Below, piece by piece: positions 1 to 50,541 of a stretch of DNA of 50,541 nt. Each line of letters begins with the position of its first letter. Position 1 is the stretch's first letter. The stretch is taken from the NCBI GenBank assembly GCA_017411405.1, contig JAFQQE010000010.1, forward strand, positions 93,615 through 144,155, read 5' to 3'. The notes beneath the pieces are model-generated. The model was not told the DNA's origin, did no database searches, and saw only the letters and a list, made by a program, of their open reading frames with translations. The DNA comes from Bacilli bacterium (lineage in GTDB: Bacteria; Bacillota_I; Bacilli_A; RF39; UBA660). Made by a program: the position numbers and the translations under genes.

Positions 1-3000
1 TCTATAGTAACTAGTTTCTCCTTTATTGTTTGTTATTTTAATTTCAATAAAGTTTTCTCCTACACTTAATCCTACTCCTAAATTAGAACCATATACATAT
101 TTTCCATTACTTGTAGTCTTTCTTCCAACAACATAAGTGCTTGTTTCATCTTTTAGGTTTAATCTTATATCTACTGTTTCTGTTTCATATCCTACTGTTG
201 TACTATAATTTGCAATACCACGTTCAAATGAGAAATAAGCTCCAGGTATTACTAAGTCATTTAATTGTAATGTTTCGTCTGTTATAGTATCAGTACCTTC
301 TTTAACAAATGTCAACACATATGTTCTTGTACTTCCTGTTTGACTCATTACTTTAATTAATTTAACTGTTGTATCGCCTGTTATTGTTACATTACCAGGT
401 TCATAACCTTCAACATATTTAGCAACATCACTTGATATTTTTGAATCTACATTAACATTTTTAGTATTCTTAGGTATTTCAATCTTATAATCAGTTACAT
501 TAGCATTGAAATTTATATTACCTACACTTAATTTAATATCATTTAATGTGTTATCAGCATTTCTGTCATCTGTTCTTGTTACTAATATTGTATAAGTTCT
601 TATTTTACCTTCTTTATTTTGTATTTTAATTAATATTGTATTTATACCATAATTTAAATTTACTGTTCTTGGTTCATAACCACTTACATAATTAGAATCT
701 GTACTAGTTAATGTTGCATAAACTGAAATTGTTGGTGATGATACTTCTATTTTATATTCCATATCAAACGGATTAAATCCATCTGCTAAGACTTTACTAT
801 CCTTTCCTAAATCATTTGATAATAATGCATATTTACTATTAGTAATAGAATTATCATTATATGAGACTCTATCTGGATTTTGTATTATTCCACTACCATC
901 TCTTAATTCTAATGTAGATATTGTAGTATTAGTATTAATGTTATCTAATACTGCTCCACTTACAGCATTGCTTATGTTATTTTTACTATCTTTTACCCAA
1001 ATATATTTAATACCAGGTGTTGTTTTAATTGGGAAATTATTACTATTAACTTCAATCCAATCTACTTTATTAGATGGAGTTTCATATATTTCACTCATAT
1101 AATAAGCATAAATACTGCCCTCATTAGAATAAGCTTTAACAATAATCTCTCCATATCCATCACTTCCAACTATTCCAGAAGTAACTGACATATTTGGTTT
1201 AATAGATTCCTTATCTTTACTACAAGTTACACTATAAGTTGCAACACATTTACCTTTTTTAGTACAAGCCCTTGTACCTTCTTCATAAACAACTTTAGTT
1301 TCATCAAACTTATAACCTTTACTAGTATTACATTTATAAATATCTTTAAGTTCATTTAAATTTTCTTCTTCACTATCATCTTCATTATAACATAAAGTTA
1401 CTAAACTAGTTTCTTCTTGATTTTTATAATTATTATTACTACAAGTATATTTCTTGTCAGTAACATTTATTTTATCACATTGTTCTTTTGCTTTACTTTC
1501 TGTATCAGTAAAATTATTTTTACTAATATAGCCAGTTACATTATCTAAAGTCCTAAAGTCACAAACATCATCTTCACAATTATATACTTTTATTTGCTCT
1601 CCACATTTGTAATCAATACTTTGAATAGTTGTATATTTTATTTCACTACTATTACTAACTTCAGTAGTACATTTTACTGACTCAAGATCCTGACTTAAGT
1701 CAGAACGAGTTATTGATGTTATACCATTATCACCATCAAAATAACAATTATCTTTATCACATGAAGTTATATAAAAATCTTGTCCGCATTCCCATTCTTT
1801 TCCATAACTATCTTTAACTACCTTATTTGCTCTCATAAATTTAAAATAGTTAAATGCATCAGAATCATTAACTGGTACATCTGTTTCAATATTTGCAGAA
1901 CAATTTAAACCATCAGGAGTATATGCTAAAGCAGTTTCATCAATAGTCACTTCTTTGTTGTCATCTAAGAAAGTACAAATATTATTACTGCAATATTGAA
2001 TAAATATTGGTTGACATGTTTTATAAGTAATACCATTGCTTGCTTTAACCTCTCTCTTTGGATACATATTTGTCTTTTTGTAATATTGAGTAGCAATATC
2101 TTTTATAATTTCTTTTTTACAATCTTTATTTTCAGTTGTCATCAAATTAGGTTCGCTCATACTAACAGAATCTAATTTACCGTTAACATTAAAATAATAT
2201 TTACCATTTTCTGAATAATCGATATGTAAAGAAAAAGTACAATTATATTTTACACCATTTCCTGTAGTAATTTCATCTTTTATATAAAATACTTTGTCTA
2301 CTGTTTCTTTACCACTCGTAGTTGGTGTTTGTTGAGTTGAACACTCTACTTTAGTTGTACTAATATTAGGATCATTCATACTTATAGAATCACGACCATT
2401 TTCAGTAGGATAATAATAACGTCCATTTTCTGAATATTCTATCCAAAAATCAGTACAATAAGCATTATTAACACCTTTCTCAGAAGTTATAACACCCTTA
2501 GCCCAAATTGTAAAATTTCCAGGACCTCTAGTATCTGTTGATGTGCCAGGTTGTTCTGTAGAAGAAGATTGGTTACAATTTATTTTATTCTTATCTTCCA
2601 CTTTTGCTAGATTATTAGCTAAAAATTTATTATTAGCAGAATCGTAACAATAATGTGTTCCATCAGCCTCAGTAGTACAATATGTTACATAAATACTTTG
2701 TCCACAAGAATAAATAACCCTATTATTAGAATCTTTAATATCAGTATTAGCTATTCTTTCAGAATTTATATATCTATTATAACAAGCATAATATTTTGCA
2801 TTTGAATTTACTGTTACAGTATCTTTAACAAAATTAGATTCAACACACTCTGCCAACCCATTAGAATCAGCTAATGCATATCCTAATAATTTATTGTTAT
2901 CTTGTTTAAAATTAAGAGATGGAACAGTAACACTATTGCCTTTGTTAATATTAGCATAACACATTTTATTTCCATGAGTTAATCCTGGGCAAAAATCTCC

Positions 3001-3948
3001 GCTTCCTTGGTATGTTCCATTATAAAAATTAAATTCTACATAATATTTATCACTTGTTGATGGAGATGTGGTGTTTGTCTCATTAGACGTATTTGGTTCC
3101 CAACAAGCATAATACGTAGTTCTTTCTGTAGTATCAGGTATACTTTTAAGTAGTGTACCGTTACAATTTTTATCACTTTTACTCCAACCTATCCATTTAA
3201 AACCAGAATATTGGAATTTATCTATATCAGTAAATGATGGACAATTTCCTTTACAATCAAATACTAAATCAGCTTTTCCGTTATTAGATGCAATAGTTCC
3301 ATCAACAATCACTCCACCATTTCCTGCAACAGTTACTTTAAAATCTTTATTTGATGTTGAGTTTTTTTCATCCCAACAAGCATAATAATTCCTATAACTT
3401 TTTATATCACTATTACTTCCAATTGATGTCTTAGGCAAATAACAGTTTGGATCTAGCGACCACCCTTTAAAAGTATAACCCGTTCTTACAACATATCCAG
3501 TTTTATCTAAGTTTGCTCCAGAACAACTTCCTGTGCACGTAACTCCAAAACTTTCCCTTCCATCAAATTTACCACCATTACCAACAAAAGTTACTCTAAA
3601 AGGTGTATTAGTGCTAGGACATGATGGTGTACCATCAGTTAATGCGTATCTATCTATTTTGACATCTGCGTATTTACCATCATAGCATGATTTATTTTTA
3701 CTTTTGTTTGCATCGCAGTAACAAAAATCATCATCGCAATAATCAATAAATACTTCTTTGCCACAATAATATGTATCTGCACTTCCACTATCTACAATTT
3801 CTAGTGCTGTAGCCGTTATTCTTCTCGTAGCATTAATCTCTTTACGTTCTGCCTTAACATCAATATTAGCTATAAATATTGATATTATTATTAGCAAAAT
3901 ATTTTTTAGAATAAAATTTAATTTGTATTTTTTTATCTTCTTATTCAT
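1..3948 (-). CDS. Giant secreted Cys-rich surface protein with InlB-like and cadherin-like repeats (3' end cut by window)
   Basis: Open for 1316 codons to the window edge, so the C-terminus is missing. The start ATG at 3948 follows an AGAAGGAG site about 10 nt upstream. A Lys-rich, hydrophobic signal peptide (about residues 1-30) is followed by three tandem modules of about 90-100 aa resembling the Listeria-Bacteroides (InlB B) repeat. They carry GYTFKGWS- and GFKWIGWS-like cores and end in YYACW or YYACY. Next come many Cys-rich units with a recurring CG-x(5)-YC pattern (for example CGKEVFIDYC and CGQSIYVTYC). The last part before the edge has at least two cadherin-like beta-sandwich domains ending in RTYTILVTR- or RTYVLTFV-type strands. 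The many paired Cys suggest disulfides outside the cell. It is probably an adhesin or other envelope protein; its ligand is unknown. Frame continuity was checked at several separated points rather than codon by codon. Confidence 0.8.
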   Translation of the reverse strand, partial: MNKKIKKYKLNFILKNILLIIISIFIANIDVKAERKEINATRRITATALEIVDSGSADTYYCGKEVFIDYCDDDFCYCDANKSKNKSCYDGKYADVKIDRYALTDGTPSCPSTNTPFRVTFVGNGGKFDGRESFGVTCTGSCSGANLDKTGYVVRTGYTFKGWSLDPNCYLPKTSIGSNSDIKSYRNYYACWDEKNSTSNKDFKVTVAGNGGVIVDGTIASNNGKADLVFDCKGNCPSFTDIDKFQYSGFKWIGWSKSDKNCNGTLLKSIPDTTERTTYYACWEPNTSNETNTTSPSTSDKYYVEFNFYNGTYQGSGDFCPGLTHGNKMCYANINKGNSVTVPSLNFKQDNNKLLGYALADSNGLAECVESNFVKDTVTVNSNAKYYACYNRYINSERIANTDIKDSNNRVIYSCGQSIYVTYCTTEADGTHYCYDSANNKFLANNLAKVEDKNKINCNQSSSTEQPGTSTDTRGPGNFTIWAKGVITSEKGVNNAYCTDFWIEYSENGRYYYPTENGRDSISMNDPNISTTKVECSTQQTPTTSGKETVDKVFYIKDEITTGNGVKYNCTFSLHIDYSENGKYYFNVNGKLDSVSMSEPNLMTTENKDCKKEIIKDIATQYYKKTNMYPKREVKASNGITYKTCQPIFIQYCSNNICTFLDDNKEVTIDETALAYTPDGLNCSANIETDVPVNDSDAFNYFKFMRANKVVKDSYGKEWECGQDFYITSCDKDNCYFDGDNGITSITRSDLSQDLESVKCTTEVSNSSEIKYTTIQSIDYKCGEQIKVYNCEDDVCDFRTLDNVTGYISKNNFTDTESKAKEQCDKINVTDKKYTCSNNNYKNQEETSLVTLCYNEDDSEEENLNELKDIYKCNTSKGYKFDETKVVYEEGTRACTKKGKCVATYSVTCSKDKESIKPNMSVTSGIVGSDGYGEIIVKAYSNEGSIYAYYMSEIYETPSNKVDWIEVNSNNFPIKTTPGIKYIWVKDSKNNISNAVSGAVLDNINTNTTISTLELRDGSGIIQNPDRVSYNDNSITNSKYALLSNDLGKDSKVLADGFNPFDMEYKIEVSSPTISVYATLTSTDSNYVSGYEPRTVNLNYGINTILIKIQNKEGKIRTYTILVTRTDDRNADNTLNDIKLSVGNINFNANVTDYKIEIPKNTKNVNVDSKISSDVAKYVEGYEPGNVTITGDTTVKLIKVMSQTGSTRTYVLTFVKEGTDTITDETLQLNDLVIPGAYFSFERGIANYSTTVGYETETVDIRLNLKDETSTYVVGRKTTSNGKYVYGSNLGVGLSVGENFIEIKITNNKGETSYYR

Positions 3949-4120
3949 ATCAATAATTCTCCTTCTATTTTATACAATTTTATTTTACTATATATAAAAT
4001 AAAATAGCAAGTAAATTCAAAATACTTTTTATGATTTTTTAAATTTTAAAGAAACAATTTTAAAACTTATATTTATTAATACTCAAATACTTTTTATTTT
4101 GCAATTTCAAATTATGAGGC

Positions 4121-4150
4121 ATATAAAAAAACGTCAATGCATGACGTTTT
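4121..4150 (-). terminator. Intrinsic terminator after the M23 peptidase gene
   Basis: The inverted repeat AACGTCA/TGACGTT (4130-4136 and 4142-4148, loop ATGCA) is followed on the minus strand by a run of T. It overlaps the stop codon of the M23 gene and separates the ftsEX operon from the giant surface protein gene. Confidence 0.85.
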
Positions 4151-5357
4151 ATCTACTGTACCAATATGTACCTTTATTAGGTAATTTTAATATTTCTTTT
4201 GGATCTAATGTATTAGAAAGAAATTTAGAATATGTTGTATAAGTTTCTCCATACCAACCTTTAGCAATCATATAATGTAAATGAGCTCCTGTAGAACATG
4301 AGTCCCAACTTCTAGTCTTACTTCCACCACCTACTGTACCTACGACAGTATTTACATCTACTTTATCTCCAATACTAACATTAATACTCAATAAATGCCA
4401 ATATGATGAAGTATATTTGACACCATTAATAGTATGATATACATATACTTGATTTCCTCCACAACTAGCTTTTCTTATAATTTTACCTACCATGCCATTT
4501 GCAGAAGCATATACATTAGTACCTTCTTTATTTCCTCCAATATCTACACCACTATGAAATTTTGTACCAGTACCTGTTAGAGGATTAATTCTATATCCAA
4601 AATAACTTGTAATAGTTCCTTTAGTTAATGGTTTAGAAAATGATGTATCACCTTTTATTGATACGCACTCATTTAAATTTTGAGTCTCACCACAACCTAA
4701 TTTTACATAATAATCTATTAATTCTTTAGTCGAATCTATCTCATCTTGAATATCCATAGTATGTTCTGTTATTTCTTCTAATTGATTACCTAACTCATCA
4801 ATTTTACTACTTAAAGAATCTATTTGATTATTTAACTCTATTTCTCTTTCAGCTAAATCAATTTGTAATTGTTCATTTTCTTTTATTAAATTATTAAATT
4901 TATCTATTTGTTCATTGTTATAATCTAAAATTTGTTCTACTATTGCATATCTATAAACTAAATCTTCATAACTTGCAGCTTCAAATATATATTCTAAATA
5001 TACATTTTGCCCTTCTGTAATTTGATAAGCACTTATAGTATTTTTAATACTTTCTTTCGTATTAGTTATTTCAATATTTAAATCTTCTATATCTTTTTTA
5101 GATTGTTCTATTTTATTTTGATTTTCAGTAATTTCATTTCGTGCATTTGTAATTGATTGGTTAGATGAATTAATTTCGCTTTGAGTTTTATTTTTTTTGT
5201 TTTCATTATTTTTTTTAGTATTTTTTAATGATTGTAATTCGTTTCTCAATTCTTTTATAGTTTTTGCTTTAGAAGCAGCACTAGGCATAATAAATGTATA
5301 ACTAACAAATAATATACTTATAACTATAATTATTATCTTATTTATATTTTTTTTCAT
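4149..5357 (-). CDS. Coiled-coil M23 peptidase, EnvC/PcsB-like partner of FtsEX
   Basis: 402 aa. An N-terminal signal or anchor segment (residues 8-25) is followed by a long coiled coil (about 30-215) and a C-terminal LytM/M23 zinc peptidase domain (about 245-390). Zinc-site residues are visible: H268 and D272 (HSGVD), H321 (YWH) and the H359-L-H361 motif. The start overlaps the stop of ftsX by 4 nt (ATGA), which implies translational coupling. Coiled-coil M23 proteins encoded with FtsEX are, in characterised bacteria, septal peptidoglycan hydrolases or their activators, switched on by FtsEX through the coiled coil. All catalytic residues are intact here, so an active endopeptidase is likely, unlike EnvC itself, which is degenerate. 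Confidence 0.92.
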   Translation of the reverse strand: MKKNINKIIIIVISILFVSYTFIMPSAASKAKTIKELRNELQSLKNTKKNNENKKNKTQSEINSSNQSITNARNEITENQNKIEQSKKDIEDLNIEITNTKESIKNTISAYQITEGQNVYLEYIFEAASYEDLVYRYAIVEQILDYNNEQIDKFNNLIKENEQLQIDLAEREIELNNQIDSLSSKIDELGNQLEEITEHTMDIQDEIDSTKELIDYYVKLGCGETQNLNECVSIKGDTSFSKPLTKGTITSYFGYRINPLTGTGTKFHSGVDIGGNKEGTNVYASANGMVGKIIRKASCGGNQVYVYHTINGVKYTSSYWHLLSINVSIGDKVDVNTVVGTVGGGSKTRSWDSCSTGAHLHYMIAKGWYGETYTTYSKFLSNTLDPKEILKLPNKGTYWYSR

Positions 5358-6259
5358 ATTTTCAAATACTTTCTAACGGCTCTTAAACTACCAATCATTC
5401 CAACACCTGAACCTATTATTAAAAGTAATAAAGATGTTGAATATATAATACTTGATGGGGTTGCTAATTCTACTAAATTAGAAAATACCACACCGCCCAT
5501 TGATTCATAAAGATATGTATAACCAAACATTGTAACTAAAATCGGAATTAAACTTCCCATTGCTCCTAATAATAATCCTTCAAATAAGAATGGTAATTTT
5601 ATTACAGTATTACTTGTTCCAACTAATCTCATTATATTTATTTCATTTCTTCTACTAAATATAGTTATTTTTATAGTATTATTTATTAAGAATGCTGTAA
5701 CTATTATTAAAGCAACTACAATAATTAAACATATCTTTCTAACTATATCAAATACATTAATCATTGTATCTACCATAGTTTCACCATACTTAACTAATGT
5801 TACTTTGTCTATATTTTTTAAAGATACAGCAGTTTCTTTAATATCTCTAATATCATCAACCTTTAATACAAAAGTACTTTGTAAAGGATTTTCTTCTTCT
5901 GTATAACTACTTAAAATATTTTTAAATGCTTCACTTTCATCACTCATCATATTTTTAATATCTTCTTTACTTCTATAAATAATACTTTCTTCATTTATAT
6001 TATCTATATTTTTAATTTGATTTTTAATAATGTTTATATCTTCATAAGTAGCATTTTTATCTACAAATACAACTACAGTTAAATCTTTTTCTATCTTTTC
6101 TGTCATACTTGTAACATTATATGATGCTAACATTGCTAGAGAAACTAATATTAAAGTAATTATAGTACATGACATACTTGCTAAAGAAAGACTAAAATTA
6201 CGAAATATACTTTTAAATGAATCTCTAATACTACGATTCAATATTCTTATCAACTTCAT
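5354..6259 (-). CDS. ftsX: Cell-division ABC permease FtsX
   Basis: 301 aa from the ATG at 6259, which has AAAGGA about 8 nt upstream. The longer reading from a GTG at 6286 has no ribosome site. Topology is FtsX-like: a cytoplasmic N-terminus, TM1 (about residues 23-45), an extracellular domain of about 110 aa (about 50-160), then three TM segments in the C-terminal half and a short tail. It overlaps ftsE upstream by 29 nt and the M23 gene downstream by 4 nt. Together they should form the FtsEX complex that drives the M23 hydrolase at the septum. Confidence 0.93.
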   Translation of the reverse strand: MKLIRILNRSIRDSFKSIFRNFSLSLASMSCTIITLILVSLAMLASYNVTSMTEKIEKDLTVVVFVDKNATYEDINIIKNQIKNIDNINEESIIYRSKEDIKNMMSDESEAFKNILSSYTEEENPLQSTFVLKVDDIRDIKETAVSLKNIDKVTLVKYGETMVDTMINVFDIVRKICLIIVVALIIVTAFLINNTIKITIFSRRNEINIMRLVGTSNTVIKLPFLFEGLLLGAMGSLIPILVTMFGYTYLYESMGGVVFSNLVELATPSSIIYSTSLLLLIIGSGVGMIGSLRAVRKYLKI

Positions 6260-6944
6260 TTTCGTATTTTCCTTTCTTTTTATCACTAATAATAATTCCG
6301 TCTTTTATACTAATTACTCTTTTCTTTAATCTATTTACAATTTCTTTATCATGAGTTGCCATTACTATTGTTGATTTTAATTCTGTATTAATATTTAATA
6401 AAACATCCATTATCTCTTTAGAAGTATCTGGATCAAGATTTCCGGTTGGTTCATCGCAAACAATTAACATTGGTTCATTAACAATTGCTCTTGCTATACA
6501 AACACGTTGTTGTTCACCACCACTCAACTCATGAGGATAACTTCTATATTTATCTTTTAATCCAACTCTTTCTAATGCTTTTAATACATTTTTCTTAATA
6601 TCACTACCTTTTAATCCATATGTTTCTAAAGGATAAGCAACATTTTCATATACTGTTAATTTAGGTAAAAGTTTAAAATCTTGAAATACAATACCTATCT
6701 TTCTTCTTAATTTATATACTCTACTATTACGTAATTTAACTACATTTATGCCTCCTACATATACTTCACCTTTATTTGGTTTTTCTTCTCTATATAACAT
6801 TTTTAATAGTGTAGATTTACCACTAGCAGTTGGTCCAATAATGAATACAAATTCACCTTTTTCAATAGATAAATTCCCATCTGCCAAAGCAGTAACACCA
6901 TTTTTATAAACTTTATAACAATTTTTTATTTCAATAAATTCCAT
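6231..6944 (-). CDS. ftsE: Cell-division ATP-binding protein FtsE
   Basis: 237 aa, normal FtsE length. Walker [10 protein letters not shown] is at residues 37-45, the signature LSGGEQQR at 140-147, and Walker B LIVCDEP at 160-166 followed by TGNLDP. The start has an AAGGTGG site. It is the first gene of ftsE-ftsX-M23. The C-terminal Lys-rich tail is encoded in the overlap with ftsX. Confidence 0.95.
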
Positions 6945-6966
6945 AGTTTACCACCTTACAATATAA

Positions 6967-6975
6967 AGTATATCA
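6967..6975 (-). promoter_or_regulatory. Extended -10 promoter of ftsE operon
   Basis: On the minus strand TGATATACT lies about 25 nt before the ftsE start. It is an extended -10 (TG-n-TATACT). No good -35 is visible; a T-run lies at the right spacing. The same TGATATACT occurs before cca. Confidence 0.5.
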
Positions 6976-7021
6976 CACTGAATATTAAAAAAAAAGTAAA
7001 ATAAAAACATTGTCATTAATT

Positions 7022-7049
7022 GACAAAAAAAAGACAATTTTCATTGTCT
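7022..7049 (-). terminator. Intrinsic terminator after the first SipW-type gene
   Basis: Stem AGACAAT/ATTGTCT (7032-7038 and 7043-7049, loop of 4), then eight T on the minus strand. It lies just past the stop at 7060. A second small inverted repeat (TTGTCA..TGACAA) follows at about 7011-7026. Confidence 0.85.
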
Positions 7050-7059
7050 AATTTCTTTA

Positions 7060-7851
7060 TTAGTTATTAGTTGCAAATACGATTGGAGTTTCTGAATATT
7101 CTTCATACCATCCATCAGTACCTTGAGAAATACCAACTACTTTAACAGTTACATTTAATGCTTTGTTACCAGCTGCAGCACTTTGATCATCTTCGATATT
7201 AGGATATTTTAAATTTAAAGTCCATGTATCTGTATAATCAGCTTCAGTAACTGTACCATCATTATGTTGGTTTTTAATAGCTATTTGTGCTGGAACAATA
7301 ACTTGTTCTCCGCTAGCAGCTAAATCTCCAGTATAAGTATTTGTACCATCTGATAAAGTATAAACTATTTTATCTTCGTCAGTAGTAGATGCAGTTGTTG
7401 GATTTGAAATTCCAGTTAATTTAATTGCATAATAAGCAGTTCTACCATTTTCATGAGTATTTGTTACTGTAAATTCTACTTCATCTGCAATACCATTAAC
7501 ATTTGTTGGATTTGTAATTGAGCAATTACCATAAGTACCATCAGTACATTGAGTTTTAGTAACTGCTTTGATTCCTACTACACCATCATCAGTATTATAT
7601 CTAGAAGCAACCGGATCATAATAATGTTCTCCAGAAGTTTCCCAATCAGGTACTACATTTTGAACATTAATAGTTTGACTTCCTGAGTAGTTAATGCTTA
7701 AAATACCAGCACTAATTTGTCCACTAGTTGTTGCAGTATTACCACTTACTTGAGCAGTGAAATATGCATATGTTACTCCTACTATTGATAATGCTACCAC
7801 TAACATTGCTACTATAGCTATAGCTAACTTTCCATTATTTTCTGTTCTCAT
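7060..7851 (-). CDS. Secreted SipW/TasA-type (camelysin-like) protein
   Basis: 263 aa from the ATG at 7851. A longer TTG reading would place the AGGAGG site inside the gene. The N-terminus is Lys-poor, then very hydrophobic, ending in VGVTYAYFTAQVSGN. This is the SipW-dependent-type signal peptide of TasA/CalY-like proteins. The mature part is a Ser/Thr/Asn-rich beta domain with repeated NTATTSG-like and NPTTASTTDEDK-like stretches. In characterised Bacilli such proteins form fibres or coat the cell, which is the likely role here (inference). No SipW peptidase is in the window. Its 5' leader is identical to that of the paralogue at 15929-16633. Confidence 0.8.
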   Translation of the reverse strand: MRTENNGKLAIAIVAMLVVALSIVGVTYAYFTAQVSGNTATTSGQISAGILSINYSGSQTINVQNVVPDWETSGEHYYDPVASRYNTDDGVVGIKAVTKTQCTDGTYGNCSITNPTNVNGIADEVEFTVTNTHENGRTAYYAIKLTGISNPTTASTTDEDKIVYTLSDGTNTYTGDLAASGEQVIVPAQIAIKNQHNDGTVTEADYTDTWTLNLKYPNIEDDQSAAAGNKALNVTVKVVGISQGTDGWYEEYSETPIVFATNN

Positions 7852-7879
7852 ATCTTTCTTTATCCTCCTACAATAAAAT
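7849..7879 (-). promoter_or_regulatory. Conserved 5' leader shared with the paralogue at 16631-16661
   Basis: 31 nt, from the end of the -10 box to the ATG, are identical to 16631-16661. The leader contains AGGAGG followed by 12 nt (ATAAAGAAAGAT) before the ATG, a longer spacing than usual. Upstream and downstream sequence diverges. Confidence 0.75.
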
Positions 7880-7906
7880 AATATCAAATAATAAATATTG
7901 TGTCAA
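7878..7906 (-). promoter_or_regulatory. Sigma-A-type promoter of first SipW-type gene
   Basis: TTGACA (7901-7906), 17-nt spacer, TATTAT (7878-7883). The predicted RNA start lies at about 7871, giving a leader of only about 20 nt. Confidence 0.8.
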
Positions 7907-7954
7907 TTATATTTTTTGTTTTTTTTAGATATTTTTATATTTTGTTTTTCTTTA

Positions 7955-7983
7955 TAAAAAAAATAGGATTTTTATATCCTATT
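7955..7983 (-). terminator. Intrinsic terminator overlapping stop codon
   Basis: Stem AATAGGAT/ATCCTATT (7962-7969 and 7976-7983) followed by a T-run on the minus strand. The stop codon of the 140-aa gene lies inside the stem. Confidence 0.85.
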
Positions 7984-8401
7984 CTTTGTTTTGTAACATA
8001 TTTAATAAATCAATTTTAAACATATCTTTAGAAGCATTAGCTTTACTTATCATTACTCCTTTATAAGTAGTTAACTCAGCCATATGTCCTTCTAATAATA
8101 TATCAGTTGGTGTAATAGTATCAAGCATTACTATATTTTGCTCCTTATAAACTATATATTTTAAAGTAACATCACCATGTATTTGTTTAAACATGTGGTC
8201 GCTTGGTAATTTTAATTCATAAGTTTCTGTTTTATCAACTTTATTTTTACTTAATAACTCACCTATAAAGTTACCACTTCTTAATGCTGGATAATATTCA
8301 AAGTTTAATTTCTTATAAGCAAGCATATTATATTTCTTTAATGCTCTTTCTAACTTTCTAAACTCATTTTCATTAATATAATCTAAAATAAACCCTTTCA
8401 T
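7979..8401 (-). CDS. Hypothetical protein, 140 aa, strongly expressed
   Basis: I do not recognise this protein. It is soluble, mixed alpha/beta, with no TM or signal peptide. It has one Trp-free charged N-terminal helix region (residues 8-25) and a hydrophobic core near 80-100 (YIVYKEQNIVMLD). The start ATG has an AGGGGGT site. The promoter is a full consensus (TTGACA, 17 nt, TATAAT), so it is probably abundant. It is monocistronic between two terminators. Confidence 0.75.
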   Translation of the reverse strand: MKGFILDYINENEFRKLERALKKYNMLAYKKLNFEYYPALRSGNFIGELLSKNKVDKTETYELKLPSDHMFKQIHGDVTLKYIVYKEQNIVMLDTITPTDILLEGHMAELTTYKGVMISKANASKDMFKIDLLNMLQNKE

Positions 8402-8432
8402 TTAAAATACCCCCTATTTCCAATGTGTCTAA

Positions 8433-8461
8433 ATTATAGCACTTTTGTTTGCCTTTGTCAA
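8433..8461 (-). promoter_or_regulatory. Perfect-consensus promoter of the 140-aa gene
   Basis: TTGACA (8456-8461), 17-nt spacer ending in TGC, TATAAT (8433-8438). All 12 core bases match and an extended -10 is present. It is the strongest-looking promoter in the window. Confidence 0.85.
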
Positions 8462-8499
8462 ATTTTTGCCCTAAAAATAAGGATTTTTGCTAAAAAAAT

Positions 8500-8528
8500 A
8501 TAAAAATAATAGTATTTCTACTATTATT
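8500..8528 (-). terminator. Intrinsic terminator after Flp-like pilin
   Basis: Stem AATAATAGTA/TACTATTATT (8505-8514 and 8519-8528, loop of 4), followed by T-rich sequence on the minus strand. Confidence 0.75.
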
Positions 8529-8547
8529 ATGTTTATTTTATCACTAT

Positions 8548-8745
8548 TTATTCTTGATTAATACATTTACCTTCTCCAGGTTTTTCTCCTTCTTCATATA
8601 CTTGACCAACTAGAGAACAACTTGATTTGGTTATAGAATCCTTTAAATAGCCACCAAAATAATTAACTAAACTGATTCCTATAACACTTATTAAAGCAAT
8701 AATTAATATATATTCTACCAATGCTTGACCTCTATTATTTTTCAT
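8548..8745 (-). CDS. Flp/Fap-like pilin
   Basis: 65 aa. The N-terminus MKNNRG-QALVEYILIIALIS has the class III/Flp signature: a short basic leader, Gly at the cleavage point, Glu at +5 (QALVE) with Tyr next, then a hydrophobic helix. The tail has two Cys (SCSL and GKCIN). No tad secretion genes are in the window, so assembly machinery must lie elsewhere or the protein may act as a small membrane peptide. AAGGTGG site; own promoter. Confidence 0.8.
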   Translation of the reverse strand: MKNNRGQALVEYILIIALISVIGISLVNYFGGYLKDSITKSSCSLVGQVYEEGEKPGEGKCINQE

Positions 8746-8770
8746 AAGCTTACCACCTTATTCTAATTAA

Positions 8771-8799
8771 AGTATAATTTATTTAACATTCATTGTCAA
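8771..8799 (-). promoter_or_regulatory. Promoter of Flp-like pilin gene
   Basis: TTGACA (8794-8799, inside the 3' end of ruvB), 17-nt spacer, TATACT (8771-8776). Confidence 0.75.
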
Positions 8800-9793
8800 T
8801 TAATATATTACTATCTTTTAAATGATTTATAGCTTTTTCTGTTATTACTCTACCTCTTGGCGTTCTTTTTATAAATCCTTCTTGTAACAAATATGGTTCT
8901 ACAACATCTTCTACAGTTGATACTTCTTCTCCAATACTCGCCGCTATTGTATCCACTCCAACAGGTCCTCCATTAAATTTATTGGCCAAACTAGTTAAGT
9001 ATTCTAAATCAACTTGATCAAATCCATATTTATCAACTTTTAATCTTTTTAAAGCCTGATTAGTTATTTCAGAATCTATTATTCCATTTCCTATTACACT
9101 TGCAAAATCTCTAACCCTTTTAAATAGTCTATTTGCAATTCTGGGTGTTTTTCTACTACGTTTTGCTAGTTCAATAGCAGCATCTTCCATTATTTCCATA
9201 TTTAATACTTTACTTGTTCTTTTTATTATTTGTTTTAGTTCTTCTTCACTATAATAATTTAGTTTAGATACTATACCAAATCTATCTCTTAATGGGCTTG
9301 TTAAATCTCCCGCTCTTGTTGTTGCTCCTACTAAAGTAAAAGGAGGTAAATCAATTTTTATATTTCGGGTGTTACCTTCTGTTCCTACCACTATATCAAG
9401 TTCAAAATCTTCCATGGCAGGATACAATATTTCTTCAATAAATTTTGGAATTCTATGTATTTCATCTATAAATAATACATCACCTGGTTCTAAACTAGAT
9501 AATATTGCTGCTAAATCTCCACTTTTTTCTATACTAGGTCCTGTAGTTGTTTTTATATTAGTTCCTAATTCATTAGCTATAATATGAGCAAGAGTTGTTT
9601 TACCTAATCCGGGAGGCCCATATAAAAGTACATGATCTAAAGATTCATTTCTCATCTTTGCTGCATCAATAAAAATTTTTATATTATCTTTTACTTCTTC
9701 TTGTCCAATATAATCTTTTATATATTGTGGCCTTATTTGATTATCAAAACTATCACTTAATAATTCTTCTTTAGATACAATTCTTTCTTCCAT
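8783..9793 (-). CDS. ruvB: Holliday junction branch migration helicase RuvB
   Basis: 336 aa, standard length. Walker [10 protein letters not shown] (residues 59-67), Walker B LFIDEIHR (D110-E111), sensor/Arg-finger region [18 protein letters not shown], and a C-terminal winged helix (about 260-330) ending in [11 protein letters not shown]. It begins 5 nt after the ruvA stop with an AGGAAAGTGA site, so the two form an operon. Confidence 0.97.
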
Positions 9794-9797
9794 TTTA

Positions 9798-10349
9798 TCA
9801 CTTTCCTAACAACTTTAATGCTTCTTTTATTTGACTTTCCAAATTTAAATTATTATCTATTTTTGTTATTACTTTTTTAATATCATTAGTTTTATAACCT
9901 AAACTTTCTAATACTTCTATCAATTCACTTGAATCATATTGAAATAAATCTACTTGGCTTGTTAATTTACCTTTTAAATCTAATATAATTTGCTTAGCTA
10001 CTTTATCTCCTATTTTAGGAAATCTAGTTAAATATGTAACATTATCACTATTTATAGCATCATATATACCTCTAATGTTATCACCAGCAAATAACGGTAA
10101 AGCCATTTTTGGTCCTATTCCTTTAACATTAATAAGTTTTAAAAACAAATCTTTTTCTTCTTTAGTTTTAAAACCATACAAACTATTTTCATCTTCTTTA
10201 ATATGATTATATAAATATACTTTGATTTCTTCTTTTTGTTTAAAACTATATGGATTAGCTACATTAATTAAATATCCTATATTATTATTTTCTAATATTA
10301 TACAATTTTTATCATATTCTGTAACAACACCTATTATATAACTATACAT
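9798..10349 (-). CDS. ruvA: Holliday junction DNA-binding subunit RuvA
   Basis: 183 aa, slightly shorter than the usual 190-205. It has an N-terminal OB fold (about 1-62), tandem helix-hairpin-helix motifs ([13 protein letters not shown] and [13 protein letters not shown]), a short acidic linker and a C-terminal domain III that contacts RuvB. The start has an AAGGTGA site. It is first in ruvAB. A candidate LexA-like site overlaps its -10. Confidence 0.95.
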
Positions 10350-10372
10350 TTTATCACCTTCATAAATATTTT

Positions 10373-10388
10373 ATCATACGTTCGTTTG
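10373..10388 (-). promoter_or_regulatory. Possible SOS (LexA/DinR-like) operator over the ruvA -10
   Basis: Minus-strand CAAACGAACGTATG (10375-10388) is an imperfect 5+4+5 palindrome. It matches 7 of the 10 arm positions of the Gram-positive LexA box CGAAC-n4-GTTCG. It overlaps the putative -10 TATGAT (10373-10378). ruvAB is a classical SOS target, but the match is weak. Confidence 0.3.
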
Positions 10389-10402
10389 CACTTCAACAAA
10401 AA

Positions 10403-11314
10403 CTAATATAATTTATATGTTGCCTTATAAATTCTTTCATCACTACAATATTCCATGATAAATTCTTTATCTCGTTTTACGATTATTATTCCAATTGTCT
10501 TATCTTGATTTAAAGTTTTTATATTTTTATCTACATAGTTCATATAGGTCATAATCTGTCCAATATGCTCTTTTTTTAACTCTGTAACTTTTAATTCTAT
10601 TACAACATAACAATTATATAAAATATTAAAAAGTAATAAATCTATATAATTATATCTTTCTCCCAACTTTATCTTATATTCATTTTCTATATAACAAAAA
10701 CCATTACCTAGTTCTTTCATAAAATTATCTAAATCTTCTAAAATTAATTGCTTTAATATTTTCTCAGAAATATATTCATGATTATTATTATTTTTTATTA
10801 GTATCGGATTTTTTATAAAATCATTTATTTTATTATCCTCATTATTAATTAACTTTAATTTAGTATTATCATCTAATCTTTCATACTCATTATTTTTGAT
10901 TTTTTCATGAAGTTCTCTATATGATAAATTTTGTTCTTCTGTAACCTTTATATAATAATTAATTTTTATTAAATCATCAAATTTTAACAATTCTCTATAA
11001 TGTGTCCAACTTAATTTGGAACGCATTGCGTTCCAAATTTGATCTCTAAATAAAAAATAAAATTGTCTCATATTTCTCAAGTTTCTTTCACTATATTTTT
11101 TATCAACTTCTATCGTTAACTTTTTCGAATATTCTTTAATTAATTTATCTCCATATTTTGCTCTTTTTTCTCCACCTTGTGCTTCTACTAACAACTTACC
11201 AACATTATAATAAGTCATTAAGTCATTTCTATTTTTATTATAATCTTTAACTTTTTTATATATTTCATTGTTTATGAGTTCATTTTTTATTTCATCATAA
11301 TATATCATGTTCAT
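10403..11314 (-). CDS. YhcG/DUF1016-family PD-(D/E)XK nuclease
   Basis: 303 aa. The N-terminal DUF1016 domain (about 15-150) has the typical YNVGKLLVEAQ, YSERNLRNMRQFY and KLSWTHYRELL blocks. The C-terminal nuclease domain (about 175-300) has a PD-(D/E)XK core, D225 then E240-L-K242. Family members are often accessory genes near mobile or defence loci. The start at 11314 has GGAGGG. An odd perfect palindrome (11013-11039) lies in the gene just before the KLSW block, and its upstream DNA matches that of the bacteriocin exporter. Function in this host is unknown; DNA end processing or defence is plausible. Confidence 0.88.
   Translation of the reverse strand: MNMIYYDEIKNELINNEIYKKVKDYNKNRNDLMTYYNVGKLLVEAQGGEKRAKYGDKLIKEYSKKLTIEVDKKYSERNLRNMRQFYFLFRDQIWNAMRSKLSWTHYRELLKFDDLIKINYYIKVTEEQNLSYRELHEKIKNNEYERLDDNTKLKLINNEDNKINDFIKNPILIKNNNNHEYISEKILKQLILEDLDNFMKELGNGFCYIENEYKIKLGERYNYIDLLLFNILYNCYVVIELKVTELKKEHIGQIMTYMNYVDKNIKTLNQDKTIGIIIVKRDKEFIMEYCSDERIYKATYKLY
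11013..11039. repeat. 27-bp perfect palindrome inside the yhcG-like gene
   Basis: Arms of 13 bp (AATTTGGAACGCA and its complement) flank one base. The palindrome is GC-richer than its surroundings and encodes the IWNAMRSK segment in frame. It could form a cruciform or RNA hairpin. Confidence 0.85.
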
Positions 11315-11339
11315 AACCCTCCATATATAATTATTATGG

Positions 11340-11370
11340 ATTTTTTTGTATTTCCTTTTATTTATTAATT
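11340..11370 (-). promoter_or_regulatory. Shared upstream motif, copy 1 (before yhcG-like gene)
   Basis: 20 nt (11340-11359) are identical to 30042-30061. The match continues for 11 more bases with one mismatch after a 3-nt length difference. On the minus strand the core is AAAAGGAAATACAAAAAAAT, 26 nt before the yhcG-like ATG (33 nt in the other copy). This may be a promoter or operator. Confidence 0.5.
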
Positions 11371-11463
11371 TAAAATTATAAAAAATAAATAAATTATTAA
11401 TTTATAATAACAATTTTAATACTTTTTTAATAAACTATATTAGATAGATTAGGAGGTATTAAT

Positions 11464-11646
11464 ATGTATTATTACGGATATAACGGTGGTTATAATTCTG
11501 GTTATAACTACAATCCTTGCTACACTTCAACTTACGCAGGACAAACTAGTGGTTATGGTTGGGGTGCTGCTTTATGGATCGTTTTATTTATTCTGTTAGT
11601 TATTATAATCGGAGCTGGCTGGACTTGGAACAATAATTCAAATTAA
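11464..11646 (+). CDS. Tiny YjcZ-like Gly/Tyr-rich membrane peptide
   Basis: 60 aa. The Tyr/Gly/Asn-rich N-terminal half (YGYNGGYNSGYNYNP) is followed by GYGWGAALWIVLFILLVIIIGAGW, a single TM helix close to the YjcZ/tiny-TM sporulation peptide family of Bacilli. AGGAGGT site 7 nt before the ATG. It is one of only three plus-strand transcription units in the window. Function is unknown; in Bacilli relatives are often sporulation-associated, which is unexpected in a reduced genome. Confidence 0.7.
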   Translation: MYYYGYNGGYNSGYNYNPCYTSTYAGQTSGYGWGAALWIVLFILLVIIIGAGWTWNNNSN

Positions 11647-11660
11647 TAGATAATTCTTTT

Positions 11661-11700
11661 CTAAAAAAAATAAGATTTCGCAATCTTATTTTTTATTTTT
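11661..11700. terminator. Bidirectional terminator between convergent genes
   Basis: Stem AATAAGATT/AATCTTATT (11669-11677 and 11682-11690, loop TCGC) with A-rich 5' and T-rich 3' flanks on both strands. It serves the YjcZ-like gene (plus) and the 588-aa gene (minus). Confidence 0.9.
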
Positions 11701-13459
11701 CAATTATTTCTTCAGTCGTTGATTCTATAATTTCTGTTTCTTTCTTATCAATAACTAATTCATTATTTTCATTAGTATTAACTTCAACATTACCAAATAA
11801 TTCATCAAAAGTATCCGTTACGTCAGTTTGTATTTCTTCTTTTTCTTCGTTTTCTACAACTTCTTCATACTTTTTAATAATTATTTTATTATCAACAAAT
11901 TCATAAGTATATTTAGTTCCATTAATACTAAATTCTTTACTTTTTATTATTATTGAGTAAATATTTGATAAATCTAGTTTATCTTCATTATTTTTAAATA
12001 TAATATCTTCACTAGTATCAATAATCAAATAACCATTAATTTCTAAATTACTAATATCAGTTTTTTCTACTAAATATATATTACCATTTAAAGTTATTGT
12101 AGCAGAATTTTCTAAATTTTCATCATTATTTGTTTCTTCTTTATTTTCTTCTTCATTAGTATTATTTTCTAAATCATTATTTATATCATTATTACTTCCT
12201 ACTATATTTTCGTTAATAATATTATTTTCTGAATTAGATTCTGTTTTAGAAGCTATATTATCATTTTCGTTATCAGGCAAATTAGTATTACTGTTTTCTT
12301 CTATATTTGTATCTATAACTATCTCTTGTTCTTCAGATAACGTATCATTTTCTATAGTTTCTTCTTTTATATCATTATTTTCATCAGTAATTTCTACTTT
12401 ATTTTCAGTTATTACTTCTTCTACATTATCAATAACAATATTATTATTTATCTCGAAGTTATCGTATTTATATTCACTTCCATCTTCATTTTTATATATT
12501 GTTTCATCTTCAGTATATATAGTACCAATTTCTATATCTTCTTTTATCTCTTCTTCTTTATCATATACAAATACTATATCATATACGTCAAATACGCCTA
12601 CTTCAAATATTTTTTCTATATCTTTTACAACTACCTTAATTAATAACGTATACTTGTTAGGCGCTTCAGTTTTACTAAACATGTTTTTATCAAATAGTTC
12701 ATAATTTACTATATCACTATTTTTTAATGCATAAAATATTTCATATTCATAATCGATATTATTAACTTTAATATCTATTAAATCTGTTTTACTTACTAAA
12801 ACATTAGTAAAATCTTCTAATTTTATATCATTTACTAAAACGTCTAAAGTAACATTATCTAAAATTATTTTCTTTTCTCCAACTATACCAAATTTAGATA
12901 GATGAGTTGTTGTAAATACTAAATAATTATTATCTATATTACTTTCTATTACTTCATCTGTTATTTCATTATTGTCATTAATAAAAACAACTTTTAAAGT
13001 ATTATAATCATCTATATTTTCTATAGGTATTTTAACTGTAATTGATGTGTTAACAACATCTTTTTTTACATTATTACTATCATATAAAGAAATATCATAT
13101 AAACTAATTATATTATTATTTATTAAATATTCATTTAATTCTAATTTAGTAGAAATTAATATATCACTATTTAATATTTCTTTACTAGTTTTATAATCAT
13201 ATACTAAATTATTACTATCTACAGTAGATTTATATACATATTCTTCTACATTTACCCTTTTAACTGTAGTTCGTTTTCTAGTTGTTGTTGTTGTAGTGGT
13301 AGTAACTGTTGTTGTAGTTGTTGTAGTTTTATTTTCTTCGTCTCCATTAACTAAAGATTTATTATTGAAATGAATAATTAATATAATACCTAAAAAAATT
13401 AATAATATTATTGCAATAAGAAAATATTTAGTCTTTTTGTTATCAAATTCTTTCTCCAT
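11693..13459 (-). CDS. Membrane-anchored Thr-linker, Asp/Glu/Asn-rich surface protein
   Basis: 588 aa. One N-terminal TM (about residues 13-31) follows a short charged cytoplasmic start. A pure Thr linker (about 44-60, interrupted by one Val) is followed by basic RKRTTVKR, then a folded region (about 70-300) with repeated beta-rich stretches. A long very acidic, Asn-rich low-complexity segment (about 300-455) comes next, and the C-terminal part (about 455-588) is again ordered, then acidic. No sorting motif is present. It is probably an extracytoplasmic protein tethered by its N-terminus. I recognise no family. The start has a weak AAAGTGAG site. It lies downstream of lon. Confidence 0.75.
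   Translation of the reverse strand: MEKEFDNKKTKYFLIAIILLIFLGIILIIHFNNKSLVNGDEENKTTTTTTTVTTTTTTTTRKRTTVKRVNVEEYVYKSTVDSNNLVYDYKTSKEILNSDILISTKLELNEYLINNNIISLYDISLYDSNNVKKDVVNTSITVKIPIENIDDYNTLKVVFINDNNEITDEVIESNIDNNYLVFTTTHLSKFGIVGEKKIILDNVTLDVLVNDIKLEDFTNVLVSKTDLIDIKVNNIDYEYEIFYALKNSDIVNYELFDKNMFSKTEAPNKYTLLIKVVVKDIEKIFEVGVFDVYDIVFVYDKEEEIKEDIEIGTIYTEDETIYKNEDGSEYKYDNFEINNNIVIDNVEEVITENKVEITDENNDIKEETIENDTLSEEQEIVIDTNIEENSNTNLPDNENDNIASKTESNSENNIINENIVGSNNDINNDLENNTNEEENKEETNNDENLENSATITLNGNIYLVEKTDISNLEINGYLIIDTSEDIIFKNNEDKLDLSNIYSIIIKSKEFSINGTKYTYEFVDNKIIIKKYEEVVENEEKEEIQTDVTDTFDELFGNVEVNTNENNELVIDKKETEIIESTTEEIIEK
13280..13331. repeat. Trinucleotide-like ACN repeat encoding the Thr linker
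   Basis: A run of ACA/ACT/ACC codons (17 codons, one GTA) in the 588-aa surface protein gene. Unequal slippage in steps of three would change linker length without breaking the frame. Confidence 0.8.
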
Positions 13460-13534
13460 TCTTTATCTCACTTTCTTAGTTCATTATATATTGTTTATTT
13501 TATTAAGTAAAGCCATAATGTAAACAAAAAGTAA

Positions 13535-13564
13535 AGAAAAAATAGTAAAAATTATTTACTATTT
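13535..13564 (-). terminator. Intrinsic terminator overlapping the lon stop codon
   Basis: Stem AAATAGTAAA/TTTACTATTT (13540-13549 and 13555-13564, loop of 5) followed by T-rich minus-strand sequence. Confidence 0.8.
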
Positions 13565-15832
13565 ACTAAATAAATCTATATAAATTTCTCCATAATTTTT
13601 TACTAATTTAATTTCTAATTTCTCTTTTATATTATCTGGTATACTTTCTAAATCACTATTGTTATTGTATGGTATATAAATAGTTTTAATATTATTATTA
13701 TATGCACCAATTATCTTTTCTTTTATGCCCCCTACTGCAAGTATATCTCCATTTAATGTAATTTCTCCAGTCATTGCAATATTCTCATTTATTATTTTAT
13801 TTTTTATTATACTTAATATTGCAGTAGTAATTGCTACACCACCACTAGAGCCATCTTTTTTTATTCCAGCATGTAAAGCATTAATATGCAAATCTAATTC
13901 ATCAAAATTCTTTGTAGTATACTTTTTTAATTTTATATAACTTATTGCTACTTTAATACTTTCTTCTAATATATTTGCTATGTTACCTGTAGTAATTATT
14001 TTTCCAGTTCCATTAAAACTTATACATTCTATTTTTTGAATATTCCCTCCATAAGGTGTCCAAGCTAAAGAATTTACAACACCTTTATGATTTAGAATTT
14101 CTTCTTTTGTATATTTAGGTACACCTAGTATTCTTAATACATCATTATTAGTAATTTCTTTACTTTTGTTTTTTTCTAAGCAATAATTTCTAATTAATCT
14201 TTTTAATATTCTATTTAATTCTCTTACACCAGATTCTCTAGTATAATTATTTATTATATTTAATATAGTATCATCACTAAAATTTATATTTTTTAATCCA
14301 TAATTACTTAAAATATCTGGAATCAAATATTTTTTTACTATATCTAATTTTTCATATTCAGTATAAGAATTTATTTCTATTATTTCTAATCTATCTCTTA
14401 AAGGTCCTGGTATATCATTTATATTGTTTGCAGTTAGTATAAACATAACTTTAGATAAGTCAAATGGTTCTTCTATATAATTATCAACAAACATTTTATT
14501 TTGAGATTCATCTAATATTTCTAAAAATGTACTAGAAGGATCTCTTTTATAATCATAATTCATTTTATCTATTTCATCTATTAATATAACTGGATTCATT
14601 ACTCCACATTTATTTATACCTTGAATTATTTTTCCTGGATTAGCTCCTAAAAAGGTTTTTCTATGACCAACTAACTCACTAGAATCATTAAGTCCACCAA
14701 CACTAATTTTATAAAATTCTCTATTTAACGCATGGCTTATACTTATACCTAATGTAGTTTTACCTACACCAGGTGGTCCCACTAAACAAAGTATAGGATT
14801 TGAAACATCTTTATTGATTTTTTTTATACTAACAAATTCTAATATACGTTTTTTTATAGTTTCTAATCCATAATGTGTTTTATCTAAACTTTTCTTTATA
14901 TTATCTAAATTAGTTTCTTCTAAAGAATATTTATTCCAAGGTAAATTTAAAACCCATTCTAAATAGTTCCTTATAACACTTGCATCTGGATTATTATCAT
15001 TTGTATATTCATATCTTTTTATTTCATTATATAATTTATTTTTTACTTTATCTGAAATATCTAAATCATCTAATATTTTTTTATAGTGATTTAATTCTAA
15101 TTGTTTATCAGTAAGTATACCTAATTCATTATTTAATTTATTAATTTTTTCTTTTAAGATAAAATCTCTTTGTTCTTTTTCAAATTTTTCTCTTATCTCA
15201 TCATCTATCTTAGTATCTAAATTAATTACTTCTAATTCTATATTTATATCTTTAATTAATGTTTCAGCTCTTTTAATATAATTAAACTCATTCATATAAA
15301 GAAGTTTCTTATTTAAATCCATTGGTAAGAAACCTACTACAATATCTGTTAATAAATCTAAATCATTTATATTTTCAATTGTAGAAGTAATAACATTACT
15401 TGATTCACTATTTAATAAAATATATTCTTGAATTAGCTCTTTAATTTTTCTAATTAATGCTGTCTCTTTAACTTCATTAGTTTTTTTTATATATATTCTT
15501 TTTACTACACTTTTTAATATACCAACATTATTTTGAAAATATTCTATTACTTCAACTCTATTCAACCCTTTTATTATAATTCTATAATTATTATTTGGTA
15601 ATTTTATTTTAGTTTTTATTTTACCTATTACTCCTATTTTTGGTAAATCACTTGCACTAGGTTTTTCTTCTAATAAATTAATAGGACTTATTACTAAAAT
15701 ATTAGAGTTATTTAATTTAATAGCTTCATCTATAGCTATTTTAGATACTTCATTATTTATTTCCAAACGTATTTCTTGATCGGGCAACAATACTAGTTTC
15801 TTAAGAAGTAATATAGGTAAACTTTCTTTCAT
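13559..15832 (-). CDS. lon: ATP-dependent protease Lon
   Basis: 757 aa, close to the usual 770-800. It has a LAN substrate-binding domain (about 1-200), coiled linker (about 205-280), AAA+ module with Walker A GPPGVGKT (352-359) and Walker B VILIDEID (D419-E420), and a protease domain with the Ser-Lys dyad S663/K704. The Ser motif reads DGSSGG instead of DGPSAG, a mild departure; both catalytic residues are kept. A GAGGAGG site and a good promoter precede it. It acts in cytoplasmic quality control. No CIRCE or CtsR-type operator was seen. Confidence 0.96.
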   Translation of the reverse strand: MKESLPILLLKKLVLLPDQEIRLEINNEVSKIAIDEAIKLNNSNILVISPINLLEEKPSASDLPKIGVIGKIKTKIKLPNNNYRIIIKGLNRVEVIEYFQNNVGILKSVVKRIYIKKTNEVKETALIRKIKELIQEYILLNSESSNVITSTIENINDLDLLTDIVVGFLPMDLNKKLLYMNEFNYIKRAETLIKDINIELEVINLDTKIDDEIREKFEKEQRDFILKEKINKLNNELGILTDKQLELNHYKKILDDLDISDKVKNKLYNEIKRYEYTNDNNPDASVIRNYLEWVLNLPWNKYSLEETNLDNIKKSLDKTHYGLETIKKRILEFVSIKKINKDVSNPILCLVGPPGVGKTTLGISISHALNREFYKISVGGLNDSSELVGHRKTFLGANPGKIIQGINKCGVMNPVILIDEIDKMNYDYKRDPSSTFLEILDESQNKMFVDNYIEEPFDLSKVMFILTANNINDIPGPLRDRLEIIEINSYTEYEKLDIVKKYLIPDILSNYGLKNINFSDDTILNIINNYTRESGVRELNRILKRLIRNYCLEKNKSKEITNNDVLRILGVPKYTKEEILNHKGVVNSLAWTPYGGNIQKIECISFNGTGKIITTGNIANILEESIKVAISYIKLKKYTTKNFDELDLHINALHAGIKKDGSSGGVAITTAILSIIKNKIINENIAMTGEITLNGDILAVGGIKEKIIGAYNNNIKTIYIPYNNNSDLESIPDNIKEKLEIKLVKNYGEIYIDLFSK

Positions 15833-15860
15833 ATTGTTGCCTCCTCACTAATTGATTTTT

Positions 15861-15889
15861 ATTATAATCTTTAGAAAGTTTTTTGTAAA
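15861..15889 (-). promoter_or_regulatory. Promoter of lon
   Basis: TTTACA (15884-15889), 17-nt spacer, TATAAT (15861-15866). The -35 overlaps the region just past the terminator of the preceding gene. Confidence 0.75.
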
Positions 15890-15894
15890 GGCAA

Positions 15895-15926
15895 AAACAA
15901 AAAAAATCAAATTTTCATTTGATTTT
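15895..15926 (-). terminator. Intrinsic terminator after second SipW-type gene
   Basis: Stem AAAATCAAAT/ATTTGATTTT (15903-15912 and 15917-15926, loop of 4) and a T-run on the minus strand. Confidence 0.85.
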
Positions 15927-15928
15927 AA

Positions 15929-16633
15929 TTATTGAATATCAACTTTAACACTTAATGAAGCTAAATTTTCGATATTTTGATTTGCTTTAGCGTCAGCATA
16001 ATATAACTCTAAAACATAATATTTAGTATCTCCAGCAGCTATAACTGTACATCCTTCAGTATCAGGAGCAGTTACACAACCAGAACTAACATTGTTTAAT
16101 ATTGTTTGAACAGTATTTTCACCAGTTCTTTCAACATTAACACCAAAAACAGTATCACTTAAAGTAAGTGTTGCACCATCTGCTGATAATGGATTTCCAA
16201 CAGCATCTCCAGCAGCATCAACTTCATATAATCTGTAATAAACATTATTATATTTTGTTGAACCAGTATAACAATTTGTATCATCTTCAGTACTTGCATT
16301 ATAACAAGCAGCTGCATCAGTAGTAGAAATAAATTTTGTAGCTCCATCTTCTGATGTTAATACTATACTATAAGTAGCTGGAGCATCATTGTTATTTTTA
16401 ACACTGAATGTTTTTTTAGATGAAGTTTCTCCTGGGATTGCATTAGCTAATGTAATAGTATCATTTCCATCTAAGTATTCTACAGTTGCTAATGTAGCTG
16501 TTGTAGTTTCAATTTTAGATTGTGTCCCTTCTACTACTCTAGTTACGAAATATGCATAAGTAACTCCTACTATTGTTAGGGTAACCATAAATATTGCTGC
16601 TATCCCTAAAGTTAATTTTTGTCTTGTGTTCAT
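15929..16633 (-). CDS. Secreted SipW/TasA-type protein, second copy
   Basis: 234 aa. The N-terminus MNTRQKLTLGIAAIFMVTLT then VGVTYAYFVTRV is again a SipW-dependent-type signal. The mature beta domain (about 40-234) contains NAIPGETSSKKTFSVKNNND, typical of TasA/camelysin-like folds, and has four Cys (ACYN, NCYT, GCVT, GCTV) that may form two disulfides. It is paralogous to 7060-7851 mainly in the signal region. The leader is identical. Fibre or coat role is inferred from the family. Confidence 0.8.
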   Translation of the reverse strand: MNTRQKLTLGIAAIFMVTLTIVGVTYAYFVTRVVEGTQSKIETTTATLATVEYLDGNDTITLANAIPGETSSKKTFSVKNNNDAPATYSIVLTSEDGATKFISTTDAAACYNASTEDDTNCYTGSTKYNNVYYRLYEVDAAGDAVGNPLSADGATLTLSDTVFGVNVERTGENTVQTILNNVSSGCVTAPDTEGCTVIAAGDTKYYVLELYYADAKANQNIENLASLSVKVDIQ

Positions 16634-16661
16634 ATCTTTCTTTATCCTCCTACAATAAAAT
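16631..16661 (-). promoter_or_regulatory. Conserved 5' leader, second copy
   Basis: Identical over 31 nt to 7849-7879, from the base of the -10 to the ATG, with AGGAGG 12 nt before the start. Confidence 0.75.
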
Positions 16662-16688
16662 TATATTATAGTAATAATACGAAGTCAA
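16660..16688 (-). promoter_or_regulatory. Promoter of second SipW-type gene
   Basis: TTGACT (16683-16688), 17-nt spacer, TATAAT (16660-16665). It has the same geometry as the promoter of the first copy, although the spacers differ in sequence. Confidence 0.8.
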
Positions 16689-16698
16689 GAAAAAAATT

Positions 16699-17229
16699 TC
16701 AATATTTTGAAATTTTTGAAATTGTTAAATTCACTTTACAGAAAACAGTATTTCCATCTGTTGTTTTAGCCTCTAATACTAAGTATATTCCATCATCTAT
16801 TAAGTTCTTTTTATACTTTGTAAAGTAAGTACTAGTACTATTTTTTTCGAAAATATTAAATGATGTGAAGTTATTAATTGTTTCACTTAATAACATTTCA
16901 TTTTCAAATTCAAAATTAGTGCTTATTAGCTCTACTAATTTATTATTGTCCATTACATAGTATCCTAATTTATAACTTTTTATATTATAATCCTCTTTAT
17001 TTACATATTTAATATTATTTCCATTTAATAAATTTATATCTGAATTTAATACTATTAATCCATCATTAACTTTAATGTATTCATTTTCTCCACTGAATGT
17101 ATATATTTTATTGTTTGTAATTGTATTGTTTAAAAGTATTAATAAGATAATATTTATAATTAATGATATAAATATTATTGTTTTATATGAGTTTATTATT
17201 TTAAATATTCTTTCTTTTATTTTCTTCAT
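16699..17229 (-). CDS. Hypothetical protein with N-terminal membrane anchor
   Basis: 176 aa, family not recognised. A basic start (MKKIKERIFKII) is followed by a TM helix (about 17-37), then a predicted extracytoplasmic beta-rich domain. The end (about 150-176) reads YLVLEAKTTDGNTVFCKVNL, immunoglobulin-like in feel. It begins 8 nt past the PBP stop with an AAGGTGA site, so it is the last gene of the mraZ-rsmH-ftsL-PBP operon. A wall or division accessory role is suggested only by position. Confidence 0.65.
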   Translation of the reverse strand: MKKIKERIFKIINSYKTIIFISLIINIILLILLNNTITNNKIYTFSGENEYIKVNDGLIVLNSDINLLNGNNIKYVNKEDYNIKSYKLGYYVMDNNKLVELISTNFEFENEMLLSETINNFTSFNIFEKNSTSTYFTKYKKNLIDDGIYLVLEAKTTDGNTVFCKVNLTISKISKY

Positions 17230-17237
17230 TTTTCACC

Positions 17238-19331
17238 TTAACTTTCTAAATTTATTATAACTTTCTCAGTTATTTCTGTATTAGGTAGTATATTTGTTTT
17301 AATATTTTTTCCACTACCATTTATTTCATATTCTATTTCTAATAAGTTTAATAGTGTTATTAATTCTGATAGGTTGTAATCTGTTATATCAGGCATTATT
17401 TTTTTATCTGAATTAGTTTTTAAAAATATTTTAGATCCTATTATTATATTATTATTTTTTTTAGGATATTGTTCTATTATAATATCTCCATCACCTATTA
17501 TAACAGGTATTAAATTTTTATTTTCTAAATCTTTTTTTACTTCATCAACTTTTTTATTTACATATTGTTCTAAATCAACATATTTTGATTCATCTTTATT
17601 GCTTTCTCTTTCACTTAAGTTTTTATATTTTGCTATAGATTCTACTATGCTTTTTGTCATATTACCTATTGCTCTACTAGAGCCTACTAAATCTTTAACG
17701 GCAACGTAAATTATATATTCTGGTTCTTCTTTTGGAAAAATTCCTGCGAATGATCTTATATTTTGATATTCACCTTTTGCATACCCTCCAGATGATGTTG
17801 TATATTGTGCAGTACCTGTTTTTCCTATTAGTCTTACTTCTTCTGTTTGGTATACTTTACCAGTTGCAGCCGAATCGCTACCATTAACTGTTAAATCCAT
17901 TAAATCTACTATTTTATTAATTGTTTCTTCACTATAAATTTTGTTTAACTCTTCTCTTTTGCCTTCATATATTACATTATTATTTTGGTCTGTTATTTTA
18001 TTAACTATGTATGGTTTTAATACAGTACCGTTATTGGTAATTGTAGTTAAAGCTTGTATCATTTGTATTGGCGTAACTGTTATACCTTGTCCATATGAAG
18101 CAGCCGCTAATTCTGAATTATATAAAAAACTTACTTTTCCTTTTAATTCTCCATTTAATTCTATATTTGTTTTTTGTCCAAATCCTAATTCTGTATAATA
18201 ATCTAATAGTTTTTCTTTTCCTAAATTTTGTGCTAATAATGTTGCAGCAACGTTAGACGAGTAAGTAAATCCTACATCATAGTTTATTACTCCCCATCCT
18301 TTATCGTTCCAATCTTTTATTTCGTAATTATCAACAGTAATTTTCCCAGAATTATATGTTTCATTTCCATTATAAAGTCCTTCTTCTATACTAGATGCAA
18401 AACTAAATATTTTCATTGTACTTCCTGGTTCATAAGTATATGAAACTAATGGATTATTATAATTTGTTATGTTTAATTTATTTGGATCAAATGTAGGATT
18501 TGTTGCACTTCCTACAATAGCACCAGTTTTCGCATCTGCAACTGTTACAGTAACCCAATCTGTTTCATAATTATTTTTCAGTTCATTTATAGCATTTTCT
18601 AAATACATTTGTATATTAGAATCTAATGTAAGTTCTATATCATAACCATTTTCTGATTTTTTCTCTTGTACTGGTGTATTAGCTATTTGATATCCATATG
18701 GATCTTTTTGATATATGTATTCTCCATTTTCTCCACTTAATTCTTCATTATAATAAGCTTCTATACCCATTTCTCCAATTATTTCATCATTATCATTTTT
18801 CTTAGCATATCCTAATAAGTATGAAGCAAAACTTCCATATGGATAATATCTTTTGCTAGTTTTTATATAATCTATTCCAGGAAGGTTTAATTCATCTATT
18901 TTTTCTTTTACTAATTCAGATATTCCTCTACCTTCTGGTCCTAATTCTACTTGATAAGCATCTCTTTTTAATAAACTTTTTAATCTATCTATATCCATTC
19001 CTATAATAGGAGCTAATTTTTCAGCAGTTTCATTTATGTTTACAACATGTTTTGGATTATCTTTATTTGTTGTTCTTGACTCTGAAAGATAAGCGATAAC
19101 TGTATATGAATTAACATTTTCAGCTAGTACTTCTCCACTAGAATCATATATTGTTCCACGTGATGCATATAGTATTTTTTTGCCAGTTGTTCTAGATAAC
19201 GCAAACTTCTTAATATCTATACCATCTATATATGTGCTAGCTGATACATATATTAATTTTCCTATTATTAATCCAAATAAAAGAACAATGCAAATAATTA
19301 AAGATTTATTAATTTTTATAGCATTGTTCAT
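17238..19331 (-). CDS. ftsI: Class B penicillin-binding protein (FtsI/PBP2B-like) with PASTA repeats
   Basis: 697 aa. It has one N-terminal TM (about 10-30), a dimerisation domain (about 50-230) starting near SRGTIYDSSG, and a transpeptidase domain with the STMK active-site motif (in YEPGSTMKIF), the SSN motif (TYSSNVAATL) and KTGTAQY. The C-terminal 120 aa resemble two PASTA domains. It sits in the dcw order mraZ-rsmH-ftsL-PBP, so it should be the septal transpeptidase. The start has GAGGGTGA. The usual followers (mraY, murD, ftsW, murG) are absent here. Confidence 0.93.
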   Translation of the reverse strand: MNNAIKINKSLIICIVLLFGLIIGKLIYVSASTYIDGIDIKKFALSRTTGKKILYASRGTIYDSSGEVLAENVNSYTVIAYLSESRTTNKDNPKHVVNINETAEKLAPIIGMDIDRLKSLLKRDAYQVELGPEGRGISELVKEKIDELNLPGIDYIKTSKRYYPYGSFASYLLGYAKKNDNDEIIGEMGIEAYYNEELSGENGEYIYQKDPYGYQIANTPVQEKKSENGYDIELTLDSNIQMYLENAINELKNNYETDWVTVTVADAKTGAIVGSATNPTFDPNKLNITNYNNPLVSYTYEPGSTMKIFSFASSIEEGLYNGNETYNSGKITVDNYEIKDWNDKGWGVINYDVGFTYSSNVAATLLAQNLGKEKLLDYYTELGFGQKTNIELNGELKGKVSFLYNSELAAASYGQGITVTPIQMIQALTTITNNGTVLKPYIVNKITDQNNNVIYEGKREELNKIYSEETINKIVDLMDLTVNGSDSAATGKVYQTEEVRLIGKTGTAQYTTSSGGYAKGEYQNIRSFAGIFPKEEPEYIIYVAVKDLVGSSRAIGNMTKSIVESIAKYKNLSERESNKDESKYVDLEQYVNKKVDEVKKDLENKNLIPVIIGDGDIIIEQYPKKNNNIIIGSKIFLKTNSDKKIMPDITDYNLSELITLLNLLEIEYEINGSGKNIKTNILPNTEITEKVIINLES

Positions 19332-19343
19332 TTTTTCACCCTC

Positions 19344-19634
19344 TTACTTAATTACGATTATATTATCATTATTATATGATAAACCATATTCTTTAGCAAT
19401 ATCTTGTATATTAGAAAGACTTGCTAATTCATCTACTTGCATTTCTAAACTTTCATTTATATTTTCTTGTTTTTCTACTTGTTTTTTTACTTTTTCTAAT
19501 TCTATATTACTTCTAGATAAAATAGATTTACTAGATACAGTTATTATCGGAGATAAAATACCAAATAAAATTATTAAGAATATTAAGATTTTTTCACCTT
19601 TTAAGAATTTAATTCTTTTTCCTTTTCTTGTCAT
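19344..19634 (-). CDS. ftsL: FtsL-like division protein
   Basis: 96 aa. A basic N-terminus is followed by one TM (about 15-33), a coiled coil (about 40-72) and a short tail with IQDIAKEYGLSY, typical of FtsL/DivIC-family bitopic proteins. It lies between rsmH and the class B PBP, the standard ftsL position. It acts as a scaffold with DivIB/DivIC at the septum. The start has an AAAGGAT site overlapping the end of rsmH. Confidence 0.85.
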   Translation of the reverse strand: MTRKGKRIKFLKGEKILIFLIILFGILSPIITVSSKSILSRSNIELEKVKKQVEKQENINESLEMQVDELASLSNIQDIAKEYGLSYNNDNIIVIK

Positions 19635-19636
19635 AA

Positions 19637-20557
19637 CTATATCCTTTCTATTACTCTAAGTTTTGCACTTTTACTTCTACTATTTTCTGTTATTTCATCA
19701 TCACTTGCTAATATAGGTTTTGTATTAACAAGTTTTATTAATGGTTTATACTCATCCGGTATATTAGGTAAACCCTTAACCATTTCATCTACTTCACTAA
19801 AACGTTTAAATATTTGTTTTACTATTCTATCTTCTAATGAATGAAATGTAATTACACATAATCTACCACCAGTTTTAAGTAAATTTATTGCATCAGGCAG
19901 TACACTATTTAATACATTTAATTCGCTATTAACTTCTATTCTTATTGCTTGGAATATTTTTCTTTCTGGATGATTATTTATAAAATATTTTTTTGGTACA
20001 CTTCTTTCTATAATGCTTACTAATTCTAAAGTAGTTTCTATTTTTTTATTATTTCTTTCATTAACTATATTTTTTGCTATACTACTTGAATATTTTTCTT
20101 CTCCAAATGTATAAAAAATATTTTTTAAGTCTTCAAAATTATAATCATTAACTACTTTATATGCATCTAACTTATTTCTATTATCCATTCTCATATCAAG
20201 TTTAGCATCTCTCATGAAAGAAAAACCTCTTTCAGTATTATCTATTTGAGGACTTGATACTCCTAAATCTAATAATATACCATCTACTTTTTCTATTCCG
20301 TTTTCTAATAATACTTCTTTCATATTAACAAAATTATCTCTAAATATTTTGTAATTATCAGAAATATTATTTAATCTTTTAGTAGATTCTTCTACGGCAA
20401 AATCATCTTGATCAAAGCCATATAAAAATCCATTTGGAATTCTTTTTAATATTTCGCTACTATGTCCAGCTAACCCTATTGTTCCATCTACATAAATTCC
20501 ATTACTTTTAATATTTAAATTTTCTATACACTCTTGTTTCATAACGCTATAGTGCAT
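19637..20557 (-). CDS. rsmH: 16S rRNA (cytosine-1402-N4)-methyltransferase RsmH
   Basis: 306 aa, normal length. It starts MHYSVMKQECIENL and has the SAM-binding GTIGLAGHSSEIL, LLDLGVSSPQID, GFSFMRDAKLDMRMD and VITFHSLEDRIVK, and ends with SRSKSAKLRVIER. It follows mraZ after 2 nt with a GAGGGGG site. It methylates the 16S rRNA decoding centre. Confidence 0.96.
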   Translation of the reverse strand: MHYSVMKQECIENLNIKSNGIYVDGTIGLAGHSSEILKRIPNGFLYGFDQDDFAVEESTKRLNNISDNYKIFRDNFVNMKEVLLENGIEKVDGILLDLGVSSPQIDNTERGFSFMRDAKLDMRMDNRNKLDAYKVVNDYNFEDLKNIFYTFGEEKYSSSIAKNIVNERNNKKIETTLELVSIIERSVPKKYFINNHPERKIFQAIRIEVNSELNVLNSVLPDAINLLKTGGRLCVITFHSLEDRIVKQIFKRFSEVDEMVKGLPNIPDEYKPLIKLVNTKPILASDDEITENSRSKSAKLRVIERI

Positions 20558-20559
20558 AT

Positions 20560-20988
20560 TTATTCCCCCTCAAATAAATTTTCTGCAATATTTGCAAAAT
20601 TTTCTTCGTTTTCTATAAAGAAATTCTCCCAAGATGTTTTATCCCATATTTCAATATGGTCATTTGCGCCGATTACAACACAAGTGCTATTTAAACCGGC
20701 GTAATTAACCAATGGGGAGGTAATGCTTACTCGACCCGATTTGTCGAGTGTACATTCAGTAGCACCAGATAAGAAGAATCTTGTAAAATCACGTGAGTCT
20801 TTTTTTGTAAACGGAAGAGTTCTTAATTTACTAATTATTTTTTCCCATTCTTTTAATGAATAGATAAATAAACATTTATCTAAACCACGAGTTAAAACAA
20901 ATGAATTGCCTAGTTCATTTCTAAATTTGCTAGGAATAATCAATCTGTTTTTTTCATCAATCGAATGATGATACTCACCCATTAACAT
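20560..20988 (-). CDS. mraZ: Transcriptional regulator MraZ
   Basis: 142 aa from the ATG at 20988, giving the typical N-terminus [21 protein letters not shown] longer reading from 21012 would contain the GGGGGA ribosome site. It has two SpoVT/AbrB-like swapped-hairpin repeats, each with a D-x-K-x-R core (DEKNR and DKSGR). It controls the mra/dcw operon in characterised bacteria, and three matching boxes lie directly upstream, so autoregulation is likely. Confidence 0.94.
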
Positions 20989-20996
20989 ATTATCCC

Positions 20997-21020
20997 CCAC
21001 TTTCTTCCACATGCTGCCAC
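20997..21020 (-). promoter_or_regulatory. MraZ operator: three GTGG boxes at 10-bp spacing
   Basis: On the minus strand GTGG occurs at 21020-21017, 21010-21007 and 21000-20997, exactly 10 bp apart (GTGGC, GTGGA, GTGGG). Known MraZ sites are direct GTGG-type repeats with 10-bp period. The boxes sit between the predicted RNA start (about 21026) and the mraZ ATG; the last one overlaps the ribosome site. Confidence 0.8.
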
Positions 21021-21031
21021 TGTCTATTTAA

Positions 21032-21060
21032 ATAATACATCATGTTTATGTAAAATACAA
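21032..21060 (-). promoter_or_regulatory. Promoter of mraZ operon
   Basis: TTGTAT (21055-21060), 17-nt spacer, TATTAT (21032-21037), just upstream of the MraZ boxes. Confidence 0.65.
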
Positions 21061-21112
21061 TAAATAATTAAAAAAATCAATAAAAAAATGCATTCTTTAC
21101 AGAAAATTGTGT

Positions 21113-21146
21113 AAAACAAAAAAACTCACTAATATTTAGCGAGTTT
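21113..21146 (-). terminator. Intrinsic terminator after lipoprotein gene
   Basis: Stem AAACTCGCTAA/TTAGTGAGTTT with one G-U pair (21122-21146) and seven T on the minus strand. It isolates the lipoprotein from the mraZ operon. Confidence 0.85.
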
Positions 21147-21684
21147 AATATGCATACACACCATGTATTTTTTCTAATTGTTCGTTAGTTAGATCATTAA
21201 CTTCCCAAGAGTTATCTACTTTAGTCAATGTGAAATCTATCGTATAATCTACTTTATCTTTTACTTTACTTAATCTTTCTAACTTATAATTTGTAAACAA
21301 TGTTTCATCATATACTTCATCTGTTTTAAATTCATTTGGATTATTTGTTAAATATTCATTAGCTTCTTTTTCTGCACTATAATAATCATATACTGTTAAT
21401 TGTACTGTTACTACTGCTGTATTTCCTTCAATAGTTTCATTTTTTATTTCATATTTCATATCTTTAAACTGTTTTAGATAAACTTCTTTATATTTTTCAC
21501 TTTGTTCTTTAGTTAAATTCGAATTATTAACATAATCATCCAATTCTAATACTATATCTTCATCATTAGTATTATATTTTGATAAAACTCTTTCTACAGA
21601 ACTTGTTGGTGTATTTCCTAAACTACAACCAGCAGTAATTAAAAGCATAAAAATCATTATAAATAAAGTTATTTTCTTTCTCAT
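21145..21684 (-). CDS. Lipoprotein with NTF2/DUF4878-like fold
   Basis: 179 aa. The signal peptide ends in the lipobox LITAGC (Cys about residue 20). The mature domain has an N-terminal helix with VERVLSKYN, then a KYKEVYLKQFKDMKYEI helix and alternating beta strands (NTAVVTVQLTVYDYY, DYTIDFTLTKVDNSWEV), the pattern of NTF2-like domains in exported lipoproteins. The ligand is unknown. A good GGGAGGA site precedes the ATG. Confidence 0.8.
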   Translation of the reverse strand: MRKKITLFIMIFMLLITAGCSLGNTPTSSVERVLSKYNTNDEDIVLELDDYVNNSNLTKEQSEKYKEVYLKQFKDMKYEIKNETIEGNTAVVTVQLTVYDYYSAEKEANEYLTNNPNEFKTDEVYDETLFTNYKLERLSKVKDKVDYTIDFTLTKVDNSWEVNDLTNEQLEKIHGVYAY

Positions 21685-21726
21685 ATATTCCTCCCAATAT
21701 TATTATGTATTATTTCTTATTTAATA

Positions 21727-21757
21727 TACTAAAAAGAGAAAAATTATTCTTTTTCTC
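21727..21757 (-). terminator. Intrinsic terminator overlapping end of spoIVB-like gene
   Basis: Stem GAGAAAAA/TTTTTCTC (21736-21743 and 21750-21757) followed by TTTTT on the minus strand. Confidence 0.75.
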
Positions 21758-22712
21758 CTTCACTTAACATAGTAGTTATAAATATTCCATATCCAGTTGA
21801 CGGATTATTTATTATTACATGAGTTACTGCTCCATATATTTTATTATCTTGTATTATAGGACTTCCACTCATTCCTTGTACTATTCCACCAGTTTCATTT
21901 AATAGTCTTTCATCTGTTATTTTAAAACTTATATTTTTTATATTTGACGTATTATTTATTTTTGTTATTTCTATATCAAACTCTTCAACACTTTCTCCAT
22001 CTAATACTGTATATATTTTTGCCTCACCTAATTTTAAATCACTAGGTTCTCCTACTTCCATCAATTCTTTATTAGGTAATTTATCATTATATATTCCATA
22101 TATTCCTGATATTGTATTTTTATTTACTGTACCATATTTATTGTTTGCATAAAATTTAGCATTTTTTGTTCCAGCAGATCCTACACTTGATCTATCTATA
22201 CTAGTAACTATACTTTTAAATATTGTCCCTTCTTTAACTTCTACACTATTCATACTATTACTTTCTATTATTTCATGTCCTAACGCTCCATATATTTTTG
22301 TTTCAGGATCTATATATGTAAGTGTACCAATTCCACTAATAGAGTCTTTTACATATAGTCCTGTTTTATATGTACCACCTTCATTTTTTAACTTAAATTC
22401 TATTGTTTTTTCTTTATCATTTCTTTTTACAGTTATATTTACTTTATTATCTTTTACATTTTCTTGTATTGCTTCTATCATTTCATTAACTGTATAAACA
22501 TTAGTATCATTTATTTTAATAATTGTATCTCCTATTTTTAAATCATTATTTATATATTTATTATTTATTTTATAAAATCCAATTACAATAACTCCATTAT
22601 TTTTTACATCTATACCAATATTATTTCCTCCTGGAATAATAAAATTAGAATAAGCAAAAACATTTAGTGGAAATAATATACATATTAACATTATTAATAT
22701 TTTTTTCTTCAT
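21744..22712 (-). CDS. spoIVB: SpoIVB-like serine protease (S55) with PDZ domain
   Basis: 322 aa against about 425 in Bacillus; the N-terminal part is shorter. It has a signal or anchor segment (3-20), a PDZ domain (about 25-110, DLKIGDTIIKINDTNV) and an S55 peptidase domain. All triad residues of SpoIVB can be placed: H146 (GALGHEI), D267 (ITDERLL) and S282 (QGMSGSPIIQ). The D-S spacing is 15, the same as in B. subtilis. In sporulating species it is the intercompartment signal protease that activates SpoIVFB. No other clear sporulation regulator is in the window, so a different signalling role is possible. Confidence 0.9.
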   Translation of the reverse strand: MKKKILIMLICILFPLNVFAYSNFIIPGGNNIGIDVKNNGVIVIGFYKINNKYINNDLKIGDTIIKINDTNVYTVNEMIEAIQENVKDNKVNITVKRNDKEKTIEFKLKNEGGTYKTGLYVKDSISGIGTLTYIDPETKIYGALGHEIIESNSMNSVEVKEGTIFKSIVTSIDRSSVGSAGTKNAKFYANNKYGTVNKNTISGIYGIYNDKLPNKELMEVGEPSDLKLGEAKIYTVLDGESVEEFDIEITKINNTSNIKNISFKITDERLLNETGGIVQGMSGSPIIQDNKIYGAVTHVIINNPSTGYGIFITTMLSEGEKE

Positions 22713-22740
22713 AATATCACCATTATTATTATGTACAAAA

Positions 22741-22773
22741 ACACTAAAAAAAAATAACCAATTCTTGGTTATT
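22741..22773 (-). terminator. Intrinsic terminator overlapping the xseB stop
   Basis: Stem AATAACCAA/TTGGTTATT (22753-22761 and 22765-22773, loop TTC), then nine T on the minus strand. Confidence 0.9.
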
Positions 22774-22987
22774 CATTTAATTTAAAATCACTTAAATTAC
22801 CATTTTCTTCTAGTATTTTATTAACTGATTCAGTAGCAGTATTTAATTTGTCTGAACATATTTTTATCATTTTCATAGCTTCACTATATTTTTCTATACT
22901 AGTTTCTAAATCAATATTACCGCTTTCTAAATCACGTACTATTAGTTCAATACTCGCTAATAATTCATCAAATTTCTTTTCTTCCAT
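22769..22987 (-). CDS. xseB: Exodeoxyribonuclease VII small subunit
   Basis: 72 aa, a helical hairpin with the family block FDELLASIELIVRDLESGN then ETSIEKYSEAMKMIKIC. The ATG shares one base with the stop of xseA (TAATG), so it is translationally coupled. Confidence 0.95.
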   Translation of the reverse strand: MEEKKFDELLASIELIVRDLESGNIDLETSIEKYSEAMKMIKICSDKLNTATESVNKILEENGNLSDFKLNE

Positions 22988-24387
22988 TATTCATTTATCC
23001 TTTCTACTTTTGCTTCTATATTACCTTCATGTAATTTTATATTTATTTTATCATTAACTTTTAAATCTTTAGTATTTTTTATAGTTTTATTATTCTTTGT
23101 AACTACACTATAACCTTTACTTAATATATTAAGTGGATTTAATAAATTAAGTTTATTTAATAATAATTCATAACTATTATTATATTGTAATATTAAACTA
23201 TCTGGATTATTTATTATATAATTATTTTTTAAATTATCCATTCTTTTTGTTTTACTATCTATTATATTTTTTATAATATTGTTAATATTTTTAGTCAGAT
23301 TATTTAGAGTTTGTTTTTTTATATCAAAAGTTGCAAGTGGATTATAAAGTACATAAGTATTTTTTATGTTATCTATTTTTTTAGTTCTTATATCTATAAT
23401 ATATTTTATTTTAGAATTTAATTCATTTATTAAATTATCTAGTTTTTGTTCTTTTATTTCAAATGTTGCAAGAGGATTTGATAAAACATAACTTTCTTTA
23501 TAATTTTTTAAAGTTTTCTTGTTTTTTTCTATTATATTATCTATATCCTTATTAAGTCTTATATTTAATTGATTTAAAAAGTTTTTTACATCGATTATAT
23601 TGGGAACAGCCATTTCTGCAGCTCCTGTTGGTGTTGGTGCTCTTAAGTCGGCTACAAAATCACTTATAGTAAAATCTATTTCATGCCCTACAGCTGAAAT
23701 TATAGGAGTTTTCGCTTCATATATCGCACGTGCTACACATTCTTCGTTAAAACTCCATAAATCTTCGATAGAGCCTCCTCCTCGACCTACAATTAATACA
23801 TCCAAGTCATAATTATCCGCTACTCTTATTTGTTTTACTATATCGTTTGCAGCAAGTTCACCTTGCACTAACGCAGGAAAAAGTATTGTTTCAACATTAG
23901 GGAACCTTCTTTTAATAGTACTTAAAATATCTCTTATAGCAGCTCCTGTAGGGGCAGTTATTATACCAATTTTTTTAGGAAATTTAGGGATTGTTTTTTT
24001 ATGAGAAGAATCAAATAATCCTTCAGCACTTAACTTTTTCTTTAATTCTTCAAATTTTAAATATAAATTTCCTAACCCATCTTCTTGCATTTCATTTATA
24101 TAAATTTGATAACCACCATTAGGTTCATATACACTAACTCTACCTACTACTAATACTTTCATTCCATCCACTGGTACAAAATTCAATTTTGAAGCTTGTG
24201 TTGAAAACATTACAGCATTTATTCTACTTCCTTCATCTTTTAAAGTAAAATATAAATGTCCTCTAGTATGCCCTTTAAAGTTTGAAATTTCTCCTTTTAA
24301 ACAAAGAGATTGTATATGAGGATCTGTATCAAATTTATTTTTTAAATATTTATTTAAAGTAGTAACAGTAATATATCTTCTTTCCAT
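22987..24387 (-). CDS. xseA: Exodeoxyribonuclease VII large subunit
   Basis: 466 aa. The N-terminal OB fold (about 1-105, TVTTLNKYLK and LKGEISNFKGHTRGHLYFTL) is followed by the catalytic core (about 130-270: IGIITAPTGAAIRDI, VGRGGGSIEDLW, SAVGHEIDF, RAPTPTGAAE), a long coiled coil and the C-terminal LSKGYSVV block. The coiled coil contains two near-identical 45-aa modules plus a partial third. Together with XseB it degrades single-stranded DNA from both ends. The start has a GGAG site. Confidence 0.95.
   Translation of the reverse strand: MERRYITVTTLNKYLKNKFDTDPHIQSLCLKGEISNFKGHTRGHLYFTLKDEGSRINAVMFSTQASKLNFVPVDGMKVLVVGRVSVYEPNGGYQIYINEMQEDGLGNLYLKFEELKKKLSAEGLFDSSHKKTIPKFPKKIGIITAPTGAAIRDILSTIKRRFPNVETILFPALVQGELAANDIVKQIRVADNYDLDVLIVGRGGGSIEDLWSFNEECVARAIYEAKTPIISAVGHEIDFTISDFVADLRAPTPTGAAEMAVPNIIDVKNFLNQLNIRLNKDIDNIIEKNKKTLKNYKESYVLSNPLATFEIKEQKLDNLINELNSKIKYIIDIRTKKIDNIKNTYVLYNPLATFDIKKQTLNNLTKNINNIIKNIIDSKTKRMDNLKNNYIINNPDSLILQYNNSYELLLNKLNLLNPLNILSKGYSVVTKNNKTIKNTKDLKVNDKINIKLHEGNIEAKVERINE
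23221..23490 (-). repeat. Two tandem 45-aa coiled-coil modules in XseA
   Basis: Residues 300-344 and 345-389 both begin Y-V-L-x-N-P-L-A-T-F and continue with matching I-K-x-Q-x-L-x-N-L spacing. A third partial copy starts at residue 390 (YIINNPDS). This is duplication within the coiled-coil stalk. Confidence 0.85.
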
Positions 24388-24397
24388 AATTTCTCCA

Positions 24398-24430
24398 TTT
24401 TAAAAATAATATAGTATTTTCTATATTATT
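24398..24430 (-). terminator. Intrinsic terminator overlapping the nusB stop
   Basis: Stem AATAATATAG/CTATATTATT (24405-24414 and 24421-24430), then TTTTA on the minus strand. Confidence 0.7.
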
Positions 24431-24821
24431 CATTAATTATTTTATCTAATACAGCATTTATCATTTTCTTTACGTTTTCATCGCTATATTTTTTTGCAAG
24501 TTCTATAGCTTCATTTATTACAACGATTTTTGGAGTATCAGTATACATTATTTCATAAATACTCATTCTAAGAATTGTCGCTCCTAGATTATCTAATCTA
24601 TCAATAGTCCAATCAGATAAATACTTATTTGCTATTGTATCTAATTCCTCTCTTTTTTCAATCACACCATTTACTATAGTTTTAACAAAATCATTGTCAA
24701 TACTTATATTTTCTTTTATAACAGTTTCAATATCATATTCATAATTACTTCTTTTATACATTTCATTTTGATATAAAATAGTCATTATTTTTTCTCTTAA
24801 TTCACTTCTACTTATCGCCAT
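24426..24821 (-). CDS. nusB: Transcription antitermination factor NusB
   Basis: 131 aa from the ATG at 24821, which has TAGGTGG 4 nt upstream. A TTG reading at 24839 would swallow the ribosome site. All-helical, with the N-terminal RSELREKIMTILYQNEM and the C-terminal INEAIELAKKYSDENVKKMINAVLDKI typical of NusB. It binds boxA RNA with NusE in rRNA antitermination. It lies before xseAB, a common Firmicutes order. Confidence 0.93.
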   Translation of the reverse strand: MAISRSELREKIMTILYQNEMYKRSNYEYDIETVIKENISIDNDFVKTIVNGVIEKREELDTIANKYLSDWTIDRLDNLGATILRMSIYEIMYTDTPKIVVINEAIELAKKYSDENVKKMINAVLDKIINE

Positions 24822-24870
24822 AATTCCACCTAATTTCAAATATATTATCTCATATTATCTATATTAAAAC

Positions 24871-24901
24871 AATAAAAACTAATATTAATTATTAGTTTTT
24901 A
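24871..24901 (-). terminator. Intrinsic terminator overlapping stop of 93-aa gene
   Basis: Stem AAAAACTAAT/ATTAGTTTTT (24874-24883 and 24891-24900) followed by a short T-rich tail on the minus strand. Confidence 0.7.
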
Positions 24902-25166
24902 TATCTTCATAAACTTTTTTTAAAGATTTATGATATCTTTTATCATAGTATGGTCTTAATGAAAAACTTTGTATATGCCATCCATCTTTTTTTATTGTAT
25001 CTAAACCCATTAATTTATTATCTTTTTTTCTATATTTTTTTGCAAAATAATATGGTATTTCACTTAAATTATAAAACTTACCGTTATTATATAATAAAAC
25101 TGCATTTTCCATATAAATTTTATTATCATACATTATATTACCTATGTATATTTTATTTGTGTTCAT
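24885..25166 (-). CDS. Hypothetical protein, 93 aa
   Basis: Family not recognised. Chosen start ATG at 25166 with GGGGGAC just upstream; the longer reading would include that site. Soluble, rich in Lys and Tyr (NLSEIPYYFAKKYRKKDN, SLRPYYDKRYHKSLKK). It is monocistronic between nth and nusB, with its own terminator. The window holds no clue to its role. Confidence 0.6.
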   Translation of the reverse strand: MNTNKIYIGNIMYDNKIYMENAVLLYNNGKFYNLSEIPYYFAKKYRKKDNKLMGLDTIKKDGWHIQSFSLRPYYDKRYHKSLKKVYEDIKTNN

Positions 25167-25270
25167 ACATGTCCCCCATTCGAACACTTAAATTATATCA
25201 TAAATAAAATTTTTTTCAACTAGTGTATAAGACTTCTCTTTTTTTAGTTTATCATAATACTATACAAATT

Positions 25271-25303
25271 AAAAAAAGTAAGTTTACAGTTTATTTACTT
25301 ACT
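25271..25303 (-). terminator. Intrinsic terminator overlapping the nth stop region
   Basis: Stem AGTAAGT/ACTTACT (25277-25283 and 25297-25303) with seven T on the minus strand. The loop is long. Confidence 0.65.
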
Positions 25304-25917
25304 CTTTTGATATAATTACAATATTCTTTTAATAAACAATTATTACAGTTAGGGTTTTGACTTTTACAAATATATCTTCCAAATAATACCAATTGATGAT
25401 GTGTTCTACTCCACTTTTCTTTTGGTATTTTTTTCATTAATTTTTTTTCAACTTCTAGTACATTGTCTTTTTTATTTGAAAGTTTTAATCTTTTACTAAC
25501 TCTATCTACGTGTGTATCTACTGCTATAGCAGGTACATTAAATAAATTTGATAATACTACATTAGTTGTTTTTCTTCCTACTCCAGGAAGTTTCTCTAAA
25601 TATTCTCTATTATTTGGTACTATACCGCTATAATCATTAACTAATCTTGTTGCTATTTCTTTTATATAAATACTTTTCTTTTTATAGTTTCCACAACTAT
25701 ATATTATTTTTTCAATATTTTCTAATTTTGCATCTTTTAGTGTAAAAATGTCATATTCTTGAAATAAAATTTTAGTTACTTTATTTACTCTAGCATCTGT
25801 ACATTGTGCTGATAAAACTGTTGCAATCAGTAATTCATAATCTTTATTGTAATTTAGCTCACATTTAGGATTTGGTATCATGATGTCTAAGTTATCTAAT
25901 ATTTCATTAATTTTCAT
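25291..25917 (-). CDS. nth: Endonuclease III (DNA glycosylase/AP lyase)
   Basis: 208 aa, standard size. Helix-hairpin-helix LPGVGRKTTNVV with the catalytic Lys (GRKT), the Asp in AVDTHVDRV, and a C-terminal 4Fe-4S ligand set C-x6-C-x2-C-x5-C (CKSQNPNCNNCLLKEYC). It removes oxidised pyrimidines. The gene overlaps the end of dnaD by 11 nt, the usual dnaD-nth pair of Firmicutes. Confidence 0.96.
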   Translation of the reverse strand: MKINEILDNLDIMIPNPKCELNYNKDYELLIATVLSAQCTDARVNKVTKILFQEYDIFTLKDAKLENIEKIIYSCGNYKKKSIYIKEIATRLVNDYSGIVPNNREYLEKLPGVGRKTTNVVLSNLFNVPAIAVDTHVDRVSKRLKLSNKKDNVLEVEKKLMKKIPKEKWSRTHHQLVLFGRYICKSQNPNCNNCLLKEYCNYIKRVSK

Positions 25918-26548
25918 CTAACCAATTATACTCAAAAAAATAATTATCTTTTTCTTCTTTTACTTCTTTTTTAAATCTATTATTCTTTACATCTGATACA
26001 GTTTTATATCCTTTTTTATTCCATTCATATATTATTTTATCAATATATCTTAAATTACTAACTCCATTATATGTAGCTTCTTTTAATGCTTCTTTAATTA
26101 ATTCTTCATCCATACCACTATTTATCCATGCATTTATTAGTTCATATTCCATAGGAGATAAAGTTCTACCAAATTCTGATTCGAATAATTCAAAAATATT
26201 TTTTGTTTCTTCTTTTTTTGTATTTTTATTTATATCAGAAGCTGCTAATTTATATATACCATCTAAGGATATTTCTTCTACCATTTTATCATCATCTTTA
26301 ATTATGTTAGTACTTATTAAACCTTTTTTAGTTAAACTACTAAATGATGATAATATTTCTTCATTATTTAAAGTTGTTATTTTATTTATTAATTTTAAAT
26401 CTAATTCTGGATGTTCTTGATTAGTTAGATATATTAAAAGTAATGTTTCGTTTATATCTAATTTGTTTTCTTTTATTATTTTAAATAAAAATGGTCTAAT
26501 AATATAATCTTTATTTTTTATAATATTATAAATTACTTCATTACTCAT
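25907..26548 (-). CDS. dnaD: DnaD-family replication initiation protein
   Basis: 213 aa. The N-terminal winged-helix (about 1-100) is followed by the DnaB/DnaD C-terminal domain (about 120-190) with FELFESEFGRTLSPMEYELI and the conserved YIDKIIYEWNKKGYKT (family YxxxILxxW). In Bacilli, DnaD helps load the replicative helicase at oriC and during restart. It lies in the operon cca-dnaD-nth. Confidence 0.92.
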   Translation of the reverse strand: MSNEVIYNIIKNKDYIIRPFLFKIIKENKLDINETLLLIYLTNQEHPELDLKLINKITTLNNEEILSSFSSLTKKGLISTNIIKDDDKMVEEISLDGIYKLAASDINKNTKKEETKNIFELFESEFGRTLSPMEYELINAWINSGMDEELIKEALKEATYNGVSNLRYIDKIIYEWNKKGYKTVSDVKNNRFKKEVKEEKDNYFFEYNWLDEN

Positions 26549-26557
26549 AAATTATCC

Positions 26558-27631
26558 TCACTTTCTAAGAAATTTAATTATATCTTTATTTTTATTATTT
26601 AATATTCCTTTTAATATATTATCTTCTATTAATTCATAAATTTCATTAATATTATTATAACAATTATTATTTAATTTAACTATACTTTGTGTATTAATTT
26701 TTATATCTTTTCTAGATTTTATAGGTAAAGCATTATACATTTTATTAATAGTTATATTATCTATATCTAATATATTCCCTGCAACTAAGTTAATATATAG
26801 TCCATATTTATATAATGTTTCAATTGTTATACTGCCTTGTTTTATTACTTCTTTTATTTTTTTTATTAAATCTTGTTCATTTTTTGTAAATGGATATTTT
26901 TCGCAAAAATTTATTTGTGAATAAATTCCTATTATATCATTAGTATCTTTCACATTATTAAAATTTATTTCTAAAACTTTTAAGAGATTTAACTTCTTAA
27001 GTAAATTTAATCCTTTTATTCTGTTTTTAGAAATTAATATTTTATCTAATTCTTCTTTTCTTCTAAAATAGGATATTTCTTTTATTATACTTTTATTATT
27101 TTTAATGAAATCTAATATCTCATCATCTATTTTGAAATCATATATAATTGATAGTCTTAAAGCTCTTAATATTCTTAATGGATCTTCACTTAATTTATCA
27201 TGTGTATTAATTATACATTTTATTTTTTTATTGTTGATATCTTCTAAAGCATTATAGTAGTCTAATATTTCTTCATTGCTATTCATTAATAATGTATTAA
27301 TAGTAAAATCTCTTCTTTTTAAATCTTCTTTAATATCTTTTATATAGCTTATACTTTTTGGTCTATGATTAATGTATTCACTTTCTTTTCTAAAAGTCGT
27401 AATATCTATATTATATTTTTTCGTTCTTATATTTACACTGCCATAATTATCTTTTGTAGTTTTATCTAATTTTAAAATATTTATTACATCTTTGGGTAGT
27501 GCATTTGTACATATATCTATGTCATTTGATTCAATACCTAATATGTAATCTCTTACAAATCCACCTACTATATATGCTTTATATCCGTATTTTTCTAATT
27601 TTTTTAATATATTTAAAATTTTTTTATCCAT
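26558..27631 (-). CDS. cca: CCA-adding enzyme / poly(A) polymerase family tRNA nucleotidyltransferase
   Basis: 357 aa. Head motif AYIVGGFVRDYILG with metal ligands D-I-D (NDIDICTNA), then RRDFTINTLLMN, EDPLRILRALRLS and a helical body. It adds or repairs the CCA end of tRNAs. It is shorter than the bacterial average (about 390-420), the C-terminal tail being trimmed. The promoter has an extended -10 TGATATACT (27647-27655). Confidence 0.93.
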   Translation of the reverse strand: MDKKILNILKKLEKYGYKAYIVGGFVRDYILGIESNDIDICTNALPKDVINILKLDKTTKDNYGSVNIRTKKYNIDITTFRKESEYINHRPKSISYIKDIKEDLKRRDFTINTLLMNSNEEILDYYNALEDINNKKIKCIINTHDKLSEDPLRILRALRLSIIYDFKIDDEILDFIKNNKSIIKEISYFRRKEELDKILISKNRIKGLNLLKKLNLLKVLEINFNNVKDTNDIIGIYSQINFCEKYPFTKNEQDLIKKIKEVIKQGSITIETLYKYGLYINLVAGNILDIDNITINKMYNALPIKSRKDIKINTQSIVKLNNNCYNNINEIYELIEDNILKGILNNKNKDIIKFLRK

Positions 27632-27689
27632 AATTACCTCATAGAAAGTATATCATATTAGAATATTTAAATGAATATATATAAATAAA

Positions 27690-27720
27690 ATTTAAAAGAA
27701 AAAGCACAATAATGCTTTTT
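27690..27720 (-). terminator. Intrinsic terminator closing the bacteriocin operon
   Basis: Stem AAAAAGCA/TGCTTTTT (27699-27706 and 27713-27720, loop of 6) with a TCTTTT tail on the minus strand, just past the second peptide stop. Confidence 0.85.
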
Positions 27721-27725
27721 CTAAG

Positions 27726-27893
27726 TTAACATGTTTTTTTATTTTTTCCGTAATTTATTGCACTTCCTATATTTCTTCCTAGTTCTAAGAATATTGTTAA
27801 AACTCTGACAACACTATTCCAAAAACTACCAGATGATATTGTTGTTGCACCTCCAATTACATTAATTAATTCATTATTACTCATTAGTTGCAT
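27726..27893 (-). CDS. Bacteriocin precursor peptide B (double-glycine leader)
   Basis: 55 aa from the ATG at 27893, which has AAGG about 8 nt upstream. An in-frame ATG at 27884 overlaps the stop of peptide A (TAATG) and is an alternative start (52 aa). The leader ends MSNNELINVIGG, fitting the E-L-x-x-hydrophobic-x-GG rule of C39-processed peptides. The predicted mature peptide is 40 aa (27845 down to 27729). It begins ATTISSGSFW, contains a GxxxG motif (GRNIG) in a hydrophobic helix, ends with basic KNKK and has Cys as its last residue. Together with peptide A it fits a two-peptide (class IIb) bacteriocin. No database homologue could be checked. Confidence 0.82.
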   Translation of the reverse strand: MQLMSNNELINVIGGATTISSGSFWNSVVRVLTIFLELGRNIGSAINYGKNKKTC

Positions 27894-28027
27894 TTTAATG
27901 GCCTTAAAAAACCATCAATTAGTCCAATTATGAAACTACCTATTGCTGCAATGATAATACCTATACCTACGCCTTTTCCATTTGCACCTCCATTAATATT
28001 CATAAGTTCTTCAGTTTCTAATACCAT
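27884..28027 (-). CDS. Bacteriocin precursor peptide A (double-glycine leader)
   Basis: 47 aa. The ATG at 28027 is 2 nt past the exporter stop; its GAAAGGAG ribosome site is formed by the last exporter codons, so translation is coupled. The leader MVLETEELMNINGG has the classical double-glycine pattern (L at -12, E -8, L -7, I -4, GG). The predicted mature peptide is 33 aa: a Gly-rich start with overlapping GxxxG motifs (NGKGVGIGIII), a hydrophobic middle, another GxxxG (GLIDG), then FLRPLKCN with a single Cys at the penultimate position. It is most likely one half of a two-peptide, membrane-inserting bacteriocin; a signalling peptide is the alternative. Confidence 0.85.
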   Translation of the reverse strand: MVLETEELMNINGGANGKGVGIGIIIAAIGSFIIGLIDGFLRPLKCN

Positions 28028-28029
28028 AA

Positions 28030-30009
28030 TTACTCCTTTCTAAAAGTTAAAACATTTTTAAATAATAATTTTACGTTTTTATGAGAAATATATATAATTG
28101 TTTTTTCTTTAAAATAAGAAATAATATCTTTTACTATTTTAATTTCTAATTCATAATCTACTTCTTTCAATACTTCATCTAATATAAGTATATTTTTAGA
28201 ATGAATTAAACTTCTTGCTAAAATAATTCTATTTCTTTCTCCTCCACTAATACAAGAATTATTAACAATAATAGCGTTTAATCCCATTTCTTTAATTATA
28301 CTTATATCATTTAATCTAGTAATCTTTATTATATTAGTAAGAATGCTATTATCTATCTTTTTACCTAATAATATATTATTTAATATAGTATCATTAAATA
28401 AATTTTCTTCTTGAGATACATAGGTTATTAAATTATTTACATTATAATCTTTTAAATTATAGTTATCTATATAAATACTACCACTATAATTAGTAATTTC
28501 TTTATTAAGAATTTTCATCAAAGTACTTTTACCTATACCTGAGGGACCATTTATAAATATTTTATCTTTATTTTTTATTAGTATATTTTTATTTGTAAAA
28601 ATACTTTTATTATTTATTTTATAAGATAGATTTTTAATATATATATTATTGAATGTATTATTAACATTATTTATTTTATTTTCATTAAATGATAAAAATT
28701 CATTATTCTTATTTATTATAGATTTATATAATATTATATTTGGATAATAATCTATTATTTTTCTTATATTAAATATATAGAAGTTTAATAATATATAAAT
28801 AATTAAACTATTTATAACATTATTATTTGATTTTACTAATAAATATAATATTATTAATTCAATAACATTAATAATAATATTATTTATTAAATTAACTATA
28901 TATATTTTTTTATTTATAGATTTATATATTTTATTTTTATTTAATACATTATTATTTATATTATTAATAAAATAATCATAAATATTTAAATTCTTTATAC
29001 TTTCAATATTAGTTATATAATCAATAATATTAGAATTATATGTTTCTTCCATATTTATAGAATATCTTATTAAATTAAGTAACTTTTTATATATAATTAA
29101 ATTAAATAGTATATAAAATATAGTTAAAATTATTAGTAAGGGAATAATTTTTATATTATATATTTTTAAAATATATAAATTAAAAATACATATAATTATA
29201 TCAAATAATAAATTGAAAACTATATTAAATAGATTATTACTTAATTCGTTTAATTCATTAAATCTTTCTATTATTTCTCCTTTTTGTTTTAACTTTAAAT
29301 AATATAAAGGGAGATTAAATATATGATTCATAAATTCTTTTATAGTTTTATTATTAAAATTTATATTTAAATTTAATAATGTATTATTTTTTATAAAAGT
29401 TAATAATTCGTTTATAATAATTATAAATATAAATAATATAACCAATTTAATATTACTAACTATTTCTATTTCTAAATTTATTAATATTGTTAGGAGTATA
29501 ATAAAAAAAGAGGTTATAAATAGTAAGATAAATTTAGAAATATTTGATTTAAAATATTTTATTGATTTTTTTAATATGAATTTATTTTCTTTATATTTTA
29601 ATATTTTATTTATAGGATAAAAAGTAATAATAACTCCTGTAAAGCACTTATAAAAATCATCTAATAACATTTTTTTCATTCCTATCGCTGGATCCATTAT
29701 ATAAATGTAATTATTTTTTATTTTATATACTACAACAAAATGATAAAAGTCATTATCTAATTTTAAATGTGCAATTATAGGAAAAGATATATTTTCTAAT
29801 CTTTCAACTTTTTTACCTAAAGCATTAAAACCATATTTTATAGAACAATTAATTATTTCATATGCATTAGTACCGTTATTACTAGTATTGGTTTCTAATC
29901 TTAATATTTCTAAAGGTACATAACCTTTATAATATTTTATAATAGATGCTAGACAACATATTCCACAATCACTACATTCTTCTTGTAAAACTATAAAATT
30001 TTTGAACAT
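28030..30009 (-). CDS. Peptidase-C39 ABC exporter for double-glycine peptides
   Basis: 659 aa, slightly shorter than typical (about 700-720). N-terminal C39 cysteine peptidase: oxyanion Gln Q9, catalytic C15 in SDCGICCLAS, catalytic H90 (HFVVVY) and D106 (MDPAIG). A six-TM domain spans about 155-430. The C-terminal nucleotide-binding domain (about 445-659) has Walker A GPSGIGKST, signature ISGGERNR, Walker B ILILDEVL and the H-loop YISHKN. This family cuts after the GG of leaders and exports the mature peptide. The two peptide genes follow directly. No HlyD-like partner, immunity gene or two-component system is next to it. Codon use is extreme for ATT/AAT/TTA. Confidence 0.93.
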   Translation of the reverse strand: MFKNFIVLQEECSDCGICCLASIIKYYKGYVPLEILRLETNTSNNGTNAYEIINCSIKYGFNALGKKVERLENISFPIIAHLKLDNDFYHFVVVYKIKNNYIYIMDPAIGMKKMLLDDFYKCFTGVIITFYPINKILKYKENKFILKKSIKYFKSNISKFILLFITSFFIILLTILINLEIEIVSNIKLVILFIFIIIINELLTFIKNNTLLNLNINFNNKTIKEFMNHIFNLPLYYLKLKQKGEIIERFNELNELSNNLFNIVFNLLFDIIICIFNLYILKIYNIKIIPLLIILTIFYILFNLIIYKKLLNLIRYSINMEETYNSNIIDYITNIESIKNLNIYDYFINNINNNVLNKNKIYKSINKKIYIVNLINNIIINVIELIILYLLVKSNNNVINSLIIYILLNFYIFNIRKIIDYYPNIILYKSIINKNNEFLSFNENKINNVNNTFNNIYIKNLSYKINNKSIFTNKNILIKNKDKIFINGPSGIGKSTLMKILNKEITNYSGSIYIDNYNLKDYNVNNLITYVSQEENLFNDTILNNILLGKKIDNSILTNIIKITRLNDISIIKEMGLNAIIVNNSCISGGERNRIILARSLIHSKNILILDEVLKEVDYELEIKIVKDIISYFKEKTIIYISHKNVKLLFKNVLTFRKE

Positions 30010-30041
30010 ATTTTTACTCCCTTCATAAATATATATTAAGT

Positions 30042-30075
30042 ATTTTTTTGTATTTCCTTTTTTTATTTGTTAATT
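30042..30075 (-). promoter_or_regulatory. Shared upstream motif, copy 2 (before bacteriocin exporter)
   Basis: Identical over 20 nt to 11340-11359 and similar for 11 more bases after a 3-nt insertion. It lies 33 nt before the exporter ATG, between murB and the exporter. It is the only candidate control region of the bacteriocin operon. Confidence 0.5.
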
Positions 30076-30087
30076 TGTAAAAAAAAA

Positions 30088-30960
30088 TTAATACTTTACA
30101 ATTTCTTGTTCTAGTATTAATTCTATTTTGTAATTTTTATATATTTCTTTTTTTATATGTTCAATTAATAATTTTATATCTTCACTTGATGAATTACCTT
30201 TATTAATAATGAAATTAGCATGCTTATTTGATATATAAGCATCATTAATATGATATCCTTTTAAATTAAGATCATCTATTAGTTTTCCAGCCGATAAATC
30301 TTTTGGATTTCTAAATACGCTACCTGCATTTGGATATTCTAAAGGTTGAGAACTCTTTCTTTTATTCATATTATTTTTTATAATTTCTTTCATTTCTTTT
30401 TTATCTTTATTATATAATTTAAAGCTTGCACTCAATAAAATAATATCTTTATCTTTTTTAAAGATACTATCTCTATAACTAAAATCACAATCTTCTTTAT
30501 TAATTGTTTTTATTTCATTATCTTTTAAATAAGTTATACTTTCAATATAATCACTTATTTCACTTGAATAACAACCTGCATTTTGTACTATAGCTCCCCC
30601 TAAAGTACCTGGAATGCCATATAAATTCTCTAGACCACCTAAATTATTATTTATTAATTTATTAATAAATGTATTTAATAATATACCTGATTCAGCATTA
30701 ACAATATTATTTTCAATTTCTATTTTATTTAATTTTTCTAATAAAATTATAGTTCCATCATAATCTTCATCCGGTAAAATTACATTACTACCTTTACCTA
30801 ATACAATGTATTTTATTTTATTATTTTTCAAATATTCTATTAAGTTTTTTAAACACTTGATATTATAAGGTTTAATTAAATATTTTGAATGTCCACCAAT
30901 TTTATAAGTATTATATTTTTTTAAATTTACATTTTCTAGTAATTCTCCATATTCATGCAT
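30088..30960 (-). CDS. murB: UDP-N-acetylenolpyruvoylglucosamine reductase MurB
   Basis: 290 aa, short type. FAD-binding motifs YKIGGHSKYLIKP, VLGKGSNVILPD, GIPGTLGGAIVQNAGCYSSEI, the catalytic Ser in NAGSVFRNP, and a C-terminal Glu near EIYKNYKIELILEQE. It makes UDP-MurNAc in the cytoplasm. It is upstream of the bacteriocin exporter, with 78 nt between them. The start has an AGGTGAT site. Confidence 0.95.
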   Translation of the reverse strand: MHEYGELLENVNLKKYNTYKIGGHSKYLIKPYNIKCLKNLIEYLKNNKIKYIVLGKGSNVILPDEDYDGTIILLEKLNKIEIENNIVNAESGILLNTFINKLINNNLGGLENLYGIPGTLGGAIVQNAGCYSSEISDYIESITYLKDNEIKTINKEDCDFSYRDSIFKKDKDIILLSASFKLYNKDKKEMKEIIKNNMNKRKSSQPLEYPNAGSVFRNPKDLSAGKLIDDLNLKGYHINDAYISNKHANFIINKGNSSSEDIKLLIEHIKKEIYKNYKIELILEQEIVKY

Positions 30961-31011
30961 ATTATCACCTACTTTAATTTTATAGTAAAAAAATTATTTT
31001 ATCAATTTATA

Positions 31012-31041
31012 TAGATAAAAAATGTAGATTTCTCTACATTT
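31012..31041 (-). terminator. Intrinsic terminator after the 145-aa gene
   Basis: Stem AAATGTAGA/TCTACATTT (31020-31028 and 31033-31041, loop of 4), then TTTTA on the minus strand. Confidence 0.8.
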
Positions 31042-31084
31042 CATAACATTTATCTTTTTTAATTGATATTTAGATAGTCATCTT

Positions 31085-31522
31085 TTATAATTTTTTATTT
31101 ATCAATATATATCCTTCATGAGTAGTAGTACATAATAAACAAACATTATCTTTATCAAAAAAGGCAATATCATCCATTCCAAAATCAGTTATTAGAGAGT
31201 AGTCTCCTCTTTTTAGGGATTCATTATTACTTCCATATTTATAATATTTTGTAAATGTTTCAAATTTTCTTAAATATGTAAATATTTCTTTGGTTGCTAT
31301 TATTTTGTATAGATATCTTGTTCCTTTTGTAATAGTTCCCCACCATTCTGATACTTTTTTTGTTTCTATAATATTATCTTTAAATTTAAAAACCAAGTCA
31401 TTCTTATTTTTATTATTGATAATTACAATTTCTATATACTTAGTCTTATTTTCTAATTTATTCAATATTTTAATATATTCTTCATGAGTATTTAATTTAC
31501 CTGTATAATCTATCATATCCAT
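31085..31522 (-). CDS. Hypothetical protein, 145 aa
   Basis: Not recognised. Soluble, mixed alpha/beta. Aromatic patches VSEWWGTITKGTRYLYKI and TFTKYYKYGSNNESL, and a C-terminal strand pair around DDIAFFDKDNVCLL. No signal or TM segment. It follows the SanA-like gene closely and has its own terminator. The small size and aromatic pattern could fit an immunity or regulator protein, but nothing in the sequence proves this. Confidence 0.6.
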   Translation of the reverse strand: MDMIDYTGKLNTHEEYIKILNKLENKTKYIEIVIINNKNKNDLVFKFKDNIIETKKVSEWWGTITKGTRYLYKIIATKEIFTYLRKFETFTKYYKYGSNNESLKRGDYSLITDFGMDDIAFFDKDNVCLLCTTTHEGYILINKKL

Positions 31523-31548
31523 AATATCACCATCTATAAATTCATATG

Positions 31549-32205
31549 CTAATCATTAGTATCGTCGCCGTTACCACTAACTGGGATAGCCTCTCCTAAA
31601 TAAGTTGGTTTAAATTTAAAAATACTTTTTACAAAATCTTTATTTCTAGCTAGTATTTCTCTTATTTCTCTAAATAATTGTCCACTGTATTTTCTTGGAT
31701 CTGCACTTATTCCATAGGCATTAATATCTAGTTTATTCGCTATATGTAAGGCTCTATATAAATGATATTCTTGAGTAACTATTATAATGTTTTTAGCCTT
31801 AAATATTTCTTTTGCTCTATATATACTATCATAAGTAGAGAATCCTGCGTGGTCCATAAAAATATTAGAAGAAGGCACTCCTTTATTGATGGCATAGTTT
31901 TTCATAATATTAACTTCATCATATTCTACTCTTCCATGATCTCCACTCATTATTATCTTTTCTGCTACTCCATTTTTATATAAATTAATTCCTACATCTA
32001 ATCTATCTTGCAACATAGGACTTGGTTTATCTTTCCATATTCCAGCACCTAAAACTATAATACAATCAATATCCTTTAATTCTTTTAGTTCATTTGTATT
32101 TACAATTTGTTTCTTTGTAGAAAAAACCACATATAAATTTATTATAATTATAATTGAAGTCGCAATTAATGCACTAATTAAAATTACTTTTATAAACATT
32201 TTCAT
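31549..32205 (-). CDS. SanA/YdcF-like DUF218 membrane protein
   Basis: 218 aa. One N-terminal TM (about 5-28), then a DUF218 domain (about 48-190) with CIIVLGAGIWKDKPSPMLQDR, the acidic/His block MSGDHGRVEYDE and VTQEYHLYRALHIA. SanA-type proteins affect envelope permeability and vancomycin sensitivity; the biochemical reaction is unsettled. Start SD is TGAGGT. It is probably in one operon with the 279-aa gene upstream (stop 13 nt away). Confidence 0.85.
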   Translation of the reverse strand: MKMFIKVILISALIATSIIIIINLYVVFSTKKQIVNTNELKELKDIDCIIVLGAGIWKDKPSPMLQDRLDVGINLYKNGVAEKIIMSGDHGRVEYDEVNIMKNYAINKGVPSSNIFMDHAGFSTYDSIYRAKEIFKAKNIIIVTQEYHLYRALHIANKLDINAYGISADPRKYSGQLFREIREILARNKDFVKSIFKFKPTYLGEAIPVSGNGDDTND

Positions 32206-32217
32206 TTACCTCAATCC

Positions 32218-33057
32218 TTACTTACAATATCCTTGTTCATATTTCAAATCTTTATTACCAATATAAACATCTTTATTTCCTTCTATTGTATTGCATAGCA
32301 ATATAGCGTAATTATCTTTTTTATATAGAGTTGTTCCACCATCTTTATAAACTTCATAAACATTTATATCACTTACTAACTCTTTTATACTTTCATCAAT
32401 TGTTTGATAAATATTTAATAAATGATTCTTTAAAGTTAATTTGTTGTTATTTCTTTCTATATAAATTTCCTTTATGCAAGTAGTATAAATTGTTCTATTA
32501 TTAGATTCATAATATTCATTTAATTTTAAATTACAGTTATCTTCTTCTATAACACTTAATTTATAATTTTTTTCTTTTTCATATTTTATATAATTAATAT
32601 TAAATTTATCTAAATCAGTTATCGTTATTGATTTATTTTTTAAAGCATCTTGTATTGTTTCTTCAAAACCATTCTCATATCTTACTATCATATATTCATT
32701 TTTCATGCAATTCCAATAATATGTATATAATTCATCTTCATAAAAGTTTTCTAATGCTTCAGCACATACAAAATCATTAATTTCTTTTGTTTTATCTATT
32801 AATTCTTTTATTTTTAATTCTTCTTTTTTTAAAGAACATGAAAATTTATTGTTTTTTAATTTAATTTGAGGGATTGAATATTCTTGACATTTGTATACAT
32901 TATATAATAATCCTTTATAAACAATATTTACTGAATCATTATTGTCTTTTATTGCAAATATTGGTCTATTAATAGTAAAAATACACATAAGATCAATAAT
33001 AACTAATAATGTTATTATTATAAATATATATAATACTTTTTTTAATATTTTTTTCAT
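32218..33057 (-). CDS. Hypothetical single-TM protein, 279 aa
   Basis: Family not recognised. One N-terminal TM (about 9-30). The extracytoplasmic part has three Cys in the first 85 residues (KCQEYSIP, FSCSL, VCAE) and more later (NCMK, NCNL, TCIK, LCNT, GYCK), suggesting disulfides. A repeated block pattern with FAIKDNN and YKGLLYNVYKCQEYS starts the mature part. It lies between the ABC exporter pair and the SanA-like gene, on the same strand. Confidence 0.65.
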   Translation of the reverse strand: MKKILKKVLYIFIIITLLVIIDLMCIFTINRPIFAIKDNNDSVNIVYKGLLYNVYKCQEYSIPQIKLKNNKFSCSLKKEELKIKELIDKTKEINDFVCAEALENFYEDELYTYYWNCMKNEYMIVRYENGFEETIQDALKNKSITITDLDKFNINYIKYEKEKNYKLSVIEEDNCNLKLNEYYESNNRTIYTTCIKEIYIERNNNKLTLKNHLLNIYQTIDESIKELVSDINVYEVYKDGGTTLYKKDNYAILLCNTIEGNKDVYIGNKDLKYEQGYCK

Positions 33058-33077
33058 ACGTTACCTCGAATACCTTT

Positions 33078-35024
33078 TTAATTATTTTTAAATTGTGAGT
33101 TATATAATTCTGCATAAAAACCATTCTTTTTAATTAATGAATTATGGTTACCTTGTTCAATAATGTTTCCATCTTTCATAACTAAGATTAAATCAGCATT
33201 TTTTATAGTAGAAAGTCTATGAGCAATGATAAAACTTGTTTTTCCTTTTAATAATTTATCCATAGCTTTTTGAACTAATTCTTCTGTTCTTGTATCAACA
33301 TTTGATGTTGCTTCATCTAGTATCAAGAATGGAGCATTTTTAATCATACCTCTAGTTATTGTTAATAATTGTTTTTGACCACTACTTATTGAATCGTTAT
33401 TGTTTACGTTTGATTCTAAAGAACCTGGCAATGTTTTTATAAAATGATATACTCCTACTTTTTCACATGCTTCTACTATTTCTTCATCTGTTATTTTTTC
33501 TTTATTAAATATTAGATTTTCTTTTATTGTTCCTTCGAATAACCAAGTATCTTGTAAAACCATTATAAATAAATCGTGTATGTTTTCTCTAGATAATTCT
33601 TTTATAGAAACTCCATCTATTAATATATCTCCACTATTTATCTCATAAAATTTCATAAGTAAATTAACTATAGTTGTTTTTCCAGCTCCTGTTGGTCCAA
33701 CAATTGCTACTTTAGATCCGGGTTTTATTTTCACACTAAAATCTTTAATTATAGTTCTATTCTCATCATATCCAAATTTAACATTTTTAAATTCTATTTC
33801 ACCTTTTACTTTTGTTTTATTTAATTTAATTTTTGTTTTTTCTTTTGTTAATTCTTTTTCTTCTAAGAATTCAAATACTCTATCACTGCTTGCTGCTACT
33901 GATTGTAAACTTGTCATTGCTTGTGCAATTTGACTTAAAGGATTTGTGAACAATCTTACATATACCATAAAAGCAACTATTACACCAAATGAAATAATGT
34001 TATTCATTGTTAACAATGCACCAACTACACATACTGCTACATATCCAAAATTTCCTATAAACATCATTAAAGGTTGCATTATTCCAGATAAAAACTGACT
34101 TTTTCTATTGGATTCATATAATTTATCATTTAATATATCAAAATCTTCGTTGGATTTTTTTATTCCATTATATACCTTTACTATATTATGTGCATTATAC
34201 ATCTCTTCTATAAATCCATTTAAGTTTCCTAGTTCAGTTTGTCTTTCTACAAACCATTTTTGGGATTTACCCATTATTATACCCATAAATATAAATCCTA
34301 TTATACTTGATATTATTGCTGTAAAAGCCATTATATAGTTTGTTATAAACATCATTAATATAGAACCTATAAATAGAGTTAAACTTGTTACTAATGTAGC
34401 TAGGCTGTGATTTAAATTTTGTGCTATAGTATCTACATCATTTGTTATTCTTGATAATATATCACCAGTTTCATGAGTATCAAAAAATTTAAGTGGCAAT
34501 TTATTTATTTTAACGCTTATTTCATTTCTTAATTTTTTTGCATATTTATTAGAAATAGTTGTCATTATAAAAGATTCTATAAAATTAAATAACGCACTTA
34601 CTATATAAAGTATTGCTAATAGTAAAGAAATATTTTTTATTTTTGTTATATTCATTTTTGGTTTAACTATTTTATATATTGAATCTGGTAATTTATCGAA
34701 TTCATTTAAAATAGTTGTTTGATCTTTATCGTTAGAAGTTTCTATTAATTTTTTAAATTCTATTTTGTCTTCGTCACTAATATTTTCATCTTTAAAGATA
34801 TCTTCTATAATTTTTTCACTTATATTTGGTTTTATACCGAGTGTAATTGTATCAGTAAGACTAGTTAATCTATTTGGAGCAATTAAAGAAAGTACTGCAC
34901 TAATAAATGCTAAGATCAAGGAAAGTACTAAAAAATATTTCCAATTATTTAAACTTTTAAATAGTTTTTTTATAGAATCATTAAAATTTTTAGGTTTTTC
35001 AGTTACAGTCATTGGTTTAGGCAT
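33078..35024 (-). CDS. Heterodimeric ABC exporter, canonical half
   Basis: 648 aa. TM domain with an unusual insertion of about 70 aa between the first two TM segments (about 60-130, acidic and Lys-rich). The nucleotide-binding domain (about 405-648) has Walker A GPTGAGKTT, Walker B LILDEATSNVD with the catalytic Glu, and the H-loop IIAHRLS. Its signature is ISSGQ instead of LSGGQ. It overlaps the upstream half by 8 nt, so the two are coupled. Pairs of this type (for example YheH/YheI, LmrCD) export drugs or lipids; the substrate here is unknown. Confidence 0.9.
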   Translation of the reverse strand: MPKPMTVTEKPKNFNDSIKKLFKSLNNWKYFLVLSLILAFISAVLSLIAPNRLTSLTDTITLGIKPNISEKIIEDIFKDENISDEDKIEFKKLIETSNDKDQTTILNEFDKLPDSIYKIVKPKMNITKIKNISLLLAILYIVSALFNFIESFIMTTISNKYAKKLRNEISVKINKLPLKFFDTHETGDILSRITNDVDTIAQNLNHSLATLVTSLTLFIGSILMMFITNYIMAFTAIISSIIGFIFMGIIMGKSQKWFVERQTELGNLNGFIEEMYNAHNIVKVYNGIKKSNEDFDILNDKLYESNRKSQFLSGIMQPLMMFIGNFGYVAVCVVGALLTMNNIISFGVIVAFMVYVRLFTNPLSQIAQAMTSLQSVAASSDRVFEFLEEKELTKEKTKIKLNKTKVKGEIEFKNVKFGYDENRTIIKDFSVKIKPGSKVAIVGPTGAGKTTIVNLLMKFYEINSGDILIDGVSIKELSRENIHDLFIMVLQDTWLFEGTIKENLIFNKEKITDEEIVEACEKVGVYHFIKTLPGSLESNVNNNDSISSGQKQLLTITRGMIKNAPFLILDEATSNVDTRTEELVQKAMDKLLKGKTSFIIAHRLSTIKNADLILVMKDGNIIEQGNHNSLIKKNGFYAELYNSQFKNN

Positions 35025-36777
35025 TTTCTAACTCCTCCTTCCCAAATTGTGATAAAGCTATTTCTTTATATACTTTACATTTTTTCATTAATTCTTGGTG
35101 TGTACCTATTCCAACACATTCTCCTTTTTCTAATACAACTATTTTATCTGCATGCATAATAGTGCCTATTCTTTGTGCAACAATCATACATGTAGCATCT
35201 TTAGTATGTTTTTTTAATTCTTTTCTTAAAGTTAAATCCGTTTTATAATCTAAAGCACTAAATGAATCGTCAAATATATATATTTCAGGATCTCTAGCAA
35301 TTGCTCTTGCTATTGCTAGTCTTTGTTTTTGACCTCCACTAATATTTGTTCCACCTCTTGCAATGTGTGAATCATATTTTTCATCCATTTTAGTTACAAA
35401 TTCAGTACCTTGTGCTATATCTATGGCTTTTTTTATAGTTTCAAGAGATTTTTTATTTTTTCCATTTTCTCCATATGCTACATTTGATTTAACACTACCT
35501 GTAAAAATAACTGCTTTTTGTGGTACATATCCTATCTTATTATTTAATTCTTCTAATTTGTAATCTTTTACATTAATGTTATCTACTAGTATTTCTCCAT
35601 CTGTAACATCATAAAATCTTGGTATTAAATTAATTAGAGTAGATTTTCCAGAACCAGTACTTCCAATAAATGCTATTGTTTCACCACTATTTACTTCAAA
35701 AGATATATTTTTTAATAAATATTCATCCGCATCTGGATATTTAAATGATACATTTTTAAATTCTACTTTACCTTTTGTTTTTGTATTTATTTTTTTATTA
35801 CCATCAATTATAGTTTCATTACTATCTAATATTTCATTAATACGTCTTGCTGATACGCTTGCTCTAGGCCATATCATAAAAATCATTGCAAGCATTAAGA
35901 ATGATGATATTACTTGCATACCATAACTTGTAAATACTACCATATCACTAAATAGAGATATTTTATTTAGTATACCTGCACTATTAATTAAATAAGCTCC
36001 TATAAAATATATACCTAATGTTAAAAAGTGCATAACCAAATACATTACAGGATTTAATATAGCGAAACATCTTTGATTAAACAATTGATTTTTTGTTAAT
36101 TCACTATTTACTTTATCAAATCTTTCTTCTTCAAATTTTTCTGCATTAAAGGCGTGTATAACTCTAATACCATTTAAGTTTTCCCCTATTACTCCATTTA
36201 CTCTATCTATTAATTTTTGTACACGTTCAAATCTTGGAAAAACAATTATTAACAATATAATAATTGTTATAAGCAAAATTATAACTCCTCCTCCTGTTAA
36301 TAAACTCCAAGTAAGATTTTTCTTTAATATTTTACTTACTGCCCAAAAGGCTGTAATCGGAGCTTTAATTAACATTTGCAATCCCATTGCAATAAACATT
36401 TCCAGTTGTGTTACATCATTAGTAGTACGAGTTATTAAACTGCTTGTTGTAAACTTCTTAATCTCAGCAGTACTAAATTTAAATACTTTTTCAAATATTT
36501 TTTTTCTTACGTTTTTTGAAAAATCAGCAGATAATTTTGATGTACAATAACCTACTAATATAGCACTACTTAAACTTCCTAAAGCACATAAAAGCATATA
36601 TATACCTTTTATAATTATTTCTTTTATATTACCTGTATCACTTTGTATTAAATTTGTTATCCCACTCATATAATCTGGTAATTTTAAATCTAACCACACT
36701 TGAAATATTATAAATATTAAACATAATAATACTATTAACCAATCTTTTTTATTTAAATTTTTAAATATCTTAAACAT
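35017..36777 (-). CDS. Heterodimeric ABC exporter, degenerate half
   Basis: 586 aa. Six TM segments (about 1-310) and a nucleotide-binding domain (about 340-580). Walker A GSTGSGKST and signature ISGGQKQR are normal, but the residue after the Walker B Asp is Asp (IFDDSFSALD, usually Glu) and the H-loop His is Gln (VAQRIGTI). With ISSGQ in the partner, this predicts one degenerate and one active ATP site, as in asymmetric exporters. It is first in the pair and has its own promoter and AGGAGG site. Confidence 0.92.
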   Translation of the reverse strand: MFKIFKNLNKKDWLIVLLCLIFIIFQVWLDLKLPDYMSGITNLIQSDTGNIKEIIIKGIYMLLCALGSLSSAILVGYCTSKLSADFSKNVRKKIFEKVFKFSTAEIKKFTTSSLITRTTNDVTQLEMFIAMGLQMLIKAPITAFWAVSKILKKNLTWSLLTGGGVIILLITIIILLIIVFPRFERVQKLIDRVNGVIGENLNGIRVIHAFNAEKFEEERFDKVNSELTKNQLFNQRCFAILNPVMYLVMHFLTLGIYFIGAYLINSAGILNKISLFSDMVVFTSYGMQVISSFLMLAMIFMIWPRASVSARRINEILDSNETIIDGNKKINTKTKGKVEFKNVSFKYPDADEYLLKNISFEVNSGETIAFIGSTGSGKSTLINLIPRFYDVTDGEILVDNINVKDYKLEELNNKIGYVPQKAVIFTGSVKSNVAYGENGKNKKSLETIKKAIDIAQGTEFVTKMDEKYDSHIARGGTNISGGQKQRLAIARAIARDPEIYIFDDSFSALDYKTDLTLRKELKKHTKDATCMIVAQRIGTIMHADKIVVLEKGECVGIGTHQELMKKCKVYKEIALSQFGKEELENA

Positions 36778-36795
36778 AATTTTCCTCCTAATAAC

Positions 36796-36824
36796 ATTAT
36801 ATTACTTATAAAAAATGTTCTCAA
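36796..36824 (-). promoter_or_regulatory. Promoter of ABC exporter pair
   Basis: TTGAGA (36819-36824), 17-nt spacer, TATAAT (36796-36801). Confidence 0.7.
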
Positions 36825-36841
36825 TAAAAAATATATAATAA

Positions 36842-36871
36842 TAAAAAAGAAACTTAATAAAGTTCCTTATT
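36842..36871 (-). terminator. Intrinsic terminator overlapping the PBP stop
   Basis: Stem GGAACTT/AAGTTTC with one G-U pair and a TTTTTT tail on the minus strand. Confidence 0.7.
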
Positions 36872-38774
36872 CTAACATTAGTTTTATTGTTCCGCCTTCT
36901 TTTATAAATTGTCCTGCTGATGGTTCTTGATATAAAACTTTTTCACCTTCACCAGAATACTCTATTTTAAAACCTTTTAATTCCGTTTGAGCTTCTTTAA
37001 CTTTCATACCTTCTACATTAGGTAACATAACATATTTTGTATCTAACCAAGTATATTCTTGTCTAATCATACCACTATTATCTTGTTCTATTTTTTTTAT
37101 ATCAATTATACTTTTCATAACATTTTTTGCAACTGGGGCTGAAACTGTACCTCCATATTGAGTAACTCCTTTAGGGTTATCAATTGCAACATATACTATA
37201 TAATCCGGATCATCTGCTGGTAATATTCCTATAAATGATAGTATATAATTACCTACCATGTATATTCCATTATTAACTTTTTGTGCTGTACCTGTTTTTC
37301 CACCTACTCTATAATTTTCTATATATGCGTTTTTACCAGTCCCATTTGCTACTACACTTTCTAAAGAATATCTTACTAATTTACTTGTCTCTTCACTAAT
37401 TACTTGATTTTTTGTTGTTTTTTTATTTTCTAGAATTATTTGATTTGTTTCAGGTTCACTTAGATATTTAACTATATATGGCGTATTTAAATAACCACCA
37501 TTAACTGCAGCACTAACACCTGCTACTTGTTGTATAGGCGTTACACTTATACCTTGACCAAAAGACATAGTCGCTTGCTCTACCGGGCCTATTTTATCAT
37601 ATTTAAATAATATACCACTACTTTCACCATTTAAATCTATTCCTGTTTTTTTACCAAATCCAAATTCAGTAATATATTTATAAAGTTTTTCAGTACCTAA
37701 TTTTTGTCCCATAACAACGAATCCTGGGTTGCAAGAGTTTTCAACCACATTAAGAAATGTTTGACTTCCATGTCCACCTTTCTTCCAGCATTTTATTCTC
37801 GCGCTATCAACCATAATTGAGCCCGAATCATGAAAGTGATCATCAAATATGTTAATCGTTTTTTCTTCTAATGATGCTGCCAGCGTAATAATCTTAAAAG
37901 TACTACCAGGTTCATAAGTTGCCCATATAGGAAGATTTCTATTTATTGTATTAATGTCATAATCCTGATAATTATTAGAATTAAAATTAGGTCTACTTGA
38001 CATAGCAAGTATTTCTCCCGTTTTAGGATCAGCTACTAATATTAAAGCTTGTTCTGGATTATACTTTGTTATAACATTATCTAATTCTCTTTCAACAGCT
38101 AATTGTATATCTAAGTCAATAGTCAAAGTTACATTAATACCATTTTGTGGTTCCACATATACTTCAGATCGTTCTAATCTATTTCCTTTTCCATCACTAT
38201 AATATTTTATTGCACCACTTTTTCCAGTTAAATATTCATCATATTCTAATTCTATACCTGATAGACCTTGATTATCAATTCCTACATAACCCAAAACATG
38301 ACTTAATACATTTTCATAAGGATAATATCTTTTGCTCTCTTTTACTAAGTATACTCCATCATATCCTAAATTATTTATTTTTTCTGCAATATCATATGAA
38401 AGTTGTCTTCCTTCTGGATGAACTCTTTCAATAGATGTTTTTTTACTTACATGTGCATACATTTCTTCATAAGAAACATTTAATATATTAGAAAGATCAG
38501 TACTTACTTTTTCTTTATCTTTTATTTGATTTGGTATAAGTACTAAACTTACTGTAGTTATATTTTCTGCTAAAGTCTTACCATTTCTATCTAGTATAAG
38601 TCCTCTATCTGCTGTAATTGGTAAATTTCTACTCCATAAATTATCGGCTAGTTCATTTAATTTATTATAATCAATTACTTGTATATAAAATACTCTAAGA
38701 ATAATTATTATAAAAATTATAGTTATAGATAAAAATATTATTTTTATTCTTTTATGTATATCACTTACAAACAT
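36867..38774 (-). CDS. Class B penicillin-binding protein with one PASTA domain
   Basis: 635 aa. TM (about 12-32), dimerisation domain with RGLILDRNGKTLAEN, and transpeptidase motifs STFK (YEPGSTFKII), SCN (VVENSCNPGF) and KTGTAQK. The last 60 aa form one PASTA domain (YVMLPNVEGMKVKEAQTEL). This is a second SpoVD/PBP2B-like class B enzyme beside the one at 17238-19331. The two may divide septal and other roles, or one may be a sporulation-type relic. The start has a TTAGGTGAT site. Confidence 0.92.
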   Translation of the reverse strand: MFVSDIHKRIKIIFLSITIIFIIIILRVFYIQVIDYNKLNELADNLWSRNLPITADRGLILDRNGKTLAENITTVSLVLIPNQIKDKEKVSTDLSNILNVSYEEMYAHVSKKTSIERVHPEGRQLSYDIAEKINNLGYDGVYLVKESKRYYPYENVLSHVLGYVGIDNQGLSGIELEYDEYLTGKSGAIKYYSDGKGNRLERSEVYVEPQNGINVTLTIDLDIQLAVERELDNVITKYNPEQALILVADPKTGEILAMSSRPNFNSNNYQDYDINTINRNLPIWATYEPGSTFKIITLAASLEEKTINIFDDHFHDSGSIMVDSARIKCWKKGGHGSQTFLNVVENSCNPGFVVMGQKLGTEKLYKYITEFGFGKKTGIDLNGESSGILFKYDKIGPVEQATMSFGQGISVTPIQQVAGVSAAVNGGYLNTPYIVKYLSEPETNQIILENKKTTKNQVISEETSKLVRYSLESVVANGTGKNAYIENYRVGGKTGTAQKVNNGIYMVGNYILSFIGILPADDPDYIVYVAIDNPKGVTQYGGTVSAPVAKNVMKSIIDIKKIEQDNSGMIRQEYTWLDTKYVMLPNVEGMKVKEAQTELKGFKIEYSGEGEKVLYQEPSAGQFIKEGGTIKLMLE

Positions 38775-38803
38775 TTTATCACCTAATTAATATTATTTTT
38801 TTA

Positions 38804-38831
38804 TATAAAAAAAAGACTATTATTAGTCTTT
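38804..38831 (-). terminator. Intrinsic terminator overlapping the 125-aa gene stop
   Basis: Stem AAAGACTA/TAGTCTTT (38812-38819 and 38824-38831, loop of 4) and eight T on the minus strand. Confidence 0.85.
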
Positions 38832-39200
38832 CTTCAATATCAATTTTTTCATATCATCTTTGAAAACATTATAGTAAAACATAAAACTAGTATTTAATAT
38901 AGCTGTATTAAATATATAATCATTTAATTCTTCATTAGCTAAATAATAATCACTATTTAATACTTTTTCTTTATCGTATTTTTTTACATGATATATATCA
39001 AAAAGATTCAAGAATTTTAATAAATCTTTTTTTGGTACTATTCCCTCATACTTTAATACATCTATTATTTTTTCATTATTAAATGTTTTTGTATAATTTA
39101 TTTTATTATTTATATTATCTATAAATTCGTTATTTTCAAATGTTCCATATATTAAATATATTTCATCTTTAATTGTTATTGGTAATACATATAAATCCAT
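38823..39200 (-). CDS. Hypothetical protein, 125 aa
   Basis: Not recognised. Soluble and Lys/Asn/Asp-rich, beginning with two strands (MDLYVLPITIKDEIYLIYG), then helices. No cysteine and no TM. It sits 23 nt after uppP and before the PBP, with its own terminator, so it may share the uppP transcript. Confidence 0.6.
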   Translation of the reverse strand: MDLYVLPITIKDEIYLIYGTFENNEFIDNINNKINYTKTFNNEKIIDVLKYEGIVPKKDLLKFLNLFDIYHVKKYDKEKVLNSDYYLANEELNDYIFNTAILNTSFMFYYNVFKDDMKKLILKKD

Positions 39201-39223
39201 ATTTTTTTACTACTCTTTCTATT

Positions 39224-40033
39224 TTATATAAATATTATTAATGTAAGTATTCCTATAATAAATAAATATATAGAAAACTTCCATAGTTTGCCTTTTCTTA
39301 CTATTTCAGTTAATACTTTATAAGTTAATAGAGTAAATATAAATGAGAATATCATTCCTAAACTATAATTAAGCAATAAACTACTATTAAATCCTACTTC
39401 TATTACATCTTTTATACCTAATATAAATGTTGCTACACTTACTGGTAAATATAACATAAATGTATATTTTAAAGATGATGTTCTATTTAATTTACAAAGT
39501 AAACATCCTACTAAAACCATTCCACTTCTAGATAATCCAGGTAATAAAGCTATCGCTTGAAATAAACCTATTATTAAAGCATCTTTATAAGTTATTTTAT
39601 AATCATCTTTATTTCCATTAATATTTTTTACAATTAATAAACATATTCCAGTTATTATAAATGTTATACCAACTATCCAAGTTCTATTTAATGTTGTTTC
39701 AATAATATCTTTTAATAGTATTCCTGTTATACCCACTGGTATAGTTCCTAATACTATCAACATACAATATTTGAATTCATTAGCATATTTCTTTTTATTT
39801 TTACCAAATATATGTAAAAAGAATCCTTTAATTAAAGTTATAATATCTTTATAGAATATTATGAATATTGCTATAAAAGAAGCAAAATTTACAAATATTT
39901 CAAAATTAAGATCATTAAATATATTAGTATCAAATAATTGTTTAAATATAAATATATGTCCACTACTACTTATAGGTAATGGTTCAGTTATACCTTGTAT
40001 TATTCCTAATATTATGTATTTTATTAATTCCAT
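39224..40033 (-). CDS. uppP: Undecaprenyl-diphosphate phosphatase UppP/BacA
   Basis: 269 aa from the ATG at 40033, which has AGGAGAG at 8 nt; a GTG three codons earlier abuts the ribosome site. Motifs: GIIQGITEPLPISSSGH near the N-terminus and PGLSRSGMVLVGCLL in the middle, with about eight TM segments. It recycles the undecaprenyl carrier for peptidoglycan synthesis at the membrane. It is a known bacitracin-resistance determinant when abundant. Confidence 0.95.
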   Translation of the reverse strand: MELIKYIILGIIQGITEPLPISSSGHIFIFKQLFDTNIFNDLNFEIFVNFASFIAIFIIFYKDIITLIKGFFLHIFGKNKKKYANEFKYCMLIVLGTIPVGITGILLKDIIETTLNRTWIVGITFIITGICLLIVKNINGNKDDYKITYKDALIIGLFQAIALLPGLSRSGMVLVGCLLCKLNRTSSLKYTFMLYLPVSVATFILGIKDVIEVGFNSSLLLNYSLGMIFSFIFTLLTYKVLTEIVRKGKLWKFSIYLFIIGILTLIIFI

Positions 40034-40085
40034 AATTAGCACTCTCCTAACATTAATTTTATAACTTTTTTTAAAATTTGTATAT

Positions 40086-40121
40086 AAAAAGATATAAACT
40101 ATACACTAATTTATATCTTTT
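40086..40121 (-). terminator. Intrinsic terminator after hybrid kinase gene
   Basis: Stem AAAAGATATAAA/TTTATATCTTTT (40087-40098 and 40110-40121) with a T tail on the minus strand. Confidence 0.8.
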
Positions 40122-40143
40122 ATTATTCTTTTTATTACATAAT

Positions 40144-41964
40144 TTAATACTTTTCTATTATTCTTTCTAATTCTTCATTTAACTTTCTTAGTAGTATATA
40201 ATCTTCAAAGCCATCATTTATAAAGTGTTCTTTTATATTTTCTTTATTTTCTTTTATAAGTACTATAACGGGCATATCGAAACCTTTTAGTTTTTCCATT
40301 TCTTTTAAAGTAGTAAAACCATTAATAACTTTCATTTCATCTTCAATTATTATATAGTTATATTTCTTTCCACTTTTTATTTTATCTATTGCATCTTTAC
40401 CAGATAATATATGTGATACACTAATATTATTTTCTTTTAGTTTTTCTTTTATAATATCTGTTATTTCTTTAGTTTGACAAATAACTAACACTTTCTTATT
40501 TGTATACATACTTTTTTCGTAATTATTTAATATATTATTTTTTTCTTCAGTATTAAATATTCTTTGATCAACAGTTAACATTACTTCTGTACCTTTTCCA
40601 AGTTTACTTTTTATAAGTAGATTTCCACCTAGAGCTTTAATAATTTTTTGACAAAGTTTTATATTTAATTCTGTTTTTTCTAAATCTTTAATATCATCTT
40701 GATTAAATTCACCAGTAATACTTAATATTTCATTTATTTTATCTAAACTCATACCAGTACCACTATCTATTATTGTAAATATAACTCTACAAATATCATA
40801 TTTTTCTATTACATTAACATTAAATTCAATAAATCCATTTTCTGTTTTTTTAATTGAATTCATTATAAGTGAATATAATATTTGTTTTAATTTTATTGAA
40901 TCTCCACTTAAATATGGAATATTATTAGGTATGCTTGTTCTAAATTCAACTGTTTCGTTAATATTTGGTTTTATTCTTGTAACTATATCATTAAAAAGTG
41001 AATTTAAGTTGTATCTATTATTAACAAATTTAACTTTTTGTACATCTAATGAATTTACGTTTAATACATCATTTACTATAAAATCTAATTGTCTTATTGA
41101 ATTGTTTATAACTTTTATATTTTCTTTAATTTTGTCAACATTATTTTCCATTTGTATTTCATTACATATTTTACTAATATTAAATAAAGGATCTCTAACT
41201 TCTTGCGTAAGTTCAAACAAGAAATTTGATTTATCTTCATAAGTTTGTTCTACTAATTCTTTATTTTTATATAATTCATTTATAATTTGCATATCTGGGT
41301 TTTCTATTGTATGGTACATAAAATTAACTAAAAATGCTGTTAAACTAGTTACAACTAATAGTTCTGGATTAGATAGTTGTAATAGTATTACAGGTACACA
41401 TATAATTACAAATATTATAATTGGTATGATTTTTCTTATTGGTATACTTTTTCTATTTATCAATACCATTATTACCCAACTTAATATTCCTAAAGCAGAC
41501 ATACCATAAACAAAAAACGTATTACTTCCTTCTAAATAAACTGCATTTCCATCTTTATAATATGTAAATGTTAATATAAAATTTAGTACTATTGATATAG
41601 CATATATTGCTGTAATAAATTTTATTATATTACTAGTTTTTTTACTTTTATAAGTGTTATTAACTAGTTTCATTTCTTCTTTAAATGATATAACTACTAT
41701 GTATACTGTAATTAAATATACGAACGTTAATAAATAAACTAAATATATTTTAACTACAAACCATCTAAAGAAACTTGTATCTGGTAAATATAAATGACAG
41801 TATATTCCAATAATATCAATTATTACTCCTATGATAACTGTAAATAGTAATCCTGCATATAATTTATTTTCTATAGTTTTTATTTTTTCTTTTGAAAAAA
41901 ATAAAAATAAAACTAGTATTGTATAAATTAAACTTATAACTAATAAAGGTATACTTGGATGCAT
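40144..41964 (-). CDS. Degenerate hybrid histidine kinase (pseudokinase) with 7-TM-like sensor and receiver
   Basis: 606 aa from the ATG at 41964; another ATG at 41973 touches the AGGAG site. Seven or so TM helices (about 1-215) form a membrane sensor. A kinase-like region follows: the H-box reads LTQEVRDP where SHEIRTP is expected, so the phosphoacceptor His is Gln254. The N-box Asn (MNSIKKT) and D-box DSGTGM are kept, but the G-box is TELNIKL instead of TGLGLAI. A C-terminal receiver (about 490-606) has IIIEDEMK where IIILDxxMP is expected, so the phospho-Asp aligns with Glu541. Both phosphotransfer sites are lost. It is probably a regulatory scaffold rather than a kinase. No response regulator is adjacent. 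Confidence 0.85.
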   Translation of the reverse strand: MHPSIPLLVISLIYTILVLFLFFSKEKIKTIENKLYAGLLFTVIIGVIIDIIGIYCHLYLPDTSFFRWFVVKIYLVYLLTFVYLITVYIVVISFKEEMKLVNNTYKSKKTSNIIKFITAIYAISIVLNFILTFTYYKDGNAVYLEGSNTFFVYGMSALGILSWVIMVLINRKSIPIRKIIPIIIFVIICVPVILLQLSNPELLVVTSLTAFLVNFMYHTIENPDMQIINELYKNKELVEQTYEDKSNFLFELTQEVRDPLFNISKICNEIQMENNVDKIKENIKVINNSIRQLDFIVNDVLNVNSLDVQKVKFVNNRYNLNSLFNDIVTRIKPNINETVEFRTSIPNNIPYLSGDSIKLKQILYSLIMNSIKKTENGFIEFNVNVIEKYDICRVIFTIIDSGTGMSLDKINEILSITGEFNQDDIKDLEKTELNIKLCQKIIKALGGNLLIKSKLGKGTEVMLTVDQRIFNTEEKNNILNNYEKSMYTNKKVLVICQTKEITDIIKEKLKENNISVSHILSGKDAIDKIKSGKKYNYIIIEDEMKVINGFTTLKEMEKLKGFDMPVIVLIKENKENIKEHFINDGFEDYILLRKLNEELERIIEKY

Positions 41965-42015
41965 AGAATACATCTCCTCTCAATTATAATAATTATACTA
42001 TAGTTTTATTATTTT

Positions 42016-43407
42016 TTAAACTTTTTTTAATTTTTTTATATCATTTAATTTCTTTTTATATTCTTTATTTTCTTCTAAACTTTCTTTTTGTATATTTAAA
42101 TATTTTTGATAAGCTTCTTCTTTAGTTAGATTAGTAACTTTAAATGGTTTAGCAAAGTTTATTATAACTTTATTATCCAACTCTAAATCTTTTATCCAAA
42201 GAATAGTTATTGGTTGTATCCATGCATCATTTTTCTTTGCAAGAGAAATAAATGCCGGATCAAAATCTCCAAAATCTCTACCCGGAGTTTTATTGGTAGT
42301 TCCTTCAGGAAATATCCCCACGTATTGTTTATATTTTAAAAATGTTTGCATATCTTTTAGTGAACTTATGTTATTAGCATTTGGATTATCTCTTAGTCTT
42401 TCTATAGGAAAATATTCTAAGCTTTTAAATCCTTTTGATGTTATTTTACATAACAATGGATTTTTACTATTATTAAATATACTATCCTTGCCATCAAAAA
42501 ATCTTTTTAGAGCCGCCCAATGTATATTTTCATCTATTAAACTCGTCAATATAAGAGGATCAAGTGTACTCATATGATTAGGTGCTACTACTACACCCTC
42601 TAAATTAGTTTTTAATATATTTTCACTATGTAATACTATAGGTTTAAATTTAGATAAAATATATGGTATTACTATTTTAATCTTATTATAAATAATATCA
42701 GATTTTGATATTCTATTTAACATTTCATATCCGTTTTTACCTAATAATTCATTTATTTTATTTTCTAATTCTTCTTTATCATATGTATTTATTTTTTTTA
42801 CATTTGTATTTTCTTCTAAAATAGTATTATGATCTCCATTAATACATATAGTTTTGATACCATTTTCATTTAAAACCTTTATTATTTCTGGTTTGTCTTC
42901 AAATACTAAATCTGGTTTTGATGCAATTATTCCTTTTATTTTTTCTTCATCATTTTTATAAAAATGGAATGCATCATTTTTTAAATTAACTTTATTAAAT
43001 AAATATTGTAATTTTGTAAATTTTCTTGATATTTCTCCTACTATATTTTTTTCAGTTGTTTTAGATCTTGAAGTATGTATTTGTATTTCATGTCCATTCC
43101 TTTTTAATTCATTAATAAAATCGCTTGCACCATCTCTAAATTTATCTAATATGGAAAATTTTATAAATCTTGGTAAATTAACCCAAAATTTATCTAAAGC
43201 TTCTTTAGTATGTTTTTTTGCTTCTTTTAATGAACAATTATATTTATCTTTAAAAAAATTATCCATATCAAATATATCTTCTACTTCTAATTTATTAGGA
43301 TATACTACTTCCATACCGTATTCATTTTTAAAATAATCTATTGCATTATCTTTAATAAATTGGTTAAAATCTGTTAAAGTTCCATCTGTATCAAATATTA
43401 CTTTCAT
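42016..43407 (-). CDS. HAD phosphatase fused to PlsC-type acyltransferase
   Basis: 463 aa from the ATG at 43407, which has GGGGGA just upstream. Residues 1-225 form a HAD domain close to 5'(3')-deoxyribonucleotidases (motif I FDTDGTLTDF, motif II HTSRS, motif IV VFEDKPE). Residues 235-463 form a lysophosphatidate acyltransferase domain with the HX4D motif (NHMSTLD) and FPEGTTNKTPG. The second half makes phosphatidic acid. The first may dephosphorylate a related metabolite. A fused arrangement suggests coupled steps in lipid or nucleotide metabolism, but the partner reaction is unknown. Confidence 0.88.
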   Translation of the reverse strand: MKVIFDTDGTLTDFNQFIKDNAIDYFKNEYGMEVVYPNKLEVEDIFDMDNFFKDKYNCSLKEAKKHTKEALDKFWVNLPRFIKFSILDKFRDGASDFINELKRNGHEIQIHTSRSKTTEKNIVGEISRKFTKLQYLFNKVNLKNDAFHFYKNDEEKIKGIIASKPDLVFEDKPEIIKVLNENGIKTICINGDHNTILEENTNVKKINTYDKEELENKINELLGKNGYEMLNRISKSDIIYNKIKIVIPYILSKFKPIVLHSENILKTNLEGVVVAPNHMSTLDPLILTSLIDENIHWAALKRFFDGKDSIFNNSKNPLLCKITSKGFKSLEYFPIERLRDNPNANNISSLKDMQTFLKYKQYVGIFPEGTTNKTPGRDFGDFDPAFISLAKKNDAWIQPITILWIKDLELDNKVIINFAKPFKVTNLTKEEAYQKYLNIQKESLEENKEYKKKLNDIKKLKKV

Positions 43408-43446
43408 ATTATCCCCCATACCTTTTTAAGTACAAATTACATTTAA

Positions 43447-43455
43447 ATAATAGCA
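43447..43455 (-). promoter_or_regulatory. Extended -10 promoter of the HAD-PlsC gene
   Basis: Minus-strand TGCTATTAT, 40 nt before the start, close to the TGCTATAAT of the RNA gene upstream. No clear -35. Confidence 0.45.
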
Positions 43456-43464
43456 TAAATTCTT

Positions 43465-43497
43465 ATAAAAAAAAAGAATATTTAAAATATTCTTTTA
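43465..43497 (-). terminator. Intrinsic terminator between the candidate RNA and HAD-PlsC gene
   Basis: Stem AAAGAATATT/AATATTCTTT (43473-43482 and 43486-43495, loop of 3), then nine T on the minus strand. Confidence 0.85.
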
Positions 43498-43506
43498 GAA
43501 ATCAAT

Positions 43507-43636
43507 AAAAAAAGTACAGCGGCGGTTAATATATGCTTTCTTTGTTAAAAAGTAATTGTCGACATTATTTATAACAAAGTACGAGTAAAGTTAAGTGTAT
43601 TACGCATACATAATATAATACGATTACCGCTGTACA
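43507..43636 (-). ncRNA. Candidate structured small RNA (~130 nt)
   Basis: The 287-nt gap between ddl and the HAD-PlsC gene holds no ORF but a strongly structured block. A closing 9-bp stem GTACAGCGG/CCGCTGTAC (43514-43522 and 43627-43635) encloses two perfect inner stems: GTATTA/TAATAC (43597-43602 and 43616-43621) and CTTTGTTA/TAACAAAG (43540-43547 and 43572-43579). The apical loop of the last contains the self-complementary GTCGAC. On the minus strand an extended -10 (TGCTATAAT) sits just before the block, and seven T follow it. The GC-rich closing stem stands out from the AT-rich surroundings. It could be a free sRNA (rod-like, 6S-like?) or a 5' leader of HAD-PlsC. Family not recognised. 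Confidence 0.6.
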
Positions 43637-43641
43637 GTTAT

Positions 43642-43650
43642 ATTATAGCA
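43642..43650 (-). promoter_or_regulatory. Extended -10 promoter of the candidate RNA
   Basis: TGC-TATAAT on the minus strand. Its RNA start would fall at about 43635, the first base of the closing stem. The -35 is poor (T-run). Confidence 0.55.
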
Positions 43651-43706
43651 TAAAACTATTAAAAAAAAAGATTTTTTGTAATTTTTTTTGTAAAGTTTTG
43701 TAAATT

Positions 43707-44876
43707 TTATTTTTTTATTGACTTTATACCATTAAAATTACTTAGTATATTAGTATCAAATTGAGTTGTTTTATTATTTTTTCCTTTGTATTCTTTAATT
43801 GCTATAGTTAAAAGGTCATCTAATAATTCACTATATTTTTTACCCTTTCCTTCCCAAAGATAAAATGATAAAGATCCGGGAATTACATTTGGTTCATTAA
43901 CATATACTTTATTTGATTTTTCATCTATTAAAAAATCTATTCTACAAATACCACTTAAATTTAATGCTTTAAAAGTTTCTTTACTTAACGTTTCTACTTT
44001 ACTTTCTAGTTCTTTACTTATATTTGCAGGAATTATTCTACTTGCGTTAACCATTCCTTTACTTCCTTTAGTTTTTTTATTTCCAATATATTTATCTTTA
44101 TATGTTAATATTTCATTATCACTTAAAACTTCTTCAATTAAACTAGTAGTTTGTATTTTATAATTACCTATTACACTGCAATTAACTTCTTTTAAATTCT
44201 CTACAGCTTTTTCTATTAATATTTTCTTGTCATATTTTATAGCATCATTAATAGCATCACTTATTTCTTTTTTATTTTTAACAAATTTTATTCCCACACT
44301 ACTACCTAAGTTAGAAGGTTTTACTACTACAGGATATCCTAATTCATCAATTTGTTTTTTATATTTTTCTTCATTTAATTCATACTCAAAATCATAAAAG
44401 CTTATATAATCTACTACATTAATATTCGCACTTTTTAAAACTTGTTTTAATACTACTTTATCTTGTCCTAAAGCAGAACCCAATACTCCACTATTAGCAT
44501 AAGGTATTCCTAAAGTTTCTAAATAGCCTGCAAGAGTACCATCTTCTACATTTTTTCCATGAACTATAGGTAATGCTATATCTATTTTATCAATTACTTT
44601 ATTAAACAATTTTTTTGTACTAATTAAAGCAAATTCATTTTTTATTTTAACAATACTAATTTCTTTAGCGTTTTTTATTAAATTATCCAAATCTTTATAA
44701 TTATTTATATCTAATAAGTTATTTCCTGTATAAAATGCTTTTTCTTTTGAGATATAAATTGGTACTACATCGTATTTATCTTTATTTAAATTACTAATTG
44801 CTTGTAGAGCACTTATTATACTTACTTCATGTTCTACACTAGCACCTCCAAATATAACTCCAACTCTAATTTTCAT
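43707..44876 (-). CDS. ddl: D-alanine--D-alanine ligase
   Basis: 389 aa, long type. ATP-grasp fold: N-terminal GVIFGGASVEHEVSIISA, then LPIVHGKNVEDG, the loop PVVVKPSNLGSSVGI, and metal-site VNEPNVIPGSLSFYLWE. It makes the D-Ala-D-Ala dipeptide for MurF. The active-site Tyr/Phe choice that separates D-Ala from D-Lac ligases was not resolved by eye. It starts 14 nt after the murF stop, so ddl and murF form an operon. Confidence 0.95.
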   Translation of the reverse strand: MKIRVGVIFGGASVEHEVSIISALQAISNLNKDKYDVVPIYISKEKAFYTGNNLLDINNYKDLDNLIKNAKEISIVKIKNEFALISTKKLFNKVIDKIDIALPIVHGKNVEDGTLAGYLETLGIPYANSGVLGSALGQDKVVLKQVLKSANINVVDYISFYDFEYELNEEKYKKQIDELGYPVVVKPSNLGSSVGIKFVKNKKEISDAINDAIKYDKKILIEKAVENLKEVNCSVIGNYKIQTTSLIEEVLSDNEILTYKDKYIGNKKTKGSKGMVNASRIIPANISKELESKVETLSKETFKALNLSGICRIDFLIDEKSNKVYVNEPNVIPGSLSFYLWEGKGKKYSELLDDLLTIAIKEYKGKNNKTTQFDTNILSNFNGIKSIKK

Positions 44877-44890
44877 AACTTTCCTTCTTT

Positions 44891-46459
44891 CTATTCATTA
44901 AATATATCAGGTAGATCATTTTCAAGTAATATATAAGTATGTTTATTAGCTTTCTTTAATTTATCTATTATAATAAACGCTTCTTTTACGTCATTTATTA
45001 TACTTATATTTTCTTTATTATACTTATTTTCTTTTAAACCATCTAATATAGGTTTTGTTTGAGATTCTCCTACTAATATTACATAATCTGCAACGTTACT
45101 TATGTACTGTCCAAATTTTTTATTTAGTTCATATTGTTTACTACCCAACTCAATCATACCTGGTGTTACAACTATTTTTAATCCATCCATTAAATTAAGT
45201 ACATCTAATGCCATTTTAGATCCAACTGGATTTGAATTATATGCATCATCTATAATAGTATAATCGCCCATATTTTTTAGTTCTAGTCTATGTGCAATAG
45301 GTTTTATTCTACTAACACCTATTTTAATTTCTTCATAACTCATACCCATATATTTTGCAAATGCTATTCCATATAAAATATTATAGATATTAGCATTTCC
45401 TAATAATTTTGTTTTAAATGTATGAGTTTCTTTTTCATTTTTAAAATAAACATCGAATTCCATCCCTTTAGAATTCATTTTGATATTTTTTGCTAATATA
45501 TCTGCATTCTTATTTTCTATGCCTATCCACATTATTTCACAATTATTTTTTAATTTGTAATTTACTTGATATGGATCATCCATATTAAGTATACCTAATC
45601 CATCAATTGGTAAACTTTCAATAAGTTCAAATTTTCCTTTTTGTATATTTTCTTGTGAGCCAAATGTTTCTAAATGTGCAGTTCCAATACTCGTAATTAT
45701 TCCGTATTTAGGTTTAACTAAATTACATAGTAATTTTATTCTACCCATTTTAAATGCACCCATTTCTGCTATAAATATATCATTAAATTTATCTAAATAA
45801 TTATTTATAGTTAAAATAAGACCATATTGTGTATTATAGTTTTTTGGTGTAGCTAATGAATTAAACTTAACACTTAATATATCATTCAATATATTTTTAC
45901 TACTAGTTTTGCCATAACTACCAGTTATCCCTATTACATTTAAATTATTCATATTTTTTATTTTTTTCATAGCTTTATTTTTATAATATAAAAATACACA
46001 TTTTTCTATAGGTTTATTAATAATATTTGCAATAAACAATATATAAAAATTTATAGATATTAATATAGAATAAATTAAACTAAATATATATATATTATTA
46101 AATAAATATATTATTGGTAATAAATATATAATAATTATAGTTATAATAAGCCTTTTTATTCTACTTGTAATTTTTAATGGTATTTTAACTTGTTCATTTT
46201 TTAGTCTATTAAATTCTAATAAGAATAAGAAGACATATAAAATACAAAAAAATAATAAACCTTTACTTTTTAAATATAAATTTATAATATTTAGTATTAT
46301 AAATAAAATATCAATTTTAAATACACTATTTATATTTTTATTACCCCATTTAATATATCTATTGTTTTCATTATAAAAGTTTTGTTGTAATATATGTAAG
46401 TTTTTTTTAGTTCTAACAACAATATAAAACATTGTTAAAAAAACAATTAATATACACAT
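44891..46459 (-). CDS. murF: MurF-type ligase with N-terminal membrane domain
   Basis: 522 aa. Residues 1-165 hold about six TM segments in place of the usual soluble UDP-binding domain. The Mur ligase core (about 175-380) has the P-loop GITGSYGKTSSKNIL, LNMDDPYQ and the C-terminal-domain start AHRLELKN...IDDAYNSNP, typical of MurF (DDAYNANP). It should join D-Ala-D-Ala to the UDP-MurNAc-tripeptide, next to its substrate supplier ddl. Membrane anchoring would place the last cytoplasmic step near MraY. Start has GGAGGT. Confidence 0.9.
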   Translation of the reverse strand: MCILIVFLTMFYIVVRTKKNLHILQQNFYNENNRYIKWGNKNINSVFKIDILFIILNIINLYLKSKGLLFFCILYVFLFLLEFNRLKNEQVKIPLKITSRIKRLIITIIIIYLLPIIYLFNNIYIFSLIYSILISINFYILFIANIINKPIEKCVFLYYKNKAMKKIKNMNNLNVIGITGSYGKTSSKNILNDILSVKFNSLATPKNYNTQYGLILTINNYLDKFNDIFIAEMGAFKMGRIKLLCNLVKPKYGIITSIGTAHLETFGSQENIQKGKFELIESLPIDGLGILNMDDPYQVNYKLKNNCEIMWIGIENKNADILAKNIKMNSKGMEFDVYFKNEKETHTFKTKLLGNANIYNILYGIAFAKYMGMSYEEIKIGVSRIKPIAHRLELKNMGDYTIIDDAYNSNPVGSKMALDVLNLMDGLKIVVTPGMIELGSKQYELNKKFGQYISNVADYVILVGESQTKPILDGLKENKYNKENISIINDVKEAFIIIDKLKKANKHTYILLENDLPDIFNE

Positions 46460-46462
46460 ATT

Positions 46463-47203
46463 TTACCTCCTTATATTAAAGAAACTATCAAGTACTTTAA
46501 TTAATTCATTTAATCTTTCTAAGTATGCATAATGACTAGCACCATTAAATTCTACAACTCCTGAATCTTTGATTAATTCTTTAAGTTCATAAGCTCTTTT
46601 AATTGGAACTGCGGTATCAAGAGTCCCCCAAACTAAAAGTGTTGGGCATTTAATTTTTTTTACATCACTTACCATATCAATATTTATAGAGTTAACTAAT
46701 ACTCCTCTCATAATTTCACTTGCATTTTTATAATCTGTTGACCCTATATATTTTTTCATAATATTTGCAATAGGTTTTAATAAAGGTATTTGTTTTAGTG
46801 TTTTATAAATTCTAGTTTTTAATGGTAATTTAGTTAACTCTTTACAATATGGGCTTGCTAAACATATAAGTTTTTCTATTTCGTACATAGATGCATATAT
46901 CAAGCCTAAACGTCCTCCAAATGAATGACCTATAATAATAACTTTTTTTAGATTTAATGATTTTATTAATTCATGTATTAAATCAACATAATCGTAAACA
47001 CTCCATACTGTATCCGGTTCATCACTCTTTCCAAAACCAGGTAAATCTAATATTAGTATATTAAAAAAGTTTTCATAATTATCACTAATTGGTTTCATCA
47101 TTTCTATATTCTGTCCCCATCCATGCAATAATAATAAAGTAACATTTTTGTTGTTATTTCTATAATAATAATTAATATTTGTGTTATTCAATGTCTTTTC
47201 CAA
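46463..47203 (-). CDS. Alpha/beta-hydrolase fold enzyme
   Basis: 246 aa from a TTG at 47203 preceded by AGAGGTG. The reading from ATG 47242 adds 13 hydrophobic residues upstream of that site and is less likely. Oxyanion LLLLHGWGQN, nucleophile elbow GHSFGG, Asp in LLVWGTLDTAVP and His in GASHYAYLERL complete a Ser-His-Asp triad. Substrate unknown; the position before murF-ddl (3 nt gap) hints at a wall or lipid ester. Confidence 0.88.
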   Translation of the reverse strand: MEKTLNNTNINYYYRNNNKNVTLLLLHGWGQNIEMMKPISDNYENFFNILILDLPGFGKSDEPDTVWSVYDYVDLIHELIKSLNLKKVIIIGHSFGGRLGLIYASMYEIEKLICLASPYCKELTKLPLKTRIYKTLKQIPLLKPIANIMKKYIGSTDYKNASEIMRGVLVNSINIDMVSDVKKIKCPTLLVWGTLDTAVPIKRAYELKELIKDSGVVEFNGASHYAYLERLNELIKVLDSFFNIRR

Positions 47204-47330
47204 ATTCAACACCTCTATAAATATTATATTTAAATAAAACATTTAATTAAATAAAAAATAAATAAAATATGTAAAAATTATACATTCTTTTATATTTTTT
47301 TTCAAATTATAGTGAAAAAATAACGATTAT

Positions 47331-47338
47331 GTTATAAT
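47331..47338 (+). promoter_or_regulatory. Promoter of the Lys/Glu-rich coiled-coil gene
   Basis: Extended -10 TGTTATAAT (47330-47338) 20 nt before the ATG, with AGGTGAT as ribosome site. No clear -35. Confidence 0.55.
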
Positions 47339-47357
47339 AAATTCAGGTGATGCATTT

Positions 47358-49985
47358 ATGAATACTAATAAGAAAGACGTTAATGATTATTTTAAATGGT
47401 TAAAAAGATATTACATTGAACTTGCTAAAAAAAGAAAAAAGGAATTAGAAGAAAAAAAGAAAAAACAAGAAGAAATTGCTTTAATACGAAAAAAATATCA
47501 AGAAGAATATGATAACGCTAAAAGACAACAAGAAGAAAATATTAAAGCAATAAAAACTACTACTAAACAAGAAAAAGAAACAAAAAAACCAGTACGTAAA
47601 AAAGTTGTTAAAAAAGAAAAATTAAAAATTAAAAATAAAGATGAGTTAAAAAATGCTACTAATAAAAAAATCACACAAAGAGTTCTAGGTAATAAAAAGA
47701 AACAAGAGACAAAAAAGAAAGAATTAACTAAAAATGAACAAAAAGAAAAAATAATTAACACTATAAATGATAAAATAACTTACATTAAAAGTAAGACTAT
47801 TAAATTAAGTTATAAAATAATTGATATTAACGAAAAATTAAAAAAAGAAAAAGATATTGGAAAAATAAATAATTCATTGACAGAACTACTCTCTTTTAAA
47901 AATGAGTTAAAAGATATAAAAAAAGAAATACAAGATTTGAAAGATGGAAATATATTAAGCAATATAAAAGACAATACTATAACTATAGAATATTATAAAA
48001 AAGAAATCTTACCTACTATAAAAGATAAGATGAATTTTGATATAGATAATATAGAAAATTTAATTACTATAACAAATAACGATATTAAAGAAAAACAAAA
48101 TATAGAAAAAAAGAAAAAAGATGATAAAAAACAAGAAGAGATAAAAAAAGAAAATGAAAAAAAAGAAATATTAAAGAAAAAAGAAGATGAACTTAAGAAG
48201 AAAAAAGAAGATGAACTTAAGAAGAAAAAAGAAGATGAAGAGAAAAATACTAAGATAGAAGAAGTAAGTATTTCTAAGAAAAATATTAAGGGTGCTGCTA
48301 AAGAAAACGATAAGAAAGCAAACGAAAAAGATAAGAAAGTTAAAGAAGTTAAGAAAAAAGATGATAAAGAAAAGTTAGAAAACAAAGTAAAAATTGATTC
48401 TAAAAAAAATGTTAAAGGAAAAGATAATAAAGAAAACGATAAAAAAATAGAGGAAAAAGATAAGAAAGTTAAAGAAACCAAGAAAAAAGATAACAAAGAA
48501 AAGTTAGAAGATAAAGCAAAAATTGATTCTAAAAAAAGTGTTAAAGGAAAAGATAATAAAGAAAACGATAAAAAGGTAAATGAAAAAGATAAGAAAGTTA
48601 AAGAAGCCAAGGAAAAAGATAACAAAGAAAAGTTAGAAGATAAAGCAAAAATTGATTCTAAAAAAAGTGTTAAAGAAAAAGATAATAAAGAAAACGATAA
48701 AAAAATAGAGGAAAAAGATAAGAAAGTTAAAGAAGTTAAGAAAAAAGAAGATAACTTAGAAGAAAATAAAAAAGAAGCTTTAGAGATTGGTAAAAAAGAA
48801 GTAATTAATGTTATTAATAAAAAAATTAAGAGTGATTATAATTCTTTACATAATTTAAATATGGAAATACATAGAATAAGTAAAGATTTTGAAAATAACA
48901 ACGATTTAGATGATTTAAATAAATTAATAAATAGAATTAATGAGAATAAAAAAGATATAAATAATATTATTGATCGAATAGATAAAATAACTTCAGGAAC
49001 TATTACATTTACTTTACTTACACTATCTAAAGATAATAGTAAAGAATTAAAAGAATATGTTAATTTATTAAAAAAAGATAAAAGTTTATATGAAAAAGAA
49101 ATACTACCTAATATTAAAGGAAATATTTCTTATATAAATGAAGTAAATCATATAAAGAAAAATACTATTAGTCAAGAAAATGAAATTAAAAATAAAATAA
49201 ATAGTATAGAAAATTTAGAGAACAAAGAAGAAAAAAATAATGATAAAACAGATAAGTTTAATAAAAAAAGAATGTATTTTGAAAATAAAATATTAAAATT
49301 TCAATTATCAATTACTAATTTTGAAAATAAGATTAAAAATATTGTGCCTAAAGAACAAATAACTTCTAAGTATTATTTAGGTAATATTGAAATAAAAAGC
49401 GAATTGGATTTACAAAAATATGCTACATATTATAAACAAACTCAATTCCCTGATAAAAAATTAGAAGAAATAAAAATGATGTTAAGAAATAATTTAAGAA
49501 AAATTGTTACAAAAGAATTTATTCCAAGTAATAATTATAAACAAGATCTATTAAATGAAAAAAACAATTTACTAACAACTAAATTAGATATAAGAACTAC
49601 TTTAAAAGATATTAAAGAATTTAAAAATGAATTTATCACTGAATTTGAAGATTATTTAAGTGCTAGTGAATATTATGATTATTTAATGAAAATAGAAAAT
49701 ATAGAAAATAAATTAAGTAGTCAAGAAGATAAAATAACTTATTTAAATAATGATATTGATAAAAATATTATAGAAAATGATAAAAAAATAGCAGAAGTTG
49801 AAAAATATAATAAAATGAATAAAACTCAACAAGTTGTAAATCAACAACAACCTAATAATCATCAAAATACTCAACAACAAAATATTAATCAATCAAATGC
49901 TAATTTATATAATAATCAATATATGAATTTTAATGGTCAATATGATGAATATGAAGAAGAAAAAACAAGAGGACGTTCAAGATAG
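47358..49985 (+). CDS. Lys/Glu-rich coiled-coil protein with tandem repeats
   Basis: 875 aa. No signal peptide or TM, so it is probably cytoplasmic. Order: Lys-rich helix (1-75, KRKKELEEKKKKQEE), a helical domain (about 130-260), a low-complexity stretch with three 8-aa units (KKKKEDEL type), three 43-aa repeats (315-443) plus a partial fourth, then a second helical domain (about 475-620) resembling the first (both contain KKEILPxIK-D/G-N/KM-like blocks), a third helical region (about 640-825) and a Gln/Asn-rich tail (QQVVNQQQPNNHQNTQQQ) ending EEEKTRGRSR. Looks like a cytoskeletal or scaffold protein. Family unrecognised; plus-strand gene in a minus-strand region. Confidence 0.8.
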   Translation: MNTNKKDVNDYFKWLKRYYIELAKKRKKELEEKKKKQEEIALIRKKYQEEYDNAKRQQEENIKAIKTTTKQEKETKKPVRKKVVKKEKLKIKNKDELKNATNKKITQRVLGNKKKQETKKKELTKNEQKEKIINTINDKITYIKSKTIKLSYKIIDINEKLKKEKDIGKINNSLTELLSFKNELKDIKKEIQDLKDGNILSNIKDNTITIEYYKKEILPTIKDKMNFDIDNIENLITITNNDIKEKQNIEKKKKDDKKQEEIKKENEKKEILKKKEDELKKKKEDELKKKKEDEEKNTKIEEVSISKKNIKGAAKENDKKANEKDKKVKEVKKKDDKEKLENKVKIDSKKNVKGKDNKENDKKIEEKDKKVKETKKKDNKEKLEDKAKIDSKKSVKGKDNKENDKKVNEKDKKVKEAKEKDNKEKLEDKAKIDSKKSVKEKDNKENDKKIEEKDKKVKEVKKKEDNLEENKKEALEIGKKEVINVINKKIKSDYNSLHNLNMEIHRISKDFENNNDLDDLNKLINRINENKKDINNIIDRIDKITSGTITFTLLTLSKDNSKELKEYVNLLKKDKSLYEKEILPNIKGNISYINEVNHIKKNTISQENEIKNKINSIENLENKEEKNNDKTDKFNKKRMYFENKILKFQLSITNFENKIKNIVPKEQITSKYYLGNIEIKSELDLQKYATYYKQTQFPDKKLEEIKMMLRNNLRKIVTKEFIPSNNYKQDLLNEKNNLLTTKLDIRTTLKDIKEFKNEFITEFEDYLSASEYYDYLMKIENIENKLSSQEDKITYLNNDIDKNIIENDKKIAEVEKYNKMNKTQQVVNQQQPNNHQNTQQQNINQSNANLYNNQYMNFNGQYDEYEEEKTRGRSR
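48176..48241 (+). repeat. Short 24-bp tandem repeat
   Basis: About three copies of a 24-bp unit encoding KKKKEDEL/E, inside the coiled-coil gene. Confidence 0.75.
48300..48770 (+). repeat. 129-bp tandem repeats (3 full + partial copy)
   Basis: Units 48300-48428, 48429-48557 and 48558-48686, and a partial one from 48687, each start AAAGAAAACGATAA and encode KENDKK...EKDKKVKE...KIDSKK. They are in frame at 43 aa per unit, so copy number could vary without frameshift. Confidence 0.92.
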
Positions 49986-50047
49986 TCTTGAGAGTATAAA
50001 AAATTTTATCTAAATGAAATCATGAAAATTTTTTCTTTCAATATTTT

Positions 50048-50076
50048 TTGACATAAAAATTTTATTATGATATTAT
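50048..50076 (+). promoter_or_regulatory. Strong promoter of candidate antisense antitoxin RNA
   Basis: TTGACA (50048-50053), exact 17-nt spacer, TATTAT (50071-50076). No ORF of note follows; the transcript would run to the terminator at 50162-50203. Confidence 0.8.
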
Positions 50077-50082
50077 GTATTT

Positions 50083-50203
50083 AGCAAAGATATTTGCATA
50101 AAATAAAAAAAGGATATACTTAACAACTCGATTAGTTAGGTACACTCCAAAATTTTTGGGTAGCACACTAACAAAACCAAAACCCGTTAGTGTGCTTTTA
50201 TTC
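50083..50203 (+). ncRNA. Candidate antisense RNA (type I antitoxin)
   Basis: About 120 nt between the promoter and the intrinsic terminator. It begins with a small hairpin GCAAA-GATA-TTTGC, is ORF-free, and is convergent with the small toxin gene at 50203-50280, so its 3' half would pair with the toxin mRNA tail. It also holds GTTAGGTACACTCC, 12/14 identical to the toxin leader's GTTAGTTGCACTCC, and its CACTCC could contact the toxin ribosome site. Confidence 0.6.
50162..50203 (+). terminator. Intrinsic terminator of the antisense RNA
   Basis: 11-bp stem AGCACACTAAC/GTTAGTGTGCT (50162-50172 and 50186-50196) with a 13-nt loop and a TTTTA tail on the plus strand. It is the most GC-rich hairpin in the area. 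On the minus strand no T-run follows, so the toxin mRNA may extend further. Confidence 0.85.
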
Positions 50204-50280
50204 TATTTAGATAATCGTATAAATACTAAAATAAATAGAAGGATTATAACGAAAGATAAAAATTTATCTATTTGTTTCAT
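50203..50280 (-). CDS. Candidate type I toxin: 25-aa hydrophobic peptide
   Basis: 25 aa: a short charged start (MKQIDKF), an unbroken hydrophobic helix (about 8-21: LSFVIILLFILVFI) and a basic RLSK end. Such size and layout fit holin-like or Fst/Ldr-type membrane toxins. The ribosome site GGAGGTG is very strong but sits in a hairpin (50289-50320). It faces a convergent RNA with a strong promoter. I do not assign a family. Confidence 0.6.
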   Translation of the reverse strand: MKQIDKFLSFVIILLFILVFIRLSK

Positions 50281-50288
50281 CACTTCAC

Positions 50289-50320
50289 CTCCTTAAAATT
50301 AATAATTTAATTATAAGGAG
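50289..50320 (-). promoter_or_regulatory. Hairpin sequestering the toxin ribosome site
   Basis: Two 14-nt arms with one mismatch (CTCCTTAAAATTAA at 50289-50302 and TTAATTATAAGGAG at 50307-50320) and a 4-nt loop. On the minus-strand mRNA it hides AAGGAG of the toxin Shine-Dalgarno. Confidence 0.75.
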
Positions 50321-50395
50321 TGCAACTAACGCATGTTAAATATATCAACGTTTATAATGACATATACTTTTATTTTTATACAAGTTATTTTTATG

Positions 50396-50430
50396 TAAAA
50401 TAAAAATGTACTTTATTAGTACATTTTTTT
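50396..50430 (-). terminator. Intrinsic terminator of the gene entering from the right edge
   Basis: Stem AAAAATGTACT/AGTACATTTTT (50402-50412 and 50418-50428) with T-rich flanks on both strands. It overlaps the likely stop codon at 50416. Confidence 0.8.
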
Positions 50431-50541
50431 AATTGTAATTTCAACCGCACCATTTAATATAAGTTTATCAAATATTATTTTTTAGTCAATTTTTTTATTT
50501 CGTTTGTTATAGTTTTTGAAATTTTATTCTGTTTTTTTGTC
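50416..50541 (-). pseudogene. 3' end of an unknown gene, frameshifted in an A6 run
   Basis: From the right edge one frame reads NKISKTITNEIKKLTKK and stops at 50475. The next frame reads IIFDKLILNGAVEITIKKMY and stops at 50416 inside the terminator. Adding one base to the six-A run (50478-50483) would join them into a natural-looking C-terminus. Either a broken gene or a homopolymer sequencing error. The rest lies outside the window; a recombinase-like end is only a guess. Confidence 0.45.

Follow-up and report, generated by a model that had tools for sequence, protein, structure and literature searches.

A putative class IIb-like two-peptide bacteriocin cassette kept as one unit through most of a family of uncultured Bacilli

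We analysed a stretch of 50,541 nucleotides (the window) from contig JAFQQE010000010.1 of a Bacilli genome assembly (GCA_017411405.1). On its minus strand, running from 30009 to 27697, lies a unit of three genes and a terminator-like hairpin: an ABC exporter followed by the precursors of two small peptides, A and B (Table 1). An earlier note, made from the letters of this DNA, had placed the three genes here, with double-glycine leaders, mature parts of 33 and 40 residues and a terminator closing the unit, and each of these features was recovered. The terminator-like hairpin is the sole such site within 26500-31500, where shuffled sequences give an expectation of 0.1. The note had also described coupling signals at both junctions. 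At the first, A starts 2 nt past the exporter stop and is preceded by AAAGGAG, as described. At the second, the TAATG overlap holds only if B uses its second ATG at 27884 (52 aa), while the first ATG (55 aa) yields an overlap of 10 nt.

Table 1 Features of the exporter-A-B unit in the window.
Feature	Position	Strand	Description
C39 peptidase-containing ABC exporter	28030..30009	-	659 aa; Pfam domains and conserved triad
Peptide A precursor	27884..28027	-	47 aa; leader end NINGG; mature part ANGKGVGIGIIIAAIGSFIIGLIDGFLRPLKCN, 33 aa
Peptide B precursor	27726..27893	-	55 aa; leader end NVIGG; mature part ATTISSGSFWNSVVRVLTIFLELGRNIGSAINYGKNKKTC, 40 aa
Intrinsic-terminator-like hairpin and T tract, end of unit	27697..27722	-	hairpin scan

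In the window's genus, the cassette has murB on one side and a tRNA nucleotidyltransferase gene on the other, while in many genera (L029, L037, L062, L063 and others among the relative loci) it is found just upstream of rpsU- and yqeY-like genes. Upstream of murB, the window carries two minus-strand ORFs of 145 aa (31085-31522) and 279 aa (32218-33057), neither of which has a Pfam match.

The exporter contains an N-terminal Peptidase_C39 domain (E=1.3e-32), followed by ABC_membrane and ABC_tran, and thus unites in one chain the features of a PCAT: a C39 domain with Cys-His-Asp, ABC transmembrane domains and an ATPase domain. The C39 triad that the earlier note had called intact (C15, H90 and D106) is present and near-invariant among the family exporters, which keep C15 in 85/85, H90 in 86/86 and D106 in 84/86. 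The ATPase motifs are likewise intact (Walker A GPSGIGKS, signature ISGGE and Walker B ILILDE). Among solved structures, the nearest by sequence is PCAT1 (4ry2; E=1.6e-54) and the next is ComA. Both share the same three domains and the catalytic triad with the window exporter, although the similarity is distant and the substrate pair and the lineage differ. The window exporter scores far under the cut-offs of the NCBIfam exporter models, and PADLOC returned ATPase cross-hits only, with no defence-system assignment. From the intact exporter motifs and the homology to PCAT1 and ComA, we infer leader cleavage and export: the C39 domain would recognise both peptide leaders, which are of the LxxxELxxIxGG type, and cut after GG, whereupon the exporter would pump out the mature peptides.

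Short ORFs are common at 23% GC (338 of at least 20 aa in the window) and a few relatives (L135 and L136) have a broken exporter, so that A and B might be taken for decayed or chance ORFs behind a general exporter. Profiles built from other genera only, with the window and its genus left out, were run against the 338 window ORFs and matched A at E=1.4e-20 and B at E=1.6e-17, while the next-best ORFs outside the A/B pair reached E of about 1. When the exporter, A and B genes were compared across the five genomes of the genus, each was least conserved at its third codon positions, and the synonymous share of changes was higher in A (0.48) than in the exporter (0.25). Random substitution in the peptide ORFs, which the earlier note had named as evidence against them, is not what the codon positions of A and B display. 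With independent profiles matching both peptides at E<1e-16, a conserved codon-position pattern, and coupling and order kept in 83 loci, the conservation data refute the chance or decayed reading, to which we attach virtually no probability.

Alignments of 83 different A-B pairs revealed the anatomy of the two peptides. Mature A is hydrophobic, with the consensus ...F..G..DG..RP..C and a C-terminal end of the form GxxxG-x2-RP-x2-C; its two glycines are conserved in 96% and 100% of pairs and its Cys in 98%. Mature B is cationic and carries LGRxxGSA within the consensus ...LGR..GSAIRR......C, the two glycines being conserved in 99% and 100% and the Cys in 98%. GxxxG is present in 81/83 A and 82/83 B peptides, with conservation of its glycines at 0.96-1.00 in both alignments. 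The GG that closes the leader is invariant in A and in B. An AF2 model of B alone predicts a helix over residues 17-50 with modest confidence (mean pLDDT 70). Searching solved structures with the peptides gave matches at the level of the leader only.

Exactly one Cys, near the C-terminus, is found in the mature peptide in 77/83 A and 76/83 B sequences, which for most of them excludes a disulfide inside a single peptide. A disulfide between A and B through the C-terminal Cys is possible, judging from these alignments, although it might fail to form in an anaerobe. The terminal Cys is absent only from the L037 pair and from the second of the L041 pairs, both in one genus, and is missing from A and B alike; this joint loss counts as a single event. 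In the same genus the pair is duplicated in tandem (two A-B pairs in L041; also L037), and in the pair that lacks the terminal Cys, the Asp of the IDG motif in A is replaced by Cys. Separately, three loci (L033, L042 and L050) carry a further double-glycine mini-peptide next to A and B, the second half of which is unlike both.

Through most of the window's family, which is probably UBA660 of GTDB order RF39, the three genes stay together and do not change order. We examined 87 relative loci, two of them duplicate sequences of two others; leaving out L036, at a contig end, gave 86. Among these, A was found in 85/86, B in 84/86 and both in 83/86, always in the order exporter-A-B. The gene order is thus conserved in relatives, and the exporter-first arrangement, which had been regarded as unusual, turns out to be the standard one across the family (83/86 loci). 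Profile A matched 181/193 sampled genomes of the family (about 94%) and profile B 183/193. Outside the family, profile A matched none of 216 genomes in a class-wide sample (E<=1e-5; 28/31 within the family) and none of 238 in a phylum-wide sample (E<=1e-4; 7/7 within the family); the order-level sample consisted of the window's family only.

Exporter and peptides also come and go together. Of 162 genomes examined for all three, 8 had neither exporter nor A nor B, and 0/150 exporter-positive genomes were without both peptides (Fisher p=5e-11). An exporter without the small ORFs, which would have told against the pair, was therefore found in no genome among the 162. The four genomes that appeared to hold peptides only have the exporter directly upstream, divergent in L133 and L134 and broken or split in L135 and L136. 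In the latter two, the A and B ORFs are intact beside the fragmented exporter, which may reflect assembly error or early decay.

Exporter orthologues at E<=1e-40 were found in 353/386 genomes and 143/150 genera of the window's family. In the exporter tree, the ten genera with at least two members each form one group, with the minimum of nine changes; this grouping by genus apparently fits vertical descent of the cassette. Carriage as horizontal mobile-element cargo was rejected: plasmid and phage matches to the exporter are generic C39 proteins of <60% identity, none covering 80% of the query. A plasmid search with B of a relative (L085) gave a best E of about 10. Bacteriocin loci are usually patchy, strain-specific accessories. 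Judged from these genomes, the cassette instead behaves like a core trait of the whole lineage and unlike a weapon that varies from strain to strain.

We next compared the locus with class IIb bacteriocin systems. Two distinct, adjacent precursor genes with double-glycine leaders are present in the window and in 83/86 loci, and a dedicated C39 ABC exporter stands in the cluster; a double-glycine leader with a C39 exporter is established class II secretion logic (PMC6957408; PMC12648078). Peptide A scores 21.8 bits against TIGR03949, the NCBIfam model of the class IIb lactobin A/cerein 7B family, a borderline result given the cut-off of 21.5 bits, and 33/43 A relatives match this model at E<=0.01. 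The aligned part spans the leader and runs two thirds of the way through the mature peptide, leaving the IDG..RP..C end outside, and much of A's similarity to the class IIb model may come from the leader. Against NF038034 (lactococcin G-beta/enterocin 1071B family), A reaches 25 bits and stays under the cut-off of 37. Window B has no TIGR03949 match and no match to any bacteriocin model at E<=0.01; in this it differs from known class IIb peptides, being recognised by no existing model.

The locus shares with lactococcin G, plantaricins EF/JK and carnobacteriocin XY two adjacent double-glycine genes, mature peptides of about 30-40 aa, GxxxG, helical propensity and a C39 exporter in the unit. 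In contrast to these systems, the window has the exporter first and no immunity or regulator gene, and its family usually has one near-C-terminal Cys per peptide and a core, not patchy, distribution. Class IIb clusters normally carry immunity and accessory genes (PMC6957408).

On balance, we consider it probable that the cassette is a secreted class IIb-like two-peptide bacteriocin system and a core trait of the lineage. The two-peptide, double-glycine, C39 reading that the earlier note had put forward gains support from the conservation of the peptides, of GxxxG and of gene order across dozens of genera. In such a system, mature A and B would become helical in a neighbouring cell's membrane, where the conserved GxxxG faces would bring them together; the paired peptides would permeabilise that membrane, as class IIb bacteriocins do.

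Two points weigh most against the bacteriocin reading: the window has no immunity gene, and the cassette is distributed like a core gene. Core distribution and strong conservation are unusual for bacteriocins and would also fit a signal. A and B could then be a lineage-wide secreted communication or kin-recognition pair, pheromone-like in nature. They are single-copy and near-universal in the family, most members have no immunity gene, and within the genus the peptides are more conserved than the exporter (mean identity in five genomes of 69% for mature A and 61% for mature B, against 54%). C39 exporters process pheromones too, and ComA is among the nearest solved structures. However, neither a histidine kinase nor a regulator adjoins the window cassette, two co-conserved GxxxG helices are atypical of pheromones, and the nearest curated models are those of class IIb bacteriocins. 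We consider a signalling role unlikely.

A role at the producer's own envelope or at the host gut surface, in attachment, lysis for DNA release or host modulation, appears more doubtful still, and quite improbable overall. It would agree with the core status of the cassette in host-associated genomes and with a window genome that has no obvious self-protection, and the two peptides, each with its C-terminal Cys, could make a stable heterodimer bound to the surface. Yet the sequences hold no sign of anchoring or of a host target, and the families searched give no pointer in this direction.

The bacteriocin reading directs attention to self-protection and secretion accessories, the lack of which had been thought unusual. 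Both are indeed absent in the window. This absence is a trait of its clade, which has neither of two extra genes that occur in relatives. An ORF scan found an ORF of 90-180 aa between exporter and A in 53/87 loci, a rough count resting on a length and position filter. Its product (~140 aa) occupies the usual place of HlyD-type genes, and its predicted structure (mean pLDDT 86) combines a beta domain with one membrane helix. Kinship with HlyD/LcnD was supported neither by profile comparison (hhalign probabilities of 22% and 0.1%) nor by fold comparison (best Foldseek E of 0.06), and an HlyD/LcnD-type accessory secretion protein is absent in the window's clade. At L046 and other loci, the accessory protein is fast-evolving and belongs to no consistent Pfam family.

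A third small gene, C, is coupled to the end of B in 22/87 loci (L030, L035, L043, L048, L059, L062, L063, L067, L069, L072, L075, L079, L081, L082, L083, L085, L090-L094 and L097), and, of 117 family genomes searched, about one in four has a C-like gene immediately after B. Its product is leaderless, with a positively charged N-terminus and one hydrophobic helix, followed by a copy of B's GRxxGT motif. The B-peptide profile matches C at E down to 3e-6, whereas the best E among 2100 shuffled sequences was 0.17; the B set used included one mis-sorted C (L081), which introduces a small bias. Co-evolution of C with its own B was rejected, as own pairs scored 26.1 and shuffled pairs 27.4 (p=0.89). 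Own pairs being no better than shuffled ones, the sharing of the motif between C and B is general and not strain-matched. A C profile run over the window genome, which is about 78% complete, found no match.

In Carnobacterium, the gene immediately after those of a two-peptide bacteriocin encodes a 42-aa one-helix protein with a proven immunity function (PMC6957408), which makes C a reasonable candidate for the same task; by this analogy, gene C may confer immunity in some relatives. Like CbnZ of carnobacteriocin XY (PMC6957408), C is a small membrane protein with one helix, and its gene directly follows that of the second peptide; unlike CbnZ, it holds a copy of B's GRxxGT motif and is a candidate only. 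The window, without C, differs from the carnobacteriocin XY cluster with its CbnZ (PMC6957408), and no dedicated immunity gene adjoins the window operon. CAAX/Abi-type immunity was rejected: such proteins are encoded in the genome but on other contigs, unlinked to the cassette.

These observations can be joined in a more specific, tentative reading, in which A and B are a family-defining weapon linked by a C-terminal Cys disulfide, with self-protection, where present, through mimicry by C. Membrane-anchored C would show B's GxxxG helix on the outside and occupy A, so that no A-B complex could form in the producer. We hold this full combination to be possible, if rather unlikely. Immunity to two-peptide bacteriocins has been called a mystery (PMC6957408), and if C does protect by mimicking B, it would offer a simple answer.

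Two-peptide bacteriocins are well known as a class. The earlier note's description of the locus as undescribed stands in so far as the papers searched held no genomic account of such a system in this lineage, nor one of a family-wide, apparently vertical cassette with a terminal Cys per peptide and a B-like membrane gene. It must be tempered by A, which lies just over the cut-off of a class IIb model. Such precursors may also already be listed in a class II bacteriocin survey that spans about 280,000 gut genomes (PMC12648078). With the cassette near-universal, a whole lineage of uncultured, small-genome Bacilli is expected to make these peptides, and 80-odd natural variants reveal which residues matter. 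Member genomes of the family are mostly 0.8-1.9 Mb in size.
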